From an uncultured Thermoleophilia bacterium (GTDB lineage: Bacteria; Actinomycetota; Thermoleophilia; UBA2241): a stretch of DNA of 36,660 nucleotides. The translations under genes and the position numbers were made by a program. Location: contig CAIOZS010000319.1 in assembly GCA_903862845.1 (NCBI GenBank), positions 1-36,660 of the forward strand. Reading direction: 5' to 3'. A model generated the notes under the pieces. The model had not been told where the DNA came from and searched no databases. It saw only the letters and a program-made list of their open reading frames with translations. This document shows positions 1 through 36,660 of this stretch, piece by piece (within the stretch, counting starts at the first letter, position 1; every line of letters starts with the position of its first letter).

Positions 1-780
1 CGCAACCTCGAGCTCGGCGCGGCCGCGGGCGTCGGCCTCGCCGGCCGCGGCGGCGGCCTCCCGGACCTCCGCCGCGGCTGCGGCCGCGGCTTGCGCGGCG
101 TCGGCCAGCTCCTCCGCTGTGCTCACTCCGGCGTCGCGCAGCCGGTCGGTGCGGCGCACATCGTTGATCTCCCGCTGCTTGCGCACGTCGCCGGCGGTCT
201 CCCGCAGAGCGTGTTCGACGGCGCCGTAGAAGCCGGTCGCGAACAGGGTCGCGAGGATCCGCTCGCGATCGGGCGTCTTGGCGGTGAGGAGCTCCTGAAA
301 GCGCCCCTGAGGCAGCATGACGACCTGTCGAAACTGCTCGTCGCGAAAACCGAGGATCTCGGTGACCTTCGCCGTGACCGGCGACCAGCCGTGGGCGAGA
401 GGCCTGGGCTCGTCGCCGTCAAGCACCCAGAGGGTCGCGTCCTGGTTCTCCGTCGTCGTACCTTCGCCGACCTTCTTCGGCCGTTCCTGCTGAGGCCGGC
501 GAACAATGCGATAGGCAGTCTCGCCGACGGAGAAGTCGAGCTCGACCTCGGTGAGCAGGTCGGGGCGGGCGTGCTGGCTGCGCATGTCGCGGGGGTCGCG
601 TTCCGCGCCGCTCGAAGCGCCGTACAGGGCGAACGCCATGGCATCGAGCACCGTCGTCTTGCCGGCGCCGGTGGGCCCGCAGACGAGGAAGAAGCGGTGC
701 TCGCCGAGCTCCGCGAAGTCCAGGACCTCGCGCTTGCCGTAGGGGCCAAACGCCTGCATGGCCACGCGGAGCGGCCTCAC
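1..780 (-). CDS. sbcC: SbcC, ATPase/exonuclease subunit (N-terminal part; runs off the window)
   Basis: Large subunit of the SbcCD (Rad50/Mre11-type) nuclease, which cuts hairpins and processes DNA ends. The GTG start at 780 overlaps the sbcD stop as GTGA, so the two are translationally coupled. The 260 residues present show the Walker A loop GPTGAGKTT (residues 35-43) and the Q-loop segment MLPQGR with Gln about residue 158. The last 60 residues or so are Ala/Glu/Arg-rich and look like the start of the long coiled coil. Signature motif, Walker B and zinc hook lie beyond position 1. The frame is open to the window edge. The family and partner gene are clear; only the missing C-terminal part is unknown. 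Confidence 0.93.
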   Translation of the reverse strand, partial: MRPLRVAMQAFGPYGKREVLDFAELGEHRFFLVCGPTGAGKTTVLDAMAFALYGASSGAERDPRDMRSQHARPDLLTEVELDFSVGETAYRIVRRPQQERPKKVGEGTTTENQDATLWVLDGDEPRPLAHGWSPVTAKVTEILGFRDEQFRQVVMLPQGRFQELLTAKTPDRERILATLFATGFYGAVEHALRETAGDVRKQREINDVRRTDRLRDAGVSTAEELADAAQAAAAAAAEVREAAAAAGEADARGRAELEVA

Positions 781-1946
781 GGGGTGGCCTCCCGATCGAC
801 CCGGCGCAGCTTGTCCACGACCTCGGCGAACGCCATCCTCTCTGCTTCGCTGGGGTCGTCGCCCGTGACGTAGCGGAAGAAATCGGCGAAGAGCTCGGCT
901 TCGCCGGCGCGGCGCGGGTCCGGGCGCGCGCCGCGCCCGGCAGCCTCGCGCTCGAGGTCCGGGCGCTCGACCCTCATCGTCGACGGATACACCTCTCGCA
1001 GGCGCGACAGGGGGTCGAGGAGGGCGCCTCGGTCGCGCAGGCGGGCGAGCACGTAGTCGTCGCGCCCCGGGTCGGTGCGGCCGCGCTCGAGGATCTCGGC
1101 GAGCGTGCCCTCGACCCTGCGCACGTCGTGGGGCGCGGCCAGCTCCGCCTGCTCCGCAGCGATGGCCGCAAGCCCGTCGCGGGCAGGCGCTCCGACCTCG
1201 ACGACGGTCACCGACTTGCGCTGCTCGTGCTCCGCGAAGGAGTACTTGAGGAGCGAGCCGGCGTAGCGCACGCGCTCGTCGCCGGCGCACTGCGGTCGGT
1301 GGAGATGGCCGAGCGCGACGTAGTCGAAGCCGGCGAAGACAGAGACGGGCACCTCGCCGGCGCCGCCGAGGCTCAGCGGTCGCTCGGACTCGCTGGTCTC
1401 GGCGCCGGTGACGTAGGCGTGCGCGACGAGGACCGCGCGCGCCCCGGCCGGCGTCGCCGCGCGCGCCCGCGCGACGCCGGCCGCCAGCGCCGCGGCGTGA
1501 TCGAGGATCGAATCGTCAGCGTACCTGTAGCGTGCCTCGGCGGGCGCCGCATAGGGGAGCGCGTGGACGGCGACCCGCCCGTGCTCGTCCTCCAGCACGA
1601 GAGGCTCCGCCGCGGGGGAGAGCTGCCCGGCGACCCACAGGCCGCGCTCGCGGTAGAGCCCGGCGCCGAACCCGACGCGCTCGGCGCTGTCGTGGTTGCC
1701 GGCGATCGCCACCACCGGCACGCCGAGGCCGAGGACGATCTCGCTGAGGACGTGATCGAGCAGTTCCACGGCCTCAGTGGGCGGCACGGCGCGGTCGTAG
1801 AGGTCGCCGGCGACGAGCACGGCCGCCGGGCGGACCGCGGCCACCAGGCCGATCAGCTTCTCGAGGACCACGGCCTGGTCGCCGGTGAGATGACGGCCGT
1901 GGAACAGCCGCCCCAGGTGCCAGTCGGCGGTGTGGATGAGCCTCAT
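777..1946 (-). CDS. sbcD: SbcD, Mre11-type nuclease subunit
   Basis: Calcineurin-like phosphoesterase subunit of SbcCD, 389 aa. The five metal-binding motifs are visible in order: HTADWHLG (residues 5-12), GDLYDR, GNHD, the H of VAHAY, and GHLHRP. The C-terminal third is the usual cap and SbcC-binding region. I chose the ATG at 1946 because the phosphoesterase fold begins exactly there; in-frame codons further upstream add only an Arg/Ala-rich stretch with no counterpart in the family. A TAGTGT hexamer lies 7 bases before this ATG, so the message is probably almost leaderless. It is the first gene of the sbcDC pair and diverges from the DUF2779 gene. Confidence 0.93.
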   Translation of the reverse strand: MRLIHTADWHLGRLFHGRHLTGDQAVVLEKLIGLVAAVRPAAVLVAGDLYDRAVPPTEAVELLDHVLSEIVLGLGVPVVAIAGNHDSAERVGFGAGLYRERGLWVAGQLSPAAEPLVLEDEHGRVAVHALPYAAPAEARYRYADDSILDHAAALAAGVARARAATPAGARAVLVAHAYVTGAETSESERPLSLGGAGEVPVSVFAGFDYVALGHLHRPQCAGDERVRYAGSLLKYSFAEHEQRKSVTVVEVGAPARDGLAAIAAEQAELAAPHDVRRVEGTLAEILERGRTDPGRDDYVLARLRDRGALLDPLSRLREVYPSTMRVERPDLEREAAGRGARPDPRRAGEAELFADFFRYVTGDDPSEAERMAFAEVVDKLRRVDREATP

Positions 1947-1953
1947 GGCCGCG

Positions 1954-2034
1954 ACACTAGCACAGAGCCGCGCAGGGAGCGGCGGGCGCGCGAAGAGGCC
2001 GCAGCCCACGCGCGGCGGCGCGACAGGGTAGAAT
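1954..2034. promoter_or_regulatory. Divergent -10 boxes for sbcD and the DUF2779 gene
   Basis: The 95-base gap holds two outward-facing -10-like hexamers. TAGTGT on the minus strand (1959-1954) predicts a start of transcription at about 1947, one base before the sbcD ATG. TAGAAT on the plus strand (2029-2034) predicts a start at about 2041, one base before the GTG at 2042. Neither gene has a Shine-Dalgarno sequence, which fits leaderless translation. No convincing -35 box is seen for either. Confidence 0.5.
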
Positions 2035-2041
2035 AGACCAA

Positions 2042-3430
2042 GTGCGCACCTTCCGCCTCTCGAAATCCCGCATCACCGCCGGCCTGCAGTGCGGCAAGCG
2101 TCTCTGGCTCGCCATCCATCGCCCCGAGCTCGAGGTCTACAGCGCCGACACGCGGCGCCGCTTCGCCGCCGGCAACAGCGTCGGCGAGGTGGCCCGCGAG
2201 CTCTACGGCGGGGGCGCTCTCATCGACGGCGGCCGCAACCTCAGCCAAGCCCTGCGCGACACCGAGGCCGCCCTTGCGGCGCCCGGCGACGTCACGCTCT
2301 ACGAGGCCACGTTCCGCCACAGCGGCGTCCTCATCCGCGCGGACGTCCTGGAGCGCCGCGACGGGCGCTATCGTATGGTCGAGGTCAAGTCGGCCACGCG
2401 TCTCAAGGAGTATCACCTGCAGGACGTGGCCATCCAGGCGTGGGTCACAGAGGGCTCCGGGGTGCCGCTCGACGTGCTCGGCGTGGCCGTCATCGACACC
2501 GACTTCGTCTACCCCGGCGGCCACGACTACCGCGGCCTGCTGCGCGAGATCGCGGTCGCCGATCAGGCGCGCCCCCTGATGGCGCACATCCCGGGGTGGG
2601 TGCGCGGCTTCAACGAGCTGCTCGCCGGGCCGCTGCCGGCCATCAGGACGGGCCCCCAGTGCCGGCGCCCGTTCGAGTGCCCGTTCATCTCGTTCTGCGA
2701 GGAACAAGAAGGCAAGCTGCCCGGCGCCCGGAACGACGAGCTCGATCTCGCCGGGGCCTGTCGGCCGGCCGTGACGATCGACGTCACCGCGGGCACCGTC
2801 AACCCGGCGGCCGGCGAGCTCCTCGCCACGCTTGCGTACCCCAGGTACTACCTCGACTTCGAGACGGTGCAGTTCGCGGTGCCCCTGTGGGCGGGCACCC
2901 AGCCCTTTCAGCAGCTCGTCTTCCAGTGGTCTTGCCACGTGGAGACGCGGCCCGGCGAGCTGGACCACCTCGAGTTTCTCGACACCGACGGCGAGCCGCC
3001 CATGCGCGCCGCCGCCGAGGCTCTTCTCGCGGCGCTCGGCGGCGAAGGTCCCATCTTCGTCTACCACGACTTCGAGAAGTGGCGTCTGATGGAGATGGCG
3101 ACCATGTTCCCCGATCTCGCGCCGCGTCTCGAGGCGATCATGGGGCGCCTCGTCGACCTTCTGCGCCTCACGCGCGATCACTACCGTCACCCCGCGCTCA
3201 ACGGTTCGTACTCGCTTAAGACGGTACTGCCGACCATCGATCCCGAGCTCGACCACGCGCTGCTCGGCGACGTGCAGGACGGCCTCTCCGCGCAGGCCGC
3301 CTTCCATGAAGCCATGGCGCCCGACACGCCGGCGGAGCGCCGAGAGGCCCTCCGCCGATCCTTGCTCGAGTACTGCGCTCTCGACACGCTGGCGCTGGTA
3401 CGCGTCGCACATCGCCTGAGCAGTGCCTGA
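2042..3430 (+). CDS. DUF2779 protein: PD-(D/E)XK nuclease-like plus DEDD exonuclease-like
   Basis: 462 aa with a GTG start. The N-terminal half resembles Cas4/AddB-type iron-sulfur nucleases: Cys17 in an LQCGKRLWL motif, then D101, E114-x-K116 and Q132 as a PD-(D/E)XK signature, then Cys207, Cys213 and Cys219, giving four candidate cluster ligands. The C-terminal half (from about residue 265) looks like an RNase H-fold DEDD exonuclease, with D272-x-E274, a YHDFEKWRL segment, and YCALDT near the end. This two-domain layout is the DUF2779 family; I know of no assigned substrate. It stands at the head of a repair-flavoured run and diverges from sbcDC. It probably acts on nucleic acid, but that is inference. 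Confidence 0.8.
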   Translation: MRTFRLSKSRITAGLQCGKRLWLAIHRPELEVYSADTRRRFAAGNSVGEVARELYGGGALIDGGRNLSQALRDTEAALAAPGDVTLYEATFRHSGVLIRADVLERRDGRYRMVEVKSATRLKEYHLQDVAIQAWVTEGSGVPLDVLGVAVIDTDFVYPGGHDYRGLLREIAVADQARPLMAHIPGWVRGFNELLAGPLPAIRTGPQCRRPFECPFISFCEEQEGKLPGARNDELDLAGACRPAVTIDVTAGTVNPAAGELLATLAYPRYYLDFETVQFAVPLWAGTQPFQQLVFQWSCHVETRPGELDHLEFLDTDGEPPMRAAAEALLAALGGEGPIFVYHDFEKWRLMEMATMFPDLAPRLEAIMGRLVDLLRLTRDHYRHPALNGSYSLKTVLPTIDPELDHALLGDVQDGLSAQAAFHEAMAPDTPAERREALRRSLLEYCALDTLALVRVAHRLSSA

Positions 3431-3440
3431 GAGGAACCCT

Positions 3441-4010
3441 ATGGACCATCGCATCGAGATCGAGATGGACGGCCGCGCCGTCACCACGCTCGCCGACATC
3501 GTGCCCGCGCGGGGGCCGTTGCGCGTCCTGTTCATCGGCAAGGCACCGTCGCCGGCCGGCGTCGAGGCCGGCCACTACTTCCAGGGGCGCATGGGCAAGG
3601 GGCTCTGGAAGCGCCTCGACGAGGCAGGCCTTCTGCACGCTTCGAACGGCGAGTCCCCCGACGACCTCCTGCTCGACAACGGCTTCGGGATCACCGACGT
3701 GTGCAAGATGCCGCGGCCGCTCGGCGAGGAGCCCAGCGAGGCCGAGTATACCGAGGGGTGGGAGCGCGTCAGCGGGATCATCACCCGCACGCGCCCGCGC
3801 ATCCTCACCTTCGTCGACAAGGGCGCGCTCGACAAGGTCCTCGAGTATTCGTTCGGCTGGGATCACGAGAGCGGCTACGGCTTCAACGACGACCTCATGC
3901 GCACCTTCGGGCGGCGCGTGTTCGCCTTTCCGCTGCCCGGTGCCGCCTGCACGCTGCGCGAATCGCAGCGGCACCTGGCCGATCTCGCCGGGTCGCTCAA
4001 CGTCGTGTAG
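3441..4010 (+). CDS. Uracil-DNA glycosylase superfamily protein (Mug/TDG-like, atypical active site)
   Basis: 189 aa. The ATG at 3441 follows a GAGGAA ribosome-binding site; a GTG 18 bases upstream overlaps the previous gene and has no such site. The first motif, GKAPSPAGVEAGHYFQG (residues 33-49), aligns with the GINPG motif of Mug/TDG enzymes, and the strand GITDVCKMP and a late FPLPGAA motif fit the same fold. The catalytic Asn of GINPG is Ala here, so the enzyme may use another mechanism, act on another base, or be inactive. It follows the DUF2779 gene by 10 bases, likely in one operon. Superfamily assignment is reasonably firm; function is not. Confidence 0.7.
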   Translation: MDHRIEIEMDGRAVTTLADIVPARGPLRVLFIGKAPSPAGVEAGHYFQGRMGKGLWKRLDEAGLLHASNGESPDDLLLDNGFGITDVCKMPRPLGEEPSEAEYTEGWERVSGIITRTRPRILTFVDKGALDKVLEYSFGWDHESGYGFNDDLMRTFGRRVFAFPLPGAACTLRESQRHLADLAGSLNVV

Positions 4011-4058
4011 CCGCGCCCACGCGCTGCGCCCGCCGGCATCCAGGAGGACAGGATCCGC

Positions 4059-4637
4059 ATGAACATCGTCGCCTTCAACGGCAGCTCGCGCAAGAACGGC
4101 AACACCGCCATCTTGCTCCGCCGCGTGCTCGTCGAGCTCGAGGCCGAGGGCATCGAGACCGAGCTCGTGCAGCTCGCGGGAAAGCGCTTCGCCGGCTGCA
4201 CCGCCTGCCTCAAGTGCGCCGAGACCCTGGACAACCGCTGTTCGGGCGTCCCGGACGACGGCCTCAACGAGTGCCTCCAGAAGATGCTCGCCGCCGACGG
4301 CATCCTCATCGGCTCGCCCACCTACTACGCGAATTGCACGGCCACGACGCAGGCTCTCATGGAGCGCGCCGGGTATGCCACGCGCCAGAACGGCAACCCG
4401 CTGGCGCGCAAGGTGGGCGCCGCCGTGGTCGTGGCCAGGCGCGGCGGCGCCATCCACGCCTTCGACTCCATCAACCACTGGTTCCAGATCAACGAGATGA
4501 TCCTCATCGGCTCGAGCTACTGGAACATCGCCGTCGGCCGCGAGATCGGTGACGTGGAGCACGACGAAGAGGGACTTGCGACCATGACTACTCTGGGCCG
4601 GACGATGGCCTGGGCGCTCAAGAAGCTCAACGCGTGA
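4059..4637 (+). CDS. NAD(P)H-dependent flavodoxin-like / iron-sulfur flavoprotein
   Basis: 192 aa, with a good ribosome-binding site (AGGAGG at 4042) before the ATG. The N-terminal GSSRKNGNT (residues 8-16) is the FMN phosphate-binding loop of the NADPH-dependent FMN reductase family, and GSPTYYAN is the second flavin loop. Cys47, Cys50, Cys53 and Cys61 form a C-x2-C-x2-C-x7-C cluster like the compact 4Fe-4S motif of archaeal and bacterial Isf flavoproteins. A redox role is therefore likely; the electron partner is unknown. It is the last gene of the plus-strand run and is followed by a strong hairpin. Confidence 0.82.
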   Translation: MNIVAFNGSSRKNGNTAILLRRVLVELEAEGIETELVQLAGKRFAGCTACLKCAETLDNRCSGVPDDGLNECLQKMLAADGILIGSPTYYANCTATTQALMERAGYATRQNGNPLARKVGAAVVVARRGGAIHAFDSINHWFQINEMILIGSSYWNIAVGREIGDVEHDEEGLATMTTLGRTMAWALKKLNA

Positions 4638-4639
4638 AC

Positions 4640-4669
4640 GGGCCCGGCGGTCCCTTGACCGCCGGGCCC
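4640..4669 (+). terminator. Terminator-like hairpin after the flavoprotein gene
   Basis: A perfect 13-bp inverted repeat (4640-4652 with 4657-4669) closes a 4-base CCTT loop 3 bases after the flavoprotein stop. There is no T-run, which is common for terminators in very GC-rich genomes. It could also stop transcription from the minus-strand peptide gene at 4707-4886. Confidence 0.65.
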
Positions 4670-4706
4670 TCTGCACGCGTCCCTTGTCGGCGCACGGCTT
4701 CTGCCG

Positions 4707-4886
4707 TCACGTCTTTCCGTGTTTGATCTCGCCGATGCGGGTCGCGGGGTGGTGCATCGTCTTGTTGTTCCAGCTCGCCGGCGGGGACTTCGTCTTTGAG
4801 GTGGCCGGCCAGCCGCTCCGTTCCTCGCGGTGCTCATGACGCTTCGGGCTCGGGACCTTCGCGTGGTCGCCGTCGTCGGGTCTCAT
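4707..4886 (-). CDS. Small basic hydrophilic peptide, unrecognised (59 aa)
   Basis: The ATG at 4886 is preceded at ideal distance by GGGAGGT. The 59-residue product is rich in Lys, His, Pro, Ser and Thr, has no hydrophobic segment and no Cys, and ends in EIKHGKT. I do not recognise it. Support for a real gene is the strong ribosome-binding site, an otherwise empty gap, and a hairpin downstream that could end its message. It lies 80 bases after the AIM24 gene on the same strand and could be co-transcribed with it. It may be a small nucleic-acid-binding or disordered protein, but nothing in the sequence decides this. Confidence 0.5.
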   Translation of the reverse strand: MRPDDGDHAKVPSPKRHEHREERSGWPATSKTKSPPASWNNKTMHHPATRIGEIKHGKT

Positions 4887-4966
4887 GCTGCACCTCCCGT
4901 GACGCACGTATATGAGTGTGGTACCCGCCGGAGCGGCGGCGAAACAGTTGGGCAGCCGGCGGGCTC

Positions 4967-5641
4967 TCAGTTGCCGCTCTTGGGCAGCAGCGGGATCAGC
5001 CAGCTGACGAAGGCCGCCTCGCTGCGGGTCTGCATGTAGAAGGTGCCCGGACCGGTGAGCGTCACCACGAAGCCCTCGCCGCTGAGGAGCAGCGACTTGA
5101 GGCCGCCGACCTTGTGCACCTCGATGGCCAGGCTCTCCGGCCAGGCCACGAGGTGGCCGGAGTCGACCGTGTACTGCTGCCCGGCTTGCAGGTCGAGGCG
5201 GCGCAGGGCGCCGTAGGTGGCGACGATCGCCTTGCCCTGCCCGCTGCACTTGACGACGAAGAAGGAGGAGGCCCCGAAGGCGCCCTTGAGCCCGCCCCAC
5301 TTGGTGTCGAGGTCGATGCCCTCCTCAGAGGCGATGAAGCCGTCGCGGTGGAACAGCCAGGTCTCACCCTGCAGGTCCACGTAGGTCATGTCGCCGGGCA
5401 GCGACGAGGCCAGCAGGATCTCGCCGCCCGACGGCGGCGCCGTGAACATGTTCATGAAAAAGGACTCGCCGGAGAACGAGCGTTTGAGGCCCTTGAAAAT
5501 ACCGCCCTGGGTCGTGGTCTCGATCTGCGTGCCGGTGGTCATGCTGATCATGGCGCCGCTCTCGGCGCGCAGCTTTTCCCCGCCGGCAAGCTTGGCGACC
5601 GCGACGGTGAAGGCCGGACCGTTCTGAAACTCGACTTCCAT
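4967..5641 (-). CDS. AIM24 family (TIGR00266) protein
   Basis: 224 aa, read as a predicted beta-rich AIM24/TIGR00266 protein. Recognisable family features are the opening MEVEFQNGPAFTVAVAKL, the segment SGAMISMT, and Gly-rich strands such as GGIFKGLKRSFSGESFF and LLLSGEGFVVTLTGPG. The ATG at 5641 has a GAGGAGGGAG ribosome-binding site. There are no transmembrane segments and no signal peptide. In bacteria the family has no settled biochemical role; the mitochondrial relative affects inner-membrane organisation. It is transcribed away from the ABC-exporter operon, with 184 bases between starts. Confidence 0.85.
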   Translation of the reverse strand: MEVEFQNGPAFTVAVAKLAGGEKLRAESGAMISMTTGTQIETTTQGGIFKGLKRSFSGESFFMNMFTAPPSGGEILLASSLPGDMTYVDLQGETWLFHRDGFIASEEGIDLDTKWGGLKGAFGASSFFVVKCSGQGKAIVATYGALRRLDLQAGQQYTVDSGHLVAWPESLAIEVHKVGGLKSLLLSGEGFVVTLTGPGTFYMQTRSEAAFVSWLIPLLPKSGN

Positions 5642-5825
5642 GTGGATCTCCCTCCTCGTGGATACGGTGTCGATCTCTGGTACCCACTGGTCGGCCACCG
5701 CACCCGTTGACTTGAATCGGGAGGCGTGGCGCCCAGGCCGCGGCGCTTTCTCCGCGGCGGGCGGAGTGGCATACTCTGGGGCGGCGCGCGGGCGCCGGCC
5801 GAGCCACTTCGAGCGGGAGCGCATC

Positions 5826-5945
5826 ATGGCCAAGCAGTTCTTCGGAGGCTTCTTCGCCACGCTGACCTTCGTCGTCGTCGTCCTGGCGGCGCTGTTCGGC
5901 ATCTTCACCCTGGTCAGCTACCTCGCCGGGCCCGTCGGCGGGTGA
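5826..5945 (+). CDS. 39-aa single-span membrane peptide heading an ABC exporter operon
   Basis: The ATG at 5826 has a GGGAGC ribosome-binding site. The peptide begins MAKQFFGGFF and continues with one hydrophobic segment of about 22 residues, ending in AGPVGG. Its TGA overlaps the GTG of the ABC ATPase as GTGA, so translation of the two is coupled, which is the best evidence that the peptide is real. A CATACT hexamer at 5770-5775 may be its -10 box. It could be a small accessory subunit or regulator of the exporter. The family is unrecognised. Confidence 0.65.
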   Translation: MAKQFFGGFFATLTFVVVVLAALFGIFTLVSYLAGPVGG

Positions 5946-6985
5946 GCGCGGCGTGCGCCGCGCCGCCGGCCGGCGCCGCCGGCGACGTCGTCATCTCCAT
6001 CCGCGAGCTCACCAAGCGTTACGGTGAGCTCGTCGCCGTCGACGGCATCTCCTTCACGGTGCGGCGCGGCGAGGTTTTCGGCATCCTCGGTCCCAATGGG
6101 GCCGGCAAGACGACCACGCTCGAGATGGTCGAGGGCCTCTCGCGTCCCGACGGCGGCACGGTTGTCGTCGACGGCCTGCCCGTGTGGCCCGATCCCAAGG
6201 CGGTCAAGGCACGCATCGGCGTGCAACTCCAGGCCACGGCGCTCTTCGACTACCTGCGTCTGCGCGAGATCATCCACCTTTTCGGCTCGTGCTACGGGGT
6301 GCGCCGTACGCCCGGCGAGATCGACGCCCTCCTCGAGCGTGTGGGCCTGCTCGAGAAACGCGACAGCTTTGCCGACCAGCTCTCCGGCGGCCAGGCGCAG
6401 CGCCTCTCCATCGCTCTGGCGCTGGTCAACGATCCGGTGGTCACCTTTCTTGACGAACCCACGACGGGCCTCGACCCGCGTGCCCGGCGCGCCCTTTGGG
6501 ACGTCATCCGCGCGATCAACGCGGCCGGCACCACCGTCGTGCTCACCACGCATTACATGGAGGAGGCCGAGCGCCTCTGCGCGCGCGTCGCCGTGATGGA
6601 CCACGGCCACGTCATGGCGCTCGACACGCCGCGCGCCCTGGTGCACGCCCTCGGTGCCGACGCGCACGTGACGTTCACGCTGAGCGCACCCGTGCCGCTG
6701 GAGGCGCTCTGCGAGCTGGACGGCGTGTCGAGCTGCTCGGCCCACGAGGGCGAGGGCTACGCGATGATCGCCGGCAGCGCGCAGCGCGCCGTCGTCTCGC
6801 TGCTCGACCTGGCCGCCGCTCGCGGCCTCGACGTCGCGAACCTGGACGTGCAGGGCGCCAACCTTGAGGACGTCTTTCTGCGCATGACCGGCCGCACGCT
6901 GGCCGAGGAAGAAGAGCGGGACGAGCTCACGGACGAGCCGCAGAAGCCCCGCCGCCGCAGCTTCTTCGGGGGCGGCGGCCGATGA
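5942..6985 (+). CDS. ABC-2 type exporter, ATP-binding subunit
   Basis: 347 aa with a GTG start. The nucleotide-binding domain (residues about 17-235) shows Walker A GPNGAGKT (50-57), signature LSGGQ, Walker B VTFLDEP, D-loop GLD, and the H-loop in LTTHYMEEAE. This arrangement is typical of the DrrA/NatA group. A C-terminal extension of about 110 residues follows, of the kind found in DrrA-type drug or lipid exporters, ending in an acidic then Arg-rich tail. The stop overlaps the permease start as ATGA, so the two subunits are made together. Substrate unknown. Confidence 0.93.
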   Translation: MSAACAAPPAGAAGDVVISIRELTKRYGELVAVDGISFTVRRGEVFGILGPNGAGKTTTLEMVEGLSRPDGGTVVVDGLPVWPDPKAVKARIGVQLQATALFDYLRLREIIHLFGSCYGVRRTPGEIDALLERVGLLEKRDSFADQLSGGQAQRLSIALALVNDPVVTFLDEPTTGLDPRARRALWDVIRAINAAGTTVVLTTHYMEEAERLCARVAVMDHGHVMALDTPRALVHALGADAHVTFTLSAPVPLEALCELDGVSSCSAHEGEGYAMIAGSAQRAVVSLLDLAAARGLDVANLDVQGANLEDVFLRMTGRTLAEEEERDELTDEPQKPRRRSFFGGGGR

Positions 6986-8073
6986 GGGCCTTCCTCGACT
7001 TTCTCAAAGCCTTCACGCTGATGTTCCTGCGCAATCGCCAGGCGCTCTTCTGGACGTTCTTCTTCCCGGTGCTGCTCATGGGGCTGCTCGGCATCGTCTT
7101 CGGGCACGGCTTCGGCGGCGCGCTCAACCTGGCGATCGTGAAGCTCGACGACGGCATGGTCGCGGGCGTGATGGTGCAGGCCTTCAAGAACGCGGACGGC
7201 ATCACCGTGTCGCAGCCGGCCACCGAGGCCGAGGCGCTCCGGCAGCTCCGCGGCGGCAACGTCCAAGGCGTGCTCGTGCTGCCGGCGGGCCTGCAGCGGG
7301 GCTTCGCGGAGGGGGACGCCACCGTCAGGCTTCCGTTCCACTACGACAATTCGGATCTGGCCACGGCCGGCCAGATCATGGGCGTCACCCAGCAGATCGT
7401 GGAGTCGGTGGGCAACGGCATCGCTCAGGTCCAGCCGAAGCTCGGCATCAAGCCGCTGGGCATGAAGTCGCAGAGTCTCAACTACCTCGACTTCCTGGTC
7501 CCCGGCATCGTCGCCCTGTCGATCATGCAGACGGCGATCTTCGGGATCGCCGGGACGATCGTCACGTACAAGGAGAAAGGCGTGCTGCGCCGCTTGCGGG
7601 CCACGCCGCTGCCGATGCGCAGCTTCATGGGCTCCAACGTCACGATGCGCGTCGTCACCGCCCTCATCCAGACGGCCCTTGTGCTCGCCGTGGGGATCCT
7701 CCTCTTCCACGTCACGGTGAGCGGCTCGCTGCCGCTCGTGGCTCTCGTCGCCATTGTCGGCGCCGGCTGCTTCGTGAGCCTGGGGTTCGTGATCGCCGCC
7801 GTCTCCAAGAACCAGGAAGTGGCTCAAGCCTTGATGAACGTCGTGCAGACCCCCATGATGTTCCTCAGCGGCATCTTCTTCCCCATGAACAACGCTCCGG
7901 CGTGGATCCAGCCCGTCGTCAAGGTTCTGCCGCTCACGTATCTCGCGAGCGCCCTGCGCGCCGTCATCATCGACAACGCGAGCTTGTGGGCGGTACGCTG
8001 GGATCTCGCGATCCTGCTGGCCGCCACCGGCGTGTTCGTGGTGGTGGCGTGGCGCTTCTTCCGCTGGGAGTGA
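6982..8073 (+). CDS. ABC-2 type exporter, permease subunit
   Basis: 363 aa. One transmembrane helix near residues 20-42 is followed by an extracytoplasmic domain of about 130 residues, then five hydrophobic helices from about residue 170 to 358, the standard ABC2_membrane architecture. The segment GVLRRLRATPLP, after the second hydrophobic block, is the conserved cytoplasmic coupling region of this family. The start overlaps the ATPase stop. It forms the channel of the exporter; the cargo could be a drug, lipid or polysaccharide precursor and cannot be told from the sequence. Confidence 0.92.
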   Translation: MRAFLDFLKAFTLMFLRNRQALFWTFFFPVLLMGLLGIVFGHGFGGALNLAIVKLDDGMVAGVMVQAFKNADGITVSQPATEAEALRQLRGGNVQGVLVLPAGLQRGFAEGDATVRLPFHYDNSDLATAGQIMGVTQQIVESVGNGIAQVQPKLGIKPLGMKSQSLNYLDFLVPGIVALSIMQTAIFGIAGTIVTYKEKGVLRRLRATPLPMRSFMGSNVTMRVVTALIQTALVLAVGILLFHVTVSGSLPLVALVAIVGAGCFVSLGFVIAAVSKNQEVAQALMNVVQTPMMFLSGIFFPMNNAPAWIQPVVKVLPLTYLASALRAVIIDNASLWAVRWDLAILLAATGVFVVVAWRFFRWE

Positions 8074-8091
8074 GAACCGAAAGGAACCGGG

Positions 8092-8484
8092 TTGGCCCGA
8101 TACGTCGAACGCACCAAGTACGACTGGTGGAACACCACCTGGAAGCTCGCGCTGTTCATCCTGCTGATCGTGTTCTCCATCGCCGTCATCTACCCATGGC
8201 GCGGCCCTTGGTGGACCGCCGTCATGGTTGTGCTCAGCCTGTGGCTGTATGTGCGCCTCGTGACTCAGCGCACGGCCTACAAGTGCGCGAGCTGCGGCAA
8301 CGTGTTCCAGGTGCCCACGGCGGTCAACTTCTTCACCACGTCGAGCATGGGCAAGAACCCGGACGGCACCTATTTCAGCGCCAAGAACCTCACCTGCCCG
8401 AAGTGCGGCAAGATCACGCAGGCGCGCGTCCTCAAGCGCGCCGACGCGCGGGTCGCCAAAGGCAGCGGCAGGCTGCTCAAGTAG
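8092..8484 (+). CDS. Membrane-anchored zinc-ribbon protein
   Basis: 130 aa starting at a TTG preceded by AAAGGAA, 18 bases after the permease stop. Two hydrophobic helices (about residues 18-34 and 41-57) are followed by a cytoplasmic domain with two CXXC knuckles, Cys65/Cys68 and Cys102/Cys105, separated by a Phe/Thr/Ser-rich loop. This pattern should bind one zinc ion. No named family comes to mind. Its close spacing suggests it belongs to the ABC-exporter operon, perhaps as an accessory or quality-control factor, which is inference. Confidence 0.75.
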   Translation: MARYVERTKYDWWNTTWKLALFILLIVFSIAVIYPWRGPWWTAVMVVLSLWLYVRLVTQRTAYKCASCGNVFQVPTAVNFFTTSSMGKNPDGTYFSAKNLTCPKCGKITQARVLKRADARVAKGSGRLLK

Positions 8485-8493
8485 GGGGCTGAT

Positions 8494-8551
8494 CGCGGCC
8501 CTCTCGTCGGCGCAGCGCCGGGTGAGCGGGCCGCGGGCGCGGAGGGCCGCG
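8494..8551. terminator. Bidirectional terminator-like inverted repeats between convergent genes
   Basis: A 10-bp perfect inverted repeat (8494-8503 with 8542-8551) encloses a smaller hairpin, CGGCGC-A-GCGCCG at 8508-8520. It sits between the stop of the zinc-ribbon gene and the stop of the convergent arsR gene. There is no T-run. A role in ending both transcripts is inferred from position. Confidence 0.4.
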
Positions 8552-8557
8552 CTGCGG

Positions 8558-8995
8558 CTACAGTCCGAGCAGGTTGCCGAGCTCCGCCAGGGCCGCGCGA
8601 GCTGCGGCCTCGTCGACGGCGTAGAAGCTCCACTTGCCGCGCCTGGTCTCACGGATCAGGCCGGCCTCGCGCAGCACCTTGAGGTGGTACGAGACCTTGG
8701 ACTGCGCTAGGCCGTGGAGGCCTTGCAGCTCGCAGACGCAGACGCCCTGCGGCTGGGCACCGGCGGAGCCAGCGGCCGCGGGCCCGCGACAGGACTGGGC
8801 GGCCGTCATCTGCGCCAGCATGCGCAGACGGATCGGGTCGGAGAGCGCTTTGGCCGCCGCCGCCAGGCGCGCGGCCTGGTCCGCGCCGAGCCCCGCGCAA
8901 ACGGGCAGCGGATCGACGCCGGCCGGGAGTGGGCAGCACGAGGCCTGCGACTGCCGAGGCGCGGACGGCGTCTTGTCACGCGTCTGCTCGGGCAT
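8558..8995 (-). CDS. ArsR-family metalloregulator (arsenic-type CVC motif)
   Basis: 145 aa. The ATG at 8995 follows AAGGAG, and 22 upstream in-frame codons are better read as promoter. The core is a winged helix: LSDPIRLRML (residues 51-60), recognition region LAQSKVSYHLKVLREAGLI, and wing RGKWSFY. Cys86 and Cys88 form the CVCEL motif that binds As(III) in E. coli-type ArsR, and an N-terminal Cys20-Cys21 pair plus Cys33 recall the other ArsR arsenic-site type. A Gly/Ala-rich insert (about 70-83) precedes the CVC motif. No arsenic transporter or reductase lies nearby, so the regulon must be elsewhere or only autogenous. Confidence 0.88.
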   Translation of the reverse strand: MPEQTRDKTPSAPRQSQASCCPLPAGVDPLPVCAGLGADQAARLAAAAKALSDPIRLRMLAQMTAAQSCRGPAAAGSAGAQPQGVCVCELQGLHGLAQSKVSYHLKVLREAGLIRETRRGKWSFYAVDEAAARAALAELGNLLGL

Positions 8996-9029
8996 GAGCC
9001 TTCTCCTTGCGGGGACGATGGTCAGACCG

Positions 9030-9068
9030 ACACTACGCGCCGCGAGCATTCATTTCAAGAAGTCTTGA
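9030..9068 (-). promoter_or_regulatory. arsR promoter with overlapping ArsR-type operator
   Basis: On the minus strand TTGAAA (9058-9053) and TAGTGT (9035-9030) are 17 bases apart, a good sigma-70 promoter with predicted start near 9023. The palindrome TCAAG-AAGT-CTTGA (9055-9068) overlaps the -35 box. TCAA-N6-TTGA is the usual core of ArsR-family operators, so autorepression released by metal(loid) is the natural reading. Confidence 0.7.
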
Positions 9069-9112
9069 TGTGGCGGCGACGGCGCGGGGGAGAGCCGCCT
9101 CGCCGCGGCCGT

Positions 9113-11998
9113 TCAGGCGTCGCCGGCGAGCCGCCGCAGGTAGTGCTCCACGACGGCGGGGATCTCCTCCGGCGCCGCTTCGACGACCTCGAGCTTCGGC
9201 AGACTGCCCACGAAGTCGCGGCGGTAGCTCTTCTGCGTGAGGCGATGGTCAAGCACGACAACGACGCCCGTGTCGGTCTCGGTGCGGATAAGGCGCCCGA
9301 AGCCCTGGCGGAACTTGAGCACGGCCTCCGGCAGGTAGAAGCTGTCGAACCAGCGCTCGCCGGCCTCTTCGCAGGCGCGCCGGCGGGCGTGGAACAGCGG
9401 ATCCTGCCGCGGGAACGGCAGCTTGGCGATGACGAGGCAGGTGAGCGTGTCGCCGGGGAAGTCCTGCCCGGTCCAGAGCGTGTCGACGCCGAGCAGGATC
9501 GTCGCGGGATGAGTGCGGAACTCATCGGCCAGAGCGGCCGCGCTGCCGTGCAGGCCCTGGGCCAGCACGAGGACGCCGTCGTCCTCGACGTGCGCCCCGA
9601 CCTCGGCGGCCACCAGGTTCATGTCCCTCTTGTTCGTGAACAGCGCCAGGGTGCGGCCGCCGGTGACCGCGGCGAGGCGCTTGAGGCGCTCGCCCTGGCG
9701 CTGCGCAAGCGCATCTGGACGCCAGGCGCCGCCGGGGTCGTGCTCGAGGATGAGAACCGCCTGGCGGCTGAAGTCGAACGGCGACGGGAAGATGCGCTCG
9801 ACCACGTCGACGTCGGCGTCCAGGCCGGTCATGTGGCGGAAGTACGCGAACGAACCGGTCACCGTGAGGGTAGCGCTGGTGAGAACGGCGCTGCGCAGGC
9901 GGTCCCACAGCGCCTCGCGAACCTGACGCGCAGGGGTGAGAGGCGTGCGCGTGAGCGTCCAGCGTGGGGGTCGCGCGGCGCCGTCGCCCGCGGAACCGCC
10001 GGCGCGCCCGGCGGCCTCGAGCTCACCCCAGACGACGGCCTCCGCGCCGCCGCTGTCGGGCAGCTCGCCGAGGAGGCCTGAGTATTTGGCGGCGTCCTCG
10101 GCGAGCGCCATCACGGCGGCGTGCTCGCGGTGCTCCTCGGGGAGCGCCTCGGCGGCCGGCGCGACGCCGGCGGCCAGCGCCGCAAGGCCCTCGGCGAGGA
10201 GGCCCGTGGCGAGCGCGAACGGGTCCCATGCGGGGAGCTCGCGAAGGCCCGGCGTGATCCACACGGTCTGGTTGTACTCCGTGCCCGCGGCGGTCCGCCG
10301 GCCGCCGCCGGGCTCGGCGTCCTCGTCGCGGGCCGCGACTCCGAGCCGGGCGAGCGTCTCGCCGACGGCTTTCACCAGGTCGGGCAGCAGCTCCGCGGCG
10401 CGCTCGCACGAATCCGCCGCTGCCACGAGGGTCCGTGCCTCGCCGGGCTCGGCGCGCCGCGCTGCCGTGCGCAGGCGCTGCGGAAGCGGCCGCAGCCGGC
10501 GCCGGCCGCGCAGATCGGCGAGCAGCAGATCGACGGCGAGTGCGTCGATCTCCTCGCTGAAGGCTTCGGTGGCCTCGTGATAGAGCAGATGCGCCTCGTC
10601 GATCACCACGTCCTCGAACGGAGGAAGCGTGTCTGGGCCCGTGAGCAGCAGAGCGTGGTTGACGCACACGAGGTGGGCTGCCTCGGCGCGGCTGCGCGCC
10701 AGCCGCCAGTGACAGCCGCGCCGGGAGGGACAGTGCCAACCCAGACAGGTGGCCCGTGAGGAACGCAGCTCGCGGGCCAGCTCGGCCAGCGCCGGCAGCT
10801 CGCGGGAGGCCCGGTACGGCAGCGCCGACAGGTCGACCTCACCGCGTCGCGCCCGGCCGACAAGGTAGGCGAGCGCCAGCGAGCGCTCGCGATCCGGCAA
10901 CGTCTCGCTCTCGGCGGCGACGGCCTCGTCGAGCCGCCGCCGGCAGACGTAGTTCTCGCGGCCCATGAGCAGCGCCCAGCGCCAGCCCGGCGGCAGTGCC
11001 TGCGCGACGAGGGGCAGTTCGTGCGCGGCAAGCTGGCGCTGCAGGGCCTTGGTCTTCGTGCTCACCACGATGCGGCGCCCGGCGGCGGCGGCGGCGAAGG
11101 CCGCCGGCAGAAGATACGCGAGGCTCTTGCCCATGCCGGTGCCGGCCTCGAAGAGGCCCACGCCGCCGCCGGCGAAGATGTCGGCGGCGGCGGCCGCGAG
11201 CTGCGACTGGCCGGGCCGCCGGCGAAACCCGGGAAGGCGGGCGGCCAGGCGCGGCTCACCTTGAGCGGCCTCGCCGGCCGCGTCGCCTTCTGCGCCGACC
11301 CCCAGCTCGGCGCACCAGCCGCCCGCGTCGACGGGCAGGACGGCGAGCGCCGCGCCGCGCGGCTCGTCGGCGACGACCGGCGGCGGCGCCTCGTCGGGCG
11401 TCGCCGCGAAACGGTCGAGCAGCTCGAGCGGCGCCCAGCGGACGGCCGTCAGCAGGCCGCGCTCCTCGGCGCCGAGGCCGGCAGCCCGGGCGCAGAGCCG
11501 CCGGAGCACGTCGGCCGTCGTCTCAGCATCGGGGAGGGCGCGGTGCGCCCGGCGCTCGATGCCGAAGGCGGCGGCCAGGATGGCCAAGGCGTGACGGTCG
11601 AGCTCGGGAAAGAGCAGAAGGGCCGCCTCGAGCGTGTCGAACCACGCGTTGGCGAGCGGCGGCAGGGCCGCCCTGCGGGCGCCGGCCGCCAGGTGATCGC
11701 GGTCGAAGCCGGCGTTGTGACCGACGAGCACCGCGTCGCCGGCGAAGTCGCGCAGTGCCGCGAGCGCCTGGGGGAAGGCGGGGGCGCCGCGCACCTCGGC
11801 GTCGCTGATGTCTGTCAGGCGCGTGATGGAGAGCGGGATCGGCACGCCGGGATCGACGAGCGTGACAAAACGCGCGCAGGTCTCGAGGTCTGGGCCCAGG
11901 CGCACGGCGCCGATCTCGATGAGGCGGTCGCGCTCCGCGTCCAGACCCGTGGTCTCGGTGTCGAGCACGACGAGCTGGGCTGGAGGGGCCGCGGGCAT
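9113..11998 (-). CDS. dinG: DinG-family DNA helicase with N-terminal DnaQ-like 3'-5' exonuclease
   Basis: 961 aa. Residues 1-170 carry the exonuclease motifs DTETTG (13-18), HNAGFDRDHL and HRALPDAETT. The superfamily 2 (XPD/DinG) helicase follows: Walker A GTGMGKS with Lys291, DEAH box with Asp467, and motif VI QGFGRLIR near the C-terminus. Several Cys (YVC, TCLGWHC, GC, LVC) between motifs I and II are candidate ligands of the family's iron-sulfur cluster. The exonuclease-helicase fusion is known from Gram-positive DinG proteins. It probably acts in repair or R-loop removal. The ATG is placed by the start of the exonuclease domain and by a -10 box exactly at leaderless distance. Confidence 0.93.
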   Translation of the reverse strand: MPAAPPAQLVVLDTETTGLDAERDRLIEIGAVRLGPDLETCARFVTLVDPGVPIPLSITRLTDISDAEVRGAPAFPQALAALRDFAGDAVLVGHNAGFDRDHLAAGARRAALPPLANAWFDTLEAALLLFPELDRHALAILAAAFGIERRAHRALPDAETTADVLRRLCARAAGLGAEERGLLTAVRWAPLELLDRFAATPDEAPPPVVADEPRGAALAVLPVDAGGWCAELGVGAEGDAAGEAAQGEPRLAARLPGFRRRPGQSQLAAAAADIFAGGGVGLFEAGTGMGKSLAYLLPAAFAAAAAGRRIVVSTKTKALQRQLAAHELPLVAQALPPGWRWALLMGRENYVCRRRLDEAVAAESETLPDRERSLALAYLVGRARRGEVDLSALPYRASRELPALAELARELRSSRATCLGWHCPSRRGCHWRLARSRAEAAHLVCVNHALLLTGPDTLPPFEDVVIDEAHLLYHEATEAFSEEIDALAVDLLLADLRGRRRLRPLPQRLRTAARRAEPGEARTLVAAADSCERAAELLPDLVKAVGETLARLGVAARDEDAEPGGGRRTAAGTEYNQTVWITPGLRELPAWDPFALATGLLAEGLAALAAGVAPAAEALPEEHREHAAVMALAEDAAKYSGLLGELPDSGGAEAVVWGELEAAGRAGGSAGDGAARPPRWTLTRTPLTPARQVREALWDRLRSAVLTSATLTVTGSFAYFRHMTGLDADVDVVERIFPSPFDFSRQAVLILEHDPGGAWRPDALAQRQGERLKRLAAVTGGRTLALFTNKRDMNLVAAEVGAHVEDDGVLVLAQGLHGSAAALADEFRTHPATILLGVDTLWTGQDFPGDTLTCLVIAKLPFPRQDPLFHARRRACEEAGERWFDSFYLPEAVLKFRQGFGRLIRTETDTGVVVVLDHRLTQKSYRRDFVGSLPKLEVVEAAPEEIPAVVEHYLRRLAGDA

Positions 11999-12004
11999 GC
12001 CGTC

Positions 12005-12010
12005 AGGATA
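12005..12010 (-). promoter_or_regulatory. -10 box of a leaderless dinG transcript
   Basis: TATCCT on the minus strand (12010-12005) is followed by 6 bases and then the dinG ATG, so the predicted first transcribed base is the A of the start codon. No Shine-Dalgarno sequence precedes the ATG. No clear -35 box is seen. Confidence 0.5.
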
Positions 12011-12074
12011 GCAGAGCCCGTGGCCCGGACCGCGGCGGAGCCGGTCGCGGCAGGCGCCGCGCGGCGCGCCGGCC

Positions 12075-13157
12075 TCAGCCCGCCGGCAGACCGGCGAGCG
12101 CGCCGGCGGCCATGGCGGCGATCAGACCCAGAAGCTCGGCCTGACCTTCGCCGGCGGCGCGGCCCAACGTGAGGGTGAGCGCGAGCAGGTTCGCGTCGCA
12201 GGGCGCCGTCGAGACGATCACGTGGGCGGTGTCGGTCTGCGTAGTACCGCCCTTGCCGCTGCCGCTCGGCGAACCGGTAGCGCCGGCGGTGGCACCGTTG
12301 TAGCTGGCTACGCAGGACATCGCCGCGAGCGCCTGCGCGGCCAGGTCGGCCGCCGCCTGGAGCACGCCGCTCCGCGAAACCTGATTCTGCAGGGCGGCGT
12401 GCCCGGCGGCGATCTTCTGGATCGCGTGGCGCAGGGCGAGCACGTCCTGGTCGCTGCGCTTGAGCTGCGCGAACACCTTGGCGTTGTGCATGGCCACGGC
12501 GGCTTGTCCGGCGACCGCGTTGGCGAGGCGCATCTCCTGGCGGCTGAAGCGCCGCTCCCGCTGGTGGTCGAGCACCTCGAGCAGTCCGATGGCCTGGCCC
12601 TGGTGGATCATCGGCAGGATCAGCAGGCACTTGTCGCCGTCGCGGCGCATGATCGCGACCTCGGCCGCGTCCGCGCGAGGGTCGCTGACGTTGACGGTGG
12701 TGGTCTCGTGGTCCTCGATGGCCTTGCGGGCCATGGGGAACTGGCTCAGCGTGTAGGTCATGGTGTCGACCTGACGGTTGCCCAGATTGTCGTATTCCGC
12801 CTGCACGGCGACAGTGCGGGTCGCCGGGTCGTACTCGGAGATCACGCACACGTGGGCGTCGAGCAGGGTGGTCATCTGTTTGGCGACCTCGCGGAGGAGC
12901 TCGGCGACCTCGAGACGGCTGGAGACGACGATGGCGGTCTCTACCAGCGTCTCGAGCTCGCGTTCGCGGGCGAGGCGGGCGGCGAGATGGTTGCTCCCGC
13001 CGATGAGATGGGTGAGCTCGTCGATGTCTTCTTGCCTGATGCGCCGGTGCCCGCCGGCGGTGCGCGTGCAGGGCAGGAAACCGGAGGCCGTCCAGCGGCG
13101 GATCGTGTGCGGCGACACGCCCAGGCGGCGGGCGGCCAACTGTACGCTGTAGTACAT
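12075..13157 (-). CDS. MerR-type HTH / GAF-domain transcriptional regulator, paralog 1
   Basis: 360 aa. The N-terminal 50 residues are a MerR-superfamily helix-turn-helix (SVQLAARRLGVSPHTIRRW, then TRTAGGHRRI). A helical linker leads into a GAF sensor domain at about residues 70-245, and a C-terminal Ala-rich domain of about 95 residues (containing SCVASYNG) looks like a second, degenerate GAF. The ligand is unknown. Its closest visible relative is the gene at 13997-15091, with the same domain order and the same promoter design. It is transcribed away from the cytosine deaminase gene, which may be a target. The ATG at 13157 was chosen because the -10 box places the transcript start exactly on it. 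Confidence 0.85.
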   Translation of the reverse strand: MYYSVQLAARRLGVSPHTIRRWTASGFLPCTRTAGGHRRIRQEDIDELTHLIGGSNHLAARLARERELETLVETAIVVSSRLEVAELLREVAKQMTTLLDAHVCVISEYDPATRTVAVQAEYDNLGNRQVDTMTYTLSQFPMARKAIEDHETTTVNVSDPRADAAEVAIMRRDGDKCLLILPMIHQGQAIGLLEVLDHQRERRFSRQEMRLANAVAGQAAVAMHNAKVFAQLKRSDQDVLALRHAIQKIAAGHAALQNQVSRSGVLQAAADLAAQALAAMSCVASYNGATAGATGSPSGSGKGGTTQTDTAHVIVSTAPCDANLLALTLTLGRAAGEGQAELLGLIAAMAAGALAGLPAG

Positions 13158-13163
13158 GCGCAA

Positions 13164-13212
13164 ACCGTAGCGGGGAACTTACCCATCGTCAACAGACGGC
13201 GAAGTTCTCCGC
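13164..13212 (-). promoter_or_regulatory. Leaderless promoter and inverted-repeat operator of MerR-GAF paralog 1
   Basis: On the minus strand TTGACG (13192-13187), a 17-base spacer and TACGGT (13169-13164) are followed by 6 bases and the ATG, so the message should be leaderless. An inverted repeat, GCGGGGAACTT (13170-13180) with AAGTTCTCCGC (13202-13212), one mismatch, flanks the -35 box; its inner arm lies in the spacer. The paralog has the same arrangement, which points to autoregulation. Confidence 0.72.
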
Positions 13213-13480
13213 GCCCTGGTTGTCAAGATCTCCCGCTCGTCGCAGCGAAGGGAAGCCCAGCAAATGGGCGGTATTTGGCAGCCGGAGGTTGACGTCGTCG
13301 CGTGAGTTTCAGGGCACGCTTGCGGCGCGCGCTTTGCGCTCTCCCGGCACCTTCGCGCTCACTATCGCGGGCGCGCGCGGCCGGCGCGGCATCGCGCTCG
13401 TACCTGGGGTCGCGGCGTGCGCTATCCTGACGCCAATCTCGCGCCGCAGGCCGTGCTTGACCGTCGATTGGAGAAACCCG
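13213..13480 (+). promoter_or_regulatory. Upstream region of the cytosine deaminase gene
   Basis: No gene is seen in this stretch. TATCCT at 13423-13428 is a plausible plus-strand -10 box, giving a leader of about 46 bases with a GGAGAAA ribosome-binding site just before the ATG at 13481. No good -35 box lies 16-18 bases upstream of it. Open frames here are not supported by start sites or by recognisable protein. Confidence 0.35.
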
Positions 13481-13936
13481 ATGGCTCTCACTGATGCCGA
13501 ACAGCTCGCCTATGCCGTCGCCGCGGCCAAGGTCGGTCGTGCCGAAGGGGGGATCCCCATTGGCGCGGCGCTCATTGTCGACGGCGAGGTGCTCGCCGTC
13601 GGGCACAACCTGAGGGTGCAGCGCGGAAGCGCCATCCATCACGGTGAGACCAACTGTCTCGAGAACGCGGGCCGCCTGCCGGCGAGCGTCTACGCACGCG
13701 CGACGATGGTCACGACGCTGTCGCCGTGCGACATGTGCACGGGCGCGATCCTGCTGTACAGGATCCCGCGCGTGATCATCGGCGAGAACACCACGTTCTA
13801 CGGGGGAGAGGACTACCTGCGCTCGCGCGGAGTCGAGGTCGTCGTGCTCGATGATGCCGAGTGCGTCCAGATGATGCGCGATTTCATCGCCGCAGAGCCG
13901 AGCCTGTGGAACGAGGACATCGGCGAGGAAGGCTGA
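13481..13936 (+). CDS. Cytosine deaminase, yeast FCY1-like
   Basis: 151 aa zinc-dependent deaminase. The catalytic set is His54-x-Glu56 in HGETN and Cys83/Cys86 in SPCDMCTGAI. Beyond these general CDA-fold motifs, several stretches match Saccharomyces cytosine deaminase Fcy1 as I remember it: GIPIG, GHN with a likely substrate-binding Asn43, LSPCDMCTGAI, IPR, GEN, and the C-terminal W-x-EDIGE that closes over the active site in the yeast enzyme. Predicted reaction: cytosine to uracil. Length agrees with Fcy1 (158 aa). It stands alone between the two MerR-GAF regulators. Related family members can act on other nucleobases or on creatinine-like rings, so the substrate is probable rather than certain. 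Confidence 0.85.
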   Translation: MALTDAEQLAYAVAAAKVGRAEGGIPIGAALIVDGEVLAVGHNLRVQRGSAIHHGETNCLENAGRLPASVYARATMVTTLSPCDMCTGAILLYRIPRVIIGENTTFYGGEDYLRSRGVEVVVLDDAECVQMMRDFIAAEPSLWNEDIGEEG

Positions 13937-13996
13937 GGCGCCGCTCCGCCGGAGCCGCCGCGCGCAGGCCGGTTTCGGCAGATCGTCGCGCAGACC

Positions 13997-15091
13997 TCAG
14001 GCGGCGGACCCTTCGGGAACCGCCACGGCGGCGGTGGCCGCGGCGATGAGGTCGAGCAACTCCACCTGGCCCTCGCCGGGCGGCTCGCCGAGCGTGACGG
14101 CGAGCGTGAGGTCGGTGCGCCCCGACGGGTCGCGCGACACGACCAGACTGGCGCTGGCGCCGCGCTCGGCGTTGGTGGCGTCGGGGCGGGCGGCGAGTAG
14201 GCCGGCGCCGAAGGCGCCGGCGCTCTCGCCGCCCACGCTGGCCACGCACGAGATCGCGCCGAAGGCTTCGCAGACGGCGCCGGCTACGGCGGCAAGGAGG
14301 CCCGAGCCGCGCCCGGCGGCGCTCACCGCCGGCAGGCGCGCCGTGAGATCGGCGATCATCTCACGCAGGCTGGCCACGTCCTCGTCGCTGCGCCGCCGTG
14401 CGGCGAACAGCTTGGCGTTGTGAATGGCCACCGCCGCCTGCCCGGCGATGGCGCCGGCCAGGCGGCGCTCCTGACGCGAGTACTGGCGGGACCGCTTCTG
14501 ATCGACGACCTCGAGGATGCCGATGGTGCGGCCCTGCACGATGAGCGGAACCATGAGGAGGCTGCGGTCGCCCTCGCGGCGCAGCTCGGCGACCTCGGCG
14601 GGGTCGGCGTCGGGGTCTTCAACGTTGACGACCGCCGCCGTCTGCTCTTGCAGCACGCTGCGCGTCAGGGGGAAATCCCTGAGCTTGTAGGGGCTCGCGT
14701 CGGGCAGGCGCCGCCCGGCGTGGTCGTACTCGGCCAGCGTGACGAGCTCCTGGGCCTCGGCGTCGTACTCTGAGATGGCGCAGAAATGGCAGTCGAGCAG
14801 GCTGGTCATGCGCATCGCGATCTCGAGCAGGAGCTCGGTGAGGTCGATCTTGCCGGCGAGCGCGATGGAGGTGTTGATGAGCACGTCGACCTCGCGCTCC
14901 CGGGCGAGCTGGGCGGCGAGATGGTTGCTGTTGCCGATGGCCTTGGCGAGGTCGTCGATGTCGTGCTCGTCGATGCGCCGGTGGCCACCGGCGGTGCGCG
15001 TGCAGGGAAGGAAGCCGGTCGCGGTCCAGCGCCGGATCGTGACCGCCGACACACCGAGCCGCCGCGCGGCCTGCTGAACGCTCAGAAGCAT
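13997..15091 (-). CDS. MerR-type HTH / GAF-domain transcriptional regulator, paralog 2
   Basis: 364 aa with the same three-part layout as the regulator at 12075-13157: helix-turn-helix (SVQQAARRLGVSAVTIRRW, then TRTAGGHRRI), GAF domain at about residues 70-245, and a conserved C-terminal domain with SCVASVGG and a GEGQVELLDLI motif near the end. The recognition helices of the two differ by few residues, so they may share binding sites. It is convergent with the cytosine deaminase gene and divergent from the saccharopine-dehydrogenase-family gene at 15290, which makes it a candidate regulator of that enzyme and the transporters beyond. The ligand of the GAF domain is unknown. Confidence 0.85.
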   Translation of the reverse strand: MLLSVQQAARRLGVSAVTIRRWTATGFLPCTRTAGGHRRIDEHDIDDLAKAIGNSNHLAAQLAREREVDVLINTSIALAGKIDLTELLLEIAMRMTSLLDCHFCAISEYDAEAQELVTLAEYDHAGRRLPDASPYKLRDFPLTRSVLQEQTAAVVNVEDPDADPAEVAELRREGDRSLLMVPLIVQGRTIGILEVVDQKRSRQYSRQERRLAGAIAGQAAVAIHNAKLFAARRRSDEDVASLREMIADLTARLPAVSAAGRGSGLLAAVAGAVCEAFGAISCVASVGGESAGAFGAGLLAARPDATNAERGASASLVVSRDPSGRTDLTLAVTLGEPPGEGQVELLDLIAAATAAVAVPEGSAA

Positions 15092-15097
15092 GGGCAG

Positions 15098-15148
15098 AAC
15101 CTAGCGGCGTCGCGGCGGGAAGTCAACAAAGGATAAGTTCCCGCCGCG
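15098..15148 (-). promoter_or_regulatory. Leaderless promoter and inverted-repeat operator of MerR-GAF paralog 2
   Basis: On the minus strand TTGACT (15126-15121), 17 bases and TAGGTT (15103-15098) are followed by 6 bases and the ATG, as in paralog 1. A perfect 11-bp inverted repeat (15111-15121 with 15138-15148; arm CGCGGCGGGAA) spans the -35 box with a 16-base spacer. The element GTCAACA is shared with paralog 1. The site also lies in the upstream region of the divergent gene at 15290. Confidence 0.75.
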
Positions 15149-15289
15149 GCAAGGAGCAACTTTCGACAGCACTATGCCCTGTAAAGCGGGCTGATTCTCT
15201 GGGATACTTGATGAGATCGAACAGCCGGTGGGGTGGGACTTTCGTTCTGGAGGCCCGGGGACCGGGAGCACGGGCAGAAGGGTGGGAGC

Positions 15290-16477
15290 ATGCGGGTCCT
15301 TCAACTTGGCGTTGGTGCCGTGGGCGAGGTGAACGCGCGGGTCAGCGCCCTGGAGCCGGCGGTCGAGACGGTCGTCCTCGCGGACATCGACGAGAGCCGA
15401 CTGCGCGAGGTGGCCGCGAAGCTGCCGCCGGGCAAGGCCGAGAGCCTTGTGCTGGACGCCTCCGACCACGCGGCCCTCGTGAGGGCCGCGAAGGGCGTCG
15501 ACTTCGTGCTCAACGCCTTGGCCACGGCCTGGGACATCCCGGTGATGGAGGCCTGCCTCGAGGCTGGGCGGCATTATCTCGACATGGGCACCGGCGGGCC
15601 CCGCGAGATCACGGGCACCGCCGACCTCGACGAGCAGCTCGCCCTCGACGACGAGTTCAAGAAGCGCGGCTTGGCCGGCCTCGTGTCGTTCGGCATCGAC
15701 CCGGGCGTCAGCGACATGTTCGCGCGCGCTTTGCACGACGAGCTCGACACCGTTGAGTCGCTCACGGTGCTGGACGGTGACAACGCCACCGTGGACGGCT
15801 ACGAGCTGGCCTGCTCGTTCAACGTGGAGACGATGATCGAGGAGTGCCTGCTGCCGCCGTACGTCTTCAAGGACGGCAGGGAGGTGCGCAACGAGGCCCT
15901 GTCGGTCTTCAGGGAGTTCGAGTTCCCGGCGCCGGTCGGCAAGCTCACGCTGTGCAACGTCGACCACGAAGAGGCACAGCTCATGCCGATGTACCTCAAG
16001 GGAAAGGGGCTCAGGAACGCGATCTTCTTCATCGGCCTCGACGAGCGCTTCGCCCAGGCACTCAAGGTCTTCAGGACGCTGGGCCTCAACCAGCGTGAGC
16101 CTGTGGAGTTCCGCGGGGCCATGATCTCGCCAATCCAGTTCGTGGCCTCACGTTTTCCCCGACCGGCCGACCTCGCCGGCAAGCTTCACGGTGCCGTCTG
16201 CGTGGGCACGCTCTGCGAAGGCACCATCGGCGGCGAGCCCGTGCGCCGCTTCCGCTATCAGACCACCTCGCACGACGAATCGTGGCAGAGGTGGGGAGTG
16301 CAGGGCACGGCCTTCCAGACCGGCGCCTCCGCGGCCTGTGCCGTCACCCAGTTCGCGCGCGGCGAGATCGCGCGGCGCGGGGTGTTCCCGGCTGAGGTGC
16401 TCGACCCCGCGGCCTACATGGCCGAGATGGAAAAGGTGGGCCTCGCGGTCGGGGTCGTGGACCTGCCGCCTGCCTGA
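15290..16477 (+). CDS. Saccharopine dehydrogenase family oxidoreductase (1)
   Basis: 395 aa, with a GGTGGGAG ribosome-binding site. The N-terminal Rossmann fold shows G7-x-G9-x-x-G12 and an acidic end of strand 2 (LADID), which suggests NAD(H). The middle and C-terminal parts fit the saccharopine dehydrogenase/lysine 6-dehydrogenase group (GIDPGVSDMFA, then RGAMISP). The substrate is probably an amino acid or its imine. A paralog lies at 26267. The promoter may be TGTAAA-17-GATACT (15180-15208). It is followed by a strong hairpin, then two MFS genes on the same strand; function in one pathway with them is suggested by position only. Confidence 0.82.
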   Translation: MRVLQLGVGAVGEVNARVSALEPAVETVVLADIDESRLREVAAKLPPGKAESLVLDASDHAALVRAAKGVDFVLNALATAWDIPVMEACLEAGRHYLDMGTGGPREITGTADLDEQLALDDEFKKRGLAGLVSFGIDPGVSDMFARALHDELDTVESLTVLDGDNATVDGYELACSFNVETMIEECLLPPYVFKDGREVRNEALSVFREFEFPAPVGKLTLCNVDHEEAQLMPMYLKGKGLRNAIFFIGLDERFAQALKVFRTLGLNQREPVEFRGAMISPIQFVASRFPRPADLAGKLHGAVCVGTLCEGTIGGEPVRRFRYQTTSHDESWQRWGVQGTAFQTGASAACAVTQFARGEIARRGVFPAEVLDPAAYMAEMEKVGLAVGVVDLPPA

Positions 16478-16488
16478 CCGCGGGCGTT

Positions 16489-16530
16489 GGGCGGGGCGGC
16501 GGACGCGAGCGCGCGCCGGCCGCCCCGCCC
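16489..16530 (+). terminator. Terminator-like hairpin after the dehydrogenase gene
   Basis: A perfect 12-bp GC-only inverted repeat (16489-16500 with 16519-16530) with an 18-base loop starts 11 bases after the stop codon. There is no T-run. It separates the dehydrogenase from the MFS genes. Confidence 0.5.
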
Positions 16531-16606
16531 GGCGCCCGGCGTGCCGCCGGGTCGAACGCCGCCACCGCGCCTGCTAGCATCGGTCACCGAACGAGGCAAG
16601 AGCGAG

Positions 16607-17932
16607 GTGATCGGCACGCCCCCCCAGGGCGCGATAACGCAGAGAGTCCGGCGCGGCGTGCGCGCCCTTCCTCCTCAGTTCTGGCTCCTCGCGGCCGGCA
16701 GCTTCGTCTTTCTGGCGGCGATGGGGCTCGCCTTCCCGTACACCAGCATGTTCATCCGCGAACGCCTCGGAGTCTCCATGGGGATCGTGGGACTGATCAT
16801 GGGCGGGTCGGCGCTCGCCGGGCTGCCACTGCAGATGGCCGGCGGCCACGTGAGCGACCGTTTCGGCCGCCGGCCGGTCCTCGCTACTGCGGTCGTCGCC
16901 ACGGCGACCATGTACGTCGGTCTGGCATTCGCCACGCATCTCTGGCAGGTCGTGCTGCTCGTGTTCATCGAGCGCGCCTTCGGCTGGCCGATGTTCCTCG
17001 CCTCCAGCAACGCCATGGTCGCCGACCTCGTGCGTGTGCGGCGCCGGCCGGAGGCCTATGGCGTGCTGCGCTTCGCCATCATGAGCGGCGTCGTGGCCGG
17101 GCCGGCGCTGGCCGGGCTGGCCCTCGCCGCCGGCGCGTCGCTGCCGCAGCTGTTCGCCGCGGCCGGCGTGGCCTGCTTCCTGTTCCTGGCGCCGCTTCTC
17201 GTGTTTCTGCGCGAGACGCACCCCGACCATCGTTCGGAGGCTCTGGCGCACGCCGTGGCGGCGGCCGCAGACCACGCGGGGGATGTCGTGGGCGCCCGAG
17301 CACTCGTGCCGCGGGCCCCCGCCGGCTACCGCGCCGTGTTTCGCGATCGCCGCTTTCTGCTCTTCTGCGCCGTCGCGCTGCTGCCGCTCTTCTGTCTCGG
17401 CCAGCTGTACACGACCTTCCCCGTGGTGGCGACGACGGAGCTTGGGTTGCCGGCCTCGGTCTGGGGCCTCCTCATCGCCGTGTACGCGATCATGGTCGCC
17501 GCGCTGCAGCTGCCGGTGCTACGTCTCACCCGCAGGCGCGGCGCCATGGTGCGTCTCGGGCTGGCCAGCGCCTGCTTCGGTATCGGGCTGGGCGGCGCCG
17601 CCTTCGCCGCGCCCGGCTGGCAGCTGGTAGCTCTGCTCGGCATTCTGGCCGTCGGCGACGGGCTGCTGTCGCCGGTCTCGTCGTCGGTGGTCACCGAGAT
17701 GGCGCCCGTCGAGCTGCGGGGCCGGTACGTCGGCATCTGGACGCTCGTATGGATGTTCGGCCTGAGCCTCGGGCCGACCGTCGGCGGGCTGCTCATGGAC
17801 GCGCTCGGCGGGCGTGGGCTCTTTGGCCTCGTGCTCGCCGCGGGACTGCTCGGCGCCGTGGCCTTCCCGCTGCTGCAGGGCCGACGGCGGGCGCAGCCGG
17901 CTCTTGCCTTTCGGAAAGCCAAGCGCGGGTAG
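16607..17932 (+). CDS. MFS transporter (1)
   Basis: About 441 aa with 12 hydrophobic helices in two halves joined by a cytoplasmic loop near residues 205-240. The MFS motif between helices 2 and 3 is clear (GGHVSDRFGRRP), with a related RRRGAMVR in the second half. The GTG at 16607 is preceded by GAGG at 16593; the first helix begins about 20 residues later, normal for the family. TAGCAT at 16575-16580 is a plausible -10 box. The next gene is a paralog, so the pair arose by tandem duplication. Direction and substrate are not evident; drug or metabolite efflux is common in such MFS proteins. Confidence 0.85.
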   Translation: MIGTPPQGAITQRVRRGVRALPPQFWLLAAGSFVFLAAMGLAFPYTSMFIRERLGVSMGIVGLIMGGSALAGLPLQMAGGHVSDRFGRRPVLATAVVATATMYVGLAFATHLWQVVLLVFIERAFGWPMFLASSNAMVADLVRVRRRPEAYGVLRFAIMSGVVAGPALAGLALAAGASLPQLFAAAGVACFLFLAPLLVFLRETHPDHRSEALAHAVAAAADHAGDVVGARALVPRAPAGYRAVFRDRRFLLFCAVALLPLFCLGQLYTTFPVVATTELGLPASVWGLLIAVYAIMVAALQLPVLRLTRRRGAMVRLGLASACFGIGLGGAAFAAPGWQLVALLGILAVGDGLLSPVSSSVVTEMAPVELRGRYVGIWTLVWMFGLSLGPTVGGLLMDALGGRGLFGLVLAAGLLGAVAFPLLQGRRRAQPALAFRKAKRG

Positions 17933-17960
17933 GGGGCTGCGCGGTCGCCTCCGACTCCGA

Positions 17961-17966
17961 TAGCAT
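17961..17966 (+). promoter_or_regulatory. -10 box of a leaderless transcript for MFS transporter (2)
   Basis: TAGCAT is followed by exactly 6 bases and then the GTG start at 17973, so the predicted first transcribed base is the G of the start codon. There is no Shine-Dalgarno sequence and no clear -35 box. Confidence 0.45.
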
Positions 17967-17972
17967 GGGGTC

Positions 17973-19241
17973 GTGTCGGCTCGTCTGAAACGCTCTCTGC
18001 TGGAGCTCCGCTCCTTTCCCGGTCAGTTCTGGGTGCTGACCGTCGGCATCTTCATCTACGTCGGGGCGGCCGCGCTGGCCTTCCCCTTCGAAGGCATCTA
18101 CCTGCACCGGGAGCTGGGCGTCTCCATGTCGATGGTCGGCGTGCTCTTCGGGCTCGTGCCGGTCGCCGTGATGCCGATGCAGTTTTGGGGAGGGAGTCTC
18201 ACCGACCGTCTCGGACGCCGCTGGGTGATCATGCTCTCGGTGAGCATGGGAGCGGTCTGGTTTGCCGGCTTCGCCTTCGTCACCCAGATCTGGCAGGTCG
18301 CCCTGCTCGTCGCCATCGAGAGCTCTGTGGGATGGCCGCTGTTTCAGACGGCGAGCAACGCGATGATCGCCGACCTGCTGCCGCGAGAGAAGCGGCAGGA
18401 GGCGTTCAGCGTCAGCCGCGTGGCGATGAACCTGGGCGTGGTCGTGGGGCCCGCGGCGGCCGGGCTGGCCCTCGGCTTCGGCGTGACCTTCCGCGAGCTG
18501 TTCCTCGCCGCCGCCACGGGCTGCGCGCTCATGGTGACGATCATGTTCTTTACGATCCGTGAGAGCCGCCCGGCGAGCGCCACTGCGCCGATGAAGCACC
18601 GCGACGCGCAGGGCCGCAGCGGCTACGGGATCGTCTTCCATGACCGCGTGTTCATCACGTTCTGTCTGGTCGCGGTGCTGCCGGTGTTCTGCATCGGCAA
18701 CTTCGGGTCCATCTACTCGGTGTACATCACCGACTTCCTCGGCGTGCCCTACGGGGAGTGGGGGATGCTGCTGGCCCTGAACGCCTTCATCGTGGCCACG
18801 GTGCAGTACCCGCTGGTGCGTGCCACGCGCTTCAAGAACCGCATGGTCCTGCTGGCCATCGCCAGCGCCGCGCTGGCGCTGGGCATCGGCGGCTCGGCCT
18901 TCGCCGGTCCGCTGTGGTCGCTGATCATCCTCATCGTCGTGATGAGCCTCGGCGAGACGCTGCTCTCGCCGGTGGCCTCGGCCGAGGTGTCCGATCTCGC
19001 CCCCGAGGCCGTGCGCGGGCGCTACATGGGCGTGTGGACGATCGCCTGGAGCGGCGGCGCCGCGCTGGGACCGGCCTTCGGCGGCTGGGCGATGGATGCC
19101 TTCGGCGGGCGCCAGGCGTTCGCCATCCTGCTGGTCGAGGGCCTGGTGGGCGCCGGCCTGTTTCTGGCGCTGGCGCCGGGCTGGAGGCGGCGCCGCGAGC
19201 AGGCCCGGGCGGCGGGACGTCCGCGTCCCGAGGCCGCCTGA
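17973..19241 (+). CDS. MFS transporter (2), paralog of the preceding gene
   Basis: 422 aa, 12 predicted helices. The loop 2-3 motif GGSLTDRLGRRW is present. Similarity to the upstream transporter runs through the whole chain (QFW at the first helix, LGVSM, WQV-LLV-IE, SNAM-ADL, LSPV-S, RGRY-G-WT), while loops and termini differ. The start is a GTG with a -10 box at leaderless distance, so it probably has its own promoter even though it lies 40 bases after the first transporter. Substrate unknown. A strong 18-bp hairpin follows. Confidence 0.87.
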   Translation: MSARLKRSLLELRSFPGQFWVLTVGIFIYVGAAALAFPFEGIYLHRELGVSMSMVGVLFGLVPVAVMPMQFWGGSLTDRLGRRWVIMLSVSMGAVWFAGFAFVTQIWQVALLVAIESSVGWPLFQTASNAMIADLLPREKRQEAFSVSRVAMNLGVVVGPAAAGLALGFGVTFRELFLAAATGCALMVTIMFFTIRESRPASATAPMKHRDAQGRSGYGIVFHDRVFITFCLVAVLPVFCIGNFGSIYSVYITDFLGVPYGEWGMLLALNAFIVATVQYPLVRATRFKNRMVLLAIASAALALGIGGSAFAGPLWSLIILIVVMSLGETLLSPVASAEVSDLAPEAVRGRYMGVWTIAWSGGAALGPAFGGWAMDAFGGRQAFAILLVEGLVGAGLFLALAPGWRRRREQARAAGRPRPEAA

Positions 19242-19268
19242 CCCGCGTCTCGTGGCCGGTGCTCTCGA

Positions 19269-19309
19269 GGCACGAGAGGGGCGGGATCGACTCCCGCCCC
19301 TCTCGTGCC
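19269..19309. terminator. Bidirectional terminator between MFS (2) and the ferritin-like gene
   Basis: A perfect 18-bp inverted repeat (19269-19286 with 19292-19309) closes a 5-base loop. It lies between the stop codons of two convergent genes, so it can serve both strands. It is the strongest hairpin in this part of the window. Confidence 0.75.
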
Positions 19310-19331
19310 GTCTGTACCGGCTTGTGGACGC

Positions 19332-19853
19332 CTACAGATCGAGCGCGCTCTGCAGGTCGCGGGCGTGCTCCTCTTCGATGATGAGGATGTCCTCGAGCGC
19401 CCGGCGCAGGCCGTACTCCTGCAGCATCTCGGCCTGACCGATACGCGCGCGATACCGCGCGATAGCGTCGAGCTCACCGTCGAGGTCCTGCTCGAGCATC
19501 GTCTTCGAATCCGGCGAGATGTGGATGTCGGCGACGTTCACGTCGGGCAGGCCGCCGAGGAAGTCGATCTGATCGCTCAGCGTGACGGCGTGCTGATGCT
19601 CTTCGCTCGCGTGGATCGTGAGCTCGGCCGAGATGGCATCGTACTGGGGACCCGTGATCACCGAGGCGTGCTGCACGTACTGAATCAGCGCCGCGTACTC
19701 CTTGGCCAGGTCTTTGTTGAGCTCGTCGATGAGCTGCGCCCTGGTGAGCTTGCGCGGCGCCGCGGGCTGCGCGGCGGCAGGCGCCGGAGCCGTCTTTGCG
19801 GCGCGCCCGCTGAGCGTCTTCCTGGTGGCCTTCTTGGCGGCTGGTTTCGCCAC
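19332..19853 (-). CDS. Ferritin-like / bacterioferritin-type protein with Lys/Ala-rich N-terminal tail
   Basis: 173 aa with a GTG start behind AAAGGAG. From residue 36 on it is a four-helix ferritin-like domain with a full di-iron set: Glu52, Glu85, His88, Glu127, Glu160 and His163. This argues for ferroxidase activity or iron storage. The first 35 residues (KPAAKKATRKTLSGR and a Pro/Ala run) are basic and low in complexity, like the DNA-binding tails of some Dps proteins and of bacterial histone H1-like proteins. A role in protecting DNA from iron-driven oxidation is inferred from that tail. It is a single gene, downstream of the RND operon on the same strand but behind a hairpin. Confidence 0.82.
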   Translation of the reverse strand: MAKPAAKKATRKTLSGRAAKTAPAPAAAQPAAPRKLTRAQLIDELNKDLAKEYAALIQYVQHASVITGPQYDAISAELTIHASEEHQHAVTLSDQIDFLGGLPDVNVADIHISPDSKTMLEQDLDGELDAIARYRARIGQAEMLQEYGLRRALEDILIIEEEHARDLQSALDL

Positions 19854-19879
19854 GCTCGTCTCCTTTCGGCGGCTGACAC

Positions 19880-19916
19880 GTGCGGGGCGGGCGCGCTCCG
19901 CGCCGGCGCCCCGCAC
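19880..19916 (-). terminator. Terminator-like hairpin after the RND exporter gene
   Basis: A 9-bp perfect outer stem (19880-19888 with 19908-19916) continues into an inner GGCGCG/CGCGCC stem with small bulges. It lies 80 bases after the RND stop and upstream of the ferritin-like gene on the minus strand, so it probably ends the RND message. It could instead act in the ferritin leader. Confidence 0.5.
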
Positions 19917-19942
19917 ACAAGCGTACTCCCGACAACGGCCGG

Positions 19943-20005
19943 CCGCACCGCCTCTCAGCCCGGCCGCACTGCCCCTCAGCCCGGTCGCACCGCCTCTCAG
20001 CCCGG
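19943..20005. repeat. 21-bp tandem repeat, three copies, over the RND stop codon
   Basis: Three head-to-tail 21-base units start at 19943, 19964 and 19985, differing at one to three positions. The upstream-most unit on the minus strand contains the TGA of the RND gene at 19999-19997. Because 21 is a multiple of three, the other two copies place further TGAs in the same frame. Confidence 0.85.
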
Positions 20006-23000
20006 CGCCGGCTGCGCTTCGCGGGGGGCGACGCCCAGATCGTTGCTCTCGTAGGCGCTCTGCGGCCGCAGCCGGGCGAAGACGAGGTAGAGCACCGGGA
20101 CCAAGATCAGGGTGAGCACGGTCGAGGTGAACAGGCCGCCGATGACGACGATCGCCAGCGGCGTGGAGAGGAAGCCGCCCTTGCCCATGCCCAGCGCCAT
20201 CGGCGTGAGCGCGAGGATCGTGGCGACCGCCGTCATCAGGATCGGCCGCAGCCGGCGCCGGCTGCCCTCGATCACGGCCGTCCGCGCGTCCATGCCACGG
20301 CGACGGAACTGCTCGACGAGGTCGAGAAGGACGATGGCGTTGGTGACCACGATGCCGATCAGCATCAGCAGGCCGACGAGGCTGGGCATGCCCAGCGCCG
20401 TCCCGGTGAGGACCAGGGCGACGACGGCACCGACGGCGGCGAAGGGGATGCTGACCAGCAGGATGAGTGGGTTGAGCAGGCTGCGGAACGTGGCCACCAT
20501 GATGACGTAGACGAGCAGGATGGCGATGAGCATGGCGATGCCCAGCGTGCGAAACACGTCGTTGGTCGCCTGCGTGGCGCCGGCCAGCTCCCACGAGGCG
20601 CCGGCGGGCAGCTTCACGCCGTCCATGGCAGCGGTGACGGCGCTCGAGGCCGCGCCGATGTTGTTGTTCACGGACGCGGCCGTGATGCTCGCCGTGCGCG
20701 CGCCGTCGACGTGGGTGACCTGCACCGGCGCCTTGACCTCGACGATGGTGGCGATCTCGCCCAGTGGGACCATGCCCTTGGAGCCGGGTACCGGGAGCCT
20801 CGTGAGCAGGGCGCTCACGGCGCCGGGGATCGGCGGTAGCTTGATGTCCTGGACCATGACCTGCGCCGGCAGCACTCCTTCGGCGGTGGGCACGACGCCG
20901 ACGGGGTAGCCGTTCAGGATCAACGTGGTGTAGAGGCTCAGGGTCGAAGGGGTGACGCCGGCCGCCGCGGCCTTGGCCTGGTCGATGGCCACGGTGGCGG
21001 ACGGGCGCCCTTCGCTGAGGTTGGACTTGACGTCGGCAAGACCGTCCACCGTCTTCACTCTCTTGAGGACGATGTCGTTGGCCGCCTTGAGCACGAGCGG
21101 ATCGCTGGCGGAGACGCGGACCTCCATCGTGGACATGCCGCCCATGGAGGCGTCGTCGCCGGTCACCGTGATGACGCCGGCGTTGCTCAGCTTGGCCACC
21201 TCCGTGCGCACCTTATCGACGATGGTGAGCTTGTCCATGTTCGGGTCGGTCACGATGGTGAACACGGCCTGGCTGGACGACGCGCTGGTGCCGCCGCCGG
21301 AGCCGAAGAGGCTGCCGGTGCTGCCCGCGGTGACCTGGTAGATCTTCACGCCGGCGGTGTCCTTGAGGATGGCTTCGATCCTCGTGGCCGAGGCCATGGT
21401 CGCGTCGAGGCTCGTGCCCGGCGGGAGCGTCTGGGTGACGGACATCGTGTTCTGCGCCGAGCTGTCGAAGAGGTTGGTCTTCAGCAGGGGCGTGAGGGCC
21501 ATGGTGCCGGCGAAGATCGCGACCGCCAGCACGAGGGTGACGATCTTGTGGTCGAGGGCGAATCTGAGGGCCGGCAGGTAGGCGCGCTGCAGCCGCGTGG
21601 TCTCGTCGGCGTTACGGTGGCCGACCTGGCGCTTGGAGAGCACCCACGTGGCGGCCACGGGGACGACGACCAGGGCCACGAGAAGGCTGCAGAGGAGGGC
21701 GAACGTCACGGTGAGGGCGAACGGCCGGAAGAACTCCGAGGCAAGGCCGTGCACGAAGCCGAGCGGGAGGAACACCGCGACCGTCGTGAGCGTGCTCGCG
21801 GTGATGGCGCCCGCGACCTCACGCGTGCCGGTGTAGGCGGCGGTGCGCACGTCGTCGCCCTCCTGCAGGTGGCGGTAGGTGTTCTCGATCACGACGATGG
21901 AGTCGTCGATCACGCGTCCGATGGCAATCGTGAGGCCGCCGAGGGTGAGCATGTTCAGCGACTCTCCGCGCGAGAAGAGGATGATGAGGGCGCCGATGAC
22001 GCTGAGCGGGATCGAGAGGCTGGCGATGAGGGTCGAGCGCCAGCTCCTCAGGAAGACCCAGATGATGAGGACGGCGAACACCGCGCCGATGAGCCCTTCG
22101 CGCCACAGCGACGTGATGCTCTCCTTGATGTAGACGGACTGGTCGACGACGGTGGTGATCTTGGTCAGGCCGCCGAGGTCGCGGGTGAGGGCAGGCAGCT
22201 TCTCGGCGACGGCATTGGCGATGTCGACGGTGTTGCCGGTAGAGGCCTTGCTGATGGAGATGCCGATCGACGACTTGCCGTTGGTGCGCGTGACGGCGGT
22301 GAGCGGCGCCGGGGCGATGCGCACGTCGGCGATCTCGCCGAGCGTTACCGGGCGGGCCGTGGCTGCGGCCGCCGCGGAGGTCGAGGCCGCCGAGCCGCTG
22401 CCGCCGGCCGCGGTCGCGGCGCTCAGCGGCGACGTGGAGGCCGGAGCGATCACGAGGTCCTGGATCGCCTGCACGGTCTGCGCCCGCGCCGTGACGGTGA
22501 TGGGGTAGACGAGGCTCCCGGAGGTGACGCTGCCGGCACCGGTGGTGACGTTCGCCTGCTGGATCGTCGCGGCGATCTGCGTGGGGTCGACGCCGAGGCG
22601 CGCGACCTTGGCCGCCTTGAGCTGGATCTGCAACTGCATCTGCTCCACGCCGGAGAGCGTGACGGCCTGCACGCCGGGGATGCCCTGAAGGCTGGGCACC
22701 ACCTGGGCGCCCAGCTGTGTGGCCAGCGCCTGGGGCGGGAGCGACGACGTGACGGCGAGCTGTACTACCGGCATGGAGTTGAAGTTGAGCGCCGCGACCT
22801 TGGGGGCCATGGCGGTTTGCGGCAGCGTCTGCACGCCCGAGACCGCCTGCTGGACCACCGCTTCCTTCGCCTTCATGTCGGTGCCGAACTCGTACTGCAC
22901 GGTGATGATGCTCATGCCCTCGTTGGAGAACGAGTCGAACTCCTTGAGGCCGCTCGTGGTCTTGATCGCCTGCTCCAGCGGCGTCGTGACGTTGCGTTCC

Positions 23001-23179
23001 ACGTCGCTCGGCGACGACCCCGGATCCATGGTGAACACGGTCAGGTACGGGAACGTCAGGTCGGGGATCAGTTCCTGCTTGAGCGAGGAGACGGCGATGG
23101 CGCCGAAGACGACGACGGCGACGACCACGAGGCCGACGATGGAGCGGTTGCGCAGGGATATCTTGGTCAGCCAGCTCAC
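19997..23179 (-). CDS. RND exporter, HAE1/SwrC-like
   Basis: 1060 aa with a GTG start overlapping the regulator's TGA (GTGA) and a GGAGG site 6 bases before it. The layout is that of AcrB-type pumps: helix 1, porter domain, helices 2-6, second soluble domain, helices 8-12. Asp425-Asp426 in helix 4 are the proton-relay pair. Where AcrB has Lys940 in helix 10 this protein has Thr946 followed by Asn947, as I recall for SwrC-like pumps of Gram-positive bacteria. Two Ala/Ser/Gly-rich insertions lie in the soluble domains. No membrane-fusion or TolC-like gene is nearby, consistent with a single-membrane host. It probably exports drugs, lipids or surfactant-like molecules. Confidence 0.88.
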   Translation of the reverse strand: MSWLTKISLRNRSIVGLVVVAVVVFGAIAVSSLKQELIPDLTFPYLTVFTMDPGSSPSDVERNVTTPLEQAIKTTSGLKEFDSFSNEGMSIITVQYEFGTDMKAKEAVVQQAVSGVQTLPQTAMAPKVAALNFNSMPVVQLAVTSSLPPQALATQLGAQVVPSLQGIPGVQAVTLSGVEQMQLQIQLKAAKVARLGVDPTQIAATIQQANVTTGAGSVTSGSLVYPITVTARAQTVQAIQDLVIAPASTSPLSAATAAGGSGSAASTSAAAAATARPVTLGEIADVRIAPAPLTAVTRTNGKSSIGISISKASTGNTVDIANAVAEKLPALTRDLGGLTKITTVVDQSVYIKESITSLWREGLIGAVFAVLIIWVFLRSWRSTLIASLSIPLSVIGALIILFSRGESLNMLTLGGLTIAIGRVIDDSIVVIENTYRHLQEGDDVRTAAYTGTREVAGAITASTLTTVAVFLPLGFVHGLASEFFRPFALTVTFALLCSLLVALVVVPVAATWVLSKRQVGHRNADETTRLQRAYLPALRFALDHKIVTLVLAVAIFAGTMALTPLLKTNLFDSSAQNTMSVTQTLPPGTSLDATMASATRIEAILKDTAGVKIYQVTAGSTGSLFGSGGGTSASSSQAVFTIVTDPNMDKLTIVDKVRTEVAKLSNAGVITVTGDDASMGGMSTMEVRVSASDPLVLKAANDIVLKRVKTVDGLADVKSNLSEGRPSATVAIDQAKAAAAGVTPSTLSLYTTLILNGYPVGVVPTAEGVLPAQVMVQDIKLPPIPGAVSALLTRLPVPGSKGMVPLGEIATIVEVKAPVQVTHVDGARTASITAASVNNNIGAASSAVTAAMDGVKLPAGASWELAGATQATNDVFRTLGIAMLIAILLVYVIMVATFRSLLNPLILLVSIPFAAVGAVVALVLTGTALGMPSLVGLLMLIGIVVTNAIVLLDLVEQFRRRGMDARTAVIEGSRRRLRPILMTAVATILALTPMALGMGKGGFLSTPLAIVVIGGLFTSTVLTLILVPVLYLVFARLRPQSAYESNDLGVAPREAQPAPG

Positions 23180-23715
23180 GTGGTGCCTCCAGAGCGTCGG
23201 GTGGGGTCGTCGTCGGGGGGGAGCGCGCCGCGCGCCGCGGCGGATTCGGTGCTGCGCCGCACCCAGCGTTCGAGGACGCCGGGGATCTCTGCCTCCAGGA
23301 ACGCGGAGAATTCGCGCAGGTCGCGCATCAGCGCGTAGTTCGAGTGGGTCTGGTCCTTGTCGGCCACGGAGGCGAGCCCGCGGTCGAGCAGGGTGTGCAG
23401 GGTGCGCACGTGGTCGAGGCCCAGCATGGTGTCCATCTGGCCGGGGAGAGCGCGGTAGGAATCGCCGCGCCGGCCGGGCTCGCTGACGCGTTCGACGACC
23501 CCGAACTGCAGCAGCCCGCGAACGGCTCCGCTGACCGCGGCTTTGCTCACGCCGAGCGCCTCGGCGATCCCGGTCAGAGACTGGACCGGAGGATCGCACA
23601 TCATGAGGTAGCCCGACACGCGGCCGCCCATGCGGGTGCTGCCCATGCGCTCGTACAGCAGGCCGAACTCCTCGACCAGCCGGCGTTGCTCAGCGGCGCG
23701 CGCGTGTTCTTCCAT
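23176..23715 (-). CDS. GbsR/MarR-type transcriptional regulator of the RND exporter
   Basis: 179 aa. The ATG at 23715 has an AGGGGA ribosome-binding site; upstream in-frame codons run into the promoter. The winged-helix core is RVSGYLMMCDPPVQSLTGIAEALGVSKAAVSGAVRGLLQFG, described here in two parts: the GbsR-like opening (about residues 32-45) and the recognition helix SKAAVSGAVRGL. The C-terminal third is helical and could dimerise or bind ligand. Its stop overlaps the pump start, so the two are made together, and it most likely represses its own promoter until the pump substrate is present. Confidence 0.82.
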   Translation of the reverse strand: MEEHARAAEQRRLVEEFGLLYERMGSTRMGGRVSGYLMMCDPPVQSLTGIAEALGVSKAAVSGAVRGLLQFGVVERVSEPGRRGDSYRALPGQMDTMLGLDHVRTLHTLLDRGLASVADKDQTHSNYALMRDLREFSAFLEAEIPGVLERWVRRSTESAAARGALPPDDDPTRRSGGTT

Positions 23716-23755
23716 TCCCCTGCCTCCCGAGAGCCCGCCGGAACCTTCGTCAACG

Positions 23756-23788
23756 GCGTAATGTACGCAGTGAACGTTGTGAAAGCAA
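23756..23788 (-). promoter_or_regulatory. Promoter and palindromic operator of the regulator-RND operon
   Basis: On the minus strand TTGCTT (23788-23783), 17 bases and TACATT (23765-23760) form a good sigma-70 promoter with predicted start near 23753. The palindrome GCGTA-ATG-TACGC (23756-23768) covers the -10 box and is flanked by TCAACG and CGTTGT, which extend the symmetry. Repression by the GbsR/MarR-type protein is inferred. Confidence 0.65.
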
Positions 23789-23831
23789 CCCGACGCCATG
23801 GACGCGCGAGGGCCGCCGGCGCGGCGCAGCG

Positions 23832-24773
23832 TCAGTCGCCGGCGGCGAGCGCGAGATCGGCGAGGCGCTCGGCGACCGCCGCGATGCGCTCGCGCCCCTG
23901 CAGGGGCGCGAGCCAGCGCGGCGGGATGCCCGCCTCGCCGTACACGGCGCCGGCCAGGGCGCCGGTCACGGCGCCGACGGTGTCGGCGTCGTTGCCCAGG
24001 TTCACGGAGAAGCAGACGGCTTCCTCGAACGTGCCCGTGTGAAGCACCGCCCAGACCGCCGTGCGCAAGGTGTCGAGGACGAAGGCCGAGCTCTGGACCT
24101 CTTCCGGCTCGGCTTCCAGCGCCTCACGCAGCGTGGCGCTGACGCGTTTGTCTTCCTCGTCGATGGTGTGGGCGATGGATGGCAGCTCTTCGCGCACCTC
24201 GCCGGCGATCGCGGCGTCGAGGAGGTCGTTGAAGGCCACGCAGGCCCAGCCGGCGAGGCGGTCGAAGTGCGTGAGCGTGGACTCGCGCTGCGAGGTGGCG
24301 TGGCGCTCCTCGGCGTCGCCGCAGTACAGCAAGGCCAGAGGCGCGCAGCGCATGAGGCTGCCGTTACCTGCCGTGGGGCTGCCGAGGATCTCAAAGGCGC
24401 GCCGGGAAGCGAGATCCCAGTGCGTGCCGGAGCGGAAGCTCAGCATCACGGTGCGGACCGTCAGGCTCACGTCGCGCGGCGTGCCGTCGAACCATCTCAG
24501 GAAGCGCTCCATGATGTCCTCGGGGTCGAAGCCGCGGCGGTCGGCCAGACTTTCCGCGAGACAGAGCATCATCGCCGTGGCGTCGGAGGCCTCGCCGGGC
24601 GCCACGTCGTGGCAGCCGCCGCCGAGCATCTCGGTGATAACGCCGTAGCGTTCCTGGATCTGCGCCGCGGTGAGGAAATCGGCCGGCGCGCCCAACGCCT
24701 CGCCGACCGCGAGGCCGAGCAGGACGCCGCGAAAGCGGTCGCGCAGCACGGGACTCGCGAGGCGCAGCGGCAT
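23832..24773 (-). CDS. ADP-ribosylglycohydrolase (DraG/ARH) family protein with altered metal site
   Basis: 313 aa. Family landmarks are GLAVGEALGAP (residues 20-30), the SDAT motif at 63-66, NGSLMR (137-142) and the late GNDADTVGAVTGALAG (from 260) with Asp262 and Asp264. Active relatives normally have GDALG and a T/S-D-D-T metal motif; here these read GEALG and S-D-A-T, so one of the two conserved metal-binding Asp residues is Ala65. The product may be a glycohydrolase with a changed metal site or an ADP-ribose-binding protein. Its start overlaps the stop of the M20 peptidase gene by one base, so the two are an operon. Confidence 0.82.
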   Translation of the reverse strand: MPLRLASPVLRDRFRGVLLGLAVGEALGAPADFLTAAQIQERYGVITEMLGGGCHDVAPGEASDATAMMLCLAESLADRRGFDPEDIMERFLRWFDGTPRDVSLTVRTVMLSFRSGTHWDLASRRAFEILGSPTAGNGSLMRCAPLALLYCGDAEERHATSQRESTLTHFDRLAGWACVAFNDLLDAAIAGEVREELPSIAHTIDEEDKRVSATLREALEAEPEEVQSSAFVLDTLRTAVWAVLHTGTFEEAVCFSVNLGNDADTVGAVTGALAGAVYGEAGIPPRWLAPLQGRERIAAVAERLADLALAAGD

Positions 24774-26146
24774 CAGGCGAGCAGTTCGCGGGCGAGACGC
24801 TCAAAGAAGAGCGCCTGGTAGGTGACGTCTTCGACGCGGATGCGTTCGTCGGGCTCGTGGTCGCGGCCGCCCCTCATGGCATGGAAGCTCTCGGCGACGT
24901 ACGGAGCGAAGCCGTACGCGATGCAGTCGGGGAAGCGCTCGCGTACCCAGCGCGAGTCGGTGAAGCTGCCGGAGCACATGGGCGCCAGCACCGCGTCCGG
25001 GAAGTCCCCACGCACGACGCGCGCGATGCTCTCGCTGAGCGCGGTCGGCGCCGGCGACGCGTTGGGCGTGGTCGAGTCGATCCACTCGAGCTCCCAGTCG
25101 ATGCCCAGCGGATCGAGGACGGCGGCCACCAGCTCAGCGGTGCCGGCGGCGGTCATCTCGGGCAGGATGCGGCAGTCGATGGAGGCTTCGGCACGCGTGG
25201 GGATAACGTTCACAGCCTTGCCGGCGTCGAGCATCGTGGGCGTGAACGTGGCGCCGAGCAGAGGCTCGACCAGCGAGGCGAGCTCCGCGTCGAGGCGGCG
25301 CAGGTCGGCGCCGGCGGCGCGCGCCGTGCCGGGGTCTTTGAGGCGCGCACGCAGGCCGGCCTCGGTGACGACCGCGTCGATGAACTGCGCCGTGAGCGGA
25401 GAGACGATGGCCGGTGGGTCGTAGAGGCCGAGGGCGACAACGGCGCGCGCCAGGTCGATGACCGCGCTGCGCTCCTTCTCGGGCACCGACGCGTGGCCGC
25501 CGCGCCCGCGCGTGCGGATGCGGAACTGCGCGAAAGCCTTCTCGGCGGCGGCGAGCAGGAAGACCTTCTGGCCGCCGACCTGCAGCCAGAGGCCGCCCAT
25601 GCCTTCGTTCACGAGGTACTCGGAGCGCAGCGTGTCGGGCTCGTTGCGGCAGAGCCAGCGCACGCCGCAGTGGTCGCCGACCTCTTCGTCGACGGTGGCT
25701 GCGTACTTGACCGTGCCGGCGAAGTCGGCGCCCGAGCGCTTGAGGCGCGCCAGCGCCACAGCCTCGGCGGCCACCTGATTCTTCATGTCGGTGGCGCCGC
25801 AGCCCCACACGTAGGCGTTCTTCACAACGCCGGCGAAGGGCGGCACGCTCCATTCGCCGGCGTCGGCGGGCACGACGTCCATGTGACCCATGTAGGTCAG
25901 CGTGGGGCCGGGGCGCGCGCCGTCGAGGCGCGCGACGAGGTTCTGACGCTGCGGACTTTCGCCGACGAGGGTGCTGGCGATGCCGTTGCCCGCCAGGTAG
26001 TCCTGCAGCACGAGGGCGCAAGCCGTCTCGTTGCCGGGCGGGTTCGTGGTGTCGACGCGCAGCAGGGCGGTGAAGAGGTCGACGACTTCACGCTCAAGAG
26101 CGTTCCAGTCGTCGACCTCAAGGCCGTACAACGCCACCGTCACCAT
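24773..26146 (-). CDS. M20 family metallopeptidase / deacylase (ArgE/DapE-like)
   Basis: 457 aa. The two-zinc site is complete: His88 and Asp90 in GHMDVVP, bridging Asp120 in GATDMK, catalytic Glu154 and metal Glu155 in DEEVG, a further acidic ligand in VNEGMG, and a C-terminal His in FHAMRGG. The dimerisation domain lies between, with GGHASVPE. Members cut short peptides or N-acyl and N-carbamoyl amino acids; the exact substrate is open. The start is not fully certain: GCAGGTTGGG before the ATG is a weak ribosome-binding site and a GTG follows at codon 2. TATCAT at 26187-26182 may be the -10 box. Confidence 0.9.
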   Translation of the reverse strand: MVTVALYGLEVDDWNALEREVVDLFTALLRVDTTNPPGNETACALVLQDYLAGNGIASTLVGESPQRQNLVARLDGARPGPTLTYMGHMDVVPADAGEWSVPPFAGVVKNAYVWGCGATDMKNQVAAEAVALARLKRSGADFAGTVKYAATVDEEVGDHCGVRWLCRNEPDTLRSEYLVNEGMGGLWLQVGGQKVFLLAAAEKAFAQFRIRTRGRGGHASVPEKERSAVIDLARAVVALGLYDPPAIVSPLTAQFIDAVVTEAGLRARLKDPGTARAAGADLRRLDAELASLVEPLLGATFTPTMLDAGKAVNVIPTRAEASIDCRILPEMTAAGTAELVAAVLDPLGIDWELEWIDSTTPNASPAPTALSESIARVVRGDFPDAVLAPMCSGSFTDSRWVRERFPDCIAYGFAPYVAESFHAMRGGRDHEPDERIRVEDVTYQALFFERLARELLA

Positions 26147-26266
26147 CCCAACCTGCGGAAAAGAGGGACTCGCCAGCGCTCATGATAACGGTCTGTACTT
26201 CGCGCTGCGAACCACTTAGGCTCAGGCTCAGAGTGTACCCCGTCCGAGCGTGCAGGAGGAAGCCTC

Positions 26267-27457
26267 ATGAGGATCGCCGTCATCGGCGCCGGCGCCATGG
26301 GTCGCTGGGCTGTCAAAGAGCTTGCCATCAGCCCCGAGGTCGACGAGATCGTCGTCGGCGACTTCGACGAGGAGCAGGCGCGCGCCGTGGCCGCCACCTA
26401 CGGCGGCGACAGGGCCAAGGCGGTCTTCGTCGACGCCCGCGACGCGGAGAGCGTCAAGAAGGCCATCGCCGGCTGCGACGCCATGGTCAACGCTACGCAG
26501 CACTTCTGGAACATCACCGTGATGCACGCCGCGGCGGCCGCCAGGGTGCACTACACCGACATGGGCGGCCTCTTTCACGTGACCAAGCAGCAGGTGGAGC
26601 TGGCCGGCGAGTTCGAGAAGGCCGGCGTCACCGCCGTGATCGCCATGGGCGGCGCCCCCGGCGTCACCAACATCCTCGCCAAGTACGGTGCCGAGCGGCT
26701 GGACGTGGTGGAAGAGGCGCACGCCCTGTGCGGCAACGTCGACGACACCGACTGGAGCGGCTACGACGGCTGGGCCCCCCCGTATTCTCTCGAGACCCTG
26801 TGCGACGAGTTCAGCGTCACGGCGCCGGAGCTCGTGGGTGGCCACTGGAACATGGACATCAGCGGAGGTGAGGGGCCGGAGGACATCGACTTCGGTGAGC
26901 CGGCCGGCATCCTCGAGGCGCACTACACGATCCACTCCGAGCCGTTCACCTTCTGGCACACGTGGAAGGATCAGGGGCTCAGGAGCGCGACCTTCAAGCT
27001 GTCGCTGCCCGCCGAGTTTACGCAACAGATGCGCTTTCTGAATACGATCGGCATGACGCGCACCGACGAGGTCGAGGTGAGGGGTGGCCACGTGCGGCCG
27101 CGCGACGTGCTTCTCAAGGTCGTCGGCGAGATCGCGCGGCCCGCCGGCGTCGTGCTCGACGACGTCGACTACCTGCTCGGGGTGGTGCGTGGCCTCAAAG
27201 ACGGGCGCCGGGTGGAGTGGCGCGTGCGCGCCACCGTCCCGGCCTGCAAGGAGCACGGCGCCGGCGGCGGCGACGTCGACACCGGCATCCCGCCGGCGAT
27301 CGTCGCCAAGATGATGGCCAGCGGCGAGATCGCCGGCCCCGGAGTGTTCGTGCCCGAGCAGATCGTGCCCTGCGAGCGGTTCTTTGCCGAGCTCGCGCGC
27401 TGGGGCGTCACCGTCGACGCGCAGATGCGTGAGATCCTGGCGGCGCCGGAGGTCTGA
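26267..27457 (+). CDS. Saccharopine dehydrogenase family oxidoreductase (2)
   Basis: 396 aa, with a strong AGGAGGA ribosome-binding site. The Rossmann loop is G7-x-G9-x-x-G12, with an acidic strand-2 end (GDFD) favouring NAD(H). GGAPGVTNILA and the RGGHVRP segment correspond to GIDPGVSDMFA and RGAMISP of the enzyme at 15290, so the two are paralogs, probably both in the lysine 6-dehydrogenase-like group. It is divergent from the M20 peptidase / ADP-ribosylglycohydrolase operon, and amino-acid catabolism would unite it with the peptidase, though this is only context. The 120-base gap contains a GGCTCA direct repeat but no clear promoter for this gene. Confidence 0.83.
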   Translation: MRIAVIGAGAMGRWAVKELAISPEVDEIVVGDFDEEQARAVAATYGGDRAKAVFVDARDAESVKKAIAGCDAMVNATQHFWNITVMHAAAAARVHYTDMGGLFHVTKQQVELAGEFEKAGVTAVIAMGGAPGVTNILAKYGAERLDVVEEAHALCGNVDDTDWSGYDGWAPPYSLETLCDEFSVTAPELVGGHWNMDISGGEGPEDIDFGEPAGILEAHYTIHSEPFTFWHTWKDQGLRSATFKLSLPAEFTQQMRFLNTIGMTRTDEVEVRGGHVRPRDVLLKVVGEIARPAGVVLDDVDYLLGVVRGLKDGRRVEWRVRATVPACKEHGAGGGDVDTGIPPAIVAKMMASGEIAGPGVFVPEQIVPCERFFAELARWGVTVDAQMREILAAPEV

Positions 27458-27557
27458 GCCTGGCCGGCGCTCGAGGGCCGAGCCGGGCGCGCGCCGCCCG
27501 GTGCTCCACCGGTCTGCGCGGCGCGCATCCAACGGCTTCGTCCCGCATGGCCGAGCC

Positions 27558-27573
27558 TATACTCCTGGAGTAT
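27558..27573 (+). promoter_or_regulatory. -10 box and palindrome upstream of the RiPP precursor gene
   Basis: TATACT (27558-27563) is a consensus-like -10 box. It overlaps the palindrome ATACTCC-T-GGAGTAT (27559-27573), perfect 7-bp arms around one base, which would also cover the predicted start near 27570. The -35 region is poor, so the promoter may need an activator or be under a repressor. The leader to the ATG would be about 78 bases. Confidence 0.5.
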
Positions 27574-27647
27574 GGATCCGGTCGGCGGCACTCGCGACGG
27601 CCGGCGAACCCGGATGCGGCGTCAAACGGAACGAAGGGAGATCGACG

Positions 27648-27896
27648 ATGTCGCAGGAGCAGGCCGCAGCATTCATCGAGAGAATGACGACGGATGAGGC
27701 GTTTCGCGCCCAGGTGATGGGGGTGGCGGACGAGACGGAACGGATGGAGCTCATCGGCGCCGAGGGATTCGACTGCAGCGCGGGCGAGATCAAAGCGGCG
27801 GCGGCCGAGCTCGCCGAGGGTGACCTCGAAGGCGTCGTCGGCGGCAACAGCTGGGGCAACAGCTGGGGTGAGAAGGGCTTGCTCTTGGACTTCTGA
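27648..27896 (+). CDS. RiPP precursor with Nif11-like leader and double-Gly cleavage site
   Basis: 82 aa, with an AGGGAG ribosome-binding site. Residues 1-64 fit the Nif11-like leader family: MSQEQAAAFIERM at the start, a helical acidic body, and an EGDLEGVVGG ending. The Gly65-Gly66 pair is the usual cut site of the peptidase-type ABC exporters. The predicted core (67-82) is NSWGNSWGEKGLLLDF: a repeated NSWG, then a hydrophobic end. It has no Cys and two Ser, so a lanthipeptide is unlikely; the Trp-Gly-Asn step resembles sites of cyclophane-forming radical SAM enzymes, none of which is in the window. A methyltransferase-like gene follows on the same strand. A bulged hairpin at 27911-27933 may terminate the transcript. 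Confidence 0.82.
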   Translation: MSQEQAAAFIERMTTDEAFRAQVMGVADETERMELIGAEGFDCSAGEIKAAAAELAEGDLEGVVGGNSWGNSWGEKGLLLDF

Positions 27897-28058
27897 GGCA
27901 GCGGCCGAGGCGCGGACGTCCCTGAGGACCGCGGACGGGAGGTCCGGCGCCGGCGTTGCCGCACGCGGGCCCCAGCGGCCTTCTCCATCCGCCCTGCGGG
28001 TTCTGGCCGGCTGCTCGAACGGGCGGCCCGGCGTACTTGTGTGCTCGTGAGAGGAGTC

Positions 28059-28154
28059 GTGCCGGCAGGTCTGCGGGTCGCCGGCGCCCGATTGGGCTGC
28101 GCCGCGGCCGCAGTGCGGGCTCACGGCGCCGGACTCGAAGGGATGGTCGCGTGA
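28059..28154 (+). CDS. Possible 31-aa leader peptide coupled to the methyltransferase-like gene
   Basis: A GTG at 28059 lies just after AGAGGAG, and the short frame ends in a TGA that overlaps the GTG start of the next gene as GTGA, the same coupling seen at sbcDC, the ABC operon and the RND operon. The product would be Ala/Gly/Arg-rich, with one Cys. It shows no recognisable family. The start may lie four codons earlier. Coupling and ribosome-binding site are the only support; chance cannot be excluded in sequence this GC-rich. Confidence 0.3.
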   Translation: MPAGLRVAGARLGCAAAAVRAHGAGLEGMVA

Positions 28155-28834
28155 GGGAACAGTACGACCGCCGGCGGGTGACCGACGACCTGACTCTGGT
28201 GCCTTTCAGCTTCAGCGGCTACAAAGGACTCGCCTTCCACCGTCTCCTGCTGGAGGACTCGGTGCGAACGGAGTCGTTCAGGCGAGCCATCGCCAAGGTC
28301 GTCAAAGAGGGAGATGTCGTCGTTGACCTCGGCGCGGGAACGGGCATCCTCTCGTACTTCGCCTGTCAGGCCGGCGCCGCGCGGGTCTACGCGATCGAGT
28401 CCGACAGCATCATCGAGGTCGCCAGACAGGTCGCTCGCCAGAACGGCATGGACGACAGGATCACGTTCATCAAAGAGAGCTCGTGGATGACGAACCTGCC
28501 GGAGCACGTCGATGTCGTCGTCTCGGAGGTGTGGCGCCAGGTGTTCTTCCCCATCGCGCGGGAAGTCGAGGTGGAGGCGGGCAGCGTGGTCGACGTGCGC
28601 CTGGTCCTGAGGCGCTCGGAGACCGACGTCTGCGGGTGCTTCGAGTGGGCTGTCGGCGTGCGAGACGGCGGCGAGCGGAGGACCATCGCGACGCAGTCCA
28701 CAAGGGCGAGCTATCCCTACGATATCGGCGAGCTCTGTGAGGGCATGACGTGCCGCCCCGATGTGGACGGGAGGACGAGAAACGCAGGCATCGAGAGACG
28801 CGAGCTCCTGAAATGGATCGTGACAAAGCTGTGA
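28151..28834 (+). CDS. PRMT-like class I SAM methyltransferase, apparently shortened by internal deletion
   Basis: 227 aa, starting at a GTG with AAGGGA upstream. Residues 20-127 follow protein arginine methyltransferase-like enzymes closely: motif I VVDLGAGTGILSYFA (57-71), the acidic Glu83 after strand 2, and VDVVVSE (120-126), whose Glu is the first of the double-E loop. Directly after it, at about residue 128, the chain resembles the far C-terminal part of longer relatives (QVFFPI, VEAGSVVDVRL, then W and TQST). The second Glu of the double-E loop and most of the middle are absent; I estimate more than 100 residues missing, from memory of the family. The frame stays open. It may modify the RiPP upstream, or be a relic. 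Confidence 0.75.
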   Translation: MREQYDRRRVTDDLTLVPFSFSGYKGLAFHRLLLEDSVRTESFRRAIAKVVKEGDVVVDLGAGTGILSYFACQAGAARVYAIESDSIIEVARQVARQNGMDDRITFIKESSWMTNLPEHVDVVVSEVWRQVFFPIAREVEVEAGSVVDVRLVLRRSETDVCGCFEWAVGVRDGGERRTIATQSTRASYPYDIGELCEGMTCRPDVDGRTRNAGIERRELLKWIVTKL

Positions 28835-28925
28835 GGCGCCTTCTGGCGCGGCGCTGCCAGGGCGGCAAGGCGCCGGAGGCCCGAGCCTGGCCGGCGCCGG
28901 CGCGCCGCGCTCGGCCAGCGCCGCA

Positions 28926-29858
28926 TCACAGGTCCAGCGCCGCCTGTGCCGGCCCGGTCTCCACGCCCAGCAGCTGCGCCATCCGCCGCGCGTTGCGCAT
29001 GCCCCAGTCCTCGTAGTTGTTGTTGAAGAGGACGTGCACTGCCTGCGTCTGCCGCGCCAGCTCGCGCACCTGCGGGACCCACTCGCGCAGCTCGTCGTCG
29101 CTGTAGAGGTACTTGAAGCGCTCCGACGCCACTCTGGTCTTCGCCTCCCAGGTGTCCGCGTTGCGCCCGTGCAGCCGCACGATCGCCAGAGGCGCGGTGG
29201 CGGCGACGGTCGCCGGCGTGCTCGAACGGAAGCCCTGCGGTTCGTCGACGCAGACGTAGGCGAGCCCGGCGTCCTCCAGAAGGCGGAGCGTACCGGCGGC
29301 GGCCTGCTGGTCCATCCAGCCGCCGCCGCGAAGCTCCACGGCGAGCGTCCAGCCGGGCAGTCGTCGCGGCAGCTCGCGCAGGTAGGCGGCGTTGGCCTCC
29401 GAGCGCACGAACCACGGCGGGAACTGGAAGAGAACGGCGCCGAGCTTGCCGGCGTCGGCCAGCGGCGACAGCGCGCGCCGGTGCAGCTCCCAGAGCTTCT
29501 CTACGGCGTCCGCAGCGACATCCTTGCGGTAGACGTTCTTCTTGGCGAGCGTTTCGGCGGGCAGAGCCTCGCGGAGCCACGCGGGGAGGCGCTCGACGCG
29601 CGCCGGGTGCCCCGTGAGCAGGGCGTAGGCTTTCACGTTGAAGACGAAGCCTGCGGGCGTGCGCGCCGCCCACAGCTCGCTATTGCGCGCGGACGGCGGC
29701 GCGTAGTAGGTGGCGTCGACCTCGACGATCGGGAACTGCTCGGCGTAGTACCTCAGTCGTGCTTCGGCGCTGGTGACGCCGCGCGGGTAGAAGCGCCCGC
29801 CGGCGATCAGCGTGGGGTCGGTCCACGAACAGCTCCCCACAAGGACGCGCGCGCTCAT
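28926..29858 (-). CDS. DUF72 (YecE-like) TIM-barrel protein
   Basis: 310 aa. The opening VLVGSCSWTDPTL, then FPIVEVDATYYAPP, FNVKAY, LGAVLFQFPPWF, VELRGGGW and the late NNNYEDWG are standard landmarks of the DUF72 family, which has a TIM-barrel fold and no established reaction. The ATG at 29858 is preceded by GGGAGG; an earlier in-frame start would run through the upstream promoter region. No membrane segment. It is a single gene whose stop faces the RiPP locus and whose start faces the tRNA region. Confidence 0.9.
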   Translation of the reverse strand: MSARVLVGSCSWTDPTLIAGGRFYPRGVTSAEARLRYYAEQFPIVEVDATYYAPPSARNSELWAARTPAGFVFNVKAYALLTGHPARVERLPAWLREALPAETLAKKNVYRKDVAADAVEKLWELHRRALSPLADAGKLGAVLFQFPPWFVRSEANAAYLRELPRRLPGWTLAVELRGGGWMDQQAAAGTLRLLEDAGLAYVCVDEPQGFRSSTPATVAATAPLAIVRLHGRNADTWEAKTRVASERFKYLYSDDELREWVPQVRELARQTQAVHVLFNNNYEDWGMRNARRMAQLLGVETGPAQAALDL

Positions 29859-29897
29859 GCGGGCCTCCCTCTCTTTCGCTTCACTGCGCAAGTAACG

Positions 29898-29926
29898 TTG
29901 TTCCACCGGCGCGCCGGCTCTATACT
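29898..29926 (+). promoter_or_regulatory. Strong promoter with a 12-bp palindrome in its spacer
   Basis: TTGTTC (29898-29903) and TATACT (29921-29926) are 17 bases apart on the plus strand. The spacer holds the perfect palindrome CCGGCGCGCCGG (29906-29917), a possible operator. No convincing coding sequence follows before the tRNA. Confidence 0.55.
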
Positions 29927-29932
29927 TGACAT

Positions 29933-30046
29933 GAGTGAAGATGAGTCGGCGCCATGGTCTCTGCAGGCCACAGCCTCGAGCACGTTGGGGCACCGAAGGG
30001 GGCGCCGCCGATGGGCGGGACCTGCGCAGCAGGTGACCGCCCATCG
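29933..30046 (+). ncRNA. Candidate small RNA ending in a long hairpin
   Basis: Transcription from the promoter at 29898-29926 would start near 29933. About 76 bases later a long stem forms: CGATGGGCGG (30009-30018) with CCGCCCATCG (30037-30046), then ACCTGC with GCAGGT inside, closing a GCA loop, 16 pairs with one small internal loop. The stretch lies between the DUF72 gene (opposite strand) and tRNA-Leu. A 57-codon frame beginning at 29931 has no ribosome-binding site and runs through the hairpin, so I prefer a non-coding transcript of about 115 bases. Read-through into the tRNA is possible. Confidence 0.4.
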
Positions 30047-30100
30047 TCATGAGCGGCGCCCGCGGGAGCGCAGCGCCTTGCTCGCCGGGCCGGCCCCGCG

Positions 30101-30129
30101 TTGAAGTTCGCCCGCGACTTTCCTATACT
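30101..30129 (+). promoter_or_regulatory. tRNA-Leu promoter
   Basis: TTGAAG (30101-30106), a 17-base spacer and TATACT (30124-30129) predict a start near 30136, about 8 bases before the mature tRNA 5' end. Confidence 0.75.
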
Positions 30130-30143
30130 CTGCTTCCCTCAGT

Positions 30144-30232
30144 GTCGGAATGGCGGAATTGGTAGACGCGCTAGGTTGAGGGCCTAGTGAGGGCATAACC
30201 TCATGGGGGTTCAAGTCCCCCTTCCGACACCA
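30144..30232 (+). tRNA. tRNA-Leu (anticodon GAG)
   Basis: All arms fold: acceptor GTCGGAA with TTCCGAC, D-arm with GGTAGACGC, anticodon stem CTAGG/CCTAG around the loop TTGAGGG (anticodon GAG, reading CUC and CUU), a long class II variable arm, and T-arm GGGGG-TTCAAGT-CCCCC. Discriminator A and an encoded CCA end the gene. Class II structure and anticodon both indicate leucine. No duplicated 3' end was seen that would mark an integrated element. Confidence 0.97.
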
Positions 30233-30422
30233 CTCTTTCCCCTTTGCTCCGCGGCCGTCTGGTGGCGACCTCTCCGCACGCCCCATGCGCCGGCCGCCGC
30301 GAGCTCTCGTGGCCGCCGCGCCTCCTCGTGCCCGTGCCGACGTCCTTTGGGCGGCCCCGTCGGCACGCAGTCTACCCTGCGAACGGCAGCGGACCGGCGG
30401 TTGTGAAGCCGGAGGGCGGGGT

Positions 30423-30764
30423 ATGAGCCCAGAGGAGCAGCATGACGAATCGGGAGGACCGATGAGCGAGACCCGCAACCTTAGAACCCCCGGGCCCGGC
30501 GACCTCGACGTCTGGCGGGCCGAGTTTGACGAGCTCGAGCTGCGCATGGATGCGCTGCGCCAGGCCTTCCTCGACGGCGTGCGCTCGTTCACCATGACGG
30601 ACGAGTCGGTCGAGCGCATTCACGCACGGTTCGACGACCTCGGCGAGCAGCTTCACAAGATGCACTGCACCTACCCGTTCGGCGGCTGGCCAGGGCAAGA
30701 GGATTGCCGTTTCGAGCCGCCCGTGCCCTATGCCAGCGACGCACACAAACCGGCGGATGCCTGA
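30423..30764 (+). CDS. Small hypothetical protein upstream of a STAS-HATPase gene
   Basis: 113 aa from the ATG at 30423, which has GGAGG upstream; the ATG at 30462 (100 aa) also has a good GGGAGG site and could be the true start. The protein is acidic and mostly helical, with a likely short coiled coil at about residues 28-80, then a Cys/His/Trp/Pro-containing end (HCTYPFGGWPGQEDC). No family is recognised. Its end overlaps the start of the next gene by 8 bases, so it is co-translated with a predicted anti-sigma-type kinase and may act in the same switch. TACCCT at 30373-30378 could be the -10 box. Confidence 0.72.
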   Translation: MSPEEQHDESGGPMSETRNLRTPGPGDLDVWRAEFDELELRMDALRQAFLDGVRSFTMTDESVERIHARFDDLGEQLHKMHCTYPFGGWPGQEDCRFEPPVPYASDAHKPADA

Positions 30765-31542
30765 CGACGAGCACCTCGTAAGGCGCCCGGGCAGTCACGT
30801 CTCCGCGGCGTTCCGCGGCGGGGTCTGCGTGATTCGGTGGGGTAGCGGGCCCGACGGCGATCTGGCCGGCGATCTGCGCGCCGAGCTGGACTTTTGTCGG
30901 CAGTCCGGAGCCACCGACATCGTCCTCGACGTGGACTCCGGCACGACGCTGGGCGGCGCTGAGGTGGTCGCGCTGCAGGAGGCGGCGGAGAGCTTTCACC
31001 GCGCCGGCGGCGAGCTTGTGGTCGCCGTCGAAGACGCGACGGCCAGGACGGTGCTGACGCAGGCCGGGCTCGTGCCGCCGCCGCTGCCGCACCCCGCCGT
31101 CGAGATCGCCGCGGGCGACGAGCCCATCGCTCTGCCGGCCAAGCCGAGCTGGGAGCACGAGTTTACCTTCGCGGCGAGCACAGACGCGTTGCCCACGGCG
31201 CGCCGCAGGGTCACGGCATTCGCGGAGGTGGCCGGGCTGCATGGACCCGGTCTGTTTGAGCTCAGCGTCGCCGTGGCGGAGGCTCTCGCCAACGCTCTGC
31301 TGCACGGATCGCCCCACGGCGCCGACGACGACATCCGCGTGCGCTTCTTCTGCTACGACGATGAGGTGGCCGTCGAGGTTGCGGACGGCGGCGGCGGCCT
31401 CGACGCCACGCCGATCCGCGCGCCCGAGGCTTCGCAGAGCAGCGGCCGCGGCATCCATTTCATGCGCGCCCTGTGCGACGCCGTGCAGTTCACCTGCGGC
31501 CCCTTGGGCACGCAAGTTCTGCTGGTGAAGCGGCGAAGCTAG
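30757..31542 (+). CDS. STAS-like / HATPase fusion: RsbW-type anti-sigma kinase-like regulator
   Basis: 261 aa from the ATG at 30757; an ATG nine codons earlier is an alternative. Residues about 15-105 resemble a STAS (anti-anti-sigma) domain, but the DSSG phosphorylation motif is replaced by LGGAE. Residues about 130-261 are a GHKL ATPase of the RsbW/SpoIIAB kind: N-box VAEALANALLHG, G1-box VADGGGG, and G2-like GRGIHFMRAL. Switch kinases normally have separate STAS partners, so the fusion suggests a self-contained or phosphorylation-independent module. No sigma factor gene is nearby. A response regulator gene lies 123 bases downstream on the same strand. Confidence 0.82.
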   Translation: MPDDEHLVRRPGSHVSAAFRGGVCVIRWGSGPDGDLAGDLRAELDFCRQSGATDIVLDVDSGTTLGGAEVVALQEAAESFHRAGGELVVAVEDATARTVLTQAGLVPPPLPHPAVEIAAGDEPIALPAKPSWEHEFTFAASTDALPTARRRVTAFAEVAGLHGPGLFELSVAVAEALANALLHGSPHGADDDIRVRFFCYDDEVAVEVADGGGGLDATPIRAPEASQSSGRGIHFMRALCDAVQFTCGPLGTQVLLVKRRS

Positions 31543-31665
31543 AGGAGTGCGGGCGGCCGGCGCTGAGACGCCTGCGGGAGGCGCCATGGCGGCTCAGTCT
31601 GAGCGGCAAGCGTTGTAGACTCTGGGGCGACGTTCTCCCTCACGCTCGACCGACAAGGAGGATGG

Positions 31666-32115
31666 ATGGCTGATGAGCGGCTCATCCTGCTCGTGGAAGA
31701 CAACGACGACGACATCGAGCTGACGCTGCGGGCGCTGACGCAGAACCACGTGGCCAATCGCGTCGAAGTGGCTCGCGACGGCGCGGAGGCCCTGGACTTC
31801 CTGTTCTGCCGCGGCGCGCACGCGGGCCGCGACCCGAGGGTTCTGCCGCACGTGGTGCTGCTCGATCTCAAGCTGCCAAAGATCGCCGGGATGGAGGTGC
31901 TCGAGCAGATCCGCCGTGAGCCGCGGACCAAGCGGCTGCCGGTCGTCATCCTCACGTCGTCCAACGTCGAGAGCGACCTGGCCAGGTGCTACGACCTGGG
32001 CGCCAACAGCTACATCCGCAAGCCCGTCGATTTCACGCAGTTCATGCACGCGGTCAACAGTCTCGGGCTCTACTGGCTGGTGCTGAACGAGCAGGCTCCC
32101 GCGGCGGAGCTCTGA
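31666..32115 (+). CDS. CheY/Rcp1-like single-domain response regulator
   Basis: 149 aa, with AAGGAGG before the ATG. The receiver domain is complete: acidic pocket EDNDDD (residues 11-16), phosphoacceptor Asp67 in LLDLKLP, Thr/Ser in ILTSSN, and Lys in IRKPVD. The long beta3 region with FLFCRGAHAGRDPR and the DIELTLRAL opening are typical of the Rcp1-type receivers that pair with phytochrome-like or hybrid histidine kinases. There is no output domain. No kinase of that type is in the window unless the STAS-HATPase protein serves. TAGACT at 31616-31621 may be the -10 box. Confidence 0.9.
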   Translation: MADERLILLVEDNDDDIELTLRALTQNHVANRVEVARDGAEALDFLFCRGAHAGRDPRVLPHVVLLDLKLPKIAGMEVLEQIRREPRTKRLPVVILTSSNVESDLARCYDLGANSYIRKPVDFTQFMHAVNSLGLYWLVLNEQAPAAEL

Positions 32116-32174
32116 GGCCGGCGCGGCGTCTCTGCCGGCGGGCGGGGTAGAATCGCTGCGACCAAGGAGACGCT

Positions 32175-34835
32175 GTGGCCGACCCGTCCCTCGAGAACCG
32201 CCTCTTCCTGCTCGACGGCAGCAGTCTTGCCTATCGGGCCTTCTTTGCGCTGCCCGAGAGCATCACGACGCGCGACGGCTTTCCCACCAACGCCATCTAC
32301 GGGCTCAGCCAGATGCTGCTCAAGATCGTCACCGAGTATCGCCCGGCGAGCGTCGTCGTCGCCTGGGACGCTCGCGAAAAGACGTTCCGCCACGAGGAGT
32401 ATGAGGCGTACAAGGCGCAGCGGCCGCACATGCCCGAGCCGCTGTCGCAGCAGTGGAGCCGGTTCCCCGAGCTCATGGAGGCCTTCGGCATCGTCAATCT
32501 GGTGAAGCCCGGGTACGAGGCCGACGACATTCTCGGCACGCTTGCCGAGGAGGCCAAGCGGCAGGGCGTGGGCGCGATCGTCGTCACCGGCGACCGCGAC
32601 GCGATGCAGGTCGTCGACGACGACATCTGGGTGATGAGCACCGGCCGCGGCATCACCGACGTCAAGATCTACACGCCGGCGGTCGTGGTGGAGCGCTTCG
32701 GCGTGACGCCCGCCATGATCCCCGACTACATCGGGCTCAAGGGTGACACCAGCGACAACATCCCCGGTGTGCCCGGCGTCGGCGAGAAGACGGCCGCGGC
32801 GCTTCTGCAGCAGTTCGGCAGCATCGAGGCGCTGTACGAGCGCCTGGACGAGGTGAACAGCGCGAAGCGGCGCGCGCTGCTCGCCGAGCATGAGGGCAGC
32901 GCGCGCCTCTCCAAACGCCTCGCGACCATGGTGCTCGACGTGCCGCTTGAGGAGGACCTCGTCGAGCTGGTCGCGCGCGGCGGCTACCAGTTGCCGGTGG
33001 CGCGCGTCGACGCCGTCTTTGAGAAGTACGAGCTCCGCGCCCTGAGGCGCCGGCTGCAGGACATGTCCGGCTCCGGCGCGCGCTCCGCGGGAGCTCCGGC
33101 CGTCGTCGCTCAAGGCGGCGCGCCCGCGGACGCGCGCGCGATCGTGGTCGGCGGGCCGCCCGTGCATCTCGCCCACGAAGCGGACGTGGGGCCGCTGGCG
33201 GCGGCGCTCGAGCGCACCGAGACGGCTGTGGCGTTCGAGCCGCGGGAGGACGGCGAAGACGGCTTCGCCGTCGCCGTCCATTGCGGCGGCGCGGCCGTGC
33301 AGGTCGCCGCCGCCGGCCGCGACCGGCCGGCCGCCCTGTGGCTCCTCGCGGCGCACGCCGTGGTGCACGACGCCAAGGCGCAGCCGGGCTACGCGGCGGC
33401 GCCGTGCGGGCCGGCGTTCGATACCGCCGTGGCTGCGTATCTGCTGGCGCCGGAACTGCCCGAGAAGGAGCGCGGCGTGTTTACCCTTGCCGGCGCCGAC
33501 GACGGTGCCGTGCTGGTCGAGGGGCCGCGCGCCGAGGCGGCCGCGGCCACGCGTGCCGTGCTCACGTGGCGCGTGGCCGCAGCCCAGCGCCCACGCCTCG
33601 TCGAGCTTGGCCTCGAACGGCTGTTTCGCGAGATCGAGCTGCCGCTCGTGCACGTGCTCGCGCAGATGGAGGCCGCTGGCGTCAAGATGGACCCGTACCG
33701 GCTCGGCGAGATCACCGCTCGCTTGCGCGACCGCGTCGACGAGCTGCACGATGAGATCATCCGTCTCGCCGGCGAGGACTTCACCGTGGCCTCGCCGCAG
33801 CAGCTCGCCGAGATCCTCTTCGTGCGTCTCGGCCTGCAGCGCGGCAAGAAGGGCAAGACCGGTTACTCGACCGACGCGCGCGTGCTGCGCGGCCTGCGCG
33901 ACCAACACCCCATCATCCCGGCCGTCGAGGAGTGGCGCGAGCTCACCAAGCTGATCAACACCTATCTCGAGCCGCTGCCGGGGCACATCGACGCGCGCAC
34001 GGGACGCGTGCACAGTACCTTCAAGCAGATGGTCGCCGCGACGGGGCGGCTCTCGAGCGTCGATCCCAACCTGCAGAACATCCCGGTGCGCACCGACCTG
34101 GGCACCGAGATCCGCGCCTGTTTCGTGGCCGACGAGGGCTGCAAGCTGGTGGTCGCCGACTACTCGCAGATCGAGCTGCGCCTTATGGCGCTGCTTTCGC
34201 AGGAGCCGGCGCTGCTGGGCGCCTATCACCGCGGCGAGGACGTGCACCGCGTCACCGCGGCGGCCGTCGCCGGCATCCCGCTGGAAGAGGTCACCAAGCG
34301 CCAGCGCGAGCACGCCAAGGCCACCAACTTCGGCATCATGTACGGCCTCTCCGCGTTCGGCCTGTCGGAGCAGGTCGACATCCCGGTGGAGGAGGCCAAG
34401 GCCTTCATCGACGCCTACTTCGCCAAGTACCCCAAGGTCCGCGAGTTTCGCGAACGTGTGATCGCCGAGGCCACGCGGGACGGCTACGTGACCACGCTGT
34501 TCGGGCGGCGCAGGGCCGTGCCGGAGCTGCGCTCCGGCACCTTTCGCCTGCGCTCGCTGGGCGAGCGCCTGGCGGTCAACACCGTGCTGCAGGGCACGGC
34601 CGCCGACATCATCAAGGTGGCCATGGTGACCGTGAGCCGCGAGCTCGCGCGGCGCAAGCTGGGCGCGCGGCTCGTCCTCCAGGTGCACGACGAGCTCGTC
34701 CTCGAGTGCCCCGCGGCCGAGGTCGAGGAGTGCGTGCCCCTGCTGCGCGACGCCATGTGCGGCGCCTACGAGATGGATCCGCCGCTCGAGGTTGAGGTGG
34801 GAGTCGGCGCCGACTGGGTGGCAGCCAAGGGCTGA
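32175..34835 (+). CDS. polA: DNA polymerase I
   Basis: 886 aa with a GTG start behind AAGGAGA; TAGAAT at 32148-32153 is the likely -10 box. Residues 1-300 form the 5'-3' exonuclease (FLLDGSSLAYRAFFA, the acidic TGDRDAMQ, and GLKGDTSDNIPGVPGVGEKTA in two parts). Residues about 310-480 occupy the place of the 3'-5' proofreading domain but lack its catalytic acids (VAFEPRED where DTET is expected). The polymerase domain has motif A with Asp662 in DYSQIELR, motif B REHAKATNFGIMYG, and motif C HDE (838-840). Repair and Okazaki-fragment processing are its known roles. The polA-rpsA neighbourhood is shared with Actinomycetota. Confidence 0.97.
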   Translation: MADPSLENRLFLLDGSSLAYRAFFALPESITTRDGFPTNAIYGLSQMLLKIVTEYRPASVVVAWDAREKTFRHEEYEAYKAQRPHMPEPLSQQWSRFPELMEAFGIVNLVKPGYEADDILGTLAEEAKRQGVGAIVVTGDRDAMQVVDDDIWVMSTGRGITDVKIYTPAVVVERFGVTPAMIPDYIGLKGDTSDNIPGVPGVGEKTAAALLQQFGSIEALYERLDEVNSAKRRALLAEHEGSARLSKRLATMVLDVPLEEDLVELVARGGYQLPVARVDAVFEKYELRALRRRLQDMSGSGARSAGAPAVVAQGGAPADARAIVVGGPPVHLAHEADVGPLAAALERTETAVAFEPREDGEDGFAVAVHCGGAAVQVAAAGRDRPAALWLLAAHAVVHDAKAQPGYAAAPCGPAFDTAVAAYLLAPELPEKERGVFTLAGADDGAVLVEGPRAEAAAATRAVLTWRVAAAQRPRLVELGLERLFREIELPLVHVLAQMEAAGVKMDPYRLGEITARLRDRVDELHDEIIRLAGEDFTVASPQQLAEILFVRLGLQRGKKGKTGYSTDARVLRGLRDQHPIIPAVEEWRELTKLINTYLEPLPGHIDARTGRVHSTFKQMVAATGRLSSVDPNLQNIPVRTDLGTEIRACFVADEGCKLVVADYSQIELRLMALLSQEPALLGAYHRGEDVHRVTAAAVAGIPLEEVTKRQREHAKATNFGIMYGLSAFGLSEQVDIPVEEAKAFIDAYFAKYPKVREFRERVIAEATRDGYVTTLFGRRRAVPELRSGTFRLRSLGERLAVNTVLQGTAADIIKVAMVTVSRELARRKLGARLVLQVHDELVLECPAAEVEECVPLLRDAMCGAYEMDPPLEVEVGVGADWVAAKG

Positions 34836-34887
34836 GGCGGCGAGCCGTTCGGATCGGCACGCTGCCCTGTTGCCCTCGCGCCCGTGC

Positions 34888-34930
34888 TATACTGCCGTAG
34901 TTTCGGCCCGCTGCGGTCCGCGGGCTTTTT
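34888..34930 (+). terminator. Extended -10 promoter followed at once by an intrinsic-terminator-like hairpin, in the rpsA leader
   Basis: TGC-TATACT (TATACT at 34888-34893) is an extended -10 box with predicted start near 34900. Only about 6 bases later GCCCGC (34906-34911) pairs with GCGGGC (34920-34925), followed by five T (34926-34930), a canonical intrinsic terminator. It may end polA transcripts, attenuate rpsA, or both. The rpsA ribosome-binding site (GGGAGG, 34965-34970) lies beyond it. Confidence 0.65.
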
Positions 34931-34982
34931 GTTGTCCTGTAAACGATGGGCCGCATCCTTGACCGGGAGGCAACGACACCAC

Positions 34983-36626
34983 ATGGCAGAGAAACCGATC
35001 GACACACGGCTCGCGGCGGCCAACGACCCCAGGATCGTAGAGGGCAGCGAAGGCTTCCTCATCGAGGTGGACGGCGAGATCGTCCCCAACTACGACCTCA
35101 CCATGACGGTGTTCGGTGAGGGCGACATCGTCACCGGCAACGTGGTGCGCATCGACAAGGACGAGGTCCTCGTCGACATCGGCTACAAGTCCGAAGGCGT
35201 CATCCCGGTCAACGAGCTCAGCATCCGCAAGAACGTCAATACCTCAGAAGAGGTCACGCTGGGCGAGGAGATCGACGCCCTCGTCATGACCAAAGAAGAC
35301 GCCGACGGGCGCCTCATCCTCAGCAAGAAGCGCGCCCGCTTCGAGAAGGCGTGGAAGCGCATCGAGGGCGCCTTCGAGAGCGGCGAGCCGGTCACCGGCA
35401 CGGTCATCGAGGTCGTCAAGGGCGGCCTCATCCTCGACCTCGGCGTGCGCGGTTTCCTGCCGGCCTCGCTGGTCGACATCCGCCGCGTGCAGGACCTCCA
35501 GGAGTACGTCACCCAGGAGCTCAACTGCCGCGTCATCGAGATGAACCGCAACCGTAACAACGTGGTGCTCAGCCGGCGCGCCGTCCTCGAAGAGGAGCGC
35601 AAAGAAGTGCGCCAGCAGATCATCGACGAGCTCAATGTCGGCGACGTCGTCGAGGGCACGATCAGCAACATCGTCGACTTCGGCGCCTTCGTCGACCTCG
35701 ACGGCATCGACGGCCTCATCCACATCTCGGAGCTCAGCTGGACGCACATCAACCACCCGTCCGAGGTGCTGCAGGTCAACCAGAAGGTCAAGGTCAAGGT
35801 GCTCGACATCGACCGCGACCGCCAGCGCATCAGCCTCGGTCTCAAGCAGACCCAGGAAGACCCGTGGCAGAAGATCGTGGCCCAGCACAAGGTCGGCGAC
35901 GTCGTCGAAGGCCGGGTCACCAAGATCGTCGCCTTCGGCGCCTTCGTCGAGATCTACGAAGGTATCGAGGGTCTCGTGCACATCAGCGAGCTGGCCAACC
36001 GCCACGTCGAGCGCCCCGATGAGGTCGTCTCCGTGGGCCAGCAGGTGCAGGTCAAGATCATCGAGGTCGACTCCGACCGCCGCCGCCTGAGCCTCAGCAT
36101 CAAGCGCGTCGACGGCGACAACGTGAAGCCTCTGCGGCCCGTGGCGACGCCGGAGGCCGAAGCCGAGGAGATCGTCGAGGCGGCCGAGCTTGAGGCCGCG
36201 GTCGAGGAGATCGCCGAGGCCGTCGAGGCAGCCGAGCTCGAGGCCGAGGTCGAGGAGATCGTCGAGGCGGCCGAGCTTGAGGCCGAGGTCGAAGAGATCA
36301 TCGAGGCCGTCGAGACCATCGAGGAGGCCGAAGAGATCATCGAGGCGGTCGCCGCGGTCGAAGTCGCCGCCGCGATCGTCGAGGCCGAGATCGAAGCGGC
36401 CGAGACCGTCGAAGAGCTTGTCGAGGCGCTCGAGGACGCGGCCGTGGTCGAAGTCGCCGCCGAGATCGTCGCAGAAGCCGCCGAGGAGCTCATCGAGGAG
36501 CACGAGCCCGAGCTGGGCCTCAGCGACGACGTCTTTCCGGCCGGCGGCAGCGCCGACGACGAGGCCGAGGCGACCGACGAGGCCGCCGCGGTCAAGACCG
36601 AGGACGAGGCGGCCCCCGAGGCCTGA
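34983..36626 (+). CDS. rpsA: 30S ribosomal protein S1 with long acidic repetitive C-terminal tail
   Basis: 547 aa. Four S1 (OB-fold) RNA-binding domains start near residues 44, 135, 218 and 303; the third and fourth share VGDVVEG, the FGAFV core and GLIHISEL or GLVHISEL. Four domains is the usual number in Actinomycetota, against six in E. coli. From about residue 387 to the end the chain is almost only Glu, Ala, Val and Ile, with EAAELEA-VEEI repeated three times (DNA units start at 36177, 36225 and 36264). The tail should form a very acidic amphipathic helix or coiled coil. The GGGAGG site is 12 bases from the ATG, longer than usual. The gene ends 34 bases before the window edge. Confidence 0.95.
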   Translation: MAEKPIDTRLAAANDPRIVEGSEGFLIEVDGEIVPNYDLTMTVFGEGDIVTGNVVRIDKDEVLVDIGYKSEGVIPVNELSIRKNVNTSEEVTLGEEIDALVMTKEDADGRLILSKKRARFEKAWKRIEGAFESGEPVTGTVIEVVKGGLILDLGVRGFLPASLVDIRRVQDLQEYVTQELNCRVIEMNRNRNNVVLSRRAVLEEERKEVRQQIIDELNVGDVVEGTISNIVDFGAFVDLDGIDGLIHISELSWTHINHPSEVLQVNQKVKVKVLDIDRDRQRISLGLKQTQEDPWQKIVAQHKVGDVVEGRVTKIVAFGAFVEIYEGIEGLVHISELANRHVERPDEVVSVGQQVQVKIIEVDSDRRRLSLSIKRVDGDNVKPLRPVATPEAEAEEIVEAAELEAAVEEIAEAVEAAELEAEVEEIVEAAELEAEVEEIIEAVETIEEAEEIIEAVAAVEVAAAIVEAEIEAAETVEELVEALEDAAVVEVAAEIVAEAAEELIEEHEPELGLSDDVFPAGGSADDEAEATDEAAAVKTEDEAAPEA

Positions 36627-36660
36627 GCCCAGTCACGTGGAGGGCGGACGCGGCGCCGGC

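Follow-up and report, generated by a model that had tools for sequence, protein, structure and literature searches.

A conserved direct repeat upstream of paralogous MerR-GAF genes suggests self-directed regulation in an uncultured Thermoleophilia family

Two genes for MerR-GAF regulators, here called A and B, are encoded within the window that we analyzed, a 36,660-nt stretch of DNA that corresponds to contig C319 in a draft genome of 4.38 Mb from an uncultured Thermoleophilia bacterium. The conserved element upstream of these genes is a direct repeat of the box RAASTT at -71 and -48 from the start codon (ATG = +1), with the two copies 23 bp apart and located directly upstream of the -35 hexamer. 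The interpretation that we favor, with moderate confidence, is that each MerR-GAF protein would autoregulate its own leaderless promoter through these direct repeats, so that the paralogs would be mainly self-controlling. The coordinates of all features are given in Table 1.

Table 1. Positions of genes, promoter elements, and repeats in the window
Feature	Position	Strand	Remark
Gene A, wHTH (MerR/HTH_17) + GAF regulator	12075..13157	minus	360 aa
Gene B, wHTH + GAF regulator	13997..15091	minus	364 aa
Gene A promoter, TTGACG-17-TACGGT-6-ATG	13192..13155	minus	
Gene A -35 hexamer, TTGACG	13187..13192	minus	
Gene A -10 hexamer, TACGGT	13164..13169	minus	6 bases ahead of ATG
Gene B promoter, TTGACT-17-TAGGTT-6-ATG	15126..15089	minus	
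Gene B -35 hexamer, TTGACT	15121..15126	minus	
Gene B -10 hexamer, TAGGTT	15098..15103	minus	6 bases ahead of ATG
Gene A proximal box, AACTT(CGCC), at -49	13202..13206	minus	conserved in orthologs
Gene A distal box, degenerate (ATCTT), at -72	13225..13229	minus	AACTT or AAGTT in orthologs
Gene A extra box in spacer, AAGTT (AACTT inverted), at -23	13176..13180	minus	
Gene B proximal box, AACTT(ATCC), at -48	15135..15139	minus	
Gene B distal box, AAGTT(GCTC), at -71	15158..15162	minus	23 bp upstream of proximal box
Third phased element upstream of B, TTTACAG	15179..15185	minus	another 23-bp step; kept in most B orthologs
11-bp perfect inverted repeat, CGCGGCGGGAA / TTCCCGCCGCG	15111..15148 (arms 15111-15121 and 15138-15148)		this genome only
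CTGNAA-18-GANANT-like arrangement	15160-15215	plus	
DinG-like helicase gene	9113-11998	minus	downstream of gene A
CMP/TadA-like deaminase gene	13481-13936	plus	between A and B
Saccharopine-dehydrogenase-like gene	15233-16477	plus	divergent from B

Both proteins belong to the MerR-type (PF13411/PF00376) and GAF sensor proteins. For A and B, respectively, the scores are 38.3 and 34.5 bits for MerR_1 (cut-off 21.6), 39.2 and 38.0 bits for MerR (cut-off 28.2), and 52.7 and 58.6 bits for GAF_2 (cut-off 28.6). Scores for the BldC family NF033787 (39.4 and 38.5 bits) lie below its cut-off of 77, and the domain search returned GAF only, with no C-terminal cobalamin-binding domain in either protein. 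An AlphaFold2 model of the gene B product (mean pLDDT 85.6, pTM 0.62) comprises a winged helix–turn–helix (wHTH), a coil, a GAF domain, a long helix, and a second small GAF-like domain (residues 263-357), and the proteins are described here as a wHTH joined to predicted tandem GAF domains. With modest TM-scores, Foldseek matches this model to GAF-PHY and tandem-GAF proteins, general GAF/phytochrome folds that give no clue to a ligand. The two proteins are 76% identical over residues 1-50, 51% identical over the GAF domain, and 38% identical over the C-terminal third.

Residues 2-49 align to the BldC structures 6ama and 6amk, and the wHTH also aligns to CarH-type proteins. BldC reads the sequence AATTXXXX(C) by inserting His46, Arg47, and Arg48 into the minor groove and placing Arg30 on a guanine, with Lys26 as a flexible DNA contact (PMC5859096). 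The equivalents of Arg30, His46, Arg47, and Arg48 in the MerR-GAF proteins are Arg21, His37, Arg38, and Arg39, and these are invariant in 28 homologs. The Lys26 position corresponds to residue 17 of the recognition helix, which is occupied by His in A and by Val in B.

Among the genomes sampled, searches with protein B found these regulators in one family only. At E <= 1e-20, matches were found in all 14 of the other sampled species of the family and in none of 45 genomes from seven other families of the class. At E <= 1e-30, 14 of 299 class-wide genomes match, every one of them in this family, and across 397 phylum-wide genomes this genome alone matches, so no homolog beyond the family was found at this threshold in either sample. 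There are, at weaker scores, larger proteins that contain MerR and GAF domains. Public contigs yielded only two additional orthologs, apparently from genomes already in the sample, and literature searches turned up no paper on this MerR-GAF class.

In most relatives, B and A are arranged in tandem and are flanked by a divergent MFS transporter gene and a gene for a DinG-like helicase that carries an exonuclease (RNase_T) domain at its N-terminus, the latter gene being a conserved neighbor downstream of A. A saccharopine-dehydrogenase-like (carboxynorspermidine-synthase-like) gene on the MFS side is present or absent depending on the relative. It was undetected in G005, G002, G011, and G008 and is partial in G009, with the adjoining MFS gene retained. 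The deaminase gene is found between A and B in this genome only; the A-B interval of the relatives examined measures roughly 50 to 250 bp and contains no deaminase.

The promoter core that the sequence-only reading had described, TTGAC-17-TANNNT-6-ATG ahead of both MerR-GAF genes, is real. It recurs in most relatives across the family, and nearly all MerR-GAF promoters compared have a 17-bp spacer. The accompanying claim that these promoters have been preserved is likewise supported. Alignment columns in boxes and hexamers have a mean pairwise identity of 0.64, versus 0.33 elsewhere. The TANNNT-6-ATG geometry fits a transcription start at the ATG, and both genes are probably leaderless. This core by itself is ordinary in these genomes, as 15 family genomes contain 199 matches to the pattern TTGAC-17/19-TANNNT-3/12-ATG versus 16 for a reversed control. 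Leaderless TANNNT promoters of Actinobacteria, which are common in Mycobacterium, likewise have TANNNT placed for a start at the ATG (PMC3898074); what sets the MerR-GAF genes apart from them is solely the box pair upstream of -35. In two outlying genes, a Shine-Dalgarno-like sequence replaces the leaderless -10, yet the boxes and their 23-bp spacing are kept.

The boxes were examined by comparing the upstream regions of 27 homologs in gene orientation. They are fixed in position in 19 promoters from five genera, are 23 bp apart in 15 of these, and lie 8-9 bp upstream of TTGAC; the sequences, from 15 genomes, are related, and these counts are therefore not independent. In 26 upstream regions, AASTT occurs 42 times versus 5.6 ± 2.3 expected (300 shuffles), with positions clustering at -70/-72 and -48/-49, and 13 promoters carry an AASTT pair 22-24 bp apart versus 0.03 expected (maximum of 1 in 300 shuffles), although the positions were spotted by eye before they were tested and the motif definition was fitted to the same data. 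In 37 of 38 boxes the base ahead of the core is a purine, but the base behind it is a pyrimidine in only half, which indicates that the repeat is direct despite its near-palindromic core. No conserved middle copy was seen between the two boxes in the promoters compared, and no boxes are present upstream of the homologs G007:C170 and G008:C174. An earlier loose-gap pattern, AACTT-AACTT-TTGA, matched mostly coding repeats and chance occurrences and was replaced by the fixed-spacing AASTT pattern.

Some promoters have further features. In B promoters, a TTNCAG element lies another 23-bp step upstream of the distal box. It is overlapped on the plus strand by a CTGNAA-18-GANANT-like arrangement that, judged by eye, is apparently kept upstream of B in several relatives and may be a promoter for the divergent dehydrogenase/MFS genes. 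Upstream of one MerR-GAF homolog that has Ala at position 17 of the recognition helix (L038, G007:C87), two copies of AACCTGCCG are located 33 bp apart and could represent a variant operator.

Genome-wide searches provide a more independent test than the counts of the fitted motif. With up to two mismatches, the full promoter architecture has 16 matches (12 + 4) in the 15 genomes, and all are at MerR-GAF genes; at three mismatches, chance matches appear. Exact RAASTT-N17-RAASTT pairs occur at 12 distinct places in the same genomes, 11 of which are MerR-GAF promoters, versus 6 for the reversed control. Given this control, the lone pair away from MerR-GAF genes (G010:C60) was taken as a chance match. 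Across the window, box pairs are found only at the A and B promoters, and the other MerR genes of this genome have at most a single upstream AAGTT and no pairs. This near-confinement to MerR-GAF promoters favors a self-directed system over a global regulon. The proposal that the deaminase, the dehydrogenase, and the MFS pair are possible further targets is not supported for sites of their own, because none of these genes has a box pair; the deaminase is additionally disfavored by its absence from the A-B interval of the relatives examined. The divergent dehydrogenase and MFS genes could possibly still be passive targets, since they share the intergenic region with B.

The boxes of A and B share their core and differ in the bases 3' of it, at positions +5 to +8. 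A CGC flank is present in 10 of 15 A-clade boxes versus 0 of 20 boxes of Val17 genes, and an NNTC flank is present in 11 of 20 Val17 boxes versus 0 of 15 A-clade boxes. Position-wise Fisher tests that ignore kinship give p = 0.00097 (+5), 0.0016 (+6), and 0.00013 (+7). The tree gives good support to the A clade; the flank difference between A and B may have arisen in a single event. A second clade with His17, which lies outside the A clade (G003 and G009:C53), lacks the CGC flank. Residue 17 is thus ruled out as the sole determinant of the flank and is at most part of the code. These paralog-specific flanks argue against full cross-regulation.

A different arrangement had been emphasized by the sequence-only reading, in which both proteins would act on their own and on each other's gene through an inverted repeat over the -35 region that serves as a common operator. 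The repeat does exist in both promoters, and the gaps between GGGAA and TTCYC are 27 bp (A) and 16 bp (B), differing by 11 as claimed. For gene B, the longest perfect arm across -35 is 11 bp, a length reached in 0 of 500 dinucleotide shuffles, and this operator would also be consistent with the identity of the core box and of most DNA-contact residues in A and B. However, the repeat is absent from every B ortholog, and the longest arm for gene A is 6 bp, which is within chance (P = 0.10, 500 shuffles). In the other 17 promoters, no inverted repeat across -35 goes beyond shuffles (P >= 0.06), so the gene B repeat is private to this genome. The upstream half-site AAGTTC(C/T)C of that reading is the -48 box read on the opposite strand. 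The sequence GTCAACA is indeed present in both promoters, although it is mostly the -35 hexamer on the opposite strand. The argument from helical phasing is not supported; the conserved element is a direct repeat at a constant 23-bp spacing. Only the A promoters of four same-genus genomes (G000, G001, G004, and G006) retain an inverted AAGTT box at -23, which lends limited support to that half of the picture. The ortholog comparison and the shuffles rule out the inverted repeat as a conserved operator, and given also the differing A and B flanks, we regard joint control of both genes through such a site as quite unlikely.

The direct repeat itself could be explained in other ways. Because the identity of the box-binding protein is something that we infer, a third, unlinked regulator might bind the RAASTT pair and control all MerR-GAF genes. 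Such a factor would have to be dedicated to a box pair that is essentially restricted to MerR-GAF genes in 15 genomes and whose flank also diverges by clade, which is less simple, and we consider it unlikely. The location of the boxes just upstream of -35 would also suit UP-element-like or DNA-bending features of A/T-rich sequence contacted by RNA polymerase. This explanation is improbable, since the boxes are missing from nearly all other TTGAC...TANNNT...ATG promoters of the same genomes and bear a clade-specific, GC-rich flank. Finally, all of the genes are paralogs or orthologs, and the promoter similarity could reflect common descent of duplicated genes with no selection on the boxes; this is hardly credible when the excess of identity inside the elements persists across genera and between paralogs that are only ~50% identical.

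The favored explanation, autoregulation through the direct repeats, can be set out as a model. Each MerR-GAF gene would have its own leaderless, primary-sigma-type promoter, and its product would bind there at the two RAASTT boxes. Contacts of the wHTH with each box would resemble those of BldC with its site: His37, Arg38, and Arg39 of the wing would enter the narrow A/T core, and the bases on its 3' side would be read by Arg21 and residue 17. Two subunits, joined via their coils and GAF domains, would fill the pair of boxes, with occupancy adjusted by the GAF domains in response to a putative ligand. After duplication of A and B, the core would have been retained and the flank changed (CGC for A, NNTC for B), such that each protein would come to control mainly its own gene. 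The position of the boxes just upstream of -35 suggests autoactivation. Autorepression is possible as well, and more readily for gene A in this genus, where the extra inverted box lies inside the promoter. Of the auto- and cross-regulation proposed from the sequence alone, we likewise infer the former; free cross-regulation is doubtful because the flanks differ consistently and residue 17 is His in one protein and Val in the other, although some cross-regulation through the common core, reduced by the flanks, is possible.

Classical MerR regulators have in common with A and B the N-terminal MerR-type winged helix. They activate transcription from palindromes within a spacer of 19-20 bp, whereas the promoters described here have a 17-bp spacer, no conserved palindrome across the core, and direct repeats upstream of -35. 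Binding of direct repeats by MerR-type proteins is already known from BldC and CarH. BldC of Streptomyces (PMC5859096) has a related wHTH and binds direct repeats head to tail, and its site resembles AASTT-NNN-C on one strand. In contrast to A and B, it has 68 residues and no sensor domain, and its sites are contiguous 9-bp repeats rather than boxes 23 bp apart. CarH and CarA (PMC9304148; 5c8d) combine a wHTH with a sensor domain, use direct-repeat operators at or near -35, and are encoded by tandem paralogs (carA-carH), as are A and B. CarH represses carotenoid genes from tandem 11-bp repeats of nnnnTnnACAn (PMC9304148) and has a cobalamin-binding photoreceptor domain, where A and B have GAF domains instead. 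A and B thus fall under neither the full BldC nor the full CarH family definition, and the literature searched describes no 23-bp period lacking a visible middle site for BldC or CarH.

If the proposed model is true, the direct repeat with 23-bp spacing would add a new geometry to the operators known for MerR-type proteins. More broadly, and more tentatively, the data may describe a multi-copy class of wHTH-tandem-GAF regulators, restricted to this family and duplicated along with their operators, in which private 23-bp direct repeats would form insulated autoregulatory loops and protein and operator would have changed together in the A clade; we hold this fuller picture as somewhat short of probable. 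The lineage-specific set of MerR-GAF paralogs has a recognizable operator that is near-confined to its own genes and is clade-specific beside the core. The boxes predict binding sites for proteins that are otherwise known from sequence alone, and the set is a compact natural case in which to test how regulators and their operators part ways after duplication.

Follow-up and report, generated by a model that had tools for sequence, protein, structure and literature searches.

A dispersed Nif11-leader precursor with an unusual cysteine-free core and a clear insertion history in a prochlorosin-like genome of the Thermoleophilia

The prochlorosins and synechococsins, products of ProcA and SyncA precursors and promiscuous ProcM-type LanM enzymes, are the described peptides to which the gene reported here is best compared. 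Prochlorosin genes lie isolated or in tandem across genomes, and the motif CCG is the mark of the ProcM group (PMC10783134). Further points of comparison are the N11P (Nif11) precursors with NHLM export (Haft et al. 2010; PMC2887384) and the triceptides made by XncB, OscB and MscB, which carry a three-residue aromatic-x-N/D/S/R motif in an i/i+2 pattern (PMC11002830). For leader removal we applied the recognition rule of the C39 protease LahT, which takes in leader positions -4, -7 and -12 together with Gly-Gly (PMC6363468). The window, i.e. the whole stretch of 36,660 nucleotides that was analysed, is contig C319 of genome G000 of an uncultured Thermoleophilia bacterium (4.38 Mb, 352 contigs, 94% complete). 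It carries a dispersed Nif11 precursor whose core is unusual in having no Cys and whose insertion history is clear, in a genome that is prochlorosin-like (Table 1).

Table 1. Positions of the precursor gene, its parts and the surrounding features in the window.
Feature	Position	Strand	Evidence
Nif11-leader RiPP precursor ORF, 82 aa	27648..27896	+	Translation; TIGR03798 and PF07862 profile matches
Leader, 66 aa, end LAEGDLEGVVGG	27648..27845	+	TIGR03798 62.7 bits; Val-4, Leu-7, Leu-12, GG
Core NSWGNSWGEKGLLLDF, 16 aa, no Cys	27846..27893	+	Translation
12-nt tandem duplication giving NSWG-NSWG	27846..27869	+	Sequence; shuffle comparison
Segment of ~1.4 kb (Nif11 gene and methyltransferase) without counterpart at the site in ten relatives	27471..28868		Locus comparison
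Left direct-repeat copy, overlapping the end of the saccharopine-dehydrogenase-like gene	27442..27497	+	56 nt, 80% to right copy
Right direct-repeat copy	28869..28924	+	56 nt, 80% to left copy
Saccharopine-dehydrogenase-like gene, conserved left neighbour of the site	26267..27457	+	Profile search, locus comparison
DUF72 gene, conserved right neighbour of the site	28926..30050	-	Profile search, locus comparison
PRMT/PrmA-like SAM methyltransferase, 227 aa, same insert	28151..28834	+	Profile searches, homologue comparison

The ORF at 27648-27896 is a real gene (translation MSQEQAAAFIERMTTDEAFRAQVMGVADETERMELIGAEGFDCSAGEIKAAAAELAEGDLEGVVGGNSWGNSWGEKGLLLDF, 82 aa), with a Shine-Dalgarno-like GGGAG a few bases 5' of its ATG. 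The leader matched TIGR03798 with 62.7 bits (E 2.8e-17, cut-off 32.3) and PF07862 with 42 bits (cut-off 23.8), in agreement with the original prediction of a Nif11 precursor with a double-Gly site. Against 12 paralogues from the same genome its dN/dS was 0.20-0.48, and the leader is therefore a selected coding sequence under purifying selection; the possibility that it aligns by low complexity only, which had been named as grounds for rejecting the prediction, is set aside by these values and by the TIGR03798 score. The gene is intact, with a conserved leader, and is set in an insert of ~1.4 kb that has no modifying cluster of its own.

Translation confirmed the 16-residue Cys-free core that had been predicted. 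The tandem NSWG noted there is also present, its two copies (AACAGCTGGGGC and AACAGCTGGGGT) being identical at 11 of 12 nt with one mismatch, and the repeat is far over chance (six overlapping positions vs 0.25 per window in triplet shuffles); a 12-nt duplication is, however, a product typical of replication slippage and is alone no evidence for repeat-directed chemistry. The tandem probably arose by slippage of 12 nt in an ancestral core GG-NSWGEKGLLLDF, which would resemble other cores of the genome with an early Trp past GG (GGSWFD, GGSWFC, GGGWCD). Back-translated patterns of the whole peptide gave no homologue when run over 84,980 genomes; there were none in phages, and Prosthecochloris plasmids gave a match to the leader only. 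Among 99 related genomes there was one weak match (G046), where reading of the sequence revealed no Nif11 ORF with a core. A scan with the NSWG-core pattern returned 26 genome and 5 viral matches with no RiPP precursors among them, and N-x-WGxxWG past GG was found in no other Nif11 precursor of the 84,980 genomes or IMG/VR. The original prediction had counted a lack of homologues with a conserved core against itself, and on this point these searches go against it: they gave no whole-peptide homologue that would show selection on the core.

The history of the locus was revealed by the comparison of eleven loci from ten relatives, belonging to the same genus (G001-G006, with G006 represented twice) or the same family (G009, G010, G013 and G014). 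In all of them the saccharopine-dehydrogenase-like and DUF72 genes bracket the site, and in none is the Nif11 gene or the methyltransferase present. The distance between the flanking genes is 33-58 bp at six loci of five same-genus genomes (G001, G002, G003, G004 and both loci of G006) and 186-225 bp in G013 and G014, as compared with 1469 bp in the window, where the Nif11 gene and methyltransferase lie between them; given the short spacing in the five same-genus genomes, these two genes therefore sit in an insert of ~1.4 kb. Unrelated sequences of 0.74-1.6 kb, which in G005 and G010 include response-regulator-like ORFs, occupy the site in G005, G009 and G010 (L149, L151 and L153), so that the site (27458-28925) looks variable within the family. 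The two direct-repeat copies (E 3e-11) agree at 27 of their first 29 positions, and same-genus relatives have one repeat copy, which aligns to both copies of the window. It should be noted that at least a tenth of random pairs of 1.5 kb flanks from this genome exceed 52 bits, owing to repeated genes, and that the repeat counts only because its copies sit exactly on the edges of the insertion. No recombinase was found at the insert. Comparable flanking repeats at other isolated Nif11 genes were absent at C4, C331 and C166 and weak at C77, a locus that is not conserved in relatives. On C324 (L018), a 174-nt direct repeat (69%; 1-171 and 610-783) lies either side of a Nif11 gene with the core GGSGCGTTHEGEACTWVFCWSVL.

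The inserted methyltransferase lacks ~100 residues that its homologues (321-404 aa) have, most of them lying after the SAM-binding half and ahead of the C-terminal part, and from this comparison the enzyme may be decayed. We consider it doubtful that the inserted ~1.4 kb is a short cassette, mobile or brought in by recombination, of a precursor and a tailoring methyltransferase, which on arrival duplicated ~29-56 bp of the site and whose Cys-free NSWG core yields a non-lanthionine product through promiscuous enzymes acting in trans; if true, such a cassette would show how prochlorosin-like precursors scatter away from their enzymes. As for other genes of the window, 15290-16477 and 26267-27457 are saccharopine-dehydrogenase-like paralogues, the former matching carboxynorspermidine synthase with 149.5 bits (under the cut-off of 800), and 12075-13163 and 13997-15091 are neighbouring paralogues, the N-termini of which (LGVSxxTIRRWTAxGFLPCTRTAGGHRRI) look, by eye, like MerR-type DNA-binding regions.

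A profile search of the whole genome revealed 24 Nif11 leaders over the TIGR03798 cut-off, several of them on contigs without a modifying enzyme nearby. C319 itself gave zero matches to radical SAM, LanM or YcaO proteins, as the original prediction had stated; its proposal that the enzymes may be encoded elsewhere was borne out in that a LanM, SPASM radical SAM enzymes, a YcaO and an NHLM peptidase exporter were all detected on other contigs. The LanM, on C168, scored 618 bits against TIGR03897 and has the zinc motif HLCCG, its 5' end being lost at the contig edge; behind it come a Nif11 gene, a gene for a ScmD-like protein and the radical SAMs ScmE and ScmF. This run on C168 (L014), in which ScmF is cut, has the form of a SynChlorMet-type cassette that adjoins a lanthipeptide synthetase. 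On C341, C227 and C224, Nif11 genes are adjoined by three SPASM radical SAMs, paralogues of one another, and the cores of these Nif11 genes all contain Cys; the enzymes are nearest to TIGR04463, Clo7bot and CefB, under every equivalog cut-off. C56 has two further SPASM radical SAMs and, together with them, six Nif11-like precursors (L052:10319-14661), five of which stand in tandem, GGWCSSPGGFGRPNTEGEFPG being one of the cores; both enzymes are under all NCBIfam equivalog cut-offs. The single YcaO is on C109. Elsewhere, on C284 (L017:3060-5796), a Nif11-like gene with the Cys-free end GIVFEHAGSEGFLKYWGDAPGKLI adjoins a radical SAM protein of ~700 aa, whose long N-terminal region is possibly cobalamin-binding. 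The NHLM exporter on C216 is complete, with 1031.6 bits for TIGR03796, 885.9 for TIGR03797 and 216.8 for TIGR03794 (all above cut-offs) and a C39 domain above the Pfam cut-off. Nif11 leaders are rare in the class, being found in 2 of 399 genomes at E<=1e-6 (the window's own genome listed besides or among those 2); one of these is the same-genus G004, where L118 holds a single different Nif11-like gene with the end LEGVVAAGTSFENFNFTLN.

The layout of the genome, in which conserved leaders and hypervariable cores would be served by shared trans-acting enzymes and one exporter, points to a prochlorosin-like arrangement. The window leader has Leu-12, Leu-7, Val-4, Gly-2 and Gly-1 (VVGG end) and fits the LahT C39 rule (PMC6363468), and a matching peptidase exporter is provided in the genome by the NHLM system on C216. 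As the C39 recognition residues are kept and the C216 exporter has a C39 domain, cleavage past Gly-Gly and export of the 16-mer would be the best-supported steps of the proposed pathway, and the product is probably a small peptide trimmed at the Gly-Gly site and exported. As to the enzyme that would read the leader in trans, the ProcM-like LanM on C168 is the most likely candidate, because in its length class the window leader belongs with leaders that are LanM-adjacent or isolated: the stretch that separates FDC from the cleavage site has 26 residues in the window leader, C331, C4 and the LanM-adjacent C168, 28 in C345, and 25 in C77 and in all six radical-SAM-linked leaders (C341, C227), than which the window leader is one residue longer. 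The chance of finding zero radical-SAM-linked members among the five longer of twelve leaders is 6/792 (~0.008), a figure to be read with the reservation that paralogues are not independent. Nine of ten inner branches of the leader tree are open, and the assignment to LanM therefore rests on a length difference of one residue between related paralogues. Without being proof, this difference speaks more for the LanM, or for no enzyme at all, than for the radical SAMs.

We thus lean towards a dispersed prochlorosin-like precursor that would be served by shared enzymes in trans, most likely the LanM, with NHLM export of the 16-mer, a reading to which we give somewhat better than even chances. The genome has both a ProcM-like CCG LanM and dispersed Nif11 precursors, and the core NSWGNSWGEKGLLLDF lacks the Cys that, with Ser/Thr, would be expected of a prochlorosin. 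Without Cys the defining lanthionine cannot form, as had been foreseen; the LanM could do no more than dehydrate one Ser or both, and the core may stay unmodified. Other points against this reading are that the contig carries no modifying enzyme, that the nearest leader to that of the window (C77, 66%) belongs to the other length class and that the co-inserted methyltransferase looks shortened, with decay possible. We found no evidence for the earlier suggestion that the product class could be new. Trp-centred cyclophane chemistry, likewise suggested, would require a SPASM radical SAM (C341, C227, C224 or the C56 pair) to act in trans and form a Trp-centred crosslink, for instance a three-residue cyclophane across W-G-N, and we consider this unlikely. 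Nif11 leaders do adjoin SPASM radical SAMs in this genome, several linked cores also have Trp soon past GG (GGGWCDQ, GGSWFC), and W3-G4-N5 of the core has the i/i+2 pattern of triceptides (PMC11002830), but this motif occurs once, the second Trp (W-G-E) having no Asn at i+2, and there is no cyclophane-forming radical SAM next to the precursor or anywhere on C319. Furthermore, the best-scoring profiles of the C341, C227 and C224 enzymes are not triceptide families, their adjoining cores have Cys and the leaders linked to those on C341 and C227 are of the shorter class. A radical SAM as first-choice partner was set aside on this length class and on the Cys-bearing neighbour cores; Trp-cyclophane chemistry is possible, and beyond one W-x-N nothing specific speaks for it.

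Alternatively, the precursor may be an orphan relic, which arrived with a gene fragment and has no working partner, a drifting core and no mature product; we rate this as a minor but real possibility. The adjoining methyltransferase, some 100 residues shorter than its homologues, would suit such a relic, as would the absence of Cys from the core, the young 12-nt slippage, the broken Nif11 copies elsewhere in the genome (C341:1639-1850 and C227:7-129) and the absence of a sigma-70-type promoter match in 27440-28930, although the promoters of this organism may be of a different type. Against it stand the intact ORF with its Shine-Dalgarno-like site, the purifying selection on the leader and the retention of all C39 recognition positions. 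A further reading takes the core to be captured from, or convergent with, the loop around the active-site Asn in papain-family (C1A) peptidases; the peptide would then work through this likeness, e.g. as a decoy or an inhibitory segment. The residues NSWGNSWGEKG agree with the pattern NSWGxxWGExG; a phmmer search of the PDB gave 65 matches at E<=10, all papain-family among the 60 listed (best 0.11); and a Pfam scan of the core region returned PF00112 only, with nothing for ten other cores of the genome, which has five PF00112 peptidases, three of them encoding NSWG by the same AACAGCTGGGGC codons. Yet the PF00112 score of 13.9 bits is below the cut-off of 20.7, and its E of 0.059 applies to one core, about one such match being expected by chance over the some twenty cores of the genome; moreover, DNA identity to the peptidase genes of the genome ends at 16 nt, and half of the motif is the 12-nt duplication. 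A papain-derived core is thus highly improbable, and the resemblance is treated as a coincidence unless binding is shown.

The gene belongs to a prochlorosin-like layout (many Nif11 precursors, a CCG LanM, an NHLM exporter and several SPASM radical SAMs beside related leaders) in a class otherwise nearly without Nif11 leaders, and the insert, at a site that is empty in sister species, illustrates clearly the arrival of an isolated precursor. That this precursor is Cys-free asks whether promiscuous LanM or radical SAM enzymes yield non-lanthionine products. In comparison with papain-family peptidases, the core has the NSWGxxWGExG spacing of the region of the active-site Asn, but is 16 residues long, has no catalytic Cys/His and is under the Pfam cut-off. 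With triceptides it shares one aromatic-x-Asn motif; unlike them, it has no adjoining radical SAM and a single W-x-N, and the Nif11-linked radical SAMs of the genome are nearer to other families. The TIGR03798 leader, the paralogous expansion and the TIGR03794/03796/03797 exporter are those of the N11P systems (PMC2887384), whereas the window gene is isolated from maturase and exporter. Finally, prochlorosins and synechococsins have the same Nif11 leader ending in DLExxxGG with a double-Gly site, the same hypervariable core, genome-scattered precursor genes and one CCG-type LanM; they differ in that the window core has no Cys and forms no lanthionine, and in that SPASM radical SAMs share the leader family here.
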